The translations under genes and the position numbers were made by a program. The notes beneath the pieces are model-generated. The model saw only the letters and a list, made by a program, of their open reading frames with translations, was not told the DNA's origin and searched no databases. From the NCBI GenBank assembly GCA_025963715.1, contig JAOQAG010000001.1, positions 62,001 through 126,000 of the forward strand: a stretch of 64,000 nt of DNA, written 5' to 3'. The DNA is from Bacteroidota bacterium (GTDB taxonomy: Bacteria > Bacteroidota > Bacteroidia > 2-12-FULL-35-15). Positions 1-64,000 of this stretch are shown piece by piece; position 1 is the stretch's first letter; each line of letters opens with the position of its first letter.

Positions 1-68
1 GTTGATTTGTTTTAAAACTCAGATAGTAAACAGGTGTTTGTTAAATTTGTTTACAGCATCCTGTGTTT

Positions 69-482
69 TTATTCTCCAAAATATTCCACGTAATTGTTTT
101 CAGTTTCATACAGCTTTATGCTGTGCAGCTGGCAATTTAATTTTGTAACGTGTGGCAGTAATTCTTTCCAGATGGCAATGGCTACATTTTCGGTGGAAGG
201 CATTAATCCCTGCAGGAAAGGAACATCCAGGTTAAGGTTCTTGTGATCCAGCTGATCGGTAATGTAAGTGCGGATGATCACACTTAATTCCTTGAGGTTC
301 ACGGAATAACCCGTATCAGGGTTTACTTCGCCTTTTACGGTTACATATAAATTATAATTATGCCCGTGCCAGTTCGGATTGGCGCATTTGCCAAAGATCT
401 CGTTGTTTTGTTCTTCCGTCCATTTCGGGTTGTAAAGCTTATGTGCGGCATTAAAATGCTCTCTGCGGGTGATGTGGATCAT
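69..482 (-). CDS. queD: 6-pyruvoyl-tetrahydropterin synthase / QueD family protein
   Basis: A 137-residue protein of the PTPS/QueD fold (COG0720), the usual length. Members turn 7,8-dihydroneopterin triphosphate into 6-carboxy- or 6-pyruvoyl-tetrahydropterin, the former being a queuosine/7-deazaguanine precursor. The zinc ligands are visible as H14 (in NAAHK) and H39/H41 (in NWHGHNY), the catalytic Cys is C33, and the Asp-His pair is D79/H80 in LDHKNLN. The C33-to-H39 spacing of five intervening residues resembles eukaryotic PTPS more than E. coli QueD, so the exact product (queuosine or pterin) is uncertain. No other queuosine gene is in the window. It is divergent from mqnB, with a -7 element at 545-552. 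Confidence 0.9.
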   Translation of the reverse strand: MIHITRREHFNAAHKLYNPKWTEEQNNEIFGKCANPNWHGHNYNLYVTVKGEVNPDTGYSVNLKELSVIIRTYITDQLDHKNLNLDVPFLQGLMPSTENVAIAIWKELLPHVTKLNCQLHSIKLYETENNYVEYFGE

Positions 483-544
483 ATTCTTAGTACTGAGTAA
501 TTAGTCGTTAGTAATTTTTGCTGTGTGTTCAAAAGAACGGAAGC

Positions 545-552
545 AAATATAC
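545..552 (-). promoter_or_regulatory. -7 promoter element of the pterin synthase gene
   Basis: Read on the minus strand this is TATATTTG, a full match to the Bacteroidota -7 consensus TAnnTTTG, 63 bases before the start codon at 482. No clear -33 TTTG was found at the right spacing. Confidence 0.5.
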
Positions 553-602
553 GCGATCTCTCCGAATTATGAATCCGAACGAATGATGAATTAAATGATT
601 TG

Positions 603-610
603 TATCTTTG
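603..610 (+). promoter_or_regulatory. -7 promoter element of mqnB-mqnD
   Basis: TATCTTTG matches the Bacteroidota -7 consensus TAnnTTTG and lies 40 bases upstream of the mqnB start at 650. With the minus-strand element at 545-552 it makes this a divergent promoter region. Confidence 0.55.
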
Positions 611-649
611 CATGCTTTATTTTAATTAACAGAATTCCGCTTTGCGCAG

Positions 650-1324
650 ATGAAATTATTAATTGTTGCCGCCACTTCGTTTGAGATCGATCCATTGCTG
701 AAACAACTGCACATTGTTGGCAAAACCAGTCGTAATTTTATTTCGGGCACGTATAAAAACCTGGAGATCGATTTTTTGATCACCGGCATCGGCATGACCG
801 CAACGGCTTATTATACAGGTAAAGCGCTCAACGATTCGTACGATGTAGCCTTGAATATGGGCATCTGCGGAAGCTTTAACCGCAACCTGGACCTGGGCGA
901 TGTGGTGAATGTGTATGAAGATAGCTTTTCGGAGCTGGGTGCGGAAGATGGCGATGTTTTTTTATCGCTGGATGAATTAAAGCTGGAAGGTGTTACAAAA
1001 ATTACCAATGAAAAATACGGATCGCTGAACCAGGTGATTGAGCTGTTGCCGCGGGTTACGGGCATTACGGTAAATTCCACACATGGCAATGAAAGCAGCA
1101 TCGGGAAAGCAGTTGCACGTTTTCATCCGTATACGGAAAGTATGGAAGGCGCCGCTTTTATGTTTGCCTGTGAAAATGAGAACATTCCGTATGTGCAGCT
1201 GCGCGCCGTTTCTAACTATGTGGAACGCCGTAATCGCGAAAGCTGGAACATTCCGCTGGCGATTGAAAACATTAACAAAAAAGTACTGGAAATACTGGAT
1301 GCGTTTGTGGAGCAAGCGCAATAA
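650..1324 (+). CDS. mqnB: Futalosine hydrolase
   Basis: A 224-residue nucleoside-phosphorylase-fold enzyme. Futalosine hydrolase removes the base from futalosine to give dehypoxanthine futalosine, the second step of the alternative (futalosine) menaquinone route in the cytoplasm. Visible family signatures are TGIGMTATA (residues 45-53), MGICGSF (70-76), the ESMEGAA purine-site motif near residue 165, and SNYVE followed by an Asn/Arg-rich segment. Those last segments fit MqnB better than the related MTA/SAH nucleosidase. The gene is followed 12 bases later by mqnD, the expected partner, which strengthens the call. It is probably expressed from the -7 element at 603. Confidence 0.92.
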   Translation: MKLLIVAATSFEIDPLLKQLHIVGKTSRNFISGTYKNLEIDFLITGIGMTATAYYTGKALNDSYDVALNMGICGSFNRNLDLGDVVNVYEDSFSELGAEDGDVFLSLDELKLEGVTKITNEKYGSLNQVIELLPRVTGITVNSTHGNESSIGKAVARFHPYTESMEGAAFMFACENENIPYVQLRAVSNYVERRNRESWNIPLAIENINKKVLEILDAFVEQAQ

Positions 1325-1336
1325 AATTTTGAATAC

Positions 1337-2188
1337 ATGAGTACAACAAAAAATAACGAGGGAACATTAACGCTGCAATTGGGCTTTAGTCCTTGCCCGA
1401 ACGATTGTTTTATTTTTGATGCGATGATCCACGGGAAAATTGATACCGAGGGATTAGCGTTTGAGCCGGTAATGCTGGATGTGGAAGCACTGAATCAAAA
1501 AGCATTTAAAGGCGGGTTGGCGATCACGAAGCTGAGTTATCACGCGTATGCGTATTTGACAAAACAGTATCAATTACTGAATGCAGGAAGCGCATTGGGT
1601 AATAATTGCGGGCCATTGCTGATCGCAAAAACGGAGCTGGCAATAACACCGGAAACAAAAATTGCGATCCCGGGAAAATACACGACGGCCAATTTTTTAC
1701 TGTCACTGGCCTTTCCGCAATCCATAAATAAAAAGGAAACTTTATTTTCTGATATTGAAGATGCTGTATTGAAAGGTACTGTGGATGCAGGTTTGATCAT
1801 ACATGAGAACCGTTTTACGTATGAGCAAAAAGGATTGAAAAAAATAATCGACTTAGGAGAATATTGGGAAACACTGGCAAAAGCGCCAATCCCCTTAGGT
1901 GGAATTGTGATAAAAAGGGAAATGGACGATGCGTTGAAACAAAAGGTAGACAGGGTATTGCGCCGCAGTGTTGAATTTGCGTTTGCAGATCCAAAATCGA
2001 GCCTTAACTTTGTGAAAGCGCATGCGCAGGAAATGAGCGAGGAAGTAATGTACAAGCACATTGATCTGTATGTAAATGAGTATTCGGTGGACCTGGGAAC
2101 AGAAGGGAAACGCGCGATCAGGCTGCTGTTTGACAAGGCGCAGGAGTTGGGTGTGATCGGGGAAATTGAGGAAGAAATCTTCGTGTAA
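1337..2188 (+). CDS. mqnD: 1,4-dihydroxy-6-naphthoate synthase
   Basis: A 283-residue periplasmic-binding-protein-fold enzyme that makes 1,4-dihydroxy-6-naphthoate from cyclic dehypoxanthine futalosine in the futalosine menaquinone pathway. The N-terminal signature LGFSPCPNDCFIFDA (residues 15-29) is diagnostic. H156 in LIIHENRFTY matches the region of the catalytic His known in Thermus MqnD (an inferred alignment). There is no signal peptide, as expected for a cytosolic enzyme. It is translationally close to mqnB (12-base gap). The other pathway genes (mqnA, mqnC, mqnE) are not in the window. Confidence 0.93.
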   Translation: MSTTKNNEGTLTLQLGFSPCPNDCFIFDAMIHGKIDTEGLAFEPVMLDVEALNQKAFKGGLAITKLSYHAYAYLTKQYQLLNAGSALGNNCGPLLIAKTELAITPETKIAIPGKYTTANFLLSLAFPQSINKKETLFSDIEDAVLKGTVDAGLIIHENRFTYEQKGLKKIIDLGEYWETLAKAPIPLGGIVIKREMDDALKQKVDRVLRRSVEFAFADPKSSLNFVKAHAQEMSEEVMYKHIDLYVNEYSVDLGTEGKRAIRLLFDKAQELGVIGEIEEEIFV

Positions 2189-2194
2189 AGTTAT

Positions 2195-2307
2195 AGCCAC
2201 AGATTCACAGATTAAAAATAAAAAATGAATTTCACTGATTAACGAAATCGCAAAACGATTTCATCTGTGTAATAATATTTAAATATAAAATCTGTGAATC
2301 TGTGGCT
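2195..2307. repeat. Inverted repeat with AGCCACAGATTCACAGATT arms
   Basis: Two 19-base arms, 2195-2213 and 2289-2307, are exact reverse complements. The loop holds a second small hairpin (GAAATCG / CGATTTC, about 2244-2262). A related single arm (AATCTGTGAATCTGTAGCT) is at about 44246-44264, so this is a dispersed family and not only a terminator after mqnD. Confidence 0.75.
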
Positions 2308-2377
2308 TAAAAATGGGTCGGAACCAAATACAGGTTCGTAAAAATTAGTTTTTTAAAATTCGTAAAATTTAGTAGAC

Positions 2378-3343
2378 ATGATTGTAATTACAGGCGCAGC
2401 AGGATTTATCGGGAGCTGTTTGGTAAGCAAACTTAACCGGGAAGGTTATAAGGATCTTGTGATCGTGGATGATTTTTCGGATCCGGAAAAAATGAAAAAC
2501 CTGGAAGGGAAAACATATTCACAAAAAGTGGAGCGCGAGCAGTTTGTGGCGTGGTTAAAAGAAAACCAACGGTTAGTGCAATTTGTTTTTCACATTGGTG
2601 CACGCACGGACACAACGGAATTCAACAAAGAAATTTTTGATAAACTCAATCTGAATTACACCAAAAATCTGTGGAAGATCTGCGTGGAATACGGGCTGCC
2701 GTTTGTGTATGCCTCGTCCGCTGCAACCTATGGTTTGGGTGAGTTTGGCTATGATGATAACGAAGCGCTGATCGATCAGTTAAAACCACTGAACCCGTAC
2801 GGCGATTCGAAAAATGATTTTGATAAATGGGCGATCAAACAGGAAAAGAAACCGTATTTCTGGGTGGGATTAAAATTCTTTAATGTGTATGGGCCCAATG
2901 AGTTTCACAAGGCGCGCATGGCATCGGTGATCTTTCATGCTTATAACCAGATCAAAGAAAAAGGAACGATGAAATTGTTCCGTTCGCACAATCCGGATTA
3001 TAAGGATGGTGAGCAATTGCGCGATTTTGTATATGTGAAGGATGTAGTGGAAGTGTGTTATTTTTTACTGCATCACCGCAAGGATTCCGGAATTTACAAT
3101 TTAGGTTCCGGTAAAGCGCGCACGTTTTTAGATCTTGTGAAAAATACATTTAAAGGTGTTAACAAAGAACCGAACATTGAGTTTATTGATACACCGATCG
3201 ACATCCGTGATAAATACCAGTATTTTACGGAAGCGAACATGACGAAGTTAAAATCCATAGGGTATTCGAAACTGTTCCATACGCTGGAAGAAGGTGTGAA
3301 GGATTATGTGGAGAATTATTTGATTGGACATAACTATTACTAG
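2378..3343 (+). CDS. rfaD: ADP-L-glycero-D-manno-heptose 6-epimerase
   Basis: A 321-residue extended short-chain dehydrogenase/reductase that epimerises ADP-D-glycero- to ADP-L-glycero-D-manno-heptose for the inner core of lipopolysaccharide. The NADP-binding Gly motif TGAAGFIGS is at residues 5-13. The catalytic pair is Y141/K145 in NPYGDSK, with the SSAATYG segment supplying the Ser. The tail around LRDFVYVKDVV is typical of RfaD/HldD. It has the usual length. The next gene starts directly after its stop codon, suggesting co-transcription with an unrelated zeta-toxin-like gene. Confidence 0.93.
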   Translation: MIVITGAAGFIGSCLVSKLNREGYKDLVIVDDFSDPEKMKNLEGKTYSQKVEREQFVAWLKENQRLVQFVFHIGARTDTTEFNKEIFDKLNLNYTKNLWKICVEYGLPFVYASSAATYGLGEFGYDDNEALIDQLKPLNPYGDSKNDFDKWAIKQEKKPYFWVGLKFFNVYGPNEFHKARMASVIFHAYNQIKEKGTMKLFRSHNPDYKDGEQLRDFVYVKDVVEVCYFLLHHRKDSGIYNLGSGKARTFLDLVKNTFKGVNKEPNIEFIDTPIDIRDKYQYFTEANMTKLKSIGYSKLFHTLEEGVKDYVENYLIGHNYY

Positions 3344-3904
3344 ATGCCGGTATTGTATATCATAGCAGGACCAAATGGAGCGGGGAAGACAACCTCGGCT
3401 GAGACTTTGCTGCCCGGCATTTTGGATTGTACAGAATTTGTGAATGCAGATTTGATTGCTAGGGGGATTTCTCCTTATAATCCTGAATCTGTAGCGATAC
3501 AAGCAGGGCGAATTATGTTGAACAGGATCAATGAGCTGATGCATGCTCAGACTGATATGGTGATCGAAACAACGCTTTCAACATTAAGTTATGCTAATTT
3601 TATCAGGGAATGTAAAACGAAGGGATATACTATAATCTTAATGTTTGTGTGGTTGGATGAACCACAAATTGCGAAAAACAGGGTGAGGCAACGTGTGGAA
3701 AAAGGTGGCCACAATATCCCCGAAGACGTGATTGAAAGGCGGTATTACAAAGGCATAAAAAATTTAAATAAAATTTTCTTACCTTTGTGTGACGAGTGGG
3801 TCATTGCTGATAATTCGGACGAAATGGAAGTTATTGCCAGAAAGGACGAATCCGGAACAAAAATTTTTAATTTAAGTACATATAAATTAATATGTCATGA
3901 GTAA
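3344..3904 (+). CDS. Zeta toxin-like P-loop kinase
   Basis: A 186-residue protein with Walker A motif AGPNGAGKTT (residues 8-17) and the zeta-family segment VIETTLST containing E75, followed by the Arg-rich RVRQRVEKGGHNIP and RRYYKGIKNL segments. Zeta toxins phosphorylate UDP-N-acetylglucosamine, blocking peptidoglycan synthesis. Related chromosomal proteins of unknown substrate are common in Bacteroidota. The gene starts on the base after the rfaD stop and overlaps the next small gene by 8 bases. The toxin-first order and the lack of an epsilon-like antitoxin leave open that it is a housekeeping sugar-nucleotide kinase. Kinase fold sure, toxicity inferred. Confidence 0.8.
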   Translation: MPVLYIIAGPNGAGKTTSAETLLPGILDCTEFVNADLIARGISPYNPESVAIQAGRIMLNRINELMHAQTDMVIETTLSTLSYANFIRECKTKGYTIILMFVWLDEPQIAKNRVRQRVEKGGHNIPEDVIERRYYKGIKNLNKIFLPLCDEWVIADNSDEMEVIARKDESGTKIFNLSTYKLICHE

Positions 3905-4088
3905 AGAAAAAAGAAGACCATCATTAGATGAAATTATCGTAGGAATGAAGGCTGCTGTTCACAAAGTTTATATGGATGCCTATAAAGATGGTACAGAGCT
4001 GGTTGTTTCAGGGAAGAATGGCGGGGTAGACTGGGTAAAAGTAGTTTCCGTTAAAAATGGAAAATTTGAATTAGTTAAAGTAAGATAA
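3897..4088 (+). CDS. Small protein overlapping the zeta-like gene, possible antitoxin
   Basis: A 63-residue soluble, basic protein (N-terminal KEKRRPSLDEIIVGMK, C-terminal SGKNGGVDWVKVVSVKNGKFELVKV). I do not recognise a named family. It overlaps the preceding zeta-like kinase gene by 8 bases, so translation is probably coupled, which is the gene arrangement of a toxin-antitoxin pair. It shows no resemblance to the epsilon antitoxin. Its stop at 4086-4088 directly abuts the stop of the convergent MerR gene (4089-4091), leaving no spacer. An antitoxin role is inference from position only. Confidence 0.7.
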   Translation: MSKEKRRPSLDEIIVGMKAAVHKVYMDAYKDGTELVVSGKNGGVDWVKVVSVKNGKFELVKVR

Positions 4089-4448
4089 TTACAATTTTCT
4101 TTTCAATTCTTCCAGCCCGTTTTTGATTTTCCTCAATTTATTTTCAATTTCCGAAAACTGGGATTTCTCGGTTTTTAATTCATGTTTTACAGCCTTGCGG
4201 TTTTCTTTCAGGTATTTTTTTGCGCCATCCAATGTAAGGCGCTGCTCTTTTACCAGGTTGTGAATGATCTTTAAATTATCCAGATCTTCGGGCGTAAACA
4301 AGCGATTTCCTTTTTTATTTTTCTTCGGCTTCAATACATCAAACTCTTTCTCCCAAAAGCGGATCAGCGAAGTGTTTACATCAAACATTTCGGATACTTC
4401 GCCAATGGAGTAGTATAATTTAACGGTATCTGTTTCTTTGTAAGGCAA
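4089..4448 (-). CDS. MerR-family transcriptional regulator
   Basis: A 119-residue regulator with an N-terminal MerR-type winged helix: YYSIGEVSEMFDVNTSLIRF, then an aromatic WEKEF and NRLFTPEDLDNL. A long coiled-coil tail (about 75-119, rich in Lys/Glu) takes the place of an effector domain. No Cys cluster for metal sensing is present. This short MerR type commonly sits beside an M23 peptidase gene in Bacteroidota, as it does here (190 bases downstream of the peptidase stop). Its target is unknown. Confidence 0.85.
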   Translation of the reverse strand: MPYKETDTVKLYYSIGEVSEMFDVNTSLIRFWEKEFDVLKPKKNKKGNRLFTPEDLDNLKIIHNLVKEQRLTLDGAKKYLKENRKAVKHELKTEKSQFSEIENKLRKIKNGLEELKRKL

Positions 4449-4639
4449 ATCTTTTTTGAAGAATTATAAATTGAAAATTATGAATTATAAATGAATGCTA
4501 ACCGAAAGTACCCTGTTTTTTAATCTGATTAAAGTTTCTATTCTTGTGTACTAAATTTTTTATTTTTTGTTTATTGCCAATTGTCTACTGCCTATTTCCT
4601 TTTTTGTCCTGCTACCTGATACTTTCATCCTGCTACTAT

Positions 4640-5611
4640 TTAATCAAACGATTGTGACGATTGCGCCGAAAGCTCGATCAGCTTCTGGTATTGTTCCGGC
4701 GTTAGATCGTTGTAATAAAAGTTGATCGGGTTCAGGATCTGTCCGTTCTTATGCACCTCGTAATGCACGTGCGGCGCGGTGGATAAGCCCGTACTCCCAA
4801 CATAACCGATCAGTTGTCCGCGTTTTACCTGTTGCCCCACATGCACCACAAACCGCAACATGTGTCCGTACAATGTTTCGTAACCGTAGCCGTGATCGAT
4901 CACCACGTGATTTCCGTATCCCTGTGCACCGTCATCGGCACGCTCGATCATACCATCGCCGGTAGCGTGGATCTCGGTTCCTTCCGGTGCGGCAAAATCC
5001 ATCCCGGGATGAAATTCCGGCGTTTTATAGATCGGGTGCGTGCGCCAGCCAAAACCTCCCGGAGGATGATTCAGCTTGTCGTTGGAGATTGGTTGAATGG
5101 CCGGAATAGAAGCCAGCAGCTTTGCTTTGCCTTTTACCAGCTTGGCTACTTCGTCAAATGATTTCGACTGGATGTACAATTGTTTGCTCACGCGATCGAG
5201 GCGTTTGGTGGTTTCGATCATCAGGTCACTGTTGTTGTAACCCTGCAATTCTTTATAGCGGTCGATGCCGCCCGTACCGGCTTTGCGGATGCTGGAAGAA
5301 ATAGGCTCCGCTTCAAAAATAGTTCTGTAAATGTTATTATCACGGTCCTGCACATCATCCAGCACGGTGGTTACTTCCGTCATGCGGCTGTTCAGGATCT
5401 CGTACTGAAGCATTAATTCAGCGATCTCGCGCTGCAATTGTTTTTCTTTCGGCGAATCAAGGTATTTGTAGGCAAGCGCAATGGTAATGGTGGCAAACAC
5501 AAGCCCGGTCGCGAGGTACGACAATACCTGCCAGATCCTTCTGCGGATAGGCACTGTATCTTTTTCGTACGTTAACGATTTGGTATTGAACTTATATTTG
5601 ATTTTACTCAT
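4640..5611 (-). CDS. M23-family (LytM) metallopeptidase
   Basis: I place the start at ATG 5611 (MSKIKYKFNTKSLTYEK, 323 residues). A longer reading frame would need a TTG 12 codons upstream, and family members in this phylum begin with a similar sequence. One membrane segment follows near residues 28-50, then a coiled coil, then a C-terminal M23 domain with zinc ligands in HPGMDFA and HVHYE plus FGWRTHPIY. It is predicted to face the periplasm and to cleave peptidoglycan cross-links or to act in cell-shape or division control. The MerR regulator is downstream and alaS is divergent. Confidence 0.9.
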   Translation of the reverse strand: MSKIKYKFNTKSLTYEKDTVPIRRRIWQVLSYLATGLVFATITIALAYKYLDSPKEKQLQREIAELMLQYEILNSRMTEVTTVLDDVQDRDNNIYRTIFEAEPISSSIRKAGTGGIDRYKELQGYNNSDLMIETTKRLDRVSKQLYIQSKSFDEVAKLVKGKAKLLASIPAIQPISNDKLNHPPGGFGWRTHPIYKTPEFHPGMDFAAPEGTEIHATGDGMIERADDGAQGYGNHVVIDHGYGYETLYGHMLRFVVHVGQQVKRGQLIGYVGSTGLSTAPHVHYEVHKNGQILNPINFYYNDLTPEQYQKLIELSAQSSQSFD

Positions 5612-5817
5612 TCCCTGATCTTTCTGTTTTTTGATAAGTTCTGACAAACTTATTTGCTTCGAACTAACGCGAATTTACGCAAATAAACTAAATTTGCAAT
5701 CCGTAAAAAGCCGGAAGTTGGTAGTAAAGAGTTCGAAGACGGTAATAAAAGAAAATAATGCGTAAAGTTCCGGGTAACGGACCAATAAACGAGTGAACCA
5801 GTTAACTAATTAACCAA

Positions 5818-8475
5818 ATGGAATCAAGTAACGTACGTCAAACATTTTTAGATTTTTTCAAATCAAAAGGACATGAAATTGTTCCTTCTGCACCGATGGT
5901 GGTAAAGAACGATCCTACACTGATGTTTAATAACAGCGGTATGGCACCTTTTAAAGATCTTTTTTTAGGAAATGCACCCATCAGATTTCCACGTGTGGCG
6001 GATACGCAAAAATGTCTTCGCGTAAGCGGAAAACACAATGACCTGGAAGAAGTGGGCGTGGATACTTACCATCACACCATGTTTGAAATGCTTGGGAACT
6101 GGAGCTTTGGCGATTACTTTAAAAAAGAAGCGATCAGCTGGGCATGGGAATTACTGACGGATGTTTACAAAATTGATAAAACGCGCTTGTATGTAACGGT
6201 GTTTGAAGGCAGCAAGGACGACAATCTTGGCTTTGACCAGGAATCCTACGACATCTGGAAACAATTTGTACCGGAAGAACGCATTTTGCGCGGAAATAAA
6301 AAAGATAATTTCTGGGAAATGGGCGATACCGGTCCATGTGGGCCATGTTCTGAAATTCATTACGATGGGCGGACTGCAGCAGAAATGGCAAAAATTCCGG
6401 GTGCTGACCGCGTGAACAATGACGATCCGCAGGTGATCGAGATCTGGAACAATGTGTTCATGGAATTTGAGCGCAAAGCAGACGGATCGCTGGTAAAATT
6501 ACCAAAACAACATGTGGATACGGGAATGGGATTTGAACGTTTGGTAAGGGTTTTACAAAACAAACAATCCAATTACGACACGGATGTATTTGGGCCGGTG
6601 ATCAATAAAATTGAAGAATTATCGGGGCACCGTTACAAGCCGCAGGATGAGGATAAACATCCGAAACAACTGATCGCAAATATTGCGATGCGTGTGATCG
6701 CAGATCATATCCGTGCTATTTCATTCAGTATTGCCGATGGACAATTACCGTCCAATACGGGTGCTGGCTACGTGATCCGCCGGATCCTGAGAAGAGCGAT
6801 CCGTTACGGATATCAATCGTTGAATTTAAAAGAGCCGTTCATGTACCGTTTGGTGCCGGTGCTTGCAAACCAGATGGGACACGCGTTTCCGGAATTGGTA
6901 TCACAAAAATTACTGATCGAAAAAGTAATTAAAGAAGAAGAAATTGCATTTTTCCGCACATTGGAAAATGGCTTGAAACGCATTGATAATGTGTGTATCG
7001 CTATTTCGAATGATAAAAAACAAGTGGTGGATGGTGCCACTGTTTTTGAATTGTATGATACGTTCGGTTTCCCGATCGACTTAACATCGCTGATCGCGCG
7101 TGGTTACGGATTGAGCATTGATGAAGCCGGATTCCAGGTGGAACTGGAAAAACAGAAAAACCGCTCGCGTGCAGCAACATCAATTGATACGGGAGATTGG
7201 ATCTTAGTAGATGGAAGAAAAGCAGAAGAAGGCGGAAGAACATTTGTAGGATATAAAACGCTGGAAGCGGAATCAAAAATTATTCAGTACCGCAAAGTAA
7301 AAGCAAAAGGAAAAGAACAATTTCAGCTGGTGCTGGACCAAACTCCGTTTTATGCGGAGAGCGGCGGACAGGTGGGCGATATTGGCGTATTGGAATCGGC
7401 GAATGAAAAAGTAAACATTACGGATACGAAAAAAGAGAACGGCATTTTTATTCATTTCGCTGACAAGCTGCCTGAAAATTTTACGCAGACATTTGTTGCG
7501 AAAGTGGATGCGGAGCGCCGTAAATTAACGGAGAACAATCACAGTGCAACTCACTTGATGCACGCGGCTTTACGCCAGGTATTGGGTACGCATGTGGAGC
7601 AAAAAGGATCATTGGTGAATGAGGAGCATTTACGTTTCGATTTTTCGCATTTCTCGAAAGTAACAGATGAAGAAATTGCACAGATCGAAGCGATCGTGAA
7701 TGAAAAGATCCGCGAAAATATTGCTTCCGATATTAAGGAAATGCCAATTGATGATGCTCGTAAATTAGGCGCTATGGCCTTGTTTGGCGAAAAATACGGC
7801 GATGTGGTGCGCGTGGTTACCTTCGATAAAAATTATTCGATCGAGTTGTGCGGCGGTACACATGTGCCTTCAACCGGACAAATCGGATTATTTAAAATTA
7901 CTTCAGAAGGCGCTGTTGCTGCCGGAATCAGAAGGATTGAAGCAATCACATCTGTGAAAGCAGAAGCGTTTTTTAACGAGCAAAGTGCGTTGGTGCATGA
8001 ATTAAAAATGCTCTTAAAAAATCCAAAGGATGTTTTGAAAAGCGTGGAAAGTCTGATGGATCACAATTCTGAATTGCAAAAACAGATCGAGCAAATGCTG
8101 CGCGATAAAGCAAAAGGATTGAAATCGGAATTACTGACGAAAAAACAAACGATCAACGGAATTAATTTTATCGCTGAAAAAATCGAACTGGATTCGGCAG
8201 ATGCGATCAAAGATCTTTCGTTTGAATTGCGCAACCAGGTTGATAATTTATTTATGGTGCTGGGTGCCGAAGTAAAAGGAAAACCTAGTCTTTCCCTAAT
8301 TATTTCCGATAACCTGGTAAAAGATAAAAACCTGAATGCAGGAACGATCATCCGTGAATTAGGAAAAGAAATCCAGGGCGGCGGCGGCGGACAGGCATTT
8401 TATGCAACAGCTGGCGGAACCAATCCGCAGGGAATTGCGAAAGCACTTGAAAAAGCAAAAACGTATCTTAATTAG
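5818..8475 (+). CDS. alaS: Alanyl-tRNA synthetase
   Basis: An 885-residue class II synthetase charging tRNA-Ala, full length for the family. In order: the N-terminal catalytic core ([18 protein letters not shown], motif 2 and 3 regions), the tRNA-recognition helical part, the editing domain with its zinc-site motifs H575/H579 (NHSATHLMH) and C678/H682 (CGGTH), and a C-terminal DHHA1-type C-Ala domain with the Gly-rich segment [14 protein letters not shown]. These positions correspond to E. coli H564/H568 and C666/H670 by motif. No defect is seen. A terminator hairpin follows at 8494. Confidence 0.97.
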
Positions 8476-8493
8476 GAAATTTGATGTTTAATT

Positions 8494-8530
8494 AAAACGC
8501 TTCTCGTGTGAATGGGAAGCGTTTTTTTTT
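8494..8530 (+). terminator. Rho-independent terminator after alaS
   Basis: AAAACGCTTC and GGAAGCGTTT form a stem closed by an 11-base loop, followed by a run of T's. Confidence 0.85.
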
Positions 8531-8620
8531 GACCAGTATCAAGTCGTTAGTATTTAGTATCAAGTATGGAGTGTGTGCCGTGTGTGGATCTTCGTTTGGA
8601 AACAGATCACAATCGTGATC

Positions 8621-8647
8621 GTCATCCCGGGTCAAGCCCGGGATGAC
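8621..8647. repeat. GTCATCCCGGG palindrome
   Basis: A near-perfect palindrome, GTCATCCCGGG - TCAAG - CCCGGGATGAC. The same unit occurs twice as a larger inverted repeat at 61552-61645, so it is a dispersed REP-like element in the spacer between alaS and the receptor gene. Confidence 0.75.
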
Positions 8648-8713
8648 AATTAATTTTATAAATGTGTTTTCAAAAGTAATTTTCCACACAGTCTAATTGC
8701 TAAAGATTAACCA

Positions 8714-11533
8714 CTAACTACTCTTCTTCACCGGATACACTTTAATATTATACGTAAACGTGAGCATATAATACCGCTGCAACAAATTGGTGCGCACATC
8801 TTCCGAATAAGTTTCAGTGGTGTTGCGTGTAATGCTGGTGTTTTGTCCAAGAATATCATTCACTGTAAAGCGAACTTCTGCTTGCTGGTTTTTCAGGAAT
8901 TTATAACCAAGCCCGGCATTCCAAAGCCAGTAATTCTGGTCATACCCGGCCGATAAACCTTTGTAGAACTGATTGGTAAGATCGGTTGCGAAAACAACGT
9001 TTTTCAAAAATATAAGGTTCAGTTTTACTTTGCTGGTCTGGTTGTAATATTGCGTGTTCGACTGTTTGCTGATCGTATTTTCCACCGTGTTGTAGCTTGC
9101 ATTCGTAGAAATTGTAAAATCCACCTGCTTGCTGACGTTACTGCTCAGTGTAATTCCGCCGCCGTAAGTTTGTCCGTTCGAATAATTGACAATGTCGTTT
9201 ACAAGCCCCGGTGTTTTTGAATAAGACGCCACCGCATTCACATTAAAATTGGATTTGATCAAACTAACCGGAAAGCCGTACGTGATAAACGCGCGCGTAT
9301 TCATGTACCCGCTCATGTTCACAGGGCGTGTAAGCTGCGTTCCGCGCAGGAGTGTAATACCATCTCTCACTGTATCCCTGCTGGCAGTGTAAGTACTGTT
9401 GGCGATGTAATTATCCGTAAGCGTACCTGATAATACAGCGAAGAAGGAACTTCCTTTATCCGTGTTGGTGGAAGAATAACGCAGGAAAACCGTGTTCTCG
9501 TAATTTTGTTTCAGATCGGGATTACCGATGCTGAGCTGCGTAGGATTTGAATTGTTGAGTACATTTTGCAGCTGATCAACCGATGGCTGCACCGTTTGCG
9601 TACGGTACATGATGCGCAGATTTTTTTTCGCGCTGAAGTTGATGCGCATCATGGCATTTGGTAAAATGTTCTGATAATTCCTGTTGATGTTAGAAGCGTA
9701 CGGAAACGTCTGATCAGATGTAAGCGTGGCGTATTGGTAATTTACACCCGCCATGAATTGTAATTTTGTATTGTTGAAACGATACCCCAAACCGGCTTTT
9801 TGTGTGTTGTAATTACTTTTAAAAACGTTTGACAGCATCGTATCCAGGTTGCTGTAGGTATCATTAAACGCCGAATAATTATAGGTTTCTTTATTGTTCT
9901 CCGTTGCATTGAACGAGTTGGCGTAATTAAATTGTAAAATACTTTTCAGGCTCAGCGGCTCTGTGTAAATTACGTTCACGCCGATGTTGCTTCCTTTTTT
10001 TGCAAGCGTGGATCGCTGATCCAGGATACTTGAAAATACGGATGTATCGTTGTAATAATAAGTGGATGAATTTAGTTTGCTGTCCGCATCCGTTGAATTG
10101 TAGGAAGTGCTCAGGTCAACCGAAAAAGTACGGCCCACTTTATTGAATTTGTGCTGTAATAATAAATCGTTGGAAAGGCTGTAAGCGTCTGTTGTAGATC
10201 CGTAGCTGCTGGCAGAATTGTTAAGCGTTTCATCGCCGATGGTGTTGGCGCTTGTTAAATTGCTATTCCCGGTATTGTGCTGCAGCGAAAATTTAGGCGT
10301 GATGATGATGGAATTGCTCGTGTCGATCTTCCATTCCAACCGTAAATTAACGCGGTGGTTGATGTTTGTTGAATTGTTGACGCTATTCTCGTTATACACT
10401 TGCCCGGTATCGGAGATCGGAAGATACCTTCTGTTGGTAACTTGTGTAGCGGTATTATCCGACCAGTTTAAAAAGTAGCTTCCCGAAACGGTTACCTTTT
10501 TTCCCCATTTATCAGAATAATTTAATCCGAGTGCATTTGTTTTCGAGATCCCGTTTTTTGCATTTACTAAAAAATTATTGGCCGCGCCACCGCCTCCGTA
10601 ATTTCCGCCGCCACCCTGCGCTCCGCCGCTGGTAGCTCCGCGTCCGCCACGTCCGCCGCCACCCGATGAGCTGGCAACACCGGCCAGGTCATCCGCAGAA
10701 AAATTCTGCTCATTGGTATTGTTGGATTGCGCCACAATGGAGATGCGCCGGTCGCCTTTAAAAAAGTTAACGTTTCCACCGGCTCTGTATACATCGTCAT
10801 AACCATAACCGGCGTATACCTTTCCGAACGTTCCGTTTCGCATGCCGGGTTTTGTAATGATGTTAATGGTTTTGGTGGTATTACCATCGTTGATGCCGGT
10901 AAATTTCGACTGGTCGCTCTGGTCGTCAAACACCTGGATCTTATCGATCACATCGGCCGGTAAATTTTTGAGTACGGCACTTGGGTCATCACCGAAAAAA
11001 GGTTTTCCATCCACCAGCACTTTTTTTACATCTTCGCCGTGTGCCTGTATCGAGCCATCGGGATTGGTAGTAACACCCGATAATTTTGTGACAAGGTCTT
11101 CCGCGCTTGCATCCGGATTGGTTTTGTAGCTGCTGGCATTGTATTGCGTGGTGTCGCCTTTTTGAACGGCAGTTGGCGCTTTGTCTTCTATCGTCACCAC
11201 TTTCAGGTCTTTACCTAATTGTTCCAGTGAAATGGTATTCAATGCAAGTGGAACATCGGTTACCTCCACATTTTTTATAAGATTTTTATAACCTATATAG
11301 GAGATCTTTAAAATGTATTTTCCACTTGCCACGGCATCAATGGTAAAATTCCCATCCAGATCGGCGGTAATGCCTTTGTATAAAGAAGAATCGGGGATAT
11401 TTAATAGTACAACGCTACCACCGATCAAAGGTGAATTATCATTTTTATCAATAAGCTTGCCTGTAACGCTACCCTGTGCAAAACCTGTAGTTGCAGCAAC
11501 AGAGAGGAATATAAAGAGAAAAAATTGTTTCAT
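8714..11533 (-). CDS. TonB-linked outer-membrane beta-barrel receptor with carboxypeptidase-regulatory-like domain
   Basis: I choose ATG 11533 (MKQFFLFIFLSVAATTGFAQ), which begins with a clean signal peptide; the longer frame adds ten unlikely residues. The mature part opens with a CarboxypepD_reg-like beta-sandwich (SVTGKLIDKNDNSPLIGG), then a plug-like domain (KLSGVTTNPDGSIQ, VLVDGKPFFGDDP), a long Gly/Arg-rich linker near residues 285-315, and an outer membrane beta-barrel of about 600 residues. Such proteins import or bind large ligands at the outer membrane. No SusD-like partner lies beside it, so a glycan-uptake role is not supported. The substrate is unknown. A -7 element is at 11597-11604. 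Confidence 0.88.
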   Translation of the reverse strand: MKQFFLFIFLSVAATTGFAQGSVTGKLIDKNDNSPLIGGSVVLLNIPDSSLYKGITADLDGNFTIDAVASGKYILKISYIGYKNLIKNVEVTDVPLALNTISLEQLGKDLKVVTIEDKAPTAVQKGDTTQYNASSYKTNPDASAEDLVTKLSGVTTNPDGSIQAHGEDVKKVLVDGKPFFGDDPSAVLKNLPADVIDKIQVFDDQSDQSKFTGINDGNTTKTINIITKPGMRNGTFGKVYAGYGYDDVYRAGGNVNFFKGDRRISIVAQSNNTNEQNFSADDLAGVASSSGGGGRGGRGATSGGAQGGGGNYGGGGAANNFLVNAKNGISKTNALGLNYSDKWGKKVTVSGSYFLNWSDNTATQVTNRRYLPISDTGQVYNENSVNNSTNINHRVNLRLEWKIDTSNSIIITPKFSLQHNTGNSNLTSANTIGDETLNNSASSYGSTTDAYSLSNDLLLQHKFNKVGRTFSVDLSTSYNSTDADSKLNSSTYYYNDTSVFSSILDQRSTLAKKGSNIGVNVIYTEPLSLKSILQFNYANSFNATENNKETYNYSAFNDTYSNLDTMLSNVFKSNYNTQKAGLGYRFNNTKLQFMAGVNYQYATLTSDQTFPYASNINRNYQNILPNAMMRINFSAKKNLRIMYRTQTVQPSVDQLQNVLNNSNPTQLSIGNPDLKQNYENTVFLRYSSTNTDKGSSFFAVLSGTLTDNYIANSTYTASRDTVRDGITLLRGTQLTRPVNMSGYMNTRAFITYGFPVSLIKSNFNVNAVASYSKTPGLVNDIVNYSNGQTYGGGITLSSNVSKQVDFTISTNASYNTVENTISKQSNTQYYNQTSKVKLNLIFLKNVVFATDLTNQFYKGLSAGYDQNYWLWNAGLGYKFLKNQQAEVRFTVNDILGQNTSITRNTTETYSEDVRTNLLQRYYMLTFTYNIKVYPVKKSS

Positions 11534-11596
11534 AAATACCATTTTGTACAAAATACAGACCAACCGGAATGGGAAAGGTTTAATTTGTTTTCAGTA

Positions 11597-11604
11597 CAAA
11601 TGTA
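11597..11604 (-). promoter_or_regulatory. -7 promoter element of the barrel receptor gene
   Basis: On the minus strand this reads TACATTTG, a match to TAnnTTTG, about 64 bases upstream of the chosen start at 11533. Confidence 0.45.
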
Positions 11605-11634
11605 ATCTATCTAAATCTACAACTCTTAATTTCT

Positions 11635-11753
11635 ACCACATAAGGCACAAAGAAACACATAAGGCGTAGCACGAAAAAGGGTTCCTTTTGTGGTCCAAAT
11701 ACACGCTGGTATGTCACCGCTTGCCTTATGTGTTTCTTTGTGCCTTATGTGGT
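11635..11753. repeat. ACCACATAAGG inverted repeat, copy 1
   Basis: Two perfect 31-base inverted arms (11635-11665 and 11723-11753), each itself containing two ACATAAGG units, flank a 57-base loop. The element fills most of the spacer between the receptor gene and the DoxX-like gene. Related copies are at 12226 and 12400. Confidence 0.85.
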
Positions 11754-11781
11754 TTAATTTTGTTTTATGGTGCAATCGCAC

Positions 11782-12138
11782 TCAATTTTTTGTGTAGATC
11801 CATGCCCACCAGATCAAAATTCCCTGCAAAGGCAATCTCGCTATAGCGATCCACAAGCCCGGATTTTGTTTCTGATAAAAATTGATGGCCATTTGAATGT
11901 TGGCAGGAAATACACCTATCAGCAAAGCGATGATGAGCCAGGCGCCAGTCGGGCGTGTGCTTTCGGGCAATAGCAACAATGCAAATGCAATTTCAAGCAG
12001 GCCGCTGATGTACACAATTGGCAGGTGCCATGGAATATAAGGTGGCATGATCCGCATGTACATGCGTGGATTTACAAAATGATACACACCGGCTACTGTG
12101 TAAAGCAAAACCATTATATAGAGGAGGATCATTTTCAT
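11782..12138 (-). CDS. DoxX-like membrane protein
   Basis: A 118-residue integral membrane protein with about four hydrophobic segments. The pattern YTVAGVYHFVNPRMYMRIMP near the N-terminus, then ISGLLEIAFALLLL and a late PLQGILIWWAW segment, fits the DoxX/DUF4870-like small membrane family seen across Bacteroidota. The function of these proteins is poorly defined; some DoxX proteins are linked to redox or respiratory functions. It is flanked by repeat elements on both sides and has no obvious operon partner. Two possible ATGs lie two codons apart. Confidence 0.75.
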   Translation of the reverse strand: MKMILLYIMVLLYTVAGVYHFVNPRMYMRIMPPYIPWHLPIVYISGLLEIAFALLLLPESTRPTGAWLIIALLIGVFPANIQMAINFYQKQNPGLWIAIARLPLQGILIWWAWIYTKN

Positions 12139-12225
12139 TTTAACCGGAATAAGGATGATCCCAAAGATATAAAAAAGCGCTTACAGAAACGCAGAGGACG
12201 GTGTGTTTACAACATTGTAAAATCT

Positions 12226-12254
12226 ACCACATAAGGCACAAAGGAGCACATAAG
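12226..12254. repeat. ACCACATAAGG repeat, single arm
   Basis: One arm of the family seen at 11635-11753 (ACCACATAAGGCACAAAGG then CACATAAGG), without a matching inverted partner nearby. Confidence 0.65.
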
Positions 12255-12399
12255 GTGTTACCCGGATGCACTGCATTTTTTTTGAACCACAAAAGAAAAC
12301 AAAAGAATCAAAAGAGTTTTACCTCAAGATTGATAGCACTGGCGCGAGCGTCCCGCTCGTGCCCGATTATTCGATGGCATCCTGCCATCAAAATTTTCT

Positions 12400-12501
12400 A
12401 CCACATAAGGCACAAAAGGAAAACATAAGGAGATAGAAATACTATGTGTGTTAAGCAATTCCGGGTAACATCTTATGTTTTCCTTTTGTGTCTTATGTGG
12501 T
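12400..12501. repeat. ACCACATAAGG inverted repeat, copy 3
   Basis: Arms at 12400-12431 and 12470-12501 are inverted with one or two mismatches. The outer sequence equals copy 1 but the inner half differs (AAGGAAAACATAAG), so the copies are related but not recent duplicates. Confidence 0.8.
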
Positions 12502-12597
12502 TGAAAAATACACAGTAAATAATGTTTAATCATCTTTTTTTTCAATAACGGGCTATAAAACGGAATTGATAATTTTTTTTAAATAAAGTTTTTTCGT

Positions 12598-12724
12598 TAA
12601 AATTTAATGAGTATCCGGAACTTTGTACCATAAAAAAAATTCCTCGCAATGACGCGCTAAGTAAAAAATCAATAAAAAATAAAGCGAAAGTTGGTATAAA
12701 GTTTCCGATTTCATTTAAAATTTA
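12598..12724. mobile_element. MITE-like element, short version
   Basis: Imperfect terminal inverted repeats of about 34 bases (12598-12630 and 12691-12724; cores TATCCGGAACTTTGTACCA and TTGGTATAAAGTTTCCGAT) enclose about 60 bases with no coding capacity. The internal CTCGCAATGACGCG at 12642-12655 matches one arm of the hairpin inside the longer copy at 49911-50131, so this looks like a deletion derivative. No target-site duplication was established. Confidence 0.6.
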
Positions 12725-12729
12725 TGCCC

Positions 12730-12753
12730 TTACTTTTTGCCTTCAAAAAGTAA
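12730..12753. repeat. TTACTTTTTG-CCTT-CAAAAAGTAA palindrome
   Basis: A perfect 10-base-arm palindrome with a CCTT loop. The same unit appears at 27061-27084, with changed loop at 16621-16644 and truncated at 17205-17222. Confidence 0.75.
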
Positions 12754-12775
12754 TAACAATTATAATTATAATCCT

Positions 12776-13300
12776 TCAAAATTTCCCCATAAGCTGCATT
12801 TGCCTTCTAATACGAATAAACGGGAAGCGCTTGCTCCAGTAATATTTCCTCTTTTTAGTTGTCATAAAAGGCTTATCCGGATTAGGTTTTGTTGTCATAA
12901 ATTTTCCATCATGTTCCACTGTAGGAATAAATACGGCGTCTTGGCCACTGGAATTTTTTCCTGTATAAACCTGTTCTGTTGGATGAATGATGGATGCTGC
13001 ACGCGACGGTTTTGAGAAGAGCGAAACGGCAATGGTGGAAATAAAAAGAAATGCTTTCCGGTGAGCGGAAATTGTAATGGGTTTGATCAGGGACAGATCA
13101 ATTTGTTCCGCTGCAAAACGTCCGCACAAATCGGTTTTACCGGCAGTTAACGCCTGAAATTCTTTGCGGGATCTGGTTGTAAAGTCAATTACTTCTTTAT
13201 TACATACATCGCAATAACGGCCACAGGCAGTAACTTTCATCGCTTCCCAATCCTGGTTGCAATTAAATTTTAGCCGGATGTTATTTTTTTCCGTTTTCAA
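12776..13300 (-). CDS. Cys-motif membrane protein, paralogue 2
   Basis: A 174-residue protein of unknown function and a paralogue of the gene directly upstream. The N-terminal part has the pattern CNQDWEAM then CGRYCDVCNKEVIDFTTRSR and a later CGRF: four conserved Cys that could bind metal. This module also occurs at the N-terminus of some Bacteroidota proteins with carboxypeptidase-regulatory-like domains. One hydrophobic segment follows (near residue 95), then a polar, basic tail. The start is TTG 13300, with a GGAG ribosome-binding site a few bases upstream. It lies 16 bases behind its paralogue, so the two form an operon. Confidence 0.7.
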   Translation of the reverse strand: MKTEKNNIRLKFNCNQDWEAMKVTACGRYCDVCNKEVIDFTTRSRKEFQALTAGKTDLCGRFAAEQIDLSLIKPITISAHRKAFLFISTIAVSLFSKPSRAASIIHPTEQVYTGKNSSGQDAVFIPTVEHDGKFMTTKPNPDKPFMTTKKRKYYWSKRFPFIRIRRQMQLMGKF

Positions 13301-13316
13301 ATTTTCTCCAATTTTA

Positions 13317-13832
13317 TTAAAAAGAAGGACAACCCATCGTAGTTATCCTGTGATTGCGGTAAACGACTATAAAAGGAAAACGCTTTGACCAATAATACCT
13401 GCGTTTTTTTGTTCTGATGAAAGGCTGATGATCCGCAGAAGATGGAGTTTCAGGAGTTAATATTTCTTCGGATGGTTGTGAAACCGCAGGTTTTACCGGG
13501 TTGATCACCGTTTCCGTTTTTTTAGTATCGCTTTGTGCATATAAAGGTTTGGAAATAATAGTGATCATTACTGTAGAAATAAAAAGGAACGCCCTTCTGT
13601 GAAAAGTCGGGGATATGGGCCGGATTAGTGATGGATCAAGCTGTTCCGGCTTAAATCGTCCGCAGATATCGGCTGTATGTGTGATCAATGAGTTGAATTC
13701 ACTCCGGGATTTAGTTGTAAAATCAATCACTTCCTTATTGCAAACATTACAAAACCGTCCGCAGGAAGTTGCTTTCATCGCGTTCCAATCCTGGTTGCAT
13801 TCAAATTTTAGTTGTATCGGTTTTTTGCTCAC
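13317..13832 (-). CDS. Cys-motif membrane protein, paralogue 1
   Basis: A 171-residue protein paralogous to its downstream neighbour, with the same layout: CNQDWNAMKATSCGRFCNVC, KEVIDFTTKSR, CGRFKPEQLDPSL, a hydrophobic segment (RRAFLFISTVMITIISKP), then a Thr/Pro-rich region and a basic tail ending in KRRYYWSKRFPFI-like residues shared by both. The CxxC-like Cys cluster suggests a small metal-binding or redox domain facing the cytoplasm ahead of a membrane anchor. The start is GTG 13832. Function unknown. Confidence 0.7.
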   Translation of the reverse strand: MSKKPIQLKFECNQDWNAMKATSCGRFCNVCNKEVIDFTTKSRSEFNSLITHTADICGRFKPEQLDPSLIRPISPTFHRRAFLFISTVMITIISKPLYAQSDTKKTETVINPVKPAVSQPSEEILTPETPSSADHQPFIRTKKRRYYWSKRFPFIVVYRNHRITTMGCPSF

Positions 13833-13891
13833 ATTTATCAGACGTGCGGTAAGAAAGAAAGTTGCTTTTTAATCTAAATCAACAAATAAAA

Positions 13892-13920
13892 CCCTTCGAC
13901 AAGCTCAGGGTGACGATGAA
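13892..13920. repeat. CCTTCGACAAGCTCAGG dispersed repeat
   Basis: CCTTCGACAAGCTCAGGGTGAC followed by GATGAA; a second copy (CCTTCGACAAGCTCAGGATGAC) is at 61394-61421. Both are intergenic. Confidence 0.6.
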
Positions 13921-13978
13921 TTGAGTAACGAATGGGCGTGGTTAAATCCTGATTCCTTAATCCCAATTCCTGAATAAA

Positions 13979-15199
13979 TTACCCAAGGTTAAAATGTTCG
14001 CTTGCCATTTCCTGGATGGCGGTACCGATAGCCAGTGAGGAAGTTGCAGCCGGTGATGGCGCATTTAAAACATGGATCGCGTTGCCGTTCACTTCAATTT
14101 TAAAATCATCGATCATTTCGCCTTCCGGTGCCAATGCCATGGCACGAACGCCTGCACGTCCGGGTTGCAGGTCATCCATCTCCAGCGATGGAATTAATTT
14201 ATGCAAACGGCTTAAGAAAAAACGTTTCGAAAAAGCACCGCGGTATTCATCCCATCCGAATTTCATATTCTTTGCAAAAAATTTCCAGGTGCCGCCAAAT
14301 GTCAGTGCTTCAGCCGTATCCTTGAATGAAAAATCGGTTTTACCGTATCCTTCGCGTTTAAACACAAATACGGCATTGGGGCCGCATTCCGTTCCGCCGT
14401 GGATCATACGTGTAAAATGCACGCCCAGGAAGGGATATTTGGGATTCGGAACCGGGTAGATCAGATTTTTTACCTTGCTTAATCCTTTTTCCGTCAGGTC
14501 AAAATAATCGCCGCGGAAACCCACGATCGCCGTATCTACTTTTGCGCCTTCTTTCTTCGCAATCCGGTCGCTTTGCAGTCCTGCGCAAGTGATAACGTAC
14601 GTGCCGGTGAATTTTCCTTTTGTTGTAATCACATCGGTGCTGCCTGCGTGTTTTTCAAATGCCGTTACTTCATGATCTGTCAATACTTTGCTGCCCGGGA
14701 ATTTCGAATGGATCAGCTCCACGTATTTCCTGGAAACATCCGCATAATCAATGATTCCAGTGCATGGCACCCATAAGCCTTCAATACCTACACAATACGG
14801 TTCAATTTCTTTGATACGTTTTGCATCAATTTTTTCTACGCCTTCCACACCGTTCGCAATCCCGTTATTAAAAACTTTGTTCATGTGTGCCAGCTCTGAT
14901 TCCTCGGTTGCCACTACAATTTTTCCGCAAATGTCGTGTTTGATGTGGTGTTCTTTCGCAAAAGCAACCAATTCCCTTCGGCCATCCACACAGTTTTTCG
15001 CTTTGTATGATCCCGGTTTGTAATATAATCCGGAGTGGATCACGCCGGAATTGTGCCCGGTTTGATGTGCTGCCACTTCCTTTTCTTTTTCAAGCACCAG
15101 GATCTTTTTCTCCGGATATTTTATATTGATTTTGTATGCAGCAGCTAATCCAACGATTCCTCCGCCAACAATGATAATGTCAAATTGATTGTTTTCCAC
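13979..15199 (-). CDS. lhgO: L-2-hydroxyglutarate oxidase
   Basis: A 406-residue FAD-dependent oxidase of the DAO family that oxidises L-2-hydroxyglutarate to 2-oxoglutarate, passing electrons to the membrane quinone pool. The FAD-binding motif GGGIVGLAAA is at residues 12-21, followed by the LhgO-typical HQTGHNSGVIHSGLYY. The C-terminal GRAGVRAMALAPEGEMIDDF and the LNAPSPAATSSLAIG segment are also typical. The start is GTG 15199; I saw no better in-frame ATG. It stands alone between the Cys-motif operon and the pdhB spacer. Confidence 0.92.
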   Translation of the reverse strand: MENNQFDIIIVGGGIVGLAAAYKINIKYPEKKILVLEKEKEVAAHQTGHNSGVIHSGLYYKPGSYKAKNCVDGRRELVAFAKEHHIKHDICGKIVVATEESELAHMNKVFNNGIANGVEGVEKIDAKRIKEIEPYCVGIEGLWVPCTGIIDYADVSRKYVELIHSKFPGSKVLTDHEVTAFEKHAGSTDVITTKGKFTGTYVITCAGLQSDRIAKKEGAKVDTAIVGFRGDYFDLTEKGLSKVKNLIYPVPNPKYPFLGVHFTRMIHGGTECGPNAVFVFKREGYGKTDFSFKDTAEALTFGGTWKFFAKNMKFGWDEYRGAFSKRFFLSRLHKLIPSLEMDDLQPGRAGVRAMALAPEGEMIDDFKIEVNGNAIHVLNAPSPAATSSLAIGTAIQEMASEHFNLG

Positions 15200-15508
15200 A
15201 GGTGGTAAATTTTCGTAAAAATAATGATTTTTTTCAGTTAAAACGGTTGATGAATTCGCTTTGCATATTTATTAAATCTGAATACATTTGGTGAAATTGC
15301 AAGAAAATTCATAAACAAAATTAAAATAATGAAAAACGACAAAACAAAAAGACGGCGAGTGATTTTTGCAATAATGCTCATGTAAAATAAAACAGGTCGT
15401 GAAAATCTTCTTTTTTTTAGAGATGTAAAGAACATCTTCCGTGCTATAAAATTCGGGAAATGTGTCATAAAATCATTAAATTTGTGATCCAAAATAAAAA
15501 AACTGAAT
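15200..15508. other. AT-rich spacer between lhgO and pdhB
   Basis: A divergent intergenic region of 309 bases with long A/T tracts. It contains the pdhB -7 element at 15477-15484. A minus-strand 84-codon frame crosses it but has poor composition and would overlap that promoter, so I do not call it a gene. Confidence 0.55.
15477..15484 (+). promoter_or_regulatory. -7 promoter element of pdhB
   Basis: TAAATTTG matches TAnnTTTG and lies 25 bases upstream of the pdhB ATG. Confidence 0.5.
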
Positions 15509-16492
15509 ATGAGAACAATTGAATTTCGTGAAGCACTTCGTGAAGCAATGAATGAAGAAATGCGCAGAGATGAAAAAATATTTTTAATGGGTGAGGAAGT
15601 GGCTGAATATAACGGCGCTTACAAAGTGAGTAAAGGAATGCTTGCTGAGTTTGGCGAAAAACGCATCATCGATACACCTATTGCTGAGCTTGGTTTTTCG
15701 GGGATCGCAGTTGGCGCGGCAATGAATGGTTTGCGCCCGATCGTGGAATTCATGACCTTCAATTTTTCGCTCGTGGCGATCGATCAGATCATTAACTCCG
15801 CAGCAAAAATGATGAGCATGAGCGGCGGACAATTTTCCTGCCCGATGGTATTCCGCGGCCCTACAGCTTCTGCGGGGATGTTAAGCTCACAGCACTCACA
15901 GGCATTCGAAAACTGGTTTGCTAACTGTCCGGGATTAAAAGTGGTGGTACCATCTATTCCATACGATGCAAAAGGCTTGTTAAAAGCAGCTATCCGCGAT
16001 AACGACCCTGTGATTTTTATGGAAAGCGAGCAAATGTACGGTGATAAAGGCGAAGTGCCGGAAGGGGAATACATCATCCCGATCGGTGTTGCCGATATTA
16101 AAAGAGAAGGAAAAGATGTGACCATTGTTTCTTTTGGCAAGATCATGAAACAGGCACTGGGTGCAGCTGCAGAGCTGGAAAAAGAAGGCATCAGTGCCGA
16201 AGTGATCGATTTACGCTCCGTTCGCCCGATCGATTTTAACACCATCATTAATTCCGTTAAAAAAACAAATCGCTTGGTGATCGTAGAAGAAGCATGGCCA
16301 TTGGCTTCTATTTCTTCCGAGATCACATTCAAGGTACAAAAAGATGCATTTGATTATTTAGATGCGCCTATCCTGCGTGTAACATCTGCAGATGTGCCAT
16401 TGCCATACGCACCCACATTGATCGAAGCATCGTTGCCAAACGTTGCGCGTGTTGTAAAAGCGGTAAAAGAAGTAATGTACGTGAATAAATAA
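15509..16492 (+). CDS. pdhB: Pyruvate dehydrogenase E1 component, beta subunit
   Basis: A 327-residue transketolase-fold protein, standard length for the E1-beta subunit, which with E1-alpha uses thiamine diphosphate to decarboxylate pyruvate and feed acetyl groups to the E2 core. Signatures are REALREAMNEEM and MGEEVAEYNGAYKVSKGM at the N-terminus, DTPIAELGFSG near residue 50, and the C-terminal LRVTSADVPLPYAPTLEA-like segment. The branched-chain 2-oxoacid E1-beta family is close, but the PIAELGF and DVPLPYA segments favour PdhB. The alpha, E2 and E3 genes are not in the window, so it stands alone. A strong terminator follows. Confidence 0.92.
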   Translation: MRTIEFREALREAMNEEMRRDEKIFLMGEEVAEYNGAYKVSKGMLAEFGEKRIIDTPIAELGFSGIAVGAAMNGLRPIVEFMTFNFSLVAIDQIINSAAKMMSMSGGQFSCPMVFRGPTASAGMLSSQHSQAFENWFANCPGLKVVVPSIPYDAKGLLKAAIRDNDPVIFMESEQMYGDKGEVPEGEYIIPIGVADIKREGKDVTIVSFGKIMKQALGAAAELEKEGISAEVIDLRSVRPIDFNTIINSVKKTNRLVIVEEAWPLASISSEITFKVQKDAFDYLDAPILRVTSADVPLPYAPTLIEASLPNVARVVKAVKEVMYVNK

Positions 16493-16510
16493 TTAAGGAT
16501 TTATATTTTC

Positions 16511-16546
16511 AAAACGCCCGGACAATTAATTGTCCGGGCGTTTTTT
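16511..16546 (+). terminator. Rho-independent terminator after pdhB
   Basis: AAAACGCCCGGACAATTAAT and its complement TTGTCCGGGCGTTTT form a GC-rich stem ending in a T run. Confidence 0.9.
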
Positions 16547-17270
16547 GTTTTAATAATGTTTTTTGATAATAATAGGATCACCCGGGATCTCATAAATGTT
16601 TGCGGTTGGAATTTATCATTTTACTTTTTGCAGCCAAAAAGTAACAATCCGCCGCGGCGGACTGCCTGAAAGGTAATTTTTCCTTCTGCTGGCGCTGCAG
16701 GAAAACCGCGGTTAATTTCGCGTATACGGTTGATCGCTTCGTAGCTTTAATTTTTCTGACGCTCATTCCCGCTATTACTGTACAGGCCCGAAACCGTCTA
16801 CAGAATGAATATTCTATTGTTTTTACATAGTGGCAGTAGAATGTTATGAAAAGGATGTGTACGATTTCAATTTCAATCTTTTCCTGATATTTAATTTTGA
16901 ATAAGTATTGGGAACTTATGCTATTTTGAAAAAGAACAATATTTACAGTATCATTGAAATTTATTTTTTGCATTTAGTGCGTCGTTCAAAAAGAACAATG
17001 TTCACCGGGGCTGACGCTTTTGGCCTTGTGCAGCAATAGCGGGAATAATCGCCGGACGAATGCAGGTAAAAGAAAAGAATGATTTTTGCATTTATAAAAT
17101 CAAGAAAAGAATTAATTGGCGATTATTAACCGTGGTTGTCTTTGAACGCTAGTGAAAAGACAAATTGCCTTACAAGGTCATCCCGCACGTGCGGGATTGT
17201 TAATTTTGCCTTCAAAAAGTAAGAAGATAAAATCTACCACAATTCAACATTACTGCTATAATCTAAACAC
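16547..17270. other. Repeat-filled spacer without a gene
   Basis: Over 700 bases with no credible gene. It holds one copy of the ~205-bp dispersed repeat (16619-16832), a partial fragment of the same family (about 17021-17075), a palindromic ATCCCGCACGTGCGGGAT unit (17179-17196) and a truncated TTACTTTTTG palindrome (17205-17222). A 127-codon minus-strand frame over the repeat is a by-product of the repeat sequence. Confidence 0.75.
16619..16832 (-). repeat. ~205-bp dispersed repeat, copy A
   Basis: Reverse-complement relative of 26883-27084. The shared order is a TTACTTTTTG/CAAAAAGTAA palindrome, AAGGTAATTTTTCCTTC, GCTGCAGGAAAACCGCGGTT, AATTTCGCG, CGCTTCGTAGCTTT, CTCATTCCCGCTATTACTG and a TGTAAAAA-rich end. 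Identity is high in these blocks with small substitutions between. It has no coding potential of its own. Confidence 0.8.
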
Positions 17271-17308
17271 AAAAACGCCTTCCGAAGTAAATCCGGAAGG
17301 CGTTTTTT
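17271..17308. terminator. Bidirectional terminator hairpin
   Basis: AAAAACGCCTTCCG and CGGAAGGCGTTTTTT form a strong stem around AAGTAAATC. With A's before and T's after, it can end transcription from both sides; the minus-strand adhesin gene stops at 17350. Confidence 0.85.
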
Positions 17309-17349
17309 ATGAACTTAGCTCTAACATCAAATATCTAAAAATCTAACAT

Positions 17350-20300
17350 CTACTTCACCAGCGTTACACTGCCAATGTATTTGTGTTTTTTATCATTCAT
17401 GTCCGTTAATTTGATCACATAAACATACACATCCTGCTGCGCTATTGCCGAACCATTATTCGCATACCCTTTCCAATGCTTGTTAATATCATCGCAATGG
17501 AAAATCAAATTACCCCAGCGGTCGTAGATCATCATGTCGTAATCTTTAATCGATTCACCTTTTCCGAAAAACTCATCATTGATGCCATCATCATTTGGCG
17601 AAAATGCATTCGGAACATAGAACGTAAATTCCGGATCGATCGTAATGCAAACATCCGTGCTGTCCTGGCAGCCGTTGCTGCTCGTTACCAGTAAATGCGC
17701 ACAATACAATCCTTCGTTGCTAAAAGTATGTGTTGGATTCGGCTGATGGCTGGTATTCGTTGCCGGATTTAAAAGATCGCCAAACGTCCAGTTCCAGCTC
17801 ATAATAGTACCAGGACTAACCGTTGATTCATCCGTATATTGAACATCCGGAGTAATAATACTGGTAGATAACGGCGCTGTAAATGCAGCGTGCGGTATGG
17901 CATTCACTGTAATGTAATTAGCATACGTTATGCTGGTAATACAGCCAGCAGCCGATGTATCCGTCAGCGTGATGGCATACGTGTTAGGTATCACAAAACA
18001 ATGGTTTTGGTTTTGTCCGTTCACAATGCTTCCCGGGCCATCGCTCAAATCCCACCCCCAGCCGCTGATGGAGCCTGCAGAAATAGTAGAATTATCAGTA
18101 AGCGTTACACACAATGGAGAGCAACCCGAAACCACATCTGCAGTAAACGACGGTACAGGAACCGGTAATACCGTTACTGTTACCGTTGCCGTTACAGCTG
18201 GCGAACAGCCGTCCGTAACCGTAACCGTATACGTTGTGCTTACAGCCGGATCGGCAATTGGTGCAGCCAGGGTGGAACTGCTCAGGCCTGTTGCCGGTAA
18301 CCACGCATAGGTATAAGGCCCGCCGTTTCCGTTGATAGCATTGGCCGTAATTGTTTCGTTGCTGCCCGGGCAAATTGGTGTGCCCGCAGCCGTTGTTACA
18401 GATAATGCCGGGTTAACCGTTACTGTTACAGTTTGTAAGGTAGCCGGACAACCGTTTACATCAGTTGCATTCACTGTATACGTTGTAGTTGTAGCAGGTG
18501 TAGCAACCGGGTTGGCAATTGCAGGATCGCTTAATCCTGTTACTGCAGTCCATGTATAAGTATAAGCCGGGCCGTTTCCGCCGATAGCATTTGCCGTAAG
18601 CGTTGTACTGCCGCTGTTACAAATGCTTACATTCGAGATCGGCTCTATTGATACCTGTGTTGGCTGAGTGATCGTTACTGTTGCGGTTGCAGTACAATTG
18701 TGCGCATCCGTTACCGTACAGGTATAGGTACCTGCACATAAGTTAGTTGCAGTTGCTGTGGTTTGTACCGGCACCGTGTTCCATGAATACGTATAAGCCG
18801 TTGTACCGCCGGTAGCTGATGCCGTGGCCGATCCGTCACACACTCCAAAGCACGATACCATTGTTGGCGTTGCAATACTTTCTGTCAATAATGCCGGTTC
18901 TGCTACTGCTGCCGAGTTAGTTGCAGTACAGCCCCACGAATCGGTAACCGTTACCGTATAGCTTCCTGCACATTGGTTACAGGCAGGTGTAGCGCAACCG
19001 CCGCTCCATGCATAAACAGGATACGTGCCCGATCCGCCCGATGGGATCACAATTGTTTGTCCGTCGCAGGTACCGTTACATGTAGTTGGTAATCCGGCTA
19101 CAGCCAGTGTGATCTGTGGATCTGCAAAAACTGTTACCGAATCGCTTCCAACGCAACCGCTTGGATCGGTAACCGTTATGCCGTATGTTGTAGTATTGGT
19201 TGGGCTTGCAGTAGGATTGTAAACCGTTGCGCTGCTTAAGCTGCCCGGCGACGACCAGCTGTAAGTATATCCTGCTCCGTTTGGACTAACCGTTAATACA
19301 GTATTTCCGTTGTAGCAGATGGTATCATCCAATCCGGCATCAACTGATAATATCGTGTTTATTGTTACCGTGGCCACTGCCGTGGACGAACAGCCTGACG
19401 ATGTTCCGGTAACGGTATACGTGCTGGTTGTTGCAGGTGTAGCGTTAGCCGTGTTTGTTCCTGTTGAGGTAGCTCCTGCTGACCACGTGTAAGAAGTGGC
19501 CCCGTTTGCTGTTAATTGCGCTGTAGAGCCGGGGCAAACACTTGGCGAATTCACGGTTGTAACCGGAATTGGATTTACCGTTACCGTTGATGTTGCCGTG
19601 TTTGAGCATCCCGTTGTTGTACCTGTAACAGTGTATGTTGTAGTGGTTGCAGGTGAAGCATCTGCCGTGGTTGTTGCTGTGGATGTAGCTCCCGCCGACC
19701 AGGTATAAGATGCAGCGCCGCCTGCTGTCATCGTGGCTGTTTGTCCTGCACAAATAGTTGGTGCATCCACCGTAACAGCTGGCAAAGGCGTTACCGTAAC
19801 CGTTGAAACTGCCGTTCCCGAGCAGGCTCCCGTTATCCCGGTAACTGTATATGTTGTAGTTGCTGTAGGTGAAGCATCTGCCGTATTTGTTGCTGTTGAA
19901 GTAGCTCCCGCCGACCAGGTATAAGAAGTGGCGCCGCCTGCTGTTAAAGCCGCAGTAGTTCCATCACAAATAATAGGAGAATTTACTGTAATTGCAAGCA
20001 TTACTGCAACACTTACCGTAGATACAGCTGTATTGGAGCATCCAAGGGAAGTGCCCGTAACTGTATACGTGCTGGTACTTGCCGGTGTAGCATCCGCCGT
20101 GCTTGTTCCTGTGGATGTAGCTCCTGCCGACCATGTGTAAGAAGTAGCACCGCCTGCTGTCATGGTTGCAGTAGTTCCCGGGCAAATGCTTGGCGAATCA
20201 ACCGTTACCGCCGGAATCGGATTTACCGTAACTGTTGACACCGCAGTTGATGAACAACCCGATGTTGTTCCGGTAACTGTATATGTTGTAGTGATTGCAG

Positions 20301-23300
20301 GTGAAGCATCTGCCGTGGTTGTTGCTGTGGATGTGGCTCCTGCTGACCAGGTATAAGATGTAGCGCCGCTTGCGGTCATGGTAGCGGTTTGCCCCTCGCA
20401 AATGATTGGCGAATCTACCGTAACAACCGGTAATGGCGTTACCGTTACTGTTGATACCGCTGTTCCCGAGCAACCCGAAGTGCTGCCGGTAACAGTATAT
20501 GTTGTCGTTGTTGCAGGTGAAGCATTCGCCGTTGTTGTTGCTGTTGAGGTAGCTCCTGCCGACCATGCGTAAGATGTAGCGCCGCTCGCCGTCATGGTAG
20601 CGGTTTGTCCGTTACAAATGATTGGCGAATCTACGGTAACGGTTGGCAATGGTGTTACTGTTACGGTTGCAACCGCTGTTGATGTACAGGTCAATGATGT
20701 TCCTGTAACGGTATATGTTGTCGTTGTTGTTGGCGAAGCATCTGCCGTGTTTGTTGCTGTGGATGTAGCTCCTGCCGACCATGTGTAAGAAGTAGCACCA
20801 CTTGCTGTTAACGTTGCTGTGGTTCCGTTACAGATGGTTGCCGAAGTCACCGTTGTAACCGGAATCGGATTTACGGTAACCGTTGAAACGGCTGTACCTG
20901 AGCATCCCGATGTAGTTCCTGTTACGGTATAAGTGCTGGTTGTAGTTGGCGAAGCCGTGGCCGTGGTTGTTGCCGTGGAGGTGGCTCCTGCCGACCATGT
21001 GTAAGAAGTAGCGCCACTTCCGGTCATGGTTGCAGTACCACCGTTGCAGATCGTTGCTGAAGTAACAGTTACAGCCGGAATCGGATTTACCGTAACCGTA
21101 GATACTGCCGTTCCCGAACAACTGCCTGTACTCCCCGTAACGGTATAAGTAGTGGAAGTAGTTGGTGCCGCTGTTGCTGTGTTTGTTCCGCTGGATGTAG
21201 CTCCTGCCGACCACGTATAAGTGGTGCCGCCGCTTGCCGTTAAATTGGCGGTTTGTCCGTTGCAAATGATTGGTGAATTAACTGTGATCGAAATGCTTGC
21301 ACCCACTGTTACCGTTGCTACTGCTGTATTCGAGCATCCCGAAGCTGTTCCTGTAACTGTATATGAAGTAGTGGTAGCAGGAGATACCGAAATAGGATTA
21401 ACAATAGATGAATTGGACCAGGAATAAGTGCTGCCACCCGTAGCGGTTAATATAGCTGTGCCACCCGGGCAGATACTTGCCGAGTTAACAGTAACAACCG
21501 GTACCGGGTTCACTGTAACCGTTCCTGTACCCGTTGCAGAACATCCCGTAGCCGTATATGTTACGGTATAAGTAGTAGTCGTAGCCGGATTTACTGTAAT
21601 AGCAGCCGTAGTAGCGCCTCCCGGTGCCCATGAGTATGTTCCTCCTCCAACGGATGGTGTTGCCGTTAAGGTAGTGGAAGCACCATTACAGATCGTTGCA
21701 GAATTTACGGTCACTGTTGGTACCGGATTTACTGTAACCGTTCCCGTACCTGTTGCAGAGCAGCCTGTGAGTGTATAGGTTACTGTATAAGTAGTGGTTG
21801 TTACCGGATTTATCGTAATCGTGGCCGTAGTAGCACCTCCCGGAGCCCAGGAGTAGGTTCCTCCGGCAATGGATGGTGTTGCCGTCAGCGTGGTGGAAGA
21901 TCCGTTGCAGATTGTTTGGGAGTTCACACTTACTGTTGGCACAGGATTAACTGTTACGGTTCCCGTACCAGTGTTCGAACAGCCTGTTTTTGTATACGTA
22001 ACGGTATACGTGGTGGTGCTGGCCGGGTTCACTGTAATAGCGGCCGTAGTGGCGCCTCCCGGAGCCCATGAGTAGGTGCCGCCTGTGATCGATGGTGTTG
22101 CTGTTAATGTGGTGGAAGAGCCGTTACAAATAGAAGCGGAGTTCACTGTTACCGTCGGGGCGGGGTTTACCGTTACAACTCCCGTACCTGTACCCGAACA
22201 TCCGGATTTGGTATAAGTAACCGTATACGTGGTGGTGGTAGCCGGGTTTATTGTAATTGTTTGCGTGGTAGCGCCTCCCGGAGCCCAGGAGTATGTACCG
22301 CCTGTAACAGATGGTGTTGCCGTTAACGTAGTGGAAGATCCGTTGCAGATCGTCTGGCTGTTCACTGTAACAGTAGGAGCAACAGGCCCTGTAATAGTTG
22401 TAGTTGCAGTCACTGCCGGAATACAGGCGTAACTGTCATCTACGGTAACGGTATAAGTTGTACCCGCAGTTAAGCCGGTAACATTGGGTGTGCCTTGTCC
22501 AGCACCAGGTGTCGGCGACCAGTTATAGGTAAATGGCCCAAATCCATTGGCAACAGTTACAGCTGCCGTACCATTGTTGGTGCCACAAATGGTTGCCGCT
22601 GTATTGGTGGGATTCAGCGTCATTACATTTGTACATTGTAAAAAATCAATAAATACGCCCGAATCATAATAACAGTCGCCCCCGTCGGCTATTGCCAGTT
22701 TAAAATGATAGTTGCCGCAAGGTACCAGGTTCAGCGTACAGGTCAGCTGGGTTGTTAAACCATCGTACTGAATGGTAGAGCTGCCTGCATTATTTACATA
22801 ATAAGCGGAGTGGTTGCCTGCATTTACATTGTCAATACTTACCTGGGTAACGCCATCAGGTAAACGGGCAACATTGTAACCGGTATAATTCCCTCCGGCA
22901 GGGTTAGGGCCGGTCATAAAAAAGCCGAAAGCATCATTTACAGATGCGTTTACAAATTCAGGATATTCTTCCGAGCCAAATACAAATTTTAAGGTGAGCT
23001 GGTTGCATTGCGGTACTATATCAAACTCAAGGATACAAACATCATGAATTGCAGTTGGTTCCAGTGTTATTAAATTCGGATCTGAGAATGATGTACCGTT
23101 ACAGGTTCCGCTACTCGCACTGTTATTTGGGCCAATCGCATTTGTAGCGCTCCCTGTTGTTAGAAGAATTCCGTTGGCAATCCCTATGGAAGTGGCTGCG
23201 CCGTTGGAAAATGTTCCGTAAGCATTGCTGGCACAAGAGATGGTAGGATTGGAAATTGTTAACCCTGAGCCTACAAAGCCCGATACCATTGCTGCAGGAG

Positions 23301-23385
23301 TGCCGCCCGGAGTAACCACGAGCTGTGCCTGGGTGCCAATAAATGTAAAAATGGAAAAAACGAGAAGAGAGAGTTTTTTTATCAT
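17350..23385 (-). CDS. Giant T9SS-secreted choice-of-anchor L protein with 14 tandem repeats
   Basis: A 2011-residue surface or secreted protein. In order: a signal peptide (MIKKLSLLVFSIFTFIGTQA), a choice-of-anchor L-like domain to about residue 250 (FVFGSEEYPEFV), one SprB-like unit, 14 tandem Ig-like repeats of about 72 residues (about 336-1343; pattern ICNGxxxTLTA, TYTWSAGATST, TTTYTVTGTTSGC, AVSTVTVNP), further Cys-containing SprB-like/Ig-like units, two PKD domains (GWGWDLSDG, SWNWTFGD) and a type B T9SS/CHU_C tail (FYVPNAFSPNDDGINDEFFG, YDRWGN). It is probably an adhesin or a gliding/biofilm surface fibre. T9SS export follows from the tail; the ligand is unknown. Confidence 0.9.
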   Translation of the reverse strand: MIKKLSLLVFSIFTFIGTQAQLVVTPGGTPAAMVSGFVGSGLTISNPTISCASNAYGTFSNGAATSIGIANGILLTTGSATNAIGPNNSASSGTCNGTSFSDPNLITLEPTAIHDVCILEFDIVPQCNQLTLKFVFGSEEYPEFVNASVNDAFGFFMTGPNPAGGNYTGYNVARLPDGVTQVSIDNVNAGNHSAYYVNNAGSSTIQYDGLTTQLTCTLNLVPCGNYHFKLAIADGGDCYYDSGVFIDFLQCTNVMTLNPTNTAATICGTNNGTAAVTVANGFGPFTYNWSPTPGAGQGTPNVTGLTAGTTYTVTVDDSYACIPAVTATTTITGPVAPTVTVNSQTICNGSSTTLTATPSVTGGTYSWAPGGATTQTITINPATTTTYTVTYTKSGCSGTGTGVVTVNPAPTVTVNSASICNGSSTTLTATPSITGGTYSWAPGGATTAAITVNPASTTTYTVTYTKTGCSNTGTGTVTVNPVPTVSVNSQTICNGSSTTLTATPSIAGGTYSWAPGGATTATITINPVTTTTYTVTYTLTGCSATGTGTVTVNPVPTVTVNSATICNGASTTLTATPSVGGGTYSWAPGGATTAAITVNPATTTTYTVTYTATGCSATGTGTVTVNPVPVVTVNSASICPGGTAILTATGGSTYSWSNSSIVNPISVSPATTTSYTVTGTASGCSNTAVATVTVGASISITVNSPIICNGQTANLTASGGTTYTWSAGATSSGTNTATAAPTTSTTYTVTGSTGSCSGTAVSTVTVNPIPAVTVTSATICNGGTATMTGSGATSYTWSAGATSTATTTATASPTTTSTYTVTGTTSGCSGTAVSTVTVNPIPVTTVTSATICNGTTATLTASGATSYTWSAGATSTATNTADASPTTTTTYTVTGTSLTCTSTAVATVTVTPLPTVTVDSPIICNGQTATMTASGATSYAWSAGATSTATTTANASPATTTTYTVTGSTSGCSGTAVSTVTVTPLPVVTVDSPIICEGQTATMTASGATSYTWSAGATSTATTTADASPAITTTYTVTGTTSGCSSTAVSTVTVNPIPAVTVDSPSICPGTTATMTAGGATSYTWSAGATSTGTSTADATPASTSTYTVTGTSLGCSNTAVSTVSVAVMLAITVNSPIICDGTTAALTAGGATSYTWSAGATSTATNTADASPTATTTYTVTGITGACSGTAVSTVTVTPLPAVTVDAPTICAGQTATMTAGGAASYTWSAGATSTATTTADASPATTTTYTVTGTTTGCSNTATSTVTVNPIPVTTVNSPSVCPGSTAQLTANGATSYTWSAGATSTGTNTANATPATTSTYTVTGTSSGCSSTAVATVTINTILSVDAGLDDTICYNGNTVLTVSPNGAGYTYSWSSPGSLSSATVYNPTASPTNTTTYGITVTDPSGCVGSDSVTVFADPQITLAVAGLPTTCNGTCDGQTIVIPSGGSGTYPVYAWSGGCATPACNQCAGSYTVTVTDSWGCTATNSAAVAEPALLTESIATPTMVSCFGVCDGSATASATGGTTAYTYSWNTVPVQTTATATNLCAGTYTCTVTDAHNCTATATVTITQPTQVSIEPISNVSICNSGSTTLTANAIGGNGPAYTYTWTAVTGLSDPAIANPVATPATTTTYTVNATDVNGCPATLQTVTVTVNPALSVTTAAGTPICPGSNETITANAINGNGGPYTYAWLPATGLSSSTLAAPIADPAVSTTYTVTVTDGCSPAVTATVTVTVLPVPVPSFTADVVSGCSPLCVTLTDNSTISAGSISGWGWDLSDGPGSIVNGQNQNHCFVIPNTYAITLTDTSAAGCITSITYANYITVNAIPHAAFTAPLSTSIITPDVQYTDESTVSPGTIMSWNWTFGDLLNPATNTSHQPNPTHTFSNEGLYCAHLLVTSSNGCQDSTDVCITIDPEFTFYVPNAFSPNDDGINDEFFGKGESIKDYDMMIYDRWGNLIFHCDDINKHWKGYANNGSAIAQQDVYVYVIKLTDMNDKKHKYIGSVTLVK
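19355..22380 (-). repeat. Fourteen tandem ~216-bp coding repeats
   Basis: The DNA repeats with a period of about 216 bases (72 codons), in frame. The first four units (high coordinates) share SWAPGGATT and TVTYTxTGC; the later units share TYTWSAGATST and TYTVTGTTSGC, so there are at least two sub-families. Confidence 0.85.
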
Positions 23386-23535
23386 AGTTTTTTTTGTACG
23401 TGAGAGAGTTGAGAGTAATGCGTACTAATTACGTAATAACAGATGCAAGTTTAGAAAATTTAGTTGCATTAATGTAGTGTTATTCACCGCAGAATTGATT
23501 GTATTTACCGCAGTTTTTACGAAAAAAAAGGAGAG

Positions 23536-25359
23536 CTAAAATTCGATGTCCAGATCAAATGCCTGGCGGAACTTGTTGATGTCCGGATTTTTTTCTGCAA
23601 GGCGTTTGTAACGGTCGGTTGCAGTATATAAATTGGCTTTGTCTTCTGTTTCCACCATCTTCAATTCAAGCTGTATGGAATAATTGTTTAATTCCTTCCG
23701 CAGGAAACCCAAGAAATTCATTTTATCTTCGTTGATCGCTTCTTCCAACGCTTTGTTGTTGGTCGTGAATTCAATTTTATTTCCATCTGTCAATACCGGC
23801 ATTTTATTGGACAATGCCGCCCCTAAATTGGCTCTGCCTTTTGCTTTCAGCTCATTTGCATAATTTACCCATACTTTTTCGAGTGTTTGCTGTGTAAACG
23901 GATCGGCTTTTTGAGCCACAGCATTCATGGTCAGGTTTTCGGGATTATTGTCATTATCCGTCGTTTTTACCGCTGTGTTGTTCAGCTGGTTGATCGATGG
24001 AGTAGAAGGTTTGATGATCGGCTTTTTTACCGTTACAGGCGTACCTGTAGTAGTTACCGGTGGAATAGGTGTAGTGTTTGCCGGAGTGTTTGTATTTACA
24101 GGATTAACAGGCGTTTGCACCACCGGCTGCTCCTGTTTTTGCGGAGGATTTACAACTGTATTTTGAGCGGTCTGGACGGGATTCGAACTGCTAGCAGTTG
24201 TTACCGGCTGCTGATTTTTTACAGCAGGCTCACTTATGTCATTTTTTTTTTCGGCTTCAATGCCTGGGGCATTGATAGAGCAAAGCTGCATTAAGGATAG
24301 CTCTACCTGCAATCGTTGGTTTTTGCTGGCCTTGTATTGTATATCCGCCTTGTTAAGCACGGTAAGCCCGCGAACCAAAAAGCCCGCCGTACATTTTCCT
24401 GCCTGTTCCTTGTATTTTTCTTTGATGTTGTTCCCAACTTCAAGCAATTGCAAAGTATCATTGTCTTTACTCACCAGCAAATTCCGTAAATGTCCGGCCA
24501 TACCGGCAACAAAATTGTGCCCGTCAAAACCATTATTCAGGATCTCGTTGAACAGCAAAAGCGAATTGGAAATATTTTCCGCCAGTACCGCATCCGTCAC
24601 TTTAAAATAATAATCGTAATCCAGGATGTTCAGGTTTTCGATCACCGCTTTGTAAGTCACCGTATTACCGGCAAAACTCACGATCTGGTCAAAAATGGAG
24701 CAGGCATCGCGCAAAGCACCATCCGCCTTTTGAGCGATAATGTGCAGGGCATCCGCTTCCGCAGAAATATGCTCCGCACCTGCAATATAAGCAAGGTGAT
24801 TCGCAATATCATCGATCTGGATCCGGTTAAAATCAAAGATCTGGCAGCGCGACAAAATTGTCGGGATTATTTTATGCTTTTCGGTAGTTGCAAGGATAAA
24901 AATAGCATGTTTGGGCGGTTCTTCCAGTGTTTTCAGGAAGGCGTTAAACGCGCTTGTAGAGAGCATGTGAACCTCATCGATGATGTAGATCTTGAATTCA
25001 CCCAGCTGAGGTGCAAAGCGTACCTGGTCCACCAAATTCCGGATATCATCCACCGAGTTGTTGGACGCAGCATCCAGTTCATATACATTCAGCGAAGCAC
25101 CGCTGTTAAAGGATAAGCAGGATTCGCACTGGTCGCAGGCCTCAGTTTCAGCCGTTCTGTTGGTACAGTTAATGGTTTTCGCCAGGATCCGTGCGCAGGT
25201 AGTTTTTCCCACACCACGCGGCCCGCAGAATAAAAATGCCTGGGCCAGGTGATTGTTTTTGATGGCATTTTTCAGTGTATTGGTAATATGCGCTTGTCCT
25301 ACAACGGTATTAAACGTTGCGGGGCGGTATTTACGGGCAGATACTACGAAATTATCCAT
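23536..25359 (-). CDS. dnaX: DNA polymerase III subunits gamma and tau
   Basis: A 607-residue clamp-loader ATPase. The AAA+ domain is at the N-terminus with Walker A GPRGVGKTT (46-54), four zinc-binding Cys (C65, C75, C78, C81), Walker B IIDEVHMLS and sensor segments (LEEPPKHAIFILATTEKHKI). DnaX domain III follows, then a long Gln/Pro/Thr-rich linker (about 385-470) and a C-terminal domain like tau domain V. It loads the sliding clamp and couples polymerase cores. I saw no slippery sequence that would make a separate gamma. The N-terminal FVVSARKYRPATFNTVVGQ supports the ATG at 25359. A -7 element lies at 25378-25385. Confidence 0.95.
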   Translation of the reverse strand: MDNFVVSARKYRPATFNTVVGQAHITNTLKNAIKNNHLAQAFLFCGPRGVGKTTCARILAKTINCTNRTAETEACDQCESCLSFNSGASLNVYELDAASNNSVDDIRNLVDQVRFAPQLGEFKIYIIDEVHMLSTSAFNAFLKTLEEPPKHAIFILATTEKHKIIPTILSRCQIFDFNRIQIDDIANHLAYIAGAEHISAEADALHIIAQKADGALRDACSIFDQIVSFAGNTVTYKAVIENLNILDYDYYFKVTDAVLAENISNSLLLFNEILNNGFDGHNFVAGMAGHLRNLLVSKDNDTLQLLEVGNNIKEKYKEQAGKCTAGFLVRGLTVLNKADIQYKASKNQRLQVELSLMQLCSINAPGIEAEKKNDISEPAVKNQQPVTTASSSNPVQTAQNTVVNPPQKQEQPVVQTPVNPVNTNTPANTTPIPPVTTTGTPVTVKKPIIKPSTPSINQLNNTAVKTTDNDNNPENLTMNAVAQKADPFTQQTLEKVWVNYANELKAKGRANLGAALSNKMPVLTDGNKIEFTTNNKALEEAINEDKMNFLGFLRKELNNYSIQLELKMVETEDKANLYTATDRYKRLAEKNPDINKFRQAFDLDIEF

Positions 25360-25377
25360 TCTTTTTTTTCAGGAAGA

Positions 25378-25385
25378 CAAATTTA
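25378..25385 (-). promoter_or_regulatory. -7 promoter element of dnaX
   Basis: Minus-strand TAAATTTG matches TAnnTTTG, 19 bases upstream of the dnaX ATG, giving a short leader. Confidence 0.5.
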
Positions 25386-25558
25386 GCGGAATAAAATAAA
25401 ACAGCAAGGCATTGTTAATAAGTTGGAAAAGTATGTGTTTACCGGCAATTTTTTTGACAAATATTCCGGAGTTTTAAATGAATCCGGGCTTTAGAGCCTG
25501 TAAATGCTTATTGTCTGGTAATTTTCTTCCGGGGGTGCATTAAAAATCCGGGATTGTG

Positions 25559-25589
25559 TTTGGTCAACTTACAAAAATTACTATCTTTG
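25559..25589 (+). promoter_or_regulatory. Promoter of rpsF-rpsR-rplI (-33 and -7)
   Basis: TTTG at 25559-25562, exactly 19 bases, then TATCTTTG at 25582-25589: a full match to the Bacteroidota promoter TTTG-N19-TAnnTTTG. It is 55 bases upstream of the rpsF ATG. Confidence 0.8.
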
Positions 25590-25643
25590 CATCCCTTTTA
25601 AAGAAAAGGAACAATTTAGTATTAACCCAAAAACAGTAAAAAA

Positions 25644-25988
25644 ATGTCAAAACATTATGAAACCGTTTTCATCTTAACTCCCGTTTTGTCTGAGGACCAG
25701 GCAAAGGAAGCGGTAAGTAAATTCAAAAAGCTCCTAAAGGATCTTGGCGCAACTATTCTCCATGAAGAGAATTGGGGCTTAAAAAAATTAGCATACCCTA
25801 TTCAGAAAAAATCAACAGGATTCTACTCGTTGTTCGAATACACAACGAAAGACGGAAAAGCTGTTGCTGAGCTGGAAGTAGCATTTAAACGCGATGAGCG
25901 TGTATTGCGTTTCCTTACGGTATCACTTGATAAGCACGCGATTGCTTATGCTGAAAAACGCAGAACCAAAATGAAGGTATCCGCTTAA
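25644..25988 (+). CDS. rpsF: 30S ribosomal protein S6
   Basis: A 114-residue small-subunit protein (usual length about 100-120) that binds the central domain of 16S rRNA with S18. Signatures: [20 protein letters not shown] at residues 4-23, then [20 protein letters not shown] and the [13 protein letters not shown] segment. It is first in an operon with rpsR and rplI, as in many bacteria; the ssb gene often found between rpsF and rpsR in other phyla is absent. The perfect promoter at 25559 serves the three genes. Confidence 0.97.
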
Positions 25989-26016
25989 TTTATTCATCTT
26001 AAAAGAAAAACACACA

Positions 26017-26286
26017 ATGGCTTCAGATAATTCAGAAATCAGATATCTTGCTCCACCAACTGTGGATGTAAAGAAAAAGAAATACTGCCGTTTCAAAAAA
26101 AGCGGAATTAAGTATATCGATTACAAAGACGCGAGCTTCTTATTGAAATTCGTAAATGAGCAGGGTAAATTGTTACCACGCAGATTAACAGGTACATCAG
26201 TTAAATATCAACGTAAAGTTTCTAAGGCAGTGAAACGTGCTCGTCACCTTGCATTTATGCCTTATGTTGCCGATATGTTAAAATAA
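26017..26286 (+). CDS. rpsR: 30S ribosomal protein S18
   Basis: An 89-residue small-subunit protein with the S18 core [39 protein letters not shown] and [12 protein letters not shown]. It partners S6 on the platform of the 30S subunit. The single N-terminal Cys (YCRF) is of the zinc-independent type, with no further Cys cluster. It lies 28 bases after rpsF and 13 bases before rplI. Confidence 0.97.
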
Positions 26287-26299
26287 AAAGGAAACGACC

Positions 26300-26746
26300 A
26301 TGGAAGTAATTTTAAAAAATGACGTTAAAAACCTTGGATACAAGGATGACGTAGTAAATGTAAAACCTGGTTACGGAAGAAATTTCCTGATCCCAAAAGG
26401 TTTAGCAACAATGGCAACAGCATCAGCTAAAAAAATGCAGGCTGAAACCGTTAAACAACGTGCTTTTAAAGAACAAAAAATCAAAAAATCAGCAGAAACT
26501 ACCGCTGCTGCATTAAAAGATATGATCGTTAAAGTTGGAGCAAAAGCTGGTGAATCCGGAAAAATTTTCGGTTCCATCACTACTGTTCAGCTAGCTGACG
26601 CGATTAAAAAATTAGGTTACGATGTAGATAGAAAAAATATCTCTATCAACGAAGAAGGTATCAAAAACCTTGGTTCTTACACTGCTGAAGTTCGTTTCCA
26701 CAAAGAAGTTATCGGAAATGTAACATTTGAAGTAGTTGCAGAATAA
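26300..26746 (+). CDS. rplI: 50S ribosomal protein L9
   Basis: A 148-residue large-subunit protein, usual length. The N-terminal rRNA-binding domain shows EVILKNDVKNLGYKDDVVNV and the signature GYGRNFLIPKGLA. A long connecting helix (about 40-75, Lys/Ala/Glu-rich) leads to the C-terminal domain (GKIFGSITTVQLADAIKK, VDRKNI). L9 helps keep reading frame during translation. It is the last gene of the ribosomal operon, closed by the terminator at 26763. Confidence 0.97.
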   Translation: MEVILKNDVKNLGYKDDVVNVKPGYGRNFLIPKGLATMATASAKKMQAETVKQRAFKEQKIKKSAETTAAALKDMIVKVGAKAGESGKIFGSITTVQLADAIKKLGYDVDRKNISINEEGIKNLGSYTAEVRFHKEVIGNVTFEVVAE

Positions 26747-26762
26747 TCAACATTCATTTTAT

Positions 26763-26798
26763 AAAAAGCCTCATAAATAAAATTATGAGGCTTTTTTA
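26763..26798 (+). terminator. Rho-independent terminator after rplI
   Basis: AAAAAGCCTCATAA and TTATGAGGCTTTTTT form a stem around ATAAAA with a T tail. Confidence 0.88.
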
Positions 26799-27194
26799 TT
26801 TTCGTTAATAGTTTAAAAACTATTGGAAAGCTAAATGGTTTTCGCATTAGAGAATGAATGTGAGTTTATTGAAATTTTTATTTGTAAAAATAATAGACTA
26901 CACATTTTGCAGACTCTTTCGGCCTGTTCAGTAATAGCGGGAATGAGCGGCAGAAAAATGAAAGCTACGAAGCGACAAGCTGCATCCGCGAAATTAACCG
27001 CGGTTTTCCTGCAGCGTCAGCGGAAGGAAAAATTACCTTACAGGCCAGAAAAGGTTTTTGTTACTTTTTGCCTTCAAAAAGTAAAGACATAGATAAACAC
27101 CACTATGGATTAATTCGTGCAATGTTCAAGATACTTTTCTGCTTCTATTAACCCAATCAACTTTTTCCCTAAATTGCATTATAAAAATAAAAAA
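26799..27194. other. Spacer with dispersed repeat, no gene
   Basis: Almost 400 bases. Most of it is copy B of the ~205-bp repeat (26883-27084). An 85-codon plus-strand frame at 26835-27092 is the translation of that repeat and not a gene. The rest is the 5' flank of the T9SS protein gene, where I see no convincing -7 element. Confidence 0.75.
26883..27084 (+). repeat. ~205-bp dispersed repeat, copy B
   Basis: Inverted relative to copy A at 16619-16832. It ends with the perfect palindrome TTACTTTTTG-CCTT-CAAAAAGTAA (27061-27084), also present alone at 12730-12753. No transposase or open frame specific to the element is seen. Confidence 0.8.
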
Positions 27195-29429
27195 ATGCGT
27201 TTTAAAACCGTACTGTTTTTGTTCCTGGTAAGTACAGGCTGCTTTTCTCAGGTGGTATGCGACCTTACACTTACCAACACGATCCAGACATTCGATGTAT
27301 ACAATCACAACCCCACAGGCGTTACCATGTACAAAGCCAAAATGTATATTGACGCTGATGGTAGCCCCCGTGCATACGGGCCAGGCAACAGCGGGCTGGA
27401 TTACACCGCAAACGCAGGCTCGCCCGGCAACTGGTGGGGAATTGTAACCGATGCAGGCGGAACACCAATTATACAAGGCTCCGGCGATCCTTACCCGGGA
27501 ATGTACGTTTCTACCACCTCTCTCGTAAATTCGGGGTATGCCTCCACCAATCCATTCCGCTATGTAAATTCCGAAACCGTTCCATTCTTCGTATTGCCTT
27601 CCCCTGTGGTTTCTGCAGGCGGGATCCGGATCGGAGATGTTGCTTATGTTTATAATACAGTAACCGGGCTGGGTTGTTATGCAATTTATGCCGATGCAGG
27701 GCCTTCTACAAGCCTGGGAGAAGGGTCCATTTATCTTGCCGCACAAATAGGAGTAAACCCCAATGTACGAACCGGGGGTACTTCATTGGGGATTATCGAT
27801 TACATCGTTTTTCCTCATTCGGGTTTTGGACAAGGCGTGATCCCAGGCATTACACAAATCGATAGTATTGGAAACGCTGTGATTGGAACTGTAGGAGGAA
27901 CCGGAATTACAAATTGCCTGGGTGCAACCGTTACCGCAGATCATACCGCTCCTACCACACAAATTGCAGCTCCTGCCAATTGGGATACTACCGGTTTTTC
28001 CGCCACTTTTAACGATGCCGATAATACCGGCGGAAGTGGTGTCGAAAAAAGATTTTACCAGGTTTCCGATTACAACAACAGCTGGAGATCAAATAATACG
28101 CAGGGTTTTTTTAACGATGATTTTGATTTGCCCGCTCTTGATCCCGAATGGACAAACGTTTCAGGAAACTGGACAATTAATGCAGGCGGTTACCTCGAAC
28201 AATCGGACGAAAGCCTTTCCAATACAAATCTATATGCGCCTTTAACGCAAAATTTATCGGATGAATACCTGTATAACTGGACAGGGATCATTAAAGGCGC
28301 AGGAGTAAACCGCCGCGCAGGCTTTCATTTCTTTGCAGATCAGCCGGATTCTACCAACAGGGGAAATTCCTATTTTGTATTTTTCCGTTTGGATGATCAG
28401 CGCATTCAGATCTATAAAGTAATTGGTAATTCATGGGGAAGCGGCCCGGTAAAAGATGTCGCATACAGCTTCAATGTAAACCAGGCGTATGATTTTAAAG
28501 TGCTTTACAATCGCATCAGCGGGGTGATCAGCGTATATGTGAACAATGTCGTATCGGCTGAATGGATAGATGCAGCACCAATCAGTAATGGCTCGTACGT
28601 GTCCTTCCGCAGCGCCAATTGTAATTACCAGGTAAATGATTTTAAAGTATACCGTTCCCGCGATGTCACCGAAAATATAACGGTTGGAGCAGGCAATGCA
28701 TTTGATGTACGTTATCAGAATGCAGATCCGGAAAGTCCAACCGGTTGTATCCGTTCTATTGTTGTGGATACGGCAAAAAATATAAGCACTTCCACTTTAA
28801 AAAAAGTGAACGTCGACTGGAGCGCACCATCTGCTGCATCGTATGTAAATGATGGGCTTTCGGCAGATCAGAATCTTACTTATGATCCATCACAACTTCA
28901 GGCAAACTGGGATGTTTGTTCCGACAGTAATTCCGGAATTAAAAATTATTACTATGCAATTGGTTCCACGCCGGGCGCTGCGGATGTTGTTAGCTGGACG
29001 CCAACCCTGAATCATTCGGTAACAGTTACCGGGCTAACGCTTATTCCTTCGGCAACCTATTATACAAGTGTGCAGGCAGAGGATTCCGCACAGATCAGGT
29101 CCGCAGTGGTAACATCAAACGGACAAACATTTGATGCGCTTACAAGCGTGAATACAATGGAAACAGGGCTGAAAAACATAACCGTATATCCCAATCCCGG
29201 TAACGGATTGGTACATTTAAAAATAAATGCGGAAAGCTCCGCTGCACAGCAAGCACTTGTTATTATTACAGATCTAACCGGGAAAGAAATTTACAGAACG
29301 GTGTTAAGCTTTAAAAATAATTCAGCCGAAGCCGATCTTGATATTAGCGGGCAAAACAATGGAATGTATTATGTGATAGCGGACATAAATGGAAAACGAT
29401 ATTTTAATAAAATAATTCTCAATAAATAA
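27195..29429 (+). CDS. T9SS type A-sorted secreted protein with lectin-like and FN3-like domains
   Basis: I start at ATG 27195 (MRFKTVLFLFLVSTGCFSQ), giving a signal peptide; the longer frame lacks support. The 744-residue product has an N-terminal region of unknown fold, a central jelly-roll (concanavalin A-like) region (NDDFDLPALDPEWTNVSGNW, about residues 315-500), an FN3-like part (ATYYTSVQAEDSAQIRS) and a C-terminal type A T9SS domain (ITVYPNPGNGLVHL and the final YFNKIILNK). It is probably exported across the outer membrane and retained or released at the surface. Its binding target is unknown. Its stop codon overlaps the start of the MazG-like gene (TAATG). Confidence 0.85.
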   Translation: MRFKTVLFLFLVSTGCFSQVVCDLTLTNTIQTFDVYNHNPTGVTMYKAKMYIDADGSPRAYGPGNSGLDYTANAGSPGNWWGIVTDAGGTPIIQGSGDPYPGMYVSTTSLVNSGYASTNPFRYVNSETVPFFVLPSPVVSAGGIRIGDVAYVYNTVTGLGCYAIYADAGPSTSLGEGSIYLAAQIGVNPNVRTGGTSLGIIDYIVFPHSGFGQGVIPGITQIDSIGNAVIGTVGGTGITNCLGATVTADHTAPTTQIAAPANWDTTGFSATFNDADNTGGSGVEKRFYQVSDYNNSWRSNNTQGFFNDDFDLPALDPEWTNVSGNWTINAGGYLEQSDESLSNTNLYAPLTQNLSDEYLYNWTGIIKGAGVNRRAGFHFFADQPDSTNRGNSYFVFFRLDDQRIQIYKVIGNSWGSGPVKDVAYSFNVNQAYDFKVLYNRISGVISVYVNNVVSAEWIDAAPISNGSYVSFRSANCNYQVNDFKVYRSRDVTENITVGAGNAFDVRYQNADPESPTGCIRSIVVDTAKNISTSTLKKVNVDWSAPSAASYVNDGLSADQNLTYDPSQLQANWDVCSDSNSGIKNYYYAIGSTPGAADVVSWTPTLNHSVTVTGLTLIPSATYYTSVQAEDSAQIRSAVVTSNGQTFDALTSVNTMETGLKNITVYPNPGNGLVHLKINAESSAAQQALVIITDLTGKEIYRTVLSFKNNSAEADLDISGQNNGMYYVIADINGKRYFNKIILNK

Positions 29430-29770
29430 TGCCGGAATTAAGTATAAAAAAAGCACAGAAAACAGTAGACGAGTGGATCAAAACCCACGGAGTACGTTAT
29501 TTTAACGAGCTTACCAATATGGCTATCCTTACGGAAGAAGTAGGAGAAGTGGCCCGCATTATTTCGCGTACGTATGGCGAACAATCATTCAAAAAGAAAG
29601 ATACAGACAAGGAATTAGCAGATGAGCTGGCAGATGTATTGTTTGTGGTGATTTGCCTTGCCAACCAAACGGGAGTTGATCTTACAACAGCATTCGCAAA
29701 AAATATGGAGAAAAAAACAAAACGCGATCACAAGCGGCATAAGGAAAATGTGAAGCTGAAAATTAAATAA
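29429..29770 (+). CDS. MazG-like nucleotide pyrophosphohydrolase
   Basis: A 113-residue all-alpha NTP-pyrophosphatase. The metal-binding pattern is complete: E36/E37 and E40 in TEEVGEVARI, then E66 and D69 in DELADVLFV. Short MazG-like enzymes hydrolyse (d)NTPs to monophosphates, removing damaged nucleotides. The ATG overlaps the stop of the preceding T9SS gene (TAATG), so translation may be coupled, but no functional link is evident. Confidence 0.88.
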   Translation: MPELSIKKAQKTVDEWIKTHGVRYFNELTNMAILTEEVGEVARIISRTYGEQSFKKKDTDKELADELADVLFVVICLANQTGVDLTTAFAKNMEKKTKRDHKRHKENVKLKIK

Positions 29771-29775
29771 ATACG

Positions 29776-29865
29776 TTATTTGTTTCTTCTGTAATAGCGT
29801 ATCGCTAACAGTGCAGCCAATACACAGATCAGGTAAACTAATTCTATAGGATCATGTTTTTCCAT
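29776..29865 (-). CDS. Possible 29-residue single-pass membrane microprotein
   Basis: A short frame with ATG at 29863-29865 and TAA at 29776-29778. The product is acidic at the start (MEKHDPIE), has one hydrophobic stretch (LVYLICVLAALLAI) and ends in a basic tail (RYYRRNK), which is the layout of a real small membrane protein with a positive cytoplasmic end. It lies between the MazG-like gene and the stop of the helical-repeat gene on the same strand. No strong ribosome-binding site is seen, so I call it tentatively. Confidence 0.4.
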   Translation of the reverse strand: MEKHDPIELVYLICVLAALLAIRYYRRNK

Positions 29866-29912
29866 AGTATAAGCAGCTTTTTATCTAACATCTAACATCC
29901 GTTACGCATCCC

Positions 29913-31406
29913 TTACGATCTGTTTTCCAGCCACTGATGAAACTTGATCAGCTCCGAACTGTAATGTTCCCAGGAGGTAGCGGTGTTTTTTTCAGAAAGT
30001 TGTTCCAGCATTTTTTTTGCCCCGGCATTTTTAGGATCGTATTTAAATCCGTTTTTTTCCAGCTCACGCAATAATTTTACGATCATAACATTCCGCTCGC
30101 TTACTTCGTCTGTTTTGCCGGTCCGTTCCATATATTTACGCAAGGATTCCAGCGAAGCAACAGCCTCATCAATTTTATCTTTTTCAATATAGATCATGAT
30201 GTTCAGGATCCGGAGCGAAATATTCCAGCGTGTTTTGTCTTTTTCAATTTCCAAAGATTCGTTCAGCAAACGCAAGGCGCCGGTATGATTTTTTTCAGCA
30301 AACAAGACACATGCCTGGTAATAAATAAATTTTGATTTCCGGAATTCGCCTGTATCAATGCTGGAATGATTTAAAATAAAATTCAAACACACATTTGCCT
30401 GCCTGTAATCTTCATTGTAAAAATTGGTGTAAAATTCCTGCTCCTTCGCAACCGCAAGATTAAAGCTGTCTTCCAGGTAATAGCTCTGCGATTTGCGCGC
30501 ATCTTTTAATGCATCCGCATACTTTCCTAAAAATGTTTTATACTGCACCAGGTTGGTGTATACAAAGCCCATGCGCTCGTTGCGGTAAATCGACTTGTGT
30601 TTTTTTAGCATCGCGATCAGTTTATTGCAATAACCGATTGCCGCTTCATAATCTTTCTGACGCTCTGCCAGTGCAAAGCGCAGGATGTGCAGGTAATAAT
30701 TTATTTGCTCAGATTTAGTTTTTTTATAATCCAGCTCCATCTCTTTGATCGACTTGTTGAGGTGTTTGTCGGCCTCCGAATTGGAAAGTGTTTTTATAAA
30801 ATCATTGTTCAGGATCAGCCGGTAATAGTTGTCGTTGGCGTTTACCGACGCTTTATGACAATATTCATAAAAAGGCAATTCATCATTGATCTTCTCAAAT
30901 GCCTGTAAACCCGCGCGAATCCCGCGGAAATATTTTTTTACATGCAGCGCTTCGATCAGTACTTCATACAATTCAAATTCTTTTGCTTTCGCGATGATAT
31001 CATTCAGCAGCTCATCAATTGTTTCCGTTTTTCCTTCGCTGATAGAGCGGATAGAGATGCGGCAGGCCAGTAATTTTTTCTTTAATATAAAATGAATGCT
31101 GTCATTTTCGTTGAAGAGAGAGCTGTTGGTGATGTATTTATCAAGCGTTAACGACTCGAGTACTTTGCTGAATAGATTATTTTTAAGATCGCTAACCCGC
31201 TTTGTGCCTGTTTCAGAGGCAATCAGATCATCGGTGATGTTTTCTTTTTTATTGGCAACAATGTATTTGAACAGCTTTATTTCCATCAGGCCGTCTTTAT
31301 TGTTGTGATCAAACAATGCCTGTGTTTTATTCAAATGGTCTTCCACCAGCCGGATTTCAACAGGGGACAGGCCCTGAATAAAATTAATAAGGTGTGGATT
31401 CGCCAT
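29913..31406 (-). CDS. Helical-repeat (TPR-like) protein of unknown function
   Basis: A 497-residue protein with no signal peptide or membrane segment, predicted to be almost all alpha-helical. The N-terminal part (FIQGLSPVEIRLVEDHL, then EIKLFKYIVANKKENITDDL) looks like a small helical domain; from about residue 130 onward TPR-like helix pairs appear (ALKDARKSQSYYLEDSF, ARLLNESLEIEKDK-like). Such scaffold proteins are common in Bacteroidota and not well characterised. It is divergent from the small secreted protein at 31843; the shared upstream region contains two copies of a 29-bp motif. Confidence 0.75.
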   Translation of the reverse strand: MANPHLINFIQGLSPVEIRLVEDHLNKTQALFDHNNKDGLMEIKLFKYIVANKKENITDDLIASETGTKRVSDLKNNLFSKVLESLTLDKYITNSSLFNENDSIHFILKKKLLACRISIRSISEGKTETIDELLNDIIAKAKEFELYEVLIEALHVKKYFRGIRAGLQAFEKINDELPFYEYCHKASVNANDNYYRLILNNDFIKTLSNSEADKHLNKSIKEMELDYKKTKSEQINYYLHILRFALAERQKDYEAAIGYCNKLIAMLKKHKSIYRNERMGFVYTNLVQYKTFLGKYADALKDARKSQSYYLEDSFNLAVAKEQEFYTNFYNEDYRQANVCLNFILNHSSIDTGEFRKSKFIYYQACVLFAEKNHTGALRLLNESLEIEKDKTRWNISLRILNIMIYIEKDKIDEAVASLESLRKYMERTGKTDEVSERNVMIVKLLRELEKNGFKYDPKNAGAKKMLEQLSEKNTATSWEHYSSELIKFHQWLENRS

Positions 31407-31586
31407 AACTATGTTGTGTTGTTGAGTGTTTGCGGGGGTTCGGCCTAGACTGAGTATTTAAGCCGAATGCACATACAAATTAAGCTAAATAAATCTATTT
31501 TCAAAAATGTTTCGTGCAATCTTGTATTTAAATCCTGTTTTTTTTCTGATTTTTTGGTATAACTTGCTGATTGTCATTTATTTGTA

Positions 31587-31615
31587 CCGGGTCGAATTCC
31601 GGGGTTGATTTGTCC
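31587..31615 (+). promoter_or_regulatory. 29-bp upstream motif, copy 1
   Basis: CCGGGTCGAATT, 12 variable bases, TGTCC. Its 3' end includes TTTG (31609-31612); 19 bases later comes TATGTTGC, a weak -7 candidate. Two other copies (31728-31756 and 60858-60886) keep the same two blocks at the same spacing. Confidence 0.65.
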
Positions 31616-31727
31616 ATGGAAAGTGCTTAGATATGTTGCAACTTTGTCATGTAATAAAAAACAAAAAAAATAATTAGCGAATTTTTTAAAGAAAAGCAGT
31701 TAAGATATTGACAATCAGTGTTTTACT

Positions 31728-31756
31728 CCGAGTCGAATTTTAGGGGTAATTTGTCC
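31728..31756 (+). promoter_or_regulatory. 29-bp upstream motif, copy 2
   Basis: CCGAGTCGAATT, 12 variable bases, TGTCC, in the same orientation as copy 1 and 87 bases before the secreted-protein ATG at 31843. Confidence 0.65.
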
Positions 31757-31842
31757 GCGGTTTTTTTAGTGGAGTGTCTTTACTTTGTCCTATTCAAAGT
31801 AAGTATTCAACCACAATTAATCAAAAAAATCGAACAAAAAAC

Positions 31843-32145
31843 ATGAAACAAATTTCTAAAACTCTATTAAAAGGATTATTCGTTATCGTTCTTTTCACAA
31901 CTGGATCAGTAGTTTTATCTACAGCAACAGGAGTACCAACAGTAAATGCAGCAAGTGCTTCCATTGGTTACAATCAGGTGTATGAGTATCTTGCAAGTAA
32001 AGGTTATACAGTATTTACCTTAAACCAGGATCCCGGAACTAAATTTAACTGGGTTGCTCAGACATCGATAAATGGAATTCATTATAATACAACCATTTAT
32101 TGTACATCTACTGAAATTGTAGGCAATGCCGATGTAATATTTTAA
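31843..32145 (+). CDS. Small secreted protein sharing a domain with its neighbour
   Basis: I start at ATG 31843 (MKQISKTLLKGLFVIVLFTT); the longer frame has 23 unsupported residues. The 100-residue product has a signal peptide-like N-terminus and a C-terminal domain of about 57 residues: NQVYEYLASKGYTVFTLNQ, a Trp-Val-Ala core, and a final TTIYCTSTEIVGNADV. The same pattern (xQVxxYxxxKGYxV, then xWxAx, NGxxY, TxIxGxxD) ends the next gene's product. I recognise no named family. It is in an operon with 32157 and preceded by two copies of the 29-bp motif, so expression may be conditional. Confidence 0.7.
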   Translation: MKQISKTLLKGLFVIVLFTTGSVVLSTATGVPTVNAASASIGYNQVYEYLASKGYTVFTLNQDPGTKFNWVAQTSINGIHYNTTIYCTSTEIVGNADVIF

Positions 32146-32156
32146 ATAAAACGATC

Positions 32157-32474
32157 ATGCAATCATCATTTAACACATTTCCGGAAATACTATTTTTTGT
32201 AGTATTTGTAATAGCAATAGCAACATTGCTCTACGCATTTGGATGGCAAATTGTTAAAGATGTACGAAAGGGAAAGAGGAGAGTAGATAGCTCGGTTACT
32301 CCAAAGCAGGTAACGCACTATTTTATAGATAAAGGGTATGTTGTATGTAATATCACCCCCGTAAAGAATAGTAACAAATGGCTTGCATTTCTAATAAAAA
32401 ACGGAGAGTATTTAATTGCGACTGTTTTTACAAATGGTCAAACGATTGAGGGACATTTAGATTCATTGGAATAA
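32157..32474 (+). CDS. Membrane-anchored paralogue of the small secreted protein
   Basis: A 105-residue protein with one N-terminal membrane segment (EILFFVVFVIAIATLLYAF), a basic linker (KDVRKGKRR) and a C-terminal domain that aligns with that of the preceding gene: KQVTHYFIDKGYVVCNITP against NQVYEYLASKGYTVFTLNQ, then W-L-A and NGEYLIATVF and GHLD. It starts 11 bases after the upstream stop. After TM orientation (positive-inside), the shared domain is likely cytoplasmic here and extracytoplasmic in the neighbour. No function known; a sensor/inhibitor pair is one possibility. Confidence 0.7.
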   Translation: MQSSFNTFPEILFFVVFVIAIATLLYAFGWQIVKDVRKGKRRVDSSVTPKQVTHYFIDKGYVVCNITPVKNSNKWLAFLIKNGEYLIATVFTNGQTIEGHLDSLE

Positions 32475-32523
32475 ATTTTTGGGTTATTAATTTATTATTG
32501 GTGGTTTTCTACAAACACCAACA

Positions 32524-32579
32524 GCAAGGTGATATACAGTGGAGGAGTAGCCACTTTCACCTTGCTTCCCTTTTTTTAT
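32524..32579 (+). terminator. Terminator after the small-protein module
   Basis: GCAAGGTGA and TCACCTTGC pair, with an inner CAGTGG/CCACTT helix, followed by CCC and a T run. Confidence 0.75.
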
Positions 32580-32597
32580 AAGTTAAGCTAAATATGC

Positions 32598-32605
32598 TAT
32601 ATTTG
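32598..32605 (+). promoter_or_regulatory. -7 promoter element of the receiver/histidine-kinase gene
   Basis: TATATTTG matches TAnnTTTG; it is 58 bases upstream of the kinase ATG and downstream of the terminator at 32524. Confidence 0.5.
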
Positions 32606-32663
32606 CTTTATAACAGATATTTATTTATGGAATGAAGCTGATTGGTACAGAAAACGTGAAAGG

Positions 32664-33743
32664 ATGACAAACAAGCTGAAGATACTGATTTTAGAAGACA
32701 ATTATGCAGATGCTGATCTTACGATAAGGGCATTGAAAAAATCAGATTTGCTGTTTGAACACAGGCTGGTAGAAAACAAAGTTGACTTTGTTGTGGCCTT
32801 ACAGGAATTTCATCCGGATGTTATTTTATCCGACCATTCATTACCTTCCTTTACTTCCTCCGAAGCTTTACCGATTGCAAGAGAAATATGTGGTTCCAGT
32901 GTATTTATACTGGTTACAGGAACCGTTTCTGAAGAATTTGCCGTTGATATTTTAAAAGCCGGAGCCGATGATTATGTTCTTAAATCATCACTTACCCGTT
33001 TACCTTCCGCCATTACCAATGCTTTTTTGAAAAAAAGAGCGGAATACGAGCGTGAAAATAACTGGAAAAAGCTCCTGGAAGCCAATCACGAGCTCAAAAC
33101 ATTTATTTACCGCGCTTCACACGATATCCGTGGACCGCTCAGCTCCATGAAAGGCTTGATCAATGTTGCAAAACTGGAAAAAGGAGACGATCTGAACAGC
33201 CTGATCAAAATGATGGATGTGAGCGCTGAAAAACTGGATAAGATCCTGATCGACCTGATCGAAACAGTTGGCGTGAGAGACCGTCTGGTGGACAGAAAGG
33301 AGATCGACTTTAAAGAACTGATCAATGAGATCCTGACTGAATATCAAAATTATCCCCGGTTTGATGCCTTGCGTATTTCCATTGACATAGACGATAGCGT
33401 TCCTTTTTATTCCGACCAGATCATTTTATCCATGCTCTTGAAGCGGATTGTGGATAATGCCATTAAATTTCATAATTATTCGAGCAACGGCTCTTATGTA
33501 AATATCCGGATTGCAGCGAATGAAGGCGGCGTAAATATTTTTGTAGTTGATAACGGAAGCGGAATCAAAGAAGAATTAACGGATCGTGTATTTGAAATGT
33601 TTTACCGCGCTAACAGCGAATCGGATGGCAGTGGCCTGGGATTGTATCTTGTAAAGATCGGTGTTGAAAAGCTGAGAGGCACTATCAGCCTGAAAAGCTC
33701 GGAACAAATGGGTACTACGGTGCATGTGTTCCTGCCTTCTTAA
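32664..33743 (+). CDS. Receiver-first histidine kinase (soluble)
   Basis: A 359-residue cytosolic two-component protein with no membrane segment. The N-terminal receiver domain has acidic pair E11/D12, phospho-acceptor D57 (VILSDHSLP) and K107 (YVLKSSL). A kinase follows with phospho-His H153 in RASHDIRGPLSS, the N box DNAIKFHNY, the G1 box VDNGSGI, and GSGLGLYLV as G2. The receiver-then-kinase order is that of a phosphorelay intermediate fed by another kinase and signalling onward; the upstream kinase and the response regulator are not nearby. It is adjacent to the small secreted module but is separated by a terminator, so regulation of that module is only a possibility. Confidence 0.9.
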   Translation: MTNKLKILILEDNYADADLTIRALKKSDLLFEHRLVENKVDFVVALQEFHPDVILSDHSLPSFTSSEALPIAREICGSSVFILVTGTVSEEFAVDILKAGADDYVLKSSLTRLPSAITNAFLKKRAEYERENNWKKLLEANHELKTFIYRASHDIRGPLSSMKGLINVAKLEKGDDLNSLIKMMDVSAEKLDKILIDLIETVGVRDRLVDRKEIDFKELINEILTEYQNYPRFDALRISIDIDDSVPFYSDQIILSMLLKRIVDNAIKFHNYSSNGSYVNIRIAANEGGVNIFVVDNGSGIKEELTDRVFEMFYRANSESDGSGLGLYLVKIGVEKLRGTISLKSSEQMGTTVHVFLPS

Positions 33744-33747
33744 AATA

Positions 33748-33780
33748 GTTCAAAGTTCAATTTGGAAAGTTCAAAGTTAG
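33748..33780. repeat. GTTCAAAGTTCAA-type intergenic repeat
   Basis: Short direct repeats of GTTCAAAGTT. Related runs occur in spacers at about 39237-39270, 44162-44192, 61436-61460 and (inverted) 61715-61755, so it is a low-complexity family dispersed through this genome. Confidence 0.55.
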
Positions 33781-33908
33781 CTGTACGGATAACGAACAGA
33801 ACCGAAATTACGAATCTGTGTTATACCAATCTGTATCGCCAATTGCCGTTTTTTTTCTTTTTTGTTTATTGTCTACTGGTTTTTTCTATTGTCTACTTTC
33901 TTTTTTGT

Positions 33909-35165
33909 CTACTGTCCACTATTTCCTTCTTTCTCTTTCCTCAACATATTCAATGCAAAGTAGCCAATCACCAGGATCACAATTAGCATAACGATCCAAA
34001 GCCATTTTTTATCGGTCATAAGCGGCTGAACGCTGGCGCTCACATTTTCTTTTGCGCTTATTTCTTCATTTCCGTAATTCACTTCGGTTAATACGGCTGG
34101 AATTTTTTCTTTAAAATGAACGAGGTCATATACCGGTGCTTCTGCGTTTTCTTTTCCATATGCGATATACAAATGATCACTTACCGCTAATTTTGCCACC
34201 AGCTGTGCTTTTTCAGCGAACAGTTTTATCTCATCCAGGGAAATCGGTTGATTATCATAATTGATGATCTCGATCTTTAGCTTTTTTGTTTTTGTATTGT
34301 TAAGCGCAAACACATTGTCTTCATTGGACGAAACAATTCCCGAACCCACCTGTTCCCACAATTCTTCATCCTTTTTAGGCATGTGATAGATCCCGTTCGA
34401 CCTGTAAATATTGACATCGCGGTAAAAATCGGTTTTGCTGTTACTTTTTAACGTGATGTAGCTGACCAGGTAATCGGCAGGAAGCTCGACGATGAATTCA
34501 GAAGTTTTTTCTTTTTTATGCTCGGTTTGTTGTTTTGCCTTTACCGGAAGCGCGGCATAATTTCCTTTTGTGATGCTGGTTTCGAAGGCAGAAGCACTCG
34601 TAACCGTAATTTTATCGCTGCTGTCATCATCAAATTTGATGCGGAAATAGCTGTATTCTGCAGAAGAGAAATACAGTGCGGTGGATTTAAAATTATTTTC
34701 TGCATTCTGAAATCCCACTATCCGCATGTGTTGGCGGATGGTAAACCATTCTTTATTATCGTTACTTCCTTCAATGCTCAGGAGTTTGTCAAAATTATTT
34801 TCGGCAACATCCAGGTAAATGCGATTGATCACCTTTTTTTTGCTCATTTTCAGCGTTACGTACGAGCAGCATTTTAAGTGTGTTACGTCGTTGATCAGCT
34901 CGAAGGGAATAGGCGTTTCCTCCGTTTTGTCGCCCAGCCATTGCATTAAATAAGGGATTTCAACGGTGTCCTTTTCGCCAGCATTGTAGATGCGGAGATC
35001 ACTCCCGCTTTTGCAGGCGGCCAATACTTCGGGCAACAGCGGAACTGCGTAATAATTTTCGCTTGCTACCGCATTTAATTTACGCTTGTACGAATAGCTG
35101 TTGAGTTGCGAAAAAGCACTTGCAGAAAGCAATAAAAGCAGTACGGTAATTATTTTTGATCTCAT
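33909..35165 (-). CDS. DUF3999 family exported protein
   Basis: A 418-residue protein with signal peptide (MRSKIITVLLLLLSASAFSQ), a long beta-rich periplasmic part with YKRKLNAVASENYYAVPLL and IPYLMQWLGDKTEETPIP, and one C-terminal membrane segment (WLWIVMLIVILVIGYFAL) with a short basic cytoplasmic tail. That is the DUF3999 layout. The function of this family is unknown. Its ATG overlaps the stop of the DUF2339 gene (ATGA), and the two families occur together in many bacteria, pointing to a joint envelope complex. Confidence 0.85.
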   Translation of the reverse strand: MRSKIITVLLLLLSASAFSQLNSYSYKRKLNAVASENYYAVPLLPEVLAACKSGSDLRIYNAGEKDTVEIPYLMQWLGDKTEETPIPFELINDVTHLKCCSYVTLKMSKKKVINRIYLDVAENNFDKLLSIEGSNDNKEWFTIRQHMRIVGFQNAENNFKSTALYFSSAEYSYFRIKFDDDSSDKITVTSASAFETSITKGNYAALPVKAKQQTEHKKEKTSEFIVELPADYLVSYITLKSNSKTDFYRDVNIYRSNGIYHMPKKDEELWEQVGSGIVSSNEDNVFALNNTKTKKLKIEIINYDNQPISLDEIKLFAEKAQLVAKLAVSDHLYIAYGKENAEAPVYDLVHFKEKIPAVLTEVNYGNEEISAKENVSASVQPLMTDKKWLWIVMLIVILVIGYFALNMLRKEKEGNSGQ

Positions 35166-37615
35166 TGTTGCGATTCGTTTTTTAGTTCCTGTTCCCCTTC
35201 ATCGTCACCGAAAATAAGCAATTTGAATTTCTGATAAAGGAATGCTACCACAAGCAGGATCACGCCGAGTAATATAAAGGCAATGATCTTGTAACCGGTA
35301 GACAGATCCCAGGTATCAAATGTAACAAGCTTGAGCAGCGTGATCCCGAATAAGCTGATCGCGGAAACGCGCATGATGCGGTTGCGTTTAAAAATCCCCC
35401 AGGCGATCAGGATGAATGAATAAATTCCCCAAAGGCTTGTAAATCCTAACTTGTACGCGGTTTTGGTGCCGTGGTAATAAGATGATTCAATTCCGTAATT
35501 GTGCAATACATTAATGTTGATCAATTCAACACTCAGGATCACAAGAATAAAAAAATGAATGAGGCAGCCTACATATATTTTTGAAAGATTTGTTTTTTTG
35601 AACGGATCTGTTTTTAACAATAAATAGGTGAAGTATAGCAAAACACCGAGCAGTAAAATGCAAACATAACGGATGTTGACCGCCCAGCTGCTTTGCGGAT
35701 AATAGGAATCTACGGGGTTAAGGTTTTCGTTGCGGAGCGTCGACAGATCATCCAGCCCGCTGACAAGGAAAAATAACGCGATGAATAAATTGAATGATAA
35801 AATGGTCCAGCGCACAGTATTGTTATTCCATTTTTTTATAGTAATGATGGTAACGATACTGAAAAATACCAAATTATAAATGTGTATGGCAACGTTTTGA
35901 AAACGGGTGATGGAATAATCAAAAGTTTCCAGATCACCATCGTGTGTGGGAACCTTAAGATACGATTGCTGAAAGCGTGCTTTGAAAAAGGCATTGATCT
36001 CGTTGCTGAATGTAAAATAAGTGATCAGGAAAAGTATGATCGGTAATGTATAATCAAGCAGTAAATAGATCTTGTGCGTATTTTGTTCTTCCGCAGTAAG
36101 TGTTTTTTTATGATGAACATAAATAATGGCGCTTAAGCTGGCGATGAAGAAAAGCGAAGTGAAAAAATAAATGTTGGTAACAGGCACCCAGAATTTAGAA
36201 AGATCGCCATTGTAATACGTTTCTCCCCAATCGTTTACCAGGCTGATCAACGAAAGTACGATCATGATGCTCCCCAGCCATTCGTAGAAACGCACGCTTT
36301 TATACCTGCCGATGATGAATAGCAGTGCTGCTTCGGCGCTCCAGATAAGCGTAACCCAGTTACCTTCCAGCTGAACGGGAACGGCAATGGTAATAAAAGT
36401 AAGCACCATCGCGATGAGCAGGTAAAATAATTTGCGATCCAGTAATTTATTTTTGAAAACAATGTAGCTGAAAATAAAATGGATGATGGCGTTGGCTAGT
36501 GTGAACAAGCCGAGGTAATCTTTGTACAGCTCATTATTAAGAATACCGTAACCGATCCCGAAAAATATAAAGCTGTTGCTGAGCAGGCGCACAATATCGA
36601 TCACTCCGAATTTTTCGTGTTTGATGATCTTGTATGCCATGTTGCTGATGTAAAAGATGATGAAGAATAAAAAACAGAACGTGAGCACCATGATTGCCTG
36701 TGTATCGTAGTTGTATTTGCCAACGATCCAGCCGCCTACAATAAGCCATGACAAAGCAAATGCAATGTGATTGAGCACCTGCCAGTATTTTTTGAATGAT
36801 AAGATCAGGATCCCGGTATTGATGATGAGCATGTAGGAAAACATGATCTCGATCTTTCCCGTGCCGTCGCTGAGCAGCATAGGTACTGCGTAAGCGCCCA
36901 CCAACCCGATAACGCCGATCACCTCGAGCGAATAAATAACTGCGGCGTATACGGTAAATGCAGTAAAGATGAGCATGAGCGCAAATGCCATTTCGCGCGG
37001 TAACAAGTCGTACACACTAAAAGCGGCAAAGGTTGTAAAGTAGAGCGAAGCCATGGCGCCGCTCAATAATACAGCGCTGAATGATTTGAATTTTTCTTTT
37101 AAGCGGAATGCGATCAGCAATAAAATACCGCCTGCTGCATAGGCTAATACCACACGCATCAACGGATTGATGAGTCCCTGGTCGATGGCGTATTTAACGC
37201 CGATGCCAAGCCCGATGACCAGGATCACGATCCCGATAATGCTGATGAGCTTGCCGCCGATAAATTCTTCGAAATTGAATGTCGGTTCCGGTTTTGTTTT
37301 TGGCGTTACAGGAGGAATGTATTGTTGTTGAACCGGTGTAACAATTTGTTGCGGAGGATTTACAACCGGTTCTTCTTTTTTTGTTTCCGGTTTTATTTCC
37401 GGAATAATTTCTTTGACAACCGGAGGCGGGGTTTGAATGAGTGGTTCCGGGGTAATGATGGCATCGGAAGTGAACGGTTTTATTTTTTGCGATTGCGCCT
37501 GTAATTCTTCCAGCTGTTGTTTGAGTTGTTGTAATTCCGCTTGATATTTATCTAAATTATTTGATAAAATAAATATTTTTTGCCCGATGAGGTTAATCTT
37601 TTCCTCGTTTGTCAT
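35162..37615 (-). CDS. DUF2339 multi-pass membrane protein
   Basis: An 817-residue membrane protein. It starts with a coiled coil (about 10-45), a Pro/Thr/Lys-rich linker (about 50-110), a conserved amphipathic NFEEFIGGKLISIIGIVILV and then about twenty membrane spans, with a charged C-terminal tail (GDDEGEQELKNESQQ). This is the DUF2339 architecture, of unknown function. It overlaps DUF3999 downstream by four bases and lies 17 bases behind the stop of the OmpA-like gene, so the four genes 38516-33909 are likely one operon with the HTH-like gene as the first. Confidence 0.85.
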   Translation of the reverse strand: MTNEEKINLIGQKIFILSNNLDKYQAELQQLKQQLEELQAQSQKIKPFTSDAIITPEPLIQTPPPVVKEIIPEIKPETKKEEPVVNPPQQIVTPVQQQYIPPVTPKTKPEPTFNFEEFIGGKLISIIGIVILVIGLGIGVKYAIDQGLINPLMRVVLAYAAGGILLLIAFRLKEKFKSFSAVLLSGAMASLYFTTFAAFSVYDLLPREMAFALMLIFTAFTVYAAVIYSLEVIGVIGLVGAYAVPMLLSDGTGKIEIMFSYMLIINTGILILSFKKYWQVLNHIAFALSWLIVGGWIVGKYNYDTQAIMVLTFCFLFFIIFYISNMAYKIIKHEKFGVIDIVRLLSNSFIFFGIGYGILNNELYKDYLGLFTLANAIIHFIFSYIVFKNKLLDRKLFYLLIAMVLTFITIAVPVQLEGNWVTLIWSAEAALLFIIGRYKSVRFYEWLGSIMIVLSLISLVNDWGETYYNGDLSKFWVPVTNIYFFTSLFFIASLSAIIYVHHKKTLTAEEQNTHKIYLLLDYTLPIILFLITYFTFSNEINAFFKARFQQSYLKVPTHDGDLETFDYSITRFQNVAIHIYNLVFFSIVTIITIKKWNNNTVRWTILSFNLFIALFFLVSGLDDLSTLRNENLNPVDSYYPQSSWAVNIRYVCILLLGVLLYFTYLLLKTDPFKKTNLSKIYVGCLIHFFILVILSVELININVLHNYGIESSYYHGTKTAYKLGFTSLWGIYSFILIAWGIFKRNRIMRVSAISLFGITLLKLVTFDTWDLSTGYKIIAFILLGVILLVVAFLYQKFKLLIFGDDEGEQELKNESQQ

Positions 37616-37632
37616 TGCTTGTGGTTTAAGGT

Positions 37633-38103
37633 TTAAAGCGCAATAATTTTAAATTCTACCCGCCTGTTTTGGGCGTGTAATGCTTCTTTTTCGTCTACTG
37701 TTTTTGCTTTGGCGATCTGCGAATCCGTGATGAGTAACTTTTTTTTGCCGTATCCAGCTGCTTTTAACCTGCTTGCTTCAATTCCCTTATTTACCAGGTA
37801 ATCAAGGATACTTTTTGCGCGTGCCAGTGTTAAATTTGTATTGGAGCGATCGGACAGGCGTGAATCCGCGTGTACATCCATTTCCAGTTGAATTGTAGGA
37901 TTATTTTTCAGGAATGTAACAACCGAATCGAGTATAGGTTGTGGTGTATTGGGGCGTAATTCCGATTTGCCAAGCGAAAATAAAATACTATAAGTACGGT
38001 AAAAGCTACCAACTTTAAATTGAGTACCGGTTAAGGAAAAGGTTTGAGAATAAGAGAGAGAAAAAGCAAAAAAGAGCAGGGCAGCAGTAAATGCTTTTTT
38101 CAT
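37633..38103 (-). CDS. OmpA-like peptidoglycan-binding protein
   Basis: I start at ATG 38103 (MKKAFTAALLFFAFSLSYSQ), a standard signal peptide; the upstream extension is unsupported. The 156-residue product has a single OmpA-C domain: YSILFSLGKSELRPNTPQ, then VHADSRLSDRSNTNLTLARA, AAGYGKKKLL and the terminal NRRVEFKII. It binds peptidoglycan from the periplasmic side. It has no barrel and no lipobox, so it is secreted or soluble. It is part of the group with DUF2339/DUF3999 and the HTH-like gene. Confidence 0.85.
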   Translation of the reverse strand: MKKAFTAALLFFAFSLSYSQTFSLTGTQFKVGSFYRTYSILFSLGKSELRPNTPQPILDSVVTFLKNNPTIQLEMDVHADSRLSDRSNTNLTLARAKSILDYLVNKGIEASRLKAAGYGKKKLLITDSQIAKAKTVDEKEALHAQNRRVEFKIIAL

Positions 38104-38123
38104 AGAATGTGAATTGGTGAACA

Positions 38124-38516
38124 CTAACTTTTTGCAACTTGTGCTTCCAACGCGTCGATCAGCAGGTCTTTGTTGCGGAGGTCGATGCGTAATTGTTCGA
38201 TCTCCTGGCGTAATGCTTTTAATTCGAGTGTATATTTGCTTTCTTCTTTGCTCCAGATATTTACATTGTAATACGCTTCTTTTTCAAAATCAAAGCCATC
38301 AAAATTTTCACGGAAAAAACTGTAAAGCGGGATGCGTAATTCTTTAGAGATGAGTTCCAGTGTTCGGATCTCCAGGGTATTGTTTTCGAGGGAAAAGTCG
38401 AGGTCACTTTCAGATATATTCAGATACGATGCCAGGTCGGCATACGTAAATTTTTTAATTTCAAGAACCTGAAGGATTTTAGCTTTCAAGTTCATCATTT
38501 CGATTGCTGTTTTCAT
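38124..38516 (-). CDS. HTH-like (XRE-type) protein with coiled-coil tail
   Basis: A 130-residue protein. The N-terminal half resembles a helix-turn-helix of the Cro/XRE type (AKILQVLEIKKFTYADLASY then LNISESDLDFSLENNTLEIR and LELISKELRIPLYSF). The C-terminal third is a coiled coil (LELKALRQEIEQLRIDLRN). It is the first gene of the group with OmpA, DUF2339 and DUF3999 and may act as its regulator; equally it may be a cytoplasmic partner. HTH assignment is from pattern only. Confidence 0.65.
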   Translation of the reverse strand: MKTAIEMMNLKAKILQVLEIKKFTYADLASYLNISESDLDFSLENNTLEIRTLELISKELRIPLYSFFRENFDGFDFEKEAYYNVNIWSKEESKYTLELKALRQEIEQLRIDLRNKDLLIDALEAQVAKS

Positions 38517-38603
38517 AAAGAAGTAGTTGAGCTAAGATACAAAATGTCTTTTATACGCCGGTTCTTTAAAAAAGGTTCTTTTAATTCTGCAAATAGTTAA
38601 TTA

Positions 38604-39203
38604 TTAATGTGTTATAACCGGGTTGGCCACTACCGGCGTGGTGATCTCCGGAACAAATGTTTTTTGAAAATCTTCGTATTTGGTGTCTTTGTACTTTCCA
38701 CTGCCAAAATATTTTACGATCGGCTCAAACTGCGGTGCCTGGTAATAACCGGTTACTACCTGGATGCGCTGGATCTGCTCATTCAAAAATACGATGGAAG
38801 GATAAACCAGCTTTCCGTCGAGGATAGAAACTGCAAAATCGTGCACGGGGCGGTTGGTACCGGGTGCATTTTTATTTTTAAAGACATAGCCGTTAAAGGA
38901 AACGCTGTCAAATGTTTCGGCATTGAACTTTACAGGATAAAAATTTTCGTTGATGTATTTTGCCAGTACTTCATTTCCAAAGGTATTGGCGCTCATCATC
39001 CGGCAAGGGCCGCACCAGCTGGTGTATACATCTACAATAATAGGCTTTGGTGCTTTTTTTTGCAGCTCTACGGCTTGTGCGAATGTAAGCCAGTGCACAG
39101 GGCCTTTGAGCTCATCGGCAGGAGCCTGAACATTGGCAATAAAACTTTGTGCAATTACAATGATTGCAGCGATCCCGAATGCGAAAATTACTTTTTTGAC
39201 CAT
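38604..39203 (-). CDS. Thioredoxin-fold exported protein
   Basis: A 199-residue protein with an N-terminal signal or anchor (VIFAFGIAAIIVIAQSFIA) and a thioredoxin domain with the active site WCGPC (in DVYTSWCGPCRMMS) and the cis-Pro segment VYPSIVFL. It is the thiol-disulfide exchange type, probably periplasmic. The DUF255/thioredoxin-like EGL-type spacing after the CGPC (MMSANTFGNEVLAKYINENF) is typical of Bacteroidota dedicated thioredoxins. The -7 element TATCTTTG lies at 39220-39227, 17 bases before the ATG. Substrate unknown. Confidence 0.85.
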   Translation of the reverse strand: MVKKVIFAFGIAAIIVIAQSFIANVQAPADELKGPVHWLTFAQAVELQKKAPKPIIVDVYTSWCGPCRMMSANTFGNEVLAKYINENFYPVKFNAETFDSVSFNGYVFKNKNAPGTNRPVHDFAVSILDGKLVYPSIVFLNEQIQRIQVVTGYYQAPQFEPIVKYFGSGKYKDTKYEDFQKTFVPEITTPVVANPVITH

Positions 39204-39219
39204 GGTAAATTTATTATAT

Positions 39220-39227
39220 CAAAGATA
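39220..39227 (-). promoter_or_regulatory. -7 promoter element of the thioredoxin-like gene
   Basis: Minus-strand TATCTTTG matches TAnnTTTG, directly upstream of the start at 39203. Confidence 0.5.
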
Positions 39228-39366
39228 GGGAAATATAGTTCAAAGTTCAAAAGTTCAAGGTTCAAAGTTTGCTGTGTAATCTACTATGTGTAATCTACTA
39301 AATACTAATTATTACTAATGTACCAATCTGCGTATTTACTATGCGCGGATGCTGTATTTCAGGCAC

Positions 39367-39397
39367 AAAAAAGCCGGACGATTATGTCCGGCTTTCT
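39367..39397 (-). terminator. Terminator of the peptide transporter gene
   Basis: AAAAAAGCCGGAC and GTCCGGCTTT form a hairpin; on the minus strand the AAAAAA becomes a T run directly after the stem, 25 bases beyond the transporter stop. Confidence 0.85.
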
Positions 39398-39419
39398 TAA
39401 ATTAGACTGTATGAAATGC

Positions 39420-40952
39420 TTATTTTATTCCATGCATCATTTTTTCCAGCTTTTTGCAAAGCAGCAATAATAAGATGGATGCAATTCCTGAGAATATTAC
39501 AAACAGGATGAAATAAGAGAACAGGTCATTGATCTCGAAGCCCAGGATGCTTGGGTGTGTAGTTGCTTTTGCATCAGGATATAATGAGCTCATAGTACCT
39601 GCCAGTTTATTACCTGTTGCAATTGCCAGGAACCAGATTCCCATCATTAAAGAGGTGAAGCGGGCAGGGGTTAATTTATTTACCATTGATAATCCGATCG
39701 GGCTTAAAAATAATTCACCGATGGTATGCAGGAAATACAAACCTGTTAAAAAGAAAATGCTGGCACCACTTATTGGGATCGCTTTGGAACCAAAAGCGAT
39801 CAGTAAAAACCCCAGGGCTAAAAATGCAAGACCTAATGATTGTTTGTATGGCGCTGCAGGGTTTAAGCCTTTTTTAGAAAGGCGAAGCCACATGGCGCTG
39901 ATCAATGGTGCCAGGATAATAATGAATCCGGCGTTAAAACTTTGGAAATAACTTGCAGGCATTACCCAGCCAAAAATGTTCCTGTTGGTTTGTTCTTCGG
40001 CAAAGAAGGTAAGTGAAGCACCGGCTTGCTCGAAACACATCCAGAAGAAAATTACGAAGATCATGATCAGGATGATCACCCATAACCTGTCTTTTTCCAC
40101 TTTAGTAAGTGATTTATCGGTGATAATTACAAAAGGCCCTACGAGCGTCATACCATAAATTAAAGAACCCCATACATCTACTCCAAACCCTAAGTGAATG
40201 ATTGAAAATGTTAATGCGATACCTCCGAAAAGGATGATCAATTGTAAGGGGTTAAATGCCGCTTCTTTTACTGCTTCAGGTGAAAGATTTACCGACTTGT
40301 TGGGCCCGACACCTAATTGTGTTCCATCGGGTGCAATTACATGCTTGTCTTTTGTAAGGTAAAAAATAACTAAACTCACGATCATTCCCATACCGGCAGC
40401 TAAAAAGCCCCATTTAAAATCTACATTTTCTCCTAAATAACCACAGATCAGCGGAGCAATAAATGCTCCGGCGTTAATACCCATATAAAAAATGGTATAA
40501 GCTGCATCTTTACGGCTATCATTGGTTTCGTATAATTGCCCGACCATTGTAGAAATATTTGGTTTGAAAAAACCGTTTCCAAAGATCAGGAAAGCTAAAC
40601 CAGCCCACATCATGGTGATAGCAAAGCCTTTATCATCGCTATGTGCAAAAGTTGCTGAAAAGAACATTAAAAACTGGCCTGCTGCCATTAATGCACCACC
40701 TACAAAAATAGATTTGCGGTTTCCCCAGTATCTGTCGGCCACGTATCCGCCGATCAGCGGCGTTAAATAAACCAAACCTGTATAACTACCATAAATATTA
40801 CTTGCAAGAGCTTTATCAAGCAACAATGTTTTTGTCATGAATAAAATAAAAATGGCACGCATACCATAGTAACTAAACCGTTCCCAAAACTCTGTTGCGA
40901 ATAGTACATACAATCCTTTTGGGTGTCCCTTTTTTACTGTTTCCGTTGACAT
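39420..40952 (-). CDS. POT/PTR-family peptide MFS transporter
   Basis: A 510-residue inner-membrane protein of the proton-dependent oligopeptide transporter family, with about 12-14 membrane spans. The signature EFWERFSYYGMRAIF (E21xxE24R25) is in helix 1, the proton-coupling motif; GKNISTM-like NGFFKPNISTMVGQLY is in helix 4-5 region. It imports di- and tripeptides, with proton symport. The length is usual. A terminator lies just beyond the stop. Its neighbour downstream (thioredoxin) is independent. Confidence 0.93.
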   Translation of the reverse strand: MSTETVKKGHPKGLYVLFATEFWERFSYYGMRAIFILFMTKTLLLDKALASNIYGSYTGLVYLTPLIGGYVADRYWGNRKSIFVGGALMAAGQFLMFFSATFAHSDDKGFAITMMWAGLAFLIFGNGFFKPNISTMVGQLYETNDSRKDAAYTIFYMGINAGAFIAPLICGYLGENVDFKWGFLAAGMGMIVSLVIFYLTKDKHVIAPDGTQLGVGPNKSVNLSPEAVKEAAFNPLQLIILFGGIALTFSIIHLGFGVDVWGSLIYGMTLVGPFVIITDKSLTKVEKDRLWVIILIMIFVIFFWMCFEQAGASLTFFAEEQTNRNIFGWVMPASYFQSFNAGFIIILAPLISAMWLRLSKKGLNPAAPYKQSLGLAFLALGFLLIAFGSKAIPISGASIFFLTGLYFLHTIGELFLSPIGLSMVNKLTPARFTSLMMGIWFLAIATGNKLAGTMSSLYPDAKATTHPSILGFEINDLFSYFILFVIFSGIASILLLLLCKKLEKMMHGIK

Positions 40953-41117
40953 AGTGTAAATTTAGTGTTGTGTTTATTAAATTATTGAACCTTGCGAATA
41001 TAAAAAAATAATGAATGTAAAAACTGAAGTAATTGCCGAATGGCTAAAATAAAGGGATCAATGAAAAAAGTGGAAGAATAATGCGAAATTTACGTATAGA
41101 AATTGTAAGTTTGTCGT

Positions 41118-41387
41118 ATGGAAAAGATTGTCGATGCAAAAATCACATTGTCGTTCAATAAACAAGTTATAGAGCGCGCAAAAATATACGCAGAAAGCCA
41201 GAATATGAGCCTTTCCCGCCTGATGGAATTTTTACTGGATAAGATCACCAGCAATCAATATGCTTCGCTCGATGATTTTCCGGTTTCGGATTGGGTAAGT
41301 GCCGTTGCCGAAGGCCAGGCGGAGTATCACGCCAAGCCTAAAAAAAGCTCCAAGCTCAAAGAGGAATATAAAAACCGCAAGCGATGA
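41118..41387 (+). CDS. Antitoxin-like ribbon-helix-helix protein (DUF6364-like)
   Basis: An 89-residue protein. The N-terminal KITLSFNKQVIERAKIYAES and SLSRLMEFLLDKIT are an RHH-like DNA-binding pattern (strand, helix, helix), and the C-terminal tail is charged (KPKKSSKLKEEYKNRKR), typical of the toxin-binding tail. Its stop overlaps the PIN-domain gene start (ATGA). It would repress its own operon and neutralise the nuclease. A -7-like TAAGTTTG at 41106-41113 lies only five bases ahead of the ATG, an unusual arrangement (see findings). Confidence 0.8.
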   Translation: MEKIVDAKITLSFNKQVIERAKIYAESQNMSLSRLMEFLLDKITSNQYASLDDFPVSDWVSAVAEGQAEYHAKPKKSSKLKEEYKNRKR

Positions 41388-41800
41388 AAATATTCCTTGA
41401 TGCGAATGTGCTGGTTTCGGTATTGAATAAGGAATATCCTTTGTTTTCGTATAGCTCAAGAATATTGAGCCTGGCAGATAATGCAAAATATAAAGTACAC
41501 ACATCGCCGTTGTGTATGGCCATTGCGTTTTATTTTGCCGAAAAAAAGCACGGAACGGATCATGCACGTACTAAAATAAACCTGCTGGCAGAACGGTTGC
41601 ATTTTACTTCCGTGGATGAGGAAACGGTGCAAAGTGTGATCAGGAATAAAAAGATCCATGATTTTGAGGATGGCCTGCAATATTATTCTGTTCTTGAAAG
41701 TGATTGCAAGTACATTGTAACGGAAGATAAAAACGATTTTTATTTTTCTGAGATCGAAGTGTTGGGAAGCAGAATGTTTTTGGAAAAATATATTTTTTAG
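41384..41800 (+). CDS. PIN-domain toxin (VapC-like)
   Basis: A 138-residue PIN nuclease. The catalytic acid D6 is in MKIFLDANVLVSVL, the central acid pair in IHDFEDGLQYY and the late acid in VTEDKNDF, giving a complete active site. Such toxins cut RNA, often tRNA. It is translationally coupled (4-base overlap) to the preceding antitoxin-like gene, so the two form a type II toxin-antitoxin module. A hairpin terminator follows at 41828. Confidence 0.88.
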   Translation: MKIFLDANVLVSVLNKEYPLFSYSSRILSLADNAKYKVHTSPLCMAIAFYFAEKKHGTDHARTKINLLAERLHFTSVDEETVQSVIRNKKIHDFEDGLQYYSVLESDCKYIVTEDKNDFYFSEIEVLGSRMFLEKYIF

Positions 41801-41827
41801 CTTTTGTAAAAAATCAGGGCAATAAAA

Positions 41828-41863
41828 ATAAACGCCCGGATCAATTATGATCCGGGCGTTTTA
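41828..41863. terminator. Hairpin terminator between the PIN toxin and the peptidase gene
   Basis: AAACGCCCGGATCA and TGATCCGGGCGTTTT form a strong stem followed by T's on the plus strand and by a shorter A-run on the other side; it can serve both convergent genes. Confidence 0.8.
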
Positions 41864-41881
41864 TTGTAATAGAAAAATCGC

Positions 41882-44074
41882 TTATAAATTATTCAAAATA
41901 AAATCCGTCATTTTGGTATATAAGTGGAAACGGGTATTACCACCGTAAATGCTGTGATTTTTATCGGGATAAATAAACAGGTCGAATTGTTTGTTGGCAG
42001 CTACCAGCGCGCTGATCATTTCCATGCTGTTTTGAAAGTGTACGTTGTCATCACCGCTTCCGTGAATGAGCAAATATTTTCCTTTTAATTCTTTTACATG
42101 GTTGATCGGCGAATTATCATCGTACCCGCTGGCATTTTCCTGCGGCAGGCTCATGAAGCGCTCTGTATAAATATTATCGTAATAACGCCAGTTGGTGACC
42201 GGTGCAACGGCAATGGCTGTTTTAAAATAATCGGCGCCTTTGGTAATGCACAGCGAGCTTAAATAGCCACCGAAACTCCATCCGAATGTGCCGATGCGGG
42301 ATTTATCCACGTAAGGCAGCGTTGCCAGGTATTTTGCAGTTTCGATCTGGTCTTCCACTTCCAGTTTTCCTAATTGTTTGTAAGTACATTTTTTAAACTC
42401 CACACCACGGTACATGGTTCCGCGGTTATCTACACACATTACAATGTAGCCTTTTTCGGCCAGCAGTTGATGCCAGTAGTAATCGCGGCCATCAAACGAA
42501 TTATTTACCTTGTTGCTTCCAGGCCCACCGTAAAAAGTAAGGAACACCGGATATTTTTTTGCAGGATCAAAATTGGTGGGTTTGATCATCCATGCATTTA
42601 ATTCAATGCCTTCGGATGTTTTAAACATGAATAGTTCTTTCGGACTGGTATTGAATTTTTTTAATGTTTCCGCTAATGCAGCATTGTTTTCCATCATTCT
42701 TACCTGTTTGCCTGTTGAATTGTAAATGGCGAAGGTATTGGGGGTATTTGCATTTGAATAAGTATCCACGTAAAATTTCATTCCTTCGCTGAACTCAGGG
42801 CTGTGTGTACCTTTTTCAACAGACACTTTCTTTTTGCCGCTTCCATCCAATTTAATGGAGTAAATATCCTTTTCGGTAGCAGTGGTTTCCGATGCAATGT
42901 AAAACACGGTTTTTGTTTTTTCATCAATGCCTTTAAATTCCACCACATCCCAGTTTCCTTTCGTGATCTGGTTTACCAGCTTTCCGCTCATGTCGAACAA
43001 ATACAAATGATTAAAGCCGTCTTTTTCACTCTGGATAATAAAATTTTTATTGTCGGCGGTAAAAAACACATAATCTCCTTCACTTTCGTGAATGTCAATG
43101 TAGGTATCATTTATTTCTGTGTAAACAATGGAAGTAGCGCCGGTACTGGCATTTGCCAGCATTAATTCCAGTTTATTCTGATGGCGGTTCATGCGCACAA
43201 TGGATAATGTATTGGCATCCATGGTCCATTTAATGCGTGGAATGTATTGGTCGGTTTCTTTGCCGATGTCCATTAATTTATCAGCAGTTGTAGCAAGATC
43301 GTAAGTGTGAATGGTTACAATGGAATTGGCTTCACCGGCTTTCGGATATTTGAATTTATATTCCGAAGGATACAGCTGATCATTAAATTCGTTGAACGAG
43401 AACTCTTTTACTTTGCTCTCATCAAATTTATAGTACGCAATTTTTTTGCTGTCGGGGCTCCAGAAATATGCTACGGAAAACGCAAATTCTTCTTCATGTA
43501 CCCAATCGGTTGCACCGTTGATAATGTTATTGAGCAATCCATCGTTAGTAACCTGCGTTTCTTTTCCGGAAGCAAGGTCTTTGATAAAAATATTATTGCC
43601 GCGCACAAACCCGATCTTGGTGCCATCGGGTGAAAACGTTGCATACATTTGTTTTTCACCGTTGGAAACCGGCGTTAGTGTTTTTGTTTTACGATCGTAT
43701 ACATAATTATTTTCGCGGGTGGAATGGCGGTAGATCTGTTCTTTTTCACTGGAGATGAGCATTTTGGTCTCATCCGGACTAAAGGAATAATTATCGATGC
43801 TGATTCCTTTACCATCCACTTTTAATGTGCTTTCTTTTAAAATAGTATCGGGATTCGACGTTTTTGCATATTCATAACGCAGGATGTAAGCATCTTTATC
43901 GTTATCGTCAAATGTGGTGTAATGGATGCCGTCCTTCATGGAAACCAGTTCGTATACACCATTGGTGTGGAATGTTCCTGTTTTCCAGATGTCTTCCAGG
44001 GTTATGTCTTTTTTTTGTGCGCTGATGGTGTGGAGTATCAGCATTGAAAAACCAAAAATAGCCAGCTTTTTCAT
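41882..44074 (-). CDS. S9-family dipeptidyl peptidase IV-like exopeptidase
   Basis: I place the start at ATG 44074 (MKKLAIFGFSMLILHTISAQ), a signal peptide; the longer frame adds 31 unsupported residues. The 730-residue protein has an N-terminal eight-bladed beta-propeller and a C-terminal alpha/beta-hydrolase domain with S600 in GWSFGGYL, Asp in GSGDDNVHF and His in DKNHSIYGG. It cleaves X-Pro or X-Ala dipeptides from peptide N-termini in the periplasm. The nearby peptide transporter could take up its products, an inference from neighbourhood only. Confidence 0.92.
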   Translation of the reverse strand: MKKLAIFGFSMLILHTISAQKKDITLEDIWKTGTFHTNGVYELVSMKDGIHYTTFDDNDKDAYILRYEYAKTSNPDTILKESTLKVDGKGISIDNYSFSPDETKMLISSEKEQIYRHSTRENNYVYDRKTKTLTPVSNGEKQMYATFSPDGTKIGFVRGNNIFIKDLASGKETQVTNDGLLNNIINGATDWVHEEEFAFSVAYFWSPDSKKIAYYKFDESKVKEFSFNEFNDQLYPSEYKFKYPKAGEANSIVTIHTYDLATTADKLMDIGKETDQYIPRIKWTMDANTLSIVRMNRHQNKLELMLANASTGATSIVYTEINDTYIDIHESEGDYVFFTADNKNFIIQSEKDGFNHLYLFDMSGKLVNQITKGNWDVVEFKGIDEKTKTVFYIASETTATEKDIYSIKLDGSGKKKVSVEKGTHSPEFSEGMKFYVDTYSNANTPNTFAIYNSTGKQVRMMENNAALAETLKKFNTSPKELFMFKTSEGIELNAWMIKPTNFDPAKKYPVFLTFYGGPGSNKVNNSFDGRDYYWHQLLAEKGYIVMCVDNRGTMYRGVEFKKCTYKQLGKLEVEDQIETAKYLATLPYVDKSRIGTFGWSFGGYLSSLCITKGADYFKTAIAVAPVTNWRYYDNIYTERFMSLPQENASGYDDNSPINHVKELKGKYLLIHGSGDDNVHFQNSMEMISALVAANKQFDLFIYPDKNHSIYGGNTRFHLYTKMTDFILNNL

Positions 44075-44263
44075 GTTTTTTATAAATGTGTTTTGATTAG
44101 GATGGAACGAAAATAGCAAAATCCGGGAAAATGTGTGCGGGAAAAATGATGAACGGTAATGGTTCAAAGTTCAAAAGTTTAAAGTTTGTTGTGCGCAGAT
44201 GTTGTATGAACTTTATTGTGAACTAATTTTTTTAAGAAAAAAATCTGTGAATCTGTAGCTTTT

Positions 44264-46861
44264 CTATTGCACCAGCGTTACCGATCCGATAAAAATACGC
44301 TGATTGCCTTTTAGATCGGCCAGTTGTATTTTCCATACGTACACATCGGTTTGTGATATGTCGCTATTGTGTTTTGTCGTTCCGTCCCAGCCTTTGTTCA
44401 TATCGGTAGTATCGAAGATCATATTTCCCCAGCGATCGAAGACCCAAAGGTGATAACGCGCCGGATTCCAGCCGGTTCCTTTCGGAAGAAATACATCATT
44501 ATTGCCGTTGCTGTTGGGAGTAAATGCATTGGGTGCATAAAAAGTGGCTTCACCGTTAATTACAATGTTTTGCGTTATACTATCGGTGCAGCCCTGCGTG
44601 TTTGTTACAATAAGCGTAACGGGATAGGTGCCTTCTGCAGTGTAAGTATGCGCGGGGTTGTTTGTTGTTGCGGATGTAGAATCTCCAAAATTCCAGATCC
44701 AGCTGCCGGAATTAAGCGTTTGATTTGTAAAATGAACCGTAGGATCGCCCAGGTCCACAACAGTTGGATCAAACGTAAAGCTGGCGTTGATGCGTGGCGG
44801 GTTTGCAAGTGTCATGCAGGCGCTATCCACACAGCCGTTCGCATCTGTAATCCTTACGCAATAATTTCCGGCAGGTACATTGTTCAAATGCGCTGCCGTT
44901 TCGCCGTTATTCCAGTGATACGAATAAGGTGCGTTTCCTCCCGATAATTCCGCGGAAACGCTGCCATTTGCATCGCCGTAGCAAAGTACAGGGCTGGATG
45001 TGATGGATGCAGCAACTGCTCCGGAATTAATGATGGTGGCAGTGGGAGCAATGCTGCAGCCGTTTGCATCGCTGATGTTAACCGTATAGGTACCGGGTGC
45101 CAAGCCTGTAACAGCAGGGGAAGTATCCACCAGTGGCGACCATGAATAAGCATAAGGAGCGGTTCCGCCTGTGGCTGCGGCTGTTGCTGTTCCATTAGGC
45201 ATTCCGCAGCTGGAAGGCGTTATCGAGGTACTGGCACTTAAAGCAGTTGCCGGTTGTGTAATGGTGGTGGTAGCAAATGTTGTACAACCGTTATTATCGT
45301 TAACCGCTACGGTGTATGTACCTGCTGCCAGTCCGGATGCGCCGGAAGCTGTGCCACCGGAAGGCGTCCATGCAAATGTATAAGGCGCAGTGCCGCCGGT
45401 TGTGGTGGTAGTAATTGTAGCATTGGTTCCGCCAAAGCACCTTACGGATATGTTGGCCGTTGTAATGCTTAGCGCAGATATTGGCTGTGTCACTGTCGCG
45501 GAAGCGCTGGCTGTACAATTGTTCTGATCGCTGATGGCAACAGTGTATGTGCCTGCAGAAAGTCCTGAAATAGCCGCAGTTGTAAAACTTCCCGGCGACC
45601 ATGTATAGAGATAGGGCGCAGTTCCGCCGGATGGCGTTGCATTTGCGGTTCCGTTTGTTCCGCCAAAGCAGCTTACCGAAGTGGCTGAAGCCGATGCCGT
45701 AAGGGCAGGAGGCTGTGTTATTACAGCGGTGGCGGTACTTGTACAGGTTCCAGTTCCCGAAACGCTTACCGTGTATGTTCCCGGCGCTAATCCTGTTGCT
45801 ATAGCCGTGTTGATCCCTGAGGGTGTCCAGTTATAGGTATATGTGCCCGTTCCGCCTGTAACAACAGCTGTTGCGGTTCCATTATTTGCACCGTTGCAGG
45901 TAACATTGGTAACTGTGGTGCTTATGCCGATGATGGTAACGGGTATGGTAACCGTGCCGGGCGCATTACATGGGCCGCTGGCTGTAAGTGTTACATTGTA
46001 GGTGCCAGGCGTTGCGTAGGCATGTGATGGGCTTTGGGTAATGGCAGAAAAGCCGTCGCCAAAATTCCAGAGATAGCCGGTAGGGCAGAGGATAGAAGTG
46101 TTTGTAAAATTGATGGTGGAGCTGCCCGCGCAGGTGTAGGTAAATGAAGCTGCATTGGGCGGTGCATCCGAGATCTGAATATCATCAATGGAAATGCCAT
46201 CATAACTGTTGCAGGTGGTGCCGGAACCGAATAAAAAACGAAAACGAACGTTGGATTCACCGGCCAGTGCCGACATGCAATGCTTTGCTGTAACCCAGCC
46301 CAGGCTACCATTTCCACCCTGGCAGGAACCGCTTGTAGCGCCAGCACGCCCTGTCCAGCCACATTTGGGGCTTGCCAATGTTAACCAGGAAACGTTATTA
46401 TAATTGTACCAATGGTCGTTCAGGCAATTGGTGGCATCGCCAAAAGCGCCAACATTGGTCCAGGTGGCGCCGCTGTTGATGGAATATTGCAATACCATGC
46501 CATCGTATTTCCATTCATCTTCCCAGAAAATTTTAAAAGAGATCCATGGATAATTGAGTGTTGAAAAATCGAAACAGGGACTCAGGAGCCAGGATTGTTC
46601 GGAATAATTATAAAAGGAGCCGGTAAGTCCGCCTACCGTCCAGCATTTGCTGCCGCTGCCTGCGCCCGAAATGGTGGGATGCGCCGGTGTACCCCATGCC
46701 CAGTCGGAATTGGTACCGCCGGAAGTCCAGGCCGGAGCGCTTTCAAAGCCTTCGTTATAGGGAAAAGTAGAAATAAAGGAGCCGCACTGTGCATTTACAC
46801 GAATTGTAAATGCAAACAATGCAAAAAGAAGCAACTGTATTTTTACTGCTTTAAAAACCAT
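44264..46861 (-). CDS. T9SS type B-sorted protein with SprB-like and PKD domains
   Basis: An 865-residue secreted protein: signal peptide (VKIQLLLFALFAFTIRVNA), a MAM/jelly-roll-like domain to about residue 230 (FPYNEGFESAPAWTSGG, CFDFSTLNYPWISFKIFW), one PKD (YLWNFGDGFSA), five SprB-type repeats of about 72-75 residues (VTCNGANNGTA, GTAPYTY, GLAPGTYTVxVxDxxGC, TITQP), a second PKD (GSWIWNFGDST) and a type B T9SS tail (FYAPNAFTPNSNGNNDVFLP, VFDRWGNMIFD). The SprB repeats occur in the gliding motility adhesin SprB and relatives. It is probably a surface adhesin; the binding target is unknown. Confidence 0.87.
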   Translation of the reverse strand: MVFKAVKIQLLLFALFAFTIRVNAQCGSFISTFPYNEGFESAPAWTSGGTNSDWAWGTPAHPTISGAGSGSKCWTVGGLTGSFYNYSEQSWLLSPCFDFSTLNYPWISFKIFWEDEWKYDGMVLQYSINSGATWTNVGAFGDATNCLNDHWYNYNNVSWLTLASPKCGWTGRAGATSGSCQGGNGSLGWVTAKHCMSALAGESNVRFRFLFGSGTTCNSYDGISIDDIQISDAPPNAASFTYTCAGSSTINFTNTSILCPTGYLWNFGDGFSAITQSPSHAYATPGTYNVTLTASGPCNAPGTVTIPVTIIGISTTVTNVTCNGANNGTATAVVTGGTGTYTYNWTPSGINTAIATGLAPGTYTVSVSGTGTCTSTATAVITQPPALTASASATSVSCFGGTNGTANATPSGGTAPYLYTWSPGSFTTAAISGLSAGTYTVAISDQNNCTASASATVTQPISALSITTANISVRCFGGTNATITTTTTGGTAPYTFAWTPSGGTASGASGLAAGTYTVAVNDNNGCTTFATTTITQPATALSASTSITPSSCGMPNGTATAAATGGTAPYAYSWSPLVDTSPAVTGLAPGTYTVNISDANGCSIAPTATIINSGAVAASITSSPVLCYGDANGSVSAELSGGNAPYSYHWNNGETAAHLNNVPAGNYCVRITDANGCVDSACMTLANPPRINASFTFDPTVVDLGDPTVHFTNQTLNSGSWIWNFGDSTSATTNNPAHTYTAEGTYPVTLIVTNTQGCTDSITQNIVINGEATFYAPNAFTPNSNGNNDVFLPKGTGWNPARYHLWVFDRWGNMIFDTTDMNKGWDGTTKHNSDISQTDVYVWKIQLADLKGNQRIFIGSVTLVQ

Positions 46862-47193
46862 TCAAAAATAATGTTGATGGAAGCGGTTAAGGAATCTTAT
46901 CTTTGGATGATAATTCCTTTAGGGTGTTCACTCCGGTTTGTTGCAGTGGTTAAGGAGTTTGTAGCGGAGCCGTACAATCCTTTAGGATGTTCAATGCACT
47001 ATTTTTACTAAAACAAATTTACTATAAATACCTGATTATTAGGTAATATTAATATTGAATTCTGTTGAAATTTTGTAGGAGCGCAGGAAAATGGATCACA
47101 AAAAAACAAAAAGAAATAATCTTATTTTTATCGTTCTTTTAAATTAAAAAACGATCAGAACAGTCAATTATTAATTACAGATATTATTTATAG
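46862..47193. other. Spacer with a two-unit direct repeat
   Basis: A 332-base spacer between the divergent T9SS protein and the FAD oxidase. Two imperfect ~57-base units (46880-46936 and 46943-46999), each carrying GGTTAAGGA near the start and TCCTTTAGGxTGTTCA near the end, are in direct repeat. The TATCTTTG at 46898 is far from the next plus-strand start. No gene is seen. Confidence 0.55.
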
Positions 47194-48597
47194 ATGTACA
47201 CGAAGATAAATGCGGCTTTAATCACGGAAATAAAAAAAATAGCGGGTGAAAACTTTGTTTTTTACGATGTTGAAAATTTAAATACTTACGGGCACGATGA
47301 AACGGAGCTGTTGCTTTATTTACCGGAACTGGTTGTAAAACCAGGCACGGCAGAAGAGATCTCGGCAATCATGAAGCTGGCGAATGAACAGGAGATCGCG
47401 GTAACGCCACGTGGTGCAGGAACAGGATTGAGCGGAGGCGCGCTGCCGGTGCATGCGGGAATTGTGTTATCGATGGAGCGCTTTAAAAATATTATTGAAA
47501 TTGATGAGCGCAATTTGCAGGCAACGGTGGAGCCGGGTGTGATCAATGAAGCGTTTCAAAATGCGGTAAAAGAGCGGGGCTTGTTTTATCCGCCGGACCC
47601 GGCAAGCAAAGGCAGCTGTTTTTTGGGGGGCAATGTGGCGGAAAGCAGCGGCGGGCCTAAATGTGTAAAATACGGAACTACAAAAGATTATATTTTGAAT
47701 TTAGAAGTGGTATTGCCAACGGGAGAAATTATTCTGACCGGTGCGAACACGCTGAAAAATTCGACCGGCTACAACCTTACGCAATTAATGGTGGGAAGCG
47801 AAGGTACATTGGGAATTGTAACAAAGATCATGGTTAAATTATTACCGTATCCGAAACATGATCTGTTAATGCTGATCCCGTTTTACAGCCTGGATGAAGC
47901 CTGTGCTGCGGTAAGCGAAGTGTTTCGTGCAGGATTTACTCCCAGCGCCATGGAGCTGATGGAACGCGATGCACTGGATTGGGTAAGTAAATATGTACAA
48001 AGTACAGTAGTTAAACTGGAGGATGGCATAGAGGCGCATTTGCTGGTGGAAGTGGATGGAAATGATCCCGAAGTGCTGATGAAAGAAATGGAAGCGATGG
48101 CGGAACTGATGACGAAATATAAGATCGCGGATGTGCTGTTTGCGGAAAGCGCTGCACAAAAACAGGAATTGTGGCGGTTGAGAAGAGGGATTAACGAAGC
48201 GGTGAAAAACAATGCGATCAGTAAGGAACAGGATACGGTGGTGCCGCGTGCAGAATTACCAAAACTGGTAAAAGGTGTAAAACAGGTGGGAGAAAAGTAT
48301 AAATTTAAAACGGTTTGCTACGGACATGCGGGCGATGGAAACCTGCACATTCGTTTGATCAAAGGCGATTTAACCGATGAACAATGGGAGGGTGATTACA
48401 TTAAAAAAGCGATCGCTGAAATATTTACGATCTGTAAACAATTGGGTGGAACGATCAGCGGAGAGCATGGGATTGGGCTGGTGCAGCAGGAATATATGAA
48501 CATTGTTTTTTCTGAAAAAGCATTACAGCTGCAACGCGAGATCAAAAAAGTATTTGACCCGAAAAATATTTTAAATCCGGGGAAAATGTTTAACTAA
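47194..48597 (+). CDS. glcD: FAD-linked oxidase, GlcD/lactate dehydrogenase type
   Basis: A 467-residue FAD-binding type 4 oxidoreductase of the GlcD / D-lactate dehydrogenase family. The FAD-binding half has VTPRGAGTGLSGGALPV and PPDPASKGSCFLGGNVAESS; the C-terminal substrate half has GHAGDGNLHIRLI and SGEHGIGLVQ. It oxidises D-lactate or glycolate and passes electrons to quinones or an electron-transfer partner. No membrane anchor or Cys-rich fused Fe-S part is present, so partner subunits may lie outside the window. The exact substrate is open. Confidence 0.88.
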   Translation: MYTKINAALITEIKKIAGENFVFYDVENLNTYGHDETELLLYLPELVVKPGTAEEISAIMKLANEQEIAVTPRGAGTGLSGGALPVHAGIVLSMERFKNIIEIDERNLQATVEPGVINEAFQNAVKERGLFYPPDPASKGSCFLGGNVAESSGGPKCVKYGTTKDYILNLEVVLPTGEIILTGANTLKNSTGYNLTQLMVGSEGTLGIVTKIMVKLLPYPKHDLLMLIPFYSLDEACAAVSEVFRAGFTPSAMELMERDALDWVSKYVQSTVVKLEDGIEAHLLVEVDGNDPEVLMKEMEAMAELMTKYKIADVLFAESAAQKQELWRLRRGINEAVKNNAISKEQDTVVPRAELPKLVKGVKQVGEKYKFKTVCYGHAGDGNLHIRLIKGDLTDEQWEGDYIKKAIAEIFTICKQLGGTISGEHGIGLVQQEYMNIVFSEKALQLQREIKKVFDPKNILNPGKMFN

Positions 48598-48760
48598 TTT
48601 GAAAATTTGAAAATGTGCTGATTTGAAAATGAAGATACTGTGTGGAAATTAATTTGAAGATGTGTTAATTTGAAAATTTGGAAATGAAAAAGCTGTGTGT
48701 GAAAAGAATTTGAAAATTTGAAAATGTGCTGATTTGAAAATGAAAAAGCTGTATGTGAAG
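48597..48760. repeat. Three tandem ~55-bp AATTTGAAAATTTG repeats
   Basis: Units at 48597-48650, 48651-48706 and 48707-48760 share AATTTGAAAATTTGAAAATG, GATTTGAAAATGAA and GCTGTGTG-like blocks, with small differences. They start at the stop of the FAD oxidase gene and occupy part of a 298-base spacer to the deacetylase gene. No gene is seen. Confidence 0.7.
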
Positions 48761-48895
48761 TACTAAACCTGGAAATATCTAAAATGATATTTATTTGTAA
48801 GTCTGTGAACTACGAACAATCAACTACAAACAGTTAAAAACCAGCATCTAATTACTAAAGACTAACATTTAAAAAACTAATGATTCCGGAGAAAA

Positions 48896-49906
48896 TCAGG
48901 GTATCAGAATTTTCTCCCAATCGTTTTTATTTAAATCGCGGAACACCACTTTTTCTATTGCATAATCACTCAATAGTTTATTAATATCCAGCTCCTGCAG
49001 CATTGCAAATTCAAGCATCCTGTTTTCAAAATATCCGGGATCTATTCCATTGGGTGTATTGATCTGTTTGATGTCCACATCATGCGGATCCCGTTCAAAA
49101 TAACCCAGGTGAAACATAAATTCCGTTACCATTTCCGCTTTTTCATATTGTTCGATCATGGTAACAATATTTTTTTCGTATGGCAAGCCATAGATACAGT
49201 CGTTATTGCAATAAGGCAATATCAAACCTTTGCGTTTAGCGGATTCTGCTTTTGCTTTAAATCTGATGGATTCAAAAACTTCGGTAAACCATTGTAATTT
49301 ATAAATGCCATATTTTGTGAGCGGGTTTAATCTCCACGGTGGCGGTGGTTCCAGACGCGGTGCATTAAAATAATCGAGATGGCTTTGAGACCACAGTATA
49401 GGCGAGCGGATCGGAATATTATACCCGCTGATCACTTCTATATATGCTTCAAACAGATCAATATCAACGTATGCAACACCATGATGGTTGGAAACATGGT
49501 CGATCTTATCAATCCCACCAAGCCATTCTCCCATCAGCTCAATTTGTGCTTTCAGCTCATTTTTAAAATCGTTAATGGCTGCAGTAACATGTTTGAAAGG
49601 ATATTTTTTGGGCGCTATAAATTGCAGCTGTCCATTATAAAAACCTGTCAATGAATTGTTGATCCCGGTTACCGGTTCACCTGCAGTAACACTGAAATGC
49701 AGCCCGATCCCAAACTTGTTGCCTTTTGCGGCTTCACTTAACTGAAGCTGCAAAAGTTCTTTTACACTTTTTCCGGAATCATTAAAACAAACAAAAGCAG
49801 AAACACAATTAAGGTTCTGCATTTTTATAGCTGCAGTGATCGCCTTATCAATGAATGGAATTGCACCAAAATCATCTGCTGTTAGTATTACTTTTTTGTT
49901 TGCCAT
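48896..49906 (-). CDS. YdjC/ChbG-family carbohydrate deacetylase
   Basis: I start at ATG 49906 (MANKKVILTADDFGAIPF); the extension upstream lies within a repeat. The 336-residue protein has the YdjC metal-binding motifs: D11/D12 in TADDFG, a His pair in SNHHGVAY and a late His segment (GYFERDPHDVDI). ChbG-like enzymes remove an acetyl group from N-acetylated sugars. The length and the N-terminal motif are right. Its entire upstream spacer (49911-50127) is a MITE-like element, which must supply its promoter, if any. Confidence 0.85.
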   Translation of the reverse strand: MANKKVILTADDFGAIPFIDKAITAAIKMQNLNCVSAFVCFNDSGKSVKELLQLQLSEAAKGNKFGIGLHFSVTAGEPVTGINNSLTGFYNGQLQFIAPKKYPFKHVTAAINDFKNELKAQIELMGEWLGGIDKIDHVSNHHGVAYVDIDLFEAYIEVISGYNIPIRSPILWSQSHLDYFNAPRLEPPPPWRLNPLTKYGIYKLQWFTEVFESIRFKAKAESAKRKGLILPYCNNDCIYGLPYEKNIVTMIEQYEKAEMVTEFMFHLGYFERDPHDVDIKQINTPNGIDPGYFENRMLEFAMLQELDINKLLSDYAIEKVVFRDLNKNDWEKILIP

Positions 49907-49910
49907 TGTA

Positions 49911-50131
49911 TTAATTTTAAATGAGTATCCGGAACTTTGTACCATAAAAAGAATTTACTTTAAGAACGTCATTGCGAGGGCTTTTCGCCCGAAGCAATCT
50001 CATTCTGGTTTTGTACTCTGGTGTGAGATTGCTTCGGGCGAAAAGCCCTCGCAATGACGCGTTGATTAAAACTTTTTCCAATAAAATAGCTATAGCTTGG
50101 TATAAACTTTCCGATAGTCATTTAATTTTAA
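49911..50131. mobile_element. MITE-like element, long version with a hairpin insert
   Basis: Terminal inverted repeats of about 34 bases (49911-49944 and 50096-50131; cores TATCCGGAACTTTGTACCA and TGGTATAAACTTTCCGATA) flank about 150 bases. Inside are two perfect 36-base inverted arms (49967-50002 and 50024-50059, starting CGTCATTGCGAGGGC). The shorter relative at 12598-12724 keeps only a piece of one arm. The left end begins four bases before the deacetylase start and the right end overlaps the stop codon of the 1172-residue gene. Confidence 0.65.
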
Positions 50132-53100
50132 CTTTGTTTATACGTATTCAAAAACCTGGCGATCAATCCGATTGCGCTGATGGCAGAACCTCCTAAAAGC
50201 AGAACCTGGTTGAAGCTTTCCTGGCTCAGGTACATAAAGATAACGATCCCGCTTATCGCGATGATCATTAACGGCAGCTTCCATTTTGAATAAAGCGCTT
50301 CTGATGTTTCTTCTTTTTCTTTTATCGCTTTAGCGCTTTCAGGTACATTGTCATCCAGGTAAACTATAAAATTTCTATACCCGTAATTCATTACTCTTAA
50401 TCTTCCGGTAAGCGGATCGGCAATGATCTGTCCTTTTTTCATAATCCCAATAACCACATTCCTGTTTTTATAATTTACAAATGTGTCGGTTGCAAAATCG
50501 CTCATCACAAATTTTTCCTCCTCTGTTAATTCATCCCAAAGTTCAAGATATTGATCCCTGTATGTTTCAAAATGGTTCATCATGATCAATTCCATTTTTA
50601 CTTTATTGGAAACAATATTATTCTTAATTCCTTTTAACCAGACTTTGGAATCTGATTTTTCTATATCATCCAATGATCCGGTAATTTCAGTATTCGGCTT
50701 TTCCGTTCTTTCGAGTTCCTGAAGGTCGTGTTCCGAATAGGGCGGCATAATCAGTGATGTATTGGTAAATTCAGCCGCTAATTTGTCGGGTTTAAAGTAC
50801 CCTAACCGGTATGCTTCAGAAAGTTCATAAAAGAAAAAGCGGCCTGAATAATAATTAATGAGATTGCAGATCAGTAAAACGGTAATAACCAAACTCAGCA
50901 ATAACATGAAAATAGAATAAGTGGTTGAATTTGTGGCAATAAAATCATTATAGATCTTAAAATCATACATATTGTGTTTAAAATAATCAAACCTGGTTTC
51001 TTCCAAATATTTTTTTGAAGGAGGAGCCACGGGTAACAAGCTGCTCATGTTCCCGTCTTTCTTCAGAAAATACTGCTGTTGCGGAGGATCGCTTTTTGTA
51101 GCAAGCTCTTCTTTTTTAAAGTAAGAATTATTAAGATCTTTTACCGTATTTACTTCCGAAAGAAATAAATAAGAAATGATCAGCATTGGCACTAATATAT
51201 AATGATAGGAAATAACGCTTAAAAAATAAGAGATAAATGCCGGTCTGCAGCTTTTAGCACTGGTAACAGCATTTTTTGGAAGGGCAATTTTTTTAGTGTC
51301 TTTTTTTAATGCATACAGAATAAGAAAATGGCCTGCAAAAGACAGGCTCAATCCAAAGCTTGGCAGGTGATGCATGTAGAGCATCCATGGAAATAAGTAT
51401 GAAAAGCTTGCGATAGTTATTACCAGTAATATGCTGTAACGCCTCCTGTTTTTAGTTAAAGCAGTATTCTTTTCTGATTTTTTGAACAAAAATACACGTT
51501 GATTCAACAAAACAAAATTCAGGAATGCCAGATTTATCCCGCTTAAAATAGAGAGGTATAACACATGCTTGTATCCGGTAATGCACAATACCAGGAATGT
51601 TATAAATAAGCCGTAATTAATGCACATTAATACGATATATTCTTTTCTCCTGCTATTGTCGGGATACAGCCAAAATAAATGGTAGCGCGAAAAAACAGAA
51701 ACATCTCCCATAAAAAAGAAAATGGAATAGAGGAGCACCAGGAGCATGATCGCCAGTACATAACCCACACTTAAAATAAATCCGTTTATGATGGTGTAAA
51801 TCTGTAAGCTGTTTGTGAATCCCTGCTTTTTATAGCTGAGTAAATAAAGAGGATAATCGTTAAGGTTTGCCTGGAATACATGATTTTTTTTGCTTGTGTC
51901 TACTACCGTTGACCGAATGTTGCTTGTGTAATTTTTTGCATAGAAGAGGCAGGGATCACCATTGTAATTAAATTCGAACGTGGTATCTTTCATATTATGC
52001 AGCATTTGCGAAAGATCATAATTGTTATTACTGTTTGCATAAATATCTTCATGCAGACTTTTGTCGATGTCGCTGTTCAGGATCACCCGACCGGTATTGT
52101 TGCACAATATGTAGCCGTTATTTACATTGTGTTTGAATTCGTCTGTAAATTCGGGTTTGAACGCAAATCCGGTCAGGTAAAAATCAACAGTGTCTGTTTT
52201 TTTTGTTAGTGTATTTGTAACAGTGATGGGATTTTTTTGTACAAAAACAAATTTCAGCTGGTTGTCATATTTTGAAAAAACAGCAGTGATCATTTTACTG
52301 TATCCTTTGTCTTTTAGCACTTGAAAATAATCACGCTCTTTGAAATTCATCCGGATGTTAAAATCATTTTCCCTGCTGATGTCTTTTATAAGTTCCCCTT
52401 TTGAATTGATTGTGAAAAAATTCTGGAGATTATTTATGTTTTTTGTATTTAGCAGATCTGCGATGGCAGGGCGTTTATAAAACGACTCTATGTTATAGTG
52501 AACAGGCAAAGCAGAATCAGGGGTTAATTCCTTTTTTACAATGTTAAATACATTAAAATAAGGTTCAAATTCCTTATCCAATTTAGTTTGCACCTGTTTG
52601 TTCAGCGTCATTAAATTAGCCGTAGAAATACGCTGGTAATTGTCGGATAAAAATATAGTAAACGAAAAACTCACCAATACCAATGCAAGCACGCCAATTG
52701 CACTTGTGGTATTCAACAGGTCAAATTGGGTCAATCGTTCTTTCTTGCTGCTGATAAGCGGTTTGATCATTGGGATGGTCAATAAAAGCAAGATCACCAT
52801 TAAAGCAGTAATAAGAATCCGGTTCAGATCCACCCTTTTAGATTGCTGATCAAAATTTGCCTGGCTGATAGCTCCCACCAGGATATACACATTATTGGTT
52901 GCATCAACGGTAACCGATTGCCTGTAAAAACGTTTGTCGGAAAATTTGAAAAGTAAAATTCCGGATTTGGAAGTCTTTGATCTAACACTGTCCAGCTCTT
53001 CTTTTTCAATAGATTGATTTATTAATATTCTCCTGCTGGAATCGCCCGAATAAATGGCCCAGTTTTTAAAAGCAATTGCACCGCTTAATCTTGTTTTTAA

Positions 53101-53646
53101 TTCCCCGATATTAACGCAGGCAGTATCAGTTATTGAGCAGAACCTGGCTAATATTTTGGAGTCCTTAGCATTAAGATCATCCTTGCTGATATTGCTGAGC
53201 TGTAAGTTTATTTTTTTATGTATAATGAGCTCCGAACCGGTTGTGGTAACAGATTCAATTTGTACGGATTGAATAATTCCGTTCTTAATGATATCGGTCA
53301 ACTCGGGAGAATTTCTACACGAGTCTGATTGTAATTTATGTAAAAGTTTTAACAGCGTGCTGTCTTTGTCACACTTCTTGTCGCAAAACGGATAAAGCTG
53401 TCCTGCTTTTTTTACAAGCGAATCTTTCAGGTTATCAATATCCACCTGGTTTGCAAAGTCCTTTAAAATATTATTGAACTGAAGATTAAATTCCTGTAAT
53501 GTGCTTTTATTATAAGCATCCTCTTTATCCACATTTGCAGGAACAATAAACGCCATGTACAATCCCACAAGTAAAAAAACAATGATGGAAGTAACAATTG
53601 CGGGAGTATTTTCCTGCGAAGCTTTTTTCAGATCAGATATTTTCAT
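50128..53646 (-). CDS. 1172-residue multi-pass membrane protein with cache-like sensor
   Basis: A large membrane protein I do not recognise as a named family. Membrane spans: about 17-36, then a periplasmic domain to ~280, spans at ~280-298 and ~318-338, a long second extracytoplasmic part (~340-620, with FFTINSKGELIKDISRENDF, FKERDYFQVLKDKGYSKMI and YILCNNTGRVILNSDIDKS, the pattern of a dCACHE sensor), and at least seven further spans (~640-960) before a cytoplasmic tail of ~160 residues ending in two spans. No kinase, cyclase or HAMP domain is seen. It is the last gene of the eight-gene operon starting at 60672. The stop codon lies inside an inverted repeat, so the C-terminus could have been altered by that element. 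Confidence 0.7.
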   Translation of the reverse strand: MKISDLKKASQENTPAIVTSIIVFLLVGLYMAFIVPANVDKEDAYNKSTLQEFNLQFNNILKDFANQVDIDNLKDSLVKKAGQLYPFCDKKCDKDSTLLKLLHKLQSDSCRNSPELTDIIKNGIIQSVQIESVTTTGSELIIHKKINLQLSNISKDDLNAKDSKILARFCSITDTACVNIGELKTRLSGAIAFKNWAIYSGDSSRRILINQSIEKEELDSVRSKTSKSGILLFKFSDKRFYRQSVTVDATNNVYILVGAISQANFDQQSKRVDLNRILITALMVILLLLTIPMIKPLISSKKERLTQFDLLNTTSAIGVLALVLVSFSFTIFLSDNYQRISTANLMTLNKQVQTKLDKEFEPYFNVFNIVKKELTPDSALPVHYNIESFYKRPAIADLLNTKNINNLQNFFTINSKGELIKDISRENDFNIRMNFKERDYFQVLKDKGYSKMITAVFSKYDNQLKFVFVQKNPITVTNTLTKKTDTVDFYLTGFAFKPEFTDEFKHNVNNGYILCNNTGRVILNSDIDKSLHEDIYANSNNNYDLSQMLHNMKDTTFEFNYNGDPCLFYAKNYTSNIRSTVVDTSKKNHVFQANLNDYPLYLLSYKKQGFTNSLQIYTIINGFILSVGYVLAIMLLVLLYSIFFFMGDVSVFSRYHLFWLYPDNSRRKEYIVLMCINYGLFITFLVLCITGYKHVLYLSILSGINLAFLNFVLLNQRVFLFKKSEKNTALTKNRRRYSILLVITIASFSYLFPWMLYMHHLPSFGLSLSFAGHFLILYALKKDTKKIALPKNAVTSAKSCRPAFISYFLSVISYHYILVPMLIISYLFLSEVNTVKDLNNSYFKKEELATKSDPPQQQYFLKKDGNMSSLLPVAPPSKKYLEETRFDYFKHNMYDFKIYNDFIATNSTTYSIFMLLLSLVITVLLICNLINYYSGRFFFYELSEAYRLGYFKPDKLAAEFTNTSLIMPPYSEHDLQELERTEKPNTEITGSLDDIEKSDSKVWLKGIKNNIVSNKVKMELIMMNHFETYRDQYLELWDELTEEEKFVMSDFATDTFVNYKNRNVVIGIMKKGQIIADPLTGRLRVMNYGYRNFIVYLDDNVPESAKAIKEKEETSEALYSKWKLPLMIIAISGIVIFMYLSQESFNQVLLLGGSAISAIGLIARFLNTYKQS

Positions 53647-53675
53647 TTGAAAATTTAATTACAGTTTATGCTAAA

Positions 53676-54884
53676 TCAGGGAAAATCAAGGCTAAACGCG
53701 ATCCTGTTCAATGATTTTTCTATCATCACTTCAACTAAATGTGTTTTTCCGGGCTCCAGGAAATTAATCCCATCCTTTACGTTAATAAGGTCAATCGTAT
53801 TTGAATTTTTATAAGTCGCATTCCTGATAATGTTTTCTTCGATCCGGAATCCAAACTGCGTAATTTGTGAAAGGTCTGTATATTTTAAATAAAAGCAATC
53901 GATCTCATTGTTCTCATAACGGTGAACAATTTCTATCATATTCTGCTCTTCTTTTTTTCCAAAATAAAAACGGGTAATAAAATCTTCTACCGGATTTCCC
54001 AACTGATCAACAACGCGGATATTGAGCATCGAAAATGGTGGATATGCAGTAGCCGGGGATACAGGAAGCGGATTATTATTAAGGATATTTAAAATGGTTT
54101 TAAATACCGGATCTGCAGCATCCTTAATGGCGCCTAAAATTCCGTGCTTGTTTCCAAAATGGTTTCTATCAGGGAATACAGTGACAGGGATCTGGCTTAT
54201 TTCCTTTACCGGGTTGGACGCTATCGTTTCATTTATTCCCAGTTTTACGCCTTTCATGTTTAAGTTGGCAGCGCAAAACCTGACTGTATTATCAGAGCCT
54301 TCTTCCTCAAATCCGGGAATATCCACATGAAAAAAATTATCAATCTTTTCAAAAAGACCGGGAAAATCAATGTCATTTAAAGTGCCTTGTAAATGATGCA
54401 GGCGTAATCCCGGAAAAGCTGCATGCAGATCAGCGTTCATCCATTCCCAGTTAAGATCCCATGTATACAGGGAACCAAGCTCTAATGCATAAAGTATTTT
54501 ATTTCCCCAGTCCCAGGGCAGTTTTTTTCCATATCCAGCCAGCCTGGAACCATTATTTGCCGGTGCAGCCATAATGAAATTACTTACCGGGGAAGCCGCT
54601 TTGTTTTTATAATAAAGCGTAAGCCATTTGCGGATGATCAACGCTCCTGTGCTGTGGATCACAACATTAAACGGCTGCACAATATTATTTATGGGATCAT
54701 GCACTGCATCTTCCATCGCAATGGCATAATCATCAACAGATAGCTGATCATCGCCGGAAGTATACCTGCCAAGGTGCAATTCCGTAATCGTATAACCTGC
54801 GGCCTGCAACAGATCCGGCGCGCTGCCATAGCTGGTTTTATCACCCGACCAGCCGTGAATAAATACTACATGTTGTTTTGACAT
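53676..54884 (-). CDS. Alpha/beta hydrolase (lipase-like), cytosolic
   Basis: A 402-residue protein. The N-terminal alpha/beta-hydrolase domain has the oxyanion segment VVFIHGWSGD (residues 6-15) and nucleophile S78 in IHSTGAL (an elbow with Ile-His in place of Gly); candidate catalytic His is in PDRNHFGNKHG. The C-terminal ~120 residues form a beta-rich part (LNIRVVDQLGNPVEDFITRF). No signal peptide is present. It fits a lipase/esterase acting inside the cell or at the inner leaflet. It is in the protease operon, between the barrel-like gene (23 bases upstream) and the large membrane gene (29 bases downstream). Confidence 0.78.
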   Translation of the reverse strand: MSKQHVVFIHGWSGDKTSYGSAPDLLQAAGYTITELHLGRYTSGDDQLSVDDYAIAMEDAVHDPINNIVQPFNVVIHSTGALIIRKWLTLYYKNKAASPVSNFIMAAPANNGSRLAGYGKKLPWDWGNKILYALELGSLYTWDLNWEWMNADLHAAFPGLRLHHLQGTLNDIDFPGLFEKIDNFFHVDIPGFEEEGSDNTVRFCAANLNMKGVKLGINETIASNPVKEISQIPVTVFPDRNHFGNKHGILGAIKDAADPVFKTILNILNNNPLPVSPATAYPPFSMLNIRVVDQLGNPVEDFITRFYFGKKEEQNMIEIVHRYENNEIDCFYLKYTDLSQITQFGFRIEENIIRNATYKNSNTIDLINVKDGINFLEPGKTHLVEVMIEKSLNRIAFSLDFP

Positions 54885-54907
54885 ATCAGTTTTTTATGTA
54901 AAATAGG

Positions 54908-56950
54908 TTACTTTAAATGGTGTGTTTTCCTGTTCACGCTGGATCCAAGGTGAGCAAGCGGAATGTCGATAGTGGCGGAAACATACCATCTCCAAACCGG
55001 GTTGTCGGTTAATGTTAATTGATTGGATTCCACTTTTAACAGGTTAGGTCCGTATTGCCAGCCGCCGGAAATCGTTAGTGGAATATTCCAGGGCAATCCG
55101 TAGGCAAGTGAAATGCCCGGCGACAGGATGTTTTCGAGGTGAATGGTTTGATCAATGGAAGTACTGTCGTGGCTGATGCGGTAATCCACAATGGCACCAA
55201 TATCAATAATGGAAGCAAAAACAGAGATGGAACCGAACGAATGCAAGCCCCTGTTAAAGGCAAGTCCAACCGGTGCTGTAATTCCCTGGTTGATGGTAAA
55301 AAGTCCGTCGGTGCTTTTTCTCGGCGCTCCGTAATAATAACCAACAAACGCATTCAGGTCGATGCTCCAGTCCGCATGTTTTTTTGTCCGCGAGCTTCCT
55401 GCCGGTAATGCCGATGCTTCGATCACGCTTTCTATTTCTTCCGGGCTTTGCGCTTTCGCGATGCCGGAAATAAAATTTCCGAAGGTTAAAAATTTCTCAA
55501 TAAAGTTCGGAAGATTGCTCACATTTTCTTTTTGCTCTTTTAAATTTTTCAAGGTAGCAACATCTGCAGGAGCTGGCGCTGTTCCTTTTTTCATTGTTGC
55601 CTCGATCTTACTTATTTCTGCATTAATGCTTGCTTTCACATTTTTAAAATCCGGATCGTTGGTCACATCTTTCAACAATGCATACAATGAAAATACAGCC
55701 GATGAATAATCTTTTGTGTACGCATACCGGTAGATCTCAATTCCTTTGGATGTGTAATCCATGTATTTATCATCGATGCAGCCCGGATTTATTTTGTTGG
55801 CGATCGAAACGCCATACGTTGCGATCTCTACCGTTTTGGTCAGGTAACTGTAAATAACATCATTGTTTACATCGGCTTTGCTGTTACCAATATCTTTCGC
55901 CAGCTGTTTTGTTTGTTCGCTCAGCGAAACAAAATCATCCAGCACTTTTTTTATCAGCATGTTGCCGGTGGAATCAATAAATCCTTTTAACAGAACGGTC
56001 TTTCCGCCAACAACACTAAACCGGATGTCGGCTACCTCTGCTTGTGCACGGATCAAACCGAGATACAATTTAAATCCGTCCTGGTCGCGGTACAATGTAT
56101 TTAATTGCTGGTAAGAGATCCATTCCATTCCCGTTTCGTCCACCAGGCTATTGGAGATCAGGTTAAGCGTTTGAAAACTGCTACCCAGGTTTGGGTTCAT
56201 TTCGCTCCATTCGGTATACGTTGTAAAATCATTTACAAATGCAACCGGATTTTTTGACGGATCTGTATTTGCCAATGTGTGTGCGGTTTTTAGCACAACA
56301 CCCAACTCCGGGTATTTTTTATTCAGCTCTGCATATTTCGGACTTTCCAATAATTTATAGGCGTTGTTCGGAATTCCTTTCAGATCTTCATCAAATGATT
56401 TGCGGATGGTCTGGATCAATTCGGCATATCGCGTGATCTCAATTTTCCCTAACACATTGCTTGTTTTCGGAAATAAAATAGTTGCTTCCGGATTTGCTGC
56501 AATAAAATTCTGCAGCTTTGAAAAGAACGCTACATCCAGCTCTTCCTTTCCACGCTTAATTAAAAAGCGGGCAAGTGCATCGGTAAAATTGGTTACATCT
56601 GCATTTCCAAGAGCGGATACGCCCATGGAAAATGCACTGCTGATCGCATGCGTAGTATTTGATACCACACCGCCGCCGGTTAAGTATGGGCCAATGTAGG
56701 GATTGTAATCCGGACGGTTTGCATCGCTCAGGTCGTTGAGCAGATCTTCCTCCGTTGCAAATTTATTGTTGTAATATTTATTAATGATCTGGCAATATTC
56801 AGATACTTGTTTTTTTTCCGTAACAAACTTTGTGGGATGGGCCGGATCAATGTATTTTTTCAGCTGGAGCGCATCCAGGTAAGCAGATTGCGGAAATGCG
56901 CTTGCGCAGATGAAGAAAAATAAAATAACGAGGATGTAGGTTTTTTTCAT
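54908..56950 (-). CDS. Exported barrel-like protein of the protease operon, unknown
   Basis: A 680-residue protein with a signal peptide (MKKTYILVILFFFICASAFP). Its first ~500 residues are helical and polar (a coiled-coil stretch near 430-480, KKGTAPAPADVATLKNLKEQ). The last ~150 residues alternate hydrophobic and polar residues (WSIDLNAFVGYYYGAPRKS, SFGSISVFASIIDIGAIVDY), as in a small outer-membrane barrel. No named family recognised. The gap to the upstream subtilase gene is two bases, so it is co-translated. It is the only gene of the operon with an export signal, so it may be the surface or outer-membrane arm of the system. Confidence 0.7.
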   Translation of the reverse strand: MKKTYILVILFFFICASAFPQSAYLDALQLKKYIDPAHPTKFVTEKKQVSEYCQIINKYYNNKFATEEDLLNDLSDANRPDYNPYIGPYLTGGGVVSNTTHAISSAFSMGVSALGNADVTNFTDALARFLIKRGKEELDVAFFSKLQNFIAANPEATILFPKTSNVLGKIEITRYAELIQTIRKSFDEDLKGIPNNAYKLLESPKYAELNKKYPELGVVLKTAHTLANTDPSKNPVAFVNDFTTYTEWSEMNPNLGSSFQTLNLISNSLVDETGMEWISYQQLNTLYRDQDGFKLYLGLIRAQAEVADIRFSVVGGKTVLLKGFIDSTGNMLIKKVLDDFVSLSEQTKQLAKDIGNSKADVNNDVIYSYLTKTVEIATYGVSIANKINPGCIDDKYMDYTSKGIEIYRYAYTKDYSSAVFSLYALLKDVTNDPDFKNVKASINAEISKIEATMKKGTAPAPADVATLKNLKEQKENVSNLPNFIEKFLTFGNFISGIAKAQSPEEIESVIEASALPAGSSRTKKHADWSIDLNAFVGYYYGAPRKSTDGLFTINQGITAPVGLAFNRGLHSFGSISVFASIIDIGAIVDYRISHDSTSIDQTIHLENILSPGISLAYGLPWNIPLTISGGWQYGPNLLKVESNQLTLTDNPVWRWYVSATIDIPLAHLGSSVNRKTHHLK

Positions 56951-56952
56951 TT

Positions 56953-57819
56953 TTAAATTGTTTTAAGTGTGTCAATAAATTTTTGAGGTGCAACAATGCC
57001 ATGTCCATATTCATTCACTGAAGAATTAACGGCATCGGCGGTTTGATAAAGTATTTTTTTAATTAATTCAGGATCCTCGTTCATGCGTGCTTTTATATAA
57101 CTTAATCCCAGTGCGCAAATCCCGGATATATATGCGGCCGACATGCTGGTACCGCTCATGGCTACACTATCCTGCGTGTTCGCAGATGAAAGAATATCTT
57201 CGCCGGGCGCCATCACATCCATGTTAATTGTTTTTGTTGAAAACACAGAGCGCACACGGGTTTGCCCCACGCTACCCACACAAATACAAGCGCTAACCGA
57301 AGCCGGTGAATTGTTCCAGTCTTCATTCCGGTCGCCGCTTGCCGAAACCAAAATGCATTTTTTATCTGTTGCAATTTTTGTTAACAGCACTTCGATCTCT
57401 TTGATCTTGGGCTGTTCGTCAATGGAACCAACCATTACAAAGCTCATACTTAAAATATCAACCTGCCCGGCATTGTTTGTTTCGTTGTAAATATCATCCA
57501 GCGCACTTTTTAATGCATCGAAGTTTACTTTACCGGCAGCGTCACATACTTTTGCGATGAACAGGTTTGCGTCCGGTGCCATGCCCTGGTTCTTGGTTCC
57601 GTTTGCATTGATAATGCCAGTACAATGCGTCCCGTGGCCGTTTTCATCGGTCGTAAAATCGGCCGACTTATTAATATAATCGTAGCCTTGTATTTTTGAA
57701 AAATCAAAATCCACATGGCGGTTGATGCCCGTATCGAGCACCGCTACACGTACATTCTCGCCTTTTGTTGTGTTCCAAACTTCCTCCAGGTTATATCCTG
57801 TGATCCACCAGCCTGCCAT
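56953..57819 (-). CDS. Subtilisin-like (S8) serine protease without signal or propeptide
   Basis: A 288-residue minimal subtilase with a complete triad: D29 in AVLDTGINRH, H62 in NGHGTHCTGI, S225 in SGTSMSAAYI; the oxyanion Asn is in SASGDRNEDWNNS-like segment. It begins directly with the catalytic domain (MAGWWITGYNLEEVW); no signal peptide, I9-type propeptide or C-terminal extension is present. It is therefore predicted to be cytosolic and active or held by a partner. It is in an operon with a papain-like protease, SH3-like protein and membrane proteins. Proteases without propeptides in operons with sensors are known from bacterial conflict systems, which makes the context notable. Confidence 0.85.
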   Translation of the reverse strand: MAGWWITGYNLEEVWNTTKGENVRVAVLDTGINRHVDFDFSKIQGYDYINKSADFTTDENGHGTHCTGIINANGTKNQGMAPDANLFIAKVCDAAGKVNFDALKSALDDIYNETNNAGQVDILSMSFVMVGSIDEQPKIKEIEVLLTKIATDKKCILVSASGDRNEDWNNSPASVSACICVGSVGQTRVRSVFSTKTINMDVMAPGEDILSSANTQDSVAMSGTSMSAAYISGICALGLSYIKARMNEDPELIKKILYQTADAVNSSVNEYGHGIVAPQKFIDTLKTI

Positions 57820-57838
57820 CGTTTTTTTAATTATTTAT

Positions 57839-58078
57839 TTATTTATTTGTTTCCTTTACCGGCTGCGCTACGCCGCCACTCCAGAACCAGGTTCCTTTTT
57901 TTGTAAAATACCATTTGCTGTTTCCGTCTATCGGTTCTCCCTCTTCGGTATAACCGTAATACGTTAGCTCGGTTCCTGCTTCCACAACAGCAATGGGCGG
58001 CTCCACACGTTTTGCATCACTGCGGATGTTGAGCCGCTTTGCAGCGATTATTTTACCTGTGCTGTTGATCTTTAGCAT
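57839..58078 (-). CDS. Small bacterial SH3-like protein
   Basis: A 79-residue soluble protein with one SH3b-type fold: RLNIRSDAKRVEPPIAVVEA, then GTELTYYGYTEEGEPIDGNS and KWYFTKKGTWFWSGG, the pattern of an SH3_3/bacterial SH3 domain. Such domains bind peptides or glycan and often tether proteases or hydrolases to targets. It has no signal peptide. It is between the subtilase (19 bases downstream) and the 227-residue membrane protein gene (16 bases upstream), so it could be a scaffold or inhibitor of the operon's proteases. Confidence 0.75.
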   Translation of the reverse strand: MLKINSTGKIIAAKRLNIRSDAKRVEPPIAVVEAGTELTYYGYTEEGEPIDGNSKWYFTKKGTWFWSGGVAQPVKETNK

Positions 58079-58094
58079 TGCAATACTATAAAAA

Positions 58095-58778
58095 TTAACC
58101 TACAGCAGGAGCGGGCGGATTAACCGGTGGCGCTGCTGGCGGAGGGGTGCTTTTATTTTCCGTTGTTTTAAATGCTGCGTATGTTCCCGAGCTGATTCCC
58201 AGTAATACTAATGTATTCGAATCAAAATCAGGAATGATCCCATCGATCAGTGTTTTGATACCATCTGTTATTGTACTGCAGGAATTAACTCCTAATTTTG
58301 AAATAGCAGCATCAAAACAATCCAGGTTTTTCCATAGTTTTATGAAAAACCAAACCGAGAAGATCAGGTTGAAAAGCACCGTTTGTAAGCGCGAAATGCT
58401 CACGCCGTTATTGTCGGAAAGAATGTCCAGAAAAATATTTTCTTTTTCCTGATCCTGGATCCGCGGAAGCTGTCCCGACTGATCCGAAGAATCAATGAGG
58501 CGCGCTGCTACGGAAGTTCCCGTGCTGATCCCCAGCACGATCAAAGCACCGTTGCTGAATGTAGGAACAAAAGCTGCAGCGTTGTTTTTATCGAAGATCA
58601 CTGCTGCAAAAGCGCTCATGATAAATCCCATCCACCAGGCCATTTGTACTTTTGAAAAGCTGTACGGCTTTTTCGACGCGTTGCTGGTATCGCGCAGCAG
58701 CTGAAATTTTAAATCAAGAAAAACGATGAGGCAGAAATAAACTGCCATCGAAATTAAAAGGACTGTTTGTGCTTTCAT
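58095..58778 (-). CDS. Membrane protein with an internal duplication
   Basis: A 227-residue protein with about five membrane spans and a Pro-rich C-terminal tail (STPPPAAPPVNPPAPAVG). It consists of two related halves: YSFSKVQMAWWMGFIMSAF then ALIVLGISTGTSVAARLID in the first, and VSISRLQTVLFNLIFSVWF then TLVLLGISSGTYAAFKTTE in the second. Each half is a membrane helix followed by a GIS(T/S)GT membrane-proximal motif. Family unknown. It lies in the middle of the protease operon and may be the membrane anchor for the SH3-like or protease partners (the Pro tail is a plausible SH3 ligand, inference only). Confidence 0.75.
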   Translation of the reverse strand: MKAQTVLLISMAVYFCLIVFLDLKFQLLRDTSNASKKPYSFSKVQMAWWMGFIMSAFAAVIFDKNNAAAFVPTFSNGALIVLGISTGTSVAARLIDSSDQSGQLPRIQDQEKENIFLDILSDNNGVSISRLQTVLFNLIFSVWFFIKLWKNLDCFDAAISKLGVNSCSTITDGIKTLIDGIIPDFDSNTLVLLGISSGTYAAFKTTENKSTPPPAAPPVNPPAPAVG

Positions 58779-58802
58779 AATGTTTGGATTTTAGTGAAAT
58801 TT

Positions 58803-59606
58803 TTATTTTTTTGTTACTTCTACCATGCGGATCGTCCAGAAATCTTCGGAAAGATTGGGATCCGTCAGGTATGCATACGGCATTGTAAAATATCCTTGTT
58901 GTCCCCAATCGGTATCCCAGCTATTGCGGATCAAAAAGCGTTTGGTGGCATCGTCGTAACCAACGCAGAGTACAGCATGTCCGCCTTTAATATATTCATT
59001 GGGTTTCGGCATTTCCAGGATGCCGGTTTTGGTAATGGCAGCTCCTTCAAATTCTTTATAAACGGTAAACCCGAAAACAAAGGGAAATCCTTCTGCAAGG
59101 CAGGCTTTCATCAACTCCGGTTTTTTTTCTATCCGGTGATAGCTTATTACCTGGTGTTTCAGCGCTTCTTTGTAACAATCATCACCGGGCTTCTTTTTAA
59201 ATTTTGTTTTTCCTTCGCTGTAGCTCCACATGTCTTCCGGACAAACGCCCAGTTTGTTCACGCTTTTTATACCGTTGCGGATCTCCGCGCCATTATCAAT
59301 TGCAACCGTGTTTTCAATCGTACGTTCGTTGTAATAAATAAATAAGCGCGAGGGCATAAAATCATATTGTTTTCCCTGCTTGCGCAAGCCAAATTGGATC
59401 GCAGCCGCAATTGCATTACCGGTGCAGCTTCCAAGCTGTCCCTGGTTGTATATTGGCGGGCAATCTTTACGCAGGTCTACCGATTTCGGAAGTTGTTTTT
59501 GCGTTTTTTTCGGTTTGTAAATTAAATCGCGGTGATCGGGAAGATCCGGTTTCCAGCCATACCAGGAGGAATCGTACGTGTTGAGAGTTTGTTTTTTTGT
59601 TGCCAT
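58803..59606 (-). CDS. Papain-like (C1) cysteine protease without signal peptide
   Basis: I start at ATG 59606 (MATKKQTLNTYDSSWYGWKP), 267 residues; a longer reading frame exists but is unsupported. It is a C1A fold with Q55 and C61 in NQGQLGSCTGNA, H210 in GGHAVLCVGYD and N228 in RNSWDTDWGQQGY: a complete active site. The N-terminal ~45 residues include a DLPDHRDLIY segment known in many bacterial C1 proteases. No signal peptide is visible. It is second in the operon, 24 bases before the gene for the duplicated membrane protein. Two proteases of different classes in one operon is unusual. Confidence 0.88.
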   Translation of the reverse strand: MATKKQTLNTYDSSWYGWKPDLPDHRDLIYKPKKTQKQLPKSVDLRKDCPPIYNQGQLGSCTGNAIAAAIQFGLRKQGKQYDFMPSRLFIYYNERTIENTVAIDNGAEIRNGIKSVNKLGVCPEDMWSYSEGKTKFKKKPGDDCYKEALKHQVISYHRIEKKPELMKACLAEGFPFVFGFTVYKEFEGAAITKTGILEMPKPNEYIKGGHAVLCVGYDDATKRFLIRNSWDTDWGQQGYFTMPYAYLTDPNLSEDFWTIRMVEVTKK

Positions 59607-59658
59607 AACATTATTGGTTCGGAGAGTTTTTAATTTGTATACCAAAAAAATTTACATT

Positions 59659-60672
59659 TTATTTATGTGTTTCCGGCATCTTGTGTATTTCCGGCATCGG
59701 CGCTTCTTTTTTCTTTTCGATCCGGATCGTGTAAAACGCTTTGTGTTTTGTTAATGAAGTAAAATCCAGGGTTACTTTATATTGATTGTCTTTTGTGAAA
59801 ATAGGTTTTGCATCGCCTTTTGTTTGCGTTGTTTCTACGATCAGCTCTTCGCCTTTTTTCAACTCAAATTTGACTTTTTCATTTGCAAGGTCGATCTCAT
59901 TTACATACACCGCAAAACCTTCAATGGCCTGGCTGAACCAGCCCGGACCGGTAAAGCGGTCTTCTTCGTAGATCACATCAAAATTTGCAGGATCGGAGGA
60001 AACAGGTATATCGAGGTTGGTAATATTTTCCAGTTTGTCTTTCGCAACAGCGATGGCTTCGCTCTTGCGTGTAGCCAGTACTTTTTGCTGCGTCTGCAGC
60101 TGACTGATCTGGATGGCGATCTTTGCTTTATCAACGTTGGAAATATTTGAATCGGCCACATGCGATAATGAATCCTGTTTTAATGTAAGCAAACGGATCT
60201 GGTTATCAGCCACATTCACATTGTTGATCGCATTATCGATCCTTGATTGATAGAGGTTCCGGAGGTTTACAAAACCGCTTTTCAAACTGTCTTCAATGAT
60301 CGTGTAGCTTAAAAATTCGCACATCGCGTGTACACGGTTGTACTTCAACGAATCTTTCTCCATCAGGTCCATGAACTTGTTCATGTAGGGAGCAATGGTT
60401 TCCGAATCCTGCTTGCGGGTTTGCAGTTTCAGCTCGTAATCCTTGAAAATAAAGGTAGTGTAGGCGGTAAAGCCGCCGATGATAATGGTGCCGAAAAAAT
60501 ATTTTAAAAATTCAAAACGGGCAGCGGCTACTTTTTCCCTGCCTGCCACTTTTGCATCCACTGTTTTTTGTTCTTCAGCAAGCCATTCTTTCCGGTAATC
60601 TTCATATTGTTTGAAAAGCTCTGCGTCTTTTTGTTCGCAGGCTATTTTTTTGTACTCATCAAAGCTGATCAT
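59659..60672 (-). CDS. Membrane-anchored coiled-coil protein opening the protease operon
   Basis: I choose ATG 60672 (MISFDEYKKIACEQKDAELF); the longer frame begins with ten extra residues. The 337-residue protein has a charged N-terminal cytoplasmic helix, one membrane span (FLKYFFGTIIIGGFTAYTTFIF, about 54-75), a long coiled coil (about 80-230) and a C-terminal beta-sandwich-like domain (FAVYVNEIDLANEKVKF to FYTIRIEKKK). Family unknown. As the first gene after the 29-bp motif, it could be the sensor or scaffold of the operon. Confidence 0.72.
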   Translation of the reverse strand: MISFDEYKKIACEQKDAELFKQYEDYRKEWLAEEQKTVDAKVAGREKVAAARFEFLKYFFGTIIIGGFTAYTTFIFKDYELKLQTRKQDSETIAPYMNKFMDLMEKDSLKYNRVHAMCEFLSYTIIEDSLKSGFVNLRNLYQSRIDNAINNVNVADNQIRLLTLKQDSLSHVADSNISNVDKAKIAIQISQLQTQQKVLATRKSEAIAVAKDKLENITNLDIPVSSDPANFDVIYEEDRFTGPGWFSQAIEGFAVYVNEIDLANEKVKFELKKGEELIVETTQTKGDAKPIFTKDNQYKVTLDFTSLTKHKAFYTIRIEKKKEAPMPEIHKMPETHK

Positions 60673-61083
60673 GCATAGTTGTTTTGTGGTTAGTAAAAAC
60701 AATTTTTACCGGGAGGCAGATCATTGTTTCACAAAGCAACTTATCACAATATAAATTGCTCCACAATAGGCTATGAAAAATAAAAGAGTAGGATTTTTAT
60801 CAAAAAATTTCAGAATGAAATTTTCTTAAAGTTAGATCAATAATGAGCATTTTGCAAGGACAGTTTTAGGGGAGAATTCGACTCGGTCTAATTTGTTGAT
60901 AATTAGATATTTGTGCTTGTTTTGGTAGCTTTTTTTACAATATAAAAGATAGATTTTCTTATCAACAAACTGCCCCAAAAAAGCGATATGGAACGCAAAT
61001 TCGCCGACGAACCATCAGAATCACATCTGATAATTCTTTAGCAGGATAAAGTAAATCATGCAAAAAGAAAGTGAAAGAGTTAG
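60673..61083. other. Upstream spacer of the protease operon
   Basis: A 411-base AT-rich spacer. It contains the third copy of the 29-bp motif (60858-60886, minus orientation), and on the minus strand TAACTTTA at 60827-60834, a -7-like sequence with one mismatch. No gene is seen. Confidence 0.65.
60858..60886 (-). promoter_or_regulatory. 29-bp upstream motif, copy 3
   Basis: On the minus strand: CCGAGTCGAATT, 12 bases, TGTCC, the same two blocks and spacing as the copies at 31587 and 31728. It is oriented towards the protease operon, 186 bases before the first start codon at 60672. Confidence 0.65.
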
Positions 61084-61308
61084 TTAAATCTTTTCGTATT
61101 TATCTTTTAAATGCTGCTGAATAAAAGTGGTCAGTCCTTTGCCTTCGATCGCCAGTAATTTCATTTTTTCCACATTTTCTTTTCCTGCACTTGCATAAGT
61201 GTATTTATATTTTCCACCGTTTACAAATTGCACGATAATGTCTTCATTTTCGATCTCATAAAACTCCACCCCGGAATCTCCTGAGTTATTTTTTTTGTAC
61301 TGTTCCAT
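61084..61308 (-). CDS. KTSC-domain protein
   Basis: I start at ATG 61308 (MEQYKKNNSGDSGVEFYEIE), 74 residues; the upstream extension is unsupported. The VEFYEIENEDIIVQF, GGKYKYTYASAG and GLTTFIQQHLKDKYEK segments fit the KTSC domain, a small beta-rich domain often fused to or found beside RNA-binding or nucleic-acid proteins; its role is unknown. It has no clear operon partner and is not obviously part of the protease operon (411-base spacer). Confidence 0.7.
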   Translation of the reverse strand: MEQYKKNNSGDSGVEFYEIENEDIIVQFVNGGKYKYTYASAGKENVEKMKLLAIEGKGLTTFIQQHLKDKYEKI

Positions 61309-61757
61309 GCGGATGCAATGAAAATATGTTGCCTGTTTAAATGTGTAGAAACATTTGTGCATATTAGATGGTACGGATCACGAACAGGAACGTCCTTCGA
61401 CAAGCTCAGGATGACAACGAATCTGTGTAAAATCAGTTCAAAGTTTAAAGTTTGCTGTGTTTATGAAAAAGTCAAAGGAGAGAAGCCAAAATTCAAAAGA
61501 TGTTTTGCGCAAATGTGTTTTTTATCCGGAGTGAAATTTTTCTTTTCATTTGTCATCCCGGGCCTGACCCGGGATCTGTTTATAAGAACAAGAAAACAGC
61601 ATCCTACAATTATTTCATGAGATCCCGGGTCAGGCCCGGGATGACAGTTTTATTTTATGATAGAAGTAGAGGAATAATTTTAACTAAATTAACACACAGC
61701 ATCTGCATACAGCAAACTTTAAACTTTTGAACTTTAAACTTTGAACTTTGAACTAAT
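61309..61757. other. Repeat-rich spacer without a gene
   Basis: 449 bases holding a CCTTCGACAAGCTCAGG element (61394-61421), GTTCAAAGTTTAAAG runs, a large inverted repeat of GTCATCCCGGG units (61552-61645), and an inverted GTTCAAAG run (61715-61755) ending just before the zinc-ribbon gene's stop. Confidence 0.7.
61552..61645. repeat. Perfect inverted repeat of two GTCATCCCGGG palindromes
   Basis: Arms of 26 bases at 61552-61577 and 61620-61645 are exact reverse complements, and each arm is itself nearly palindromic (GTCATCCCGGG / CCCGGGATCT). The 42-base loop has no notable content. A single unit of the same type is at 8621-8647. Confidence 0.8.
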
Positions 61758-62885
61758 TTAATGAGATTGATTATAATACCGGATCCCAAAATAAACAGCA
61801 ACGCCAATCGCGATCACGGCAAGTGATGTGAGCACAATTTTGATCACACTGTACGGCCGTTCGCCTTGTACTTCACCGGTGCGGCCATTGATCATAAAGC
61901 GGAATACTTTGTCGTTGTAGCGGTAAGCGCTCAGCCAGATCGGTAATAAAATATGTTTGAATGTAATATCGTTGTACGTTGTTTCCATTGATCCGATGCG
62001 TTGGTGATCGCCGCCAATGTGCGCGCAGATAGTATTTCGGATCTCGCCGTTCATGATCACTTTTGATTTTTCAAATCCTGTTTTTACATCCACCTGGTAA
62101 CTTTCCGTGCGAAAACCGCTCAGGTATTGATCGTTGTAAGCCGTAATGTTTTGCATGTCCCATGGCTCCAATGCAGTGGTATAGCTTTCCGGAAGCGAAT
62201 TACTTGCAAGCACCAGCACATCGTCAAAATCATTGTAAACCGTACCACTCACATACGTCCAGCGTGTGCGTGTAACGGTGCGTTCGCGTGTTACGGTTTT
62301 GCCATCTTCCACGGTAGTATAGGTTTCCACGGTGGTATAGTCAATGCCGCGTTCGCCGGTATAATCGCTTTCTGTTTTGGAATTATACGTCCAGTAAGGA
62401 ATGTACATCCCGTTTAACTTTTCGGCATTGTCCGCATAATTTTTCAGATCGTTCGGTGCAAACCACAGACTTTTGATCCATGCTTTAAAATCTTCGAAGG
62501 CCGTTTTCTGATCCACTTTAAACGGCAATAAATATTTTGGCTTGATAATAGAATTTGCGGTACCGCCTGTAATTACCAGCGATGATGCGCAAAACGGACA
62601 ATTATCGGAAGTAATGTTTGGCTTTAAGGTAGACGAAGCACCGCAATTGTTACATTTTACGGTAACGATCTCCTGTTTTTCCACACCAATGCCATTTTCA
62701 TTCAGGAATTTTTCAAAATCAATTTCCTCAACAACTGTGGTTTCTGCAGCAGCTTTGATCTCATTTGCGCAACCACAATATTCACATTTTAAATGTGTTG
62801 TTCCGGGTGCATATTTAAGCAGTGCGCCACATTCGCGGCAGTCGAGCTGATTGCTGACGTCTTTTGTTTTTTCTTCTAATTCCAT
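61758..62885 (-). CDS. Double zinc-ribbon membrane protein
   Basis: A 375-residue protein with two zinc ribbons at the N-terminus: C16/C19 and C34/C37 (LDCRECGALL, LKCEYCGC) and C78/C81 and C96/C99 (VKCNNCGASS, NCPFCASS). A beta-rich middle (YIPYWTYNSKTESDYTG) and one C-terminal membrane span (KIVLTSLAVIAIGVAVYFG) follow. This TFIIB-like zinc ribbon type is commonly found next to an SPFH protein gene, as here. Its function is unknown; a membrane quality-control role with the SPFH partner is an inference from other genomes. Confidence 0.8.
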   Translation of the reverse strand: MELEEKTKDVSNQLDCRECGALLKYAPGTTHLKCEYCGCANEIKAAAETTVVEEIDFEKFLNENGIGVEKQEIVTVKCNNCGASSTLKPNITSDNCPFCASSLVITGGTANSIIKPKYLLPFKVDQKTAFEDFKAWIKSLWFAPNDLKNYADNAEKLNGMYIPYWTYNSKTESDYTGERGIDYTTVETYTTVEDGKTVTRERTVTRTRWTYVSGTVYNDFDDVLVLASNSLPESYTTALEPWDMQNITAYNDQYLSGFRTESYQVDVKTGFEKSKVIMNGEIRNTICAHIGGDHQRIGSMETTYNDITFKHILLPIWLSAYRYNDKVFRFMINGRTGEVQGERPYSVIKIVLTSLAVIAIGVAVYFGIRYYNQSH

Positions 62886-62886
62886 A

Positions 62887-63121
62887 TTGGTTCAGTGGTT
62901 TATTGGTTCACTAGTTCATTAGTGGTGTTTCCCGTGCTGTGTTTTGGTTCACTGGTTCACTGGTTCATTAGTTTATTGGTTCACTGGTGTGCTACATGTG
63001 AGTTGCTTGTGCTGTGTGTGTGCATATTGTATTAATTAATAATACACAACTCAAAGACTAACATGTACACAGAAAACATCCAGCACACTAATGAACCAAT
63101 GAACCAGTAAACCAATGAACT
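62887..63121. repeat. GGTTCACTGGTTCATTAG-type repeat cluster
   Basis: Many short copies of TTGGTTCACTGGTTCATTAG-like units (62887-62990) and an inverted set (AATGAACCAATGAACCAG, 63088-63121) fill the spacer between the two genes. Units like this are also scattered at 5785-5815. No gene is seen. Confidence 0.6.
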
Positions 63122-63123
63122 AA

Positions 63124-64000
63124 CTACATTGGAGGTAAAGGAGGAGGAACCGCTGCAAATAAATGCGCAAGCTCTGCAACTTGTCCTGCTGGCAACCAGC
63201 CCGCCATTCCATTTTTCCAAACATTTGTTTCTCTTGTTAAAGCTCCTGTTTGTACCATCTGTGTTAATTGTGCTTCGGTAAACGGGCCGGTTTGCTGCCC
63301 GTTTGCAGCAACAAAATATTGTACAGATTGTGGAATTGGCGGTGGTGTATTTTGGTTCGCATTCGCTTGGTTTTGATTTGGATTAAACTGGTTTTGGTTG
63401 AACATGTTTCCCATTTGGTTTCCCATGCCCATACCCATTCCCATGCCTACACCGGCGCCCATGAGGCCACCGCCGCCATTCTCTGCTGCTTTTTCCATAG
63501 AGTTAGCTGCCTGGAATTGTGCATACGCACCCAGGTTCCCGATAATACCCATGCTGCTGCGTTTGTCCAATGCAGCTTCCACTTCCGGTGGTAACGAAAT
63601 ATTTTCGATCAGTAATTTAGTGATGTCAATACCCAGCTCATCAAACTCCGGGCGCATTTTGTCTCCGATGAATTTAGAAAGCTCATCGTAATTGGAAGCC
63701 ATATCCAGCACCGGGATTTTACTTTCTGCAACAGCATCGGTAAAACGCGTCATTACTAAATTGCGCAATTGTTCGGTTACTTCATCGGTTGTAAAATGAC
63801 CATCGGTACCGGCAATTTCTTTCAGGAATTTTTTCGCATCCTTGATCCGGAATGCATAATTTCCAAACGCACGGATGCGGATCGGGCCAAATTCTGCATC
63901 ACGCAGCATGATCGGATTTTTAGTTCCCCATTTCTGATTTGTGAATTGTTTGGTATTCACAAAATATACTTCGGCTTTGAACGGGCTGTTGAACCCGAAT
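63124..64000 (-). CDS. SPFH-domain protein with C-terminal GYF-like domain (partial)
   Basis: The frame continues past the right edge: the last bases before 64000 encode FGFNSPFKAEVYFVNTKQ on the minus strand, which precede the first listed Met codon, so the true start is outside. The visible part has an SPFH/virion-core-like domain (KNPIMLRDAEFGPIRIRAFG, then DMASNYDELSKFIGDKM), a Met/Gly/Gln/Asn-rich linker (MGMGMGMGNQMGNMFNQNQ) and a C-terminal GYF_2-like domain (YFVAANGQQTGPFTEAQLTQ and NVWKNGMAGWLPA). It is a membrane-associated scaffold, normally paired with the zinc-ribbon gene beside it. At least 292 residues are in view. Confidence 0.85.
   Translation of the reverse strand, partial: FGFNSPFKAEVYFVNTKQFTNQKWGTKNPIMLRDAEFGPIRIRAFGNYAFRIKDAKKFLKEIAGTDGHFTTDEVTEQLRNLVMTRFTDAVAESKIPVLDMASNYDELSKFIGDKMRPEFDELGIDITKLLIENISLPPEVEAALDKRSSMGIIGNLGAYAQFQAANSMEKAAENGGGGLMGAGVGMGMGMGMGNQMGNMFNQNQFNPNQNQANANQNTPPPIPQSVQYFVAANGQQTGPFTEAQLTQMVQTGALTRETNVWKNGMAGWLPAGQVAELAHLFAAVPPPLPPM

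What the first reader, a model, noticed from the sequence alone, without database searches (positions are those of the whole stretch)
50128..60672. Eight-gene operon with two proteases, a hydrolase and sensor-like membrane proteins: candidate undescribed system
Seen: eight minus-strand genes with gaps of 2-52 bases and a single upstream promoter region. They encode a membrane coiled-coil protein, a papain-like protease, a small membrane protein, an SH3-like protein, a subtilase, an exported barrel-like protein, an alpha/beta hydrolase and a 1172-residue cache-bearing membrane protein. Known: cytosolic proteases or lipases combined with membrane and sensor partners occur in bacterial immunity and programmed-death loci. 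Inference: this could be a stress- or phage-responsive effector cassette with protease and lipase as effectors. I cannot name a system with this composition. Alternatives are envelope quality control or a secretion-linked processing unit.
Basis: partly seen in the sequence, partly recalled or inferred. Interest (0 to 1): 0.85.

Follow-up and report, generated by a model that had tools for sequence, protein, structure and literature searches.

The report
Membrane-anchored cassette of swappable hydrolases
These eight genes are one version of an apparently unnamed, modular gene cassette, scattered through Bacteroidota, in which envelope and sensor proteins are paired with interchangeable destructive enzymes (proteases, lipases, cell-wall hydrolases); it looks like a self-destruct or conflict device, but its trigger and target are unproven.

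Summary
In detail: eight co-directed genes with gaps of 2-49 bases. The eight-gene set was found nowhere else, but its parts recur in mosaic cassettes across Bacteroidota. The SH3-like module (g4), subtilase (g5) and exported barrel (g6) match a conserved triplet, membrane protein ADAPT > SH3-protease > BARREL, seen intact in 22 loci. The SH3 module is also fused to trypsin, lipase, GH46 and amidase domains. Genes next to ADAPT are mostly patatins, CHAP, amidase, M15, lysozyme, papain, Tle1-like lipase and nuclease. In a congener the same chromosomal site holds a different cassette (BIG 43%, BARREL 34% identical; flanks 80-84%). Two other congeners have the site empty. g8 carries a periplasmic double-Cache domain. 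g7 resembles the phospholipase PlaB, g2 xylellain. ADAPT and BARREL gave no hits in Pfam, NCBIfam or PADLOC; I found no paper describing the set. The effector-cassette idea is supported. A phage-specific role is not: known defence genes are not enriched nearby. The genome also has an apparent contractile injection locus, which keeps a weapon reading open. Likely a new variant of polymorphic conflict cassettes, sensed from the envelope; trigger and target are inferred.

The parts
59659..60672 (-). g1: coiled-coil protein with one possible membrane helix, C-terminal beta-rich region; takes the first-gene place that ADAPT holds in related cassettes
   Evidence: no Pfam hit above cut-off, no NCBIfam, PADLOC or PDB hit; homologs not found in 295 Bacteroidia genomes
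58803..59609 (-). g2: papain-type (C1) cysteine protease of xylellain type, catalytic motifs present, no signal peptide by inspection
   Evidence: Pfam C1 2.8e-17; 3ois E=1.3e-73; motifs; homologs in G318, Bacteroidales L094 and G402 cassettes
58095..58778 (-). g3: small multi-pass membrane protein, found next to amidase, and in L094 also lysozyme, genes elsewhere
   Evidence: phmmer 1e-65 to 3e-43 in L094, L073, L076; context; hydropathy
57839..58078 (-). g4: stand-alone SH3-like module, elsewhere fused to S8, S1, alpha/beta hydrolase, GH46 and Amidase_2 domains
56953..57819 (-). g5: S8 subtilase, triad D29/H62/S225, no signal peptide by inspection; equals the catalytic half of the common SH3-S8 protein
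   Evidence: Pfam 4.9e-35; 42% identical to L089 and L071; triad
54908..56950 (-). g6 (BARREL): exported protein, helical N-domain and short C-terminal beta-barrel (about 528-671)
   Evidence: AlphaFold model pLDDT 75.7; weak Foldseek and VIA-align matches to OmpA, Ail, OmpW; 24 sequences aligned, window included
53676..54884 (-). g7: PlaB-like phospholipase (alpha/beta hydrolase), HSTG nucleophile motif
   Evidence: 6zth PlaB E=4.2e-30 over residues 6-268
50128..53646 (-). g8 (BIG): inner-membrane receptor with periplasmic double-Cache, several TM helices, C-terminal helix-turn-helix-like domain and TM pair; lacks the P-loop NTPase of many relatives
   Evidence: alignment, AlphaFold, Foldseek dCache, P-loop check

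Best explanation
The operon is a variant of a polymorphic, envelope-anchored hydrolase cassette. Shown: a small set of envelope proteins (an inner-membrane ADAPT or substitute, an exported barrel protein, sometimes a double-Cache receptor BIG) is encoded with interchangeable enzymes, several carrying a shared SH3-like module. Inferred: the SH3 module docks enzymes on the membrane protein; the periplasmic barrel protein and the Cache receptor monitor the envelope; on a danger or ligand signal the protease (g5), papain (g2) and phospholipase (g7) are released or activated and degrade proteins and membrane, killing or lysing the own cell as a conflict or altruistic response.
For: Conserved triplet ADAPT > SH3-protease > BARREL in 22 loci. 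SH3 module on five catalytic types plus stand-alone in the window. Hydrolase-dominated neighbours of ADAPT. S8 triads conserved in 21 of 24 members, the other three being S1-type. ADAPT and BARREL co-occur in 13 of 395 genomes against 1.9 expected, p=6e-10, ignoring phylogeny, adjacent in at least nine. Same-site replacement and empty sites. Double-Cache sensor. PlaB-like lipase. ADAPT-hydrolase pairs also on plasmids.
Against: No experiment. No enrichment of known defence genes nearby. BIG and BARREL each also occur alone beside housekeeping genes. The window lacks ADAPT, and g1 has no detectable relation to it. No immunity or inhibitor gene identified. The window receptor lacks the NTPase expected of a STAND switch.
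Confidence: 0.45

Rival explanations
1. An offensive weapon: the hydrolases are toxins exported into competitors or predators, for instance by a contractile injection system, and the membrane and barrel proteins assist loading or release.
For: Enzyme families overlap type VI effectors (Tle1-like, patatin, amidase, lysozyme, NS endonuclease). Hydrolases lack signal peptides by inspection. The genome carries an apparent contractile injection (eCIS) locus with two sheath genes, tube and baseplate-like genes.
Against: The cassette is on another contig than the eCIS locus. No immunity gene identified. Fixed pairing with integral membrane and exported barrel proteins is not typical of payloads. The TssC search rang nowhere, even in controls, so T6SS absence is untested.
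Confidence: 0.25
2. A dedicated anti-phage abortive infection system.
For: Patatin, caspase and trypsin-like relatives resemble effectors of known defence systems. Patchy distribution and same-site replacement.
Against: PADLOC families not enriched in flanks: 8 families in 144 proteins against 40 families in 139 control proteins. ADAPT absent from the phage collection searched. Cell-wall hydrolases are unusual for this role.
Confidence: 0.15
3. Envelope quality control or turnover: proteases, lipase and Cache sensor clean up damaged envelope components.
For: Some BARREL and BIG proteins are solitary with housekeeping neighbours. The Cache domain binds small metabolites in known receptors.
Against: Roughly 3-9% of sampled Bacteroidia genomes carry each core family; empty sites in congeners; interchange of chemically unrelated enzymes.
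Confidence: 0.15

Closest known systems
NTP-dependent biological conflict systems with shared effector-associated domains (Kaur et al. 2020, PMC7159879)
   Same: Constant core plus interchangeable peptidases and other hydrolases; a shared small domain on many effectors; that paper reports EAD1 fused to lysozyme and papain-like domains
   Different: No MoxR/vWA, VMAP or GTPase core; the core here is ADAPT, BARREL and a Cache receptor; 'Cache' does not occur in that paper
IetAS defence pair
   Same: g5 matches IetS weakly (2.3e-7)
   Different: Match is to the generic subtilase domain; no IetA ATPase in the operon
Type VI / contractile injection effectors
   Same: Same enzyme repertoire
   Different: Not in an injection locus; paired with membrane proteins and a sensor
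Legionella PlaB phospholipase A (6zth)
   Same: g7 homologous over residues 6-268
   Different: g7 sits in an operon with proteases and a sensor; C-terminal part not covered by the match

Membership tests
Ternary/VMAP/iSTAND conflict systems (Kaur 2020) | MoxR and vWA core or GTPase core | tested here: not met
   No such Pfam match in the eight proteins
Ternary/VMAP/iSTAND conflict systems (Kaur 2020) | Shared adaptor domain on diverse effectors | tested here: met
   SH3-like module on S8, S1, ABH, GH46, Amidase_2 and alone
IetAS | IetA AAA ATPase partner | tested here: not met
   No IetA match in the operon
Known PADLOC defence systems | Non-catalytic core genes of a catalogued system | tested here: not met
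   Only the subtilase and IetS models match, plus a chance-level Cas4d hit to g8 at 0.01; ADAPT and BARREL no hits
Known defence systems | Location in defence islands | tested here: not met
   No enrichment in relatives' flanks against controls; samples small, controls not random
Polymorphic hydrolase cassette (this study) | SH3-like module plus protease plus BARREL in order | tested here: met
   g4, g5, g6
Polymorphic hydrolase cassette (this study) | ADAPT membrane protein | tested here: not met
   None in the genome; present in the syntenic G305 cassette
STAND-type membrane receptor (BIG family) | P-loop NTPase domain | tested here: not met
   Absent in window, G305 and G049; P-loop motif in several relatives
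Double-Cache sensors | dCache fold in the extracytoplasmic part | tested here: met
   Foldseek 3lif TMt 0.64, McpH, TlpA, PctA, prob 1.0
eCIS/T6SS payload | Delivered by an injection apparatus | not testable with these tools
   An apparent eCIS locus exists elsewhere in the genome; delivery unknown

The most novel reading that the evidence does not exclude
An undescribed class of envelope-spanning effector systems: an exported barrel protein, an inner-membrane anchor and a double-Cache (sometimes NTPase-bearing) receptor act as a tripwire across the cell envelope, with any of several cytosolic proteases, lipases or cell-wall hydrolases plugged in through a common SH3-like module.
Probability: 0.35. 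Interest if true: 0.87.

Novelty: new variant of a known kind. Interest (0 to 1): 0.7.

Why it matters
If right, it adds an apparently unnamed, widespread family of modular killing or lysis devices in Bacteroidota (related pairs also on plasmids of Proteobacteria), links metabolite-type Cache sensors to cytosolic destructive enzymes, and gives two protein families without a database model (ADAPT, BARREL) that could be used to find hundreds more loci.

Tried and rejected
A scan of genome contigs with g8 alone found nothing, and an alignment of the whole family was too divergent for that tool; anchoring on ADAPT worked (189 loci encode a relative, 80 kept). The idea that g1 equals CC32 or ADAPT: no significant similarity (ADAPT absent). 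The idea of a prophage: no phage hits for g3 or ADAPT; g2 and g5 have phage relatives at 49% identity or less only. Defence-island enrichment: negative; the samples are small and the control loci not random. Literature searches for a published description found none; the library is open-access only. The helical domain of g6 has no confident fold match. Promoter scans uninformative.

Full report
What is there. The window (G000, contig C5) carries eight minus-strand genes between 60672 and 50128, with gaps of 2 to 49 bases. Annotation by Pfam, PADLOC, NCBIfam and PHROGs identifies only the papain protease g2, the subtilase g5 and, weakly, an alpha/beta hydrolase g7. Sequence comparison with solved structures sharpens this: g2 is closest to xylellain (3ois, 1.3e-73; the name xylellain for that entry is from my own knowledge), g5 to intracellular and other subtilisins, g7 to Legionella PlaB (6zth, 4e-30). 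An AlphaFold model of g8 has a periplasmic double-Cache domain (Foldseek prob 1.0), several membrane helices and a C-terminal helix-turn-helix-like domain with two further membrane helices. [quoted passage not shown]

Relatives. The C-terminal part of g8 is shared by a family of 1100-1580 residue membrane proteins. Many of these have a P-loop NTPase domain; the window protein and its closest relatives lack it. Looking at neighbours led to a second family, here called ADAPT (about 400 aa, three membrane helices), next to which stand patatin, caspase, papain, M19 and amidohydrolase genes. A scan with ADAPT gave 189 loci encoding a relative, 80 kept. Clustering their neighbours revealed a conserved triplet, ADAPT > SH3-protease > BARREL, in 22 distinct loci. 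The window genes g5 and g6 fall into the protease and BARREL clusters and g4 matches the N-terminal module of the protease cluster; in the window that protein is split into g4 and g5.

Modularity. A model of the SH3-like module alone finds it at the N-terminus of subtilases, trypsin-like proteases, DUF900 hydrolases and GH46 proteins, at the C-terminus of Amidase_2 proteins, and alone as g4. The subtilase triads are intact in all 21 S8-type members of 24. Among 125 non-core genes next to ADAPT or in related cassettes the commonest Pfam families are patatin, peptidoglycan-binding, CHAP, Amidase_2, papain, Tle1-like lipase, M15, M19, phage lysozyme and NS endonuclease; a few of these members were picked because they were known hydrolases, so the counts are descriptive. 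ADAPT-hydrolase pairs also occur on plasmids of Hymenobacter, Caballeronia and Rhizobium.

Evolution at the site. In congener G305 the same flanking genes enclose a different cassette (ADAPT, SH3-trypsin, BARREL, BIG). Flank proteins are 80-84% identical, BIG 43%, BARREL 34%. In congeners G308 and G299 the flanks stand about 2.5 kb apart without any cassette. Another congener, G318, carries papain (homologous to g2), lysozyme, patatin and BIG genes elsewhere, the last two interrupted. In 395 Bacteroidia genomes BARREL was found in 22, ADAPT in 35, both in 13, against 1.9 expected (phylogeny not corrected). Nine of the pairs are adjacent by coordinates.

Mechanism, marked by status. Shown by sequence: modular cassette, catalytic motifs, exported barrel protein, double-Cache receptor. 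Inferred: docking through SH3, envelope sensing, release of destructive enzymes, self-directed killing. The lack of signal peptides on the enzymes (by inspection and hydropathy) means they act in the cytoplasm, or reach the envelope or a target cell by an unknown route.

Rivals. The phage-defence reading lost weight because PADLOC families are not enriched around relatives. An injected-toxin reading remains open because the genome has an apparent contractile injection locus, though it is on another contig; my TssC search was uninformative. Housekeeping is disfavoured by patchiness and enzyme swapping.

Novelty. ADAPT and BARREL gave no hits in Pfam, NCBIfam or PADLOC, and the held literature gave no description. 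The closest concept is the polymorphic conflict systems of Kaur et al. (PMC7159879), whose defining cores are absent here. I therefore file it as a new variant of that kind, not as a member of any named system.

Limits. The eight-gene set itself was seen once. g1 is an orphan. Gene calls in relatives are mechanical, neighbourhood sets contain a few duplicate genomes (L034/L096, L033/L099, L016/L069) which were counted once in the triplet count, and the control set for the defence test is small and not random.

Noticed in passing
L180 and L181 (G000:C2, about 104-131 kb): Apparent extracellular contractile injection system locus: two tandem sheath genes, tube-like, spike-like and large baseplate-like genes; assignment beyond the sheath match rests on my reading.
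   Followed up: partly
L033:7198-12520 (G318): BIG and patatin genes of a related cassette are each split into two ORFs, suggesting decay or phase-variable frameshifts.
   Followed up: no
L172 (Rhizobium ruizarguesonis conjugative plasmid): A g3-like membrane protein lies among M23, DUF2272 and M15 genes, many neighbours hypothetical.
   Followed up: no
L153-L155, L157, L161-L165: Mostly longer (about 650-1120 aa) BARREL relatives stand alone beside housekeeping genes, so the family also has a life outside cassettes.
   Followed up: partly
L160:8769-12799 (G332): A solitary BARREL gene is divergent from a caspase-like gene of 635 aa.
   Followed up: no
L143:9968-15898 (Duganella): A proteobacterial ADAPT gene is near a large membrane protein that looks like a KAP P-loop NTPase.
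   Followed up: no
window:12776-13832: Two adjacent paralogous genes start with a similar cysteine-containing N-terminal motif (RFCNVCNKEVIDFTT / RYCDVCNKEVIDFTT); family not examined.
   Followed up: no
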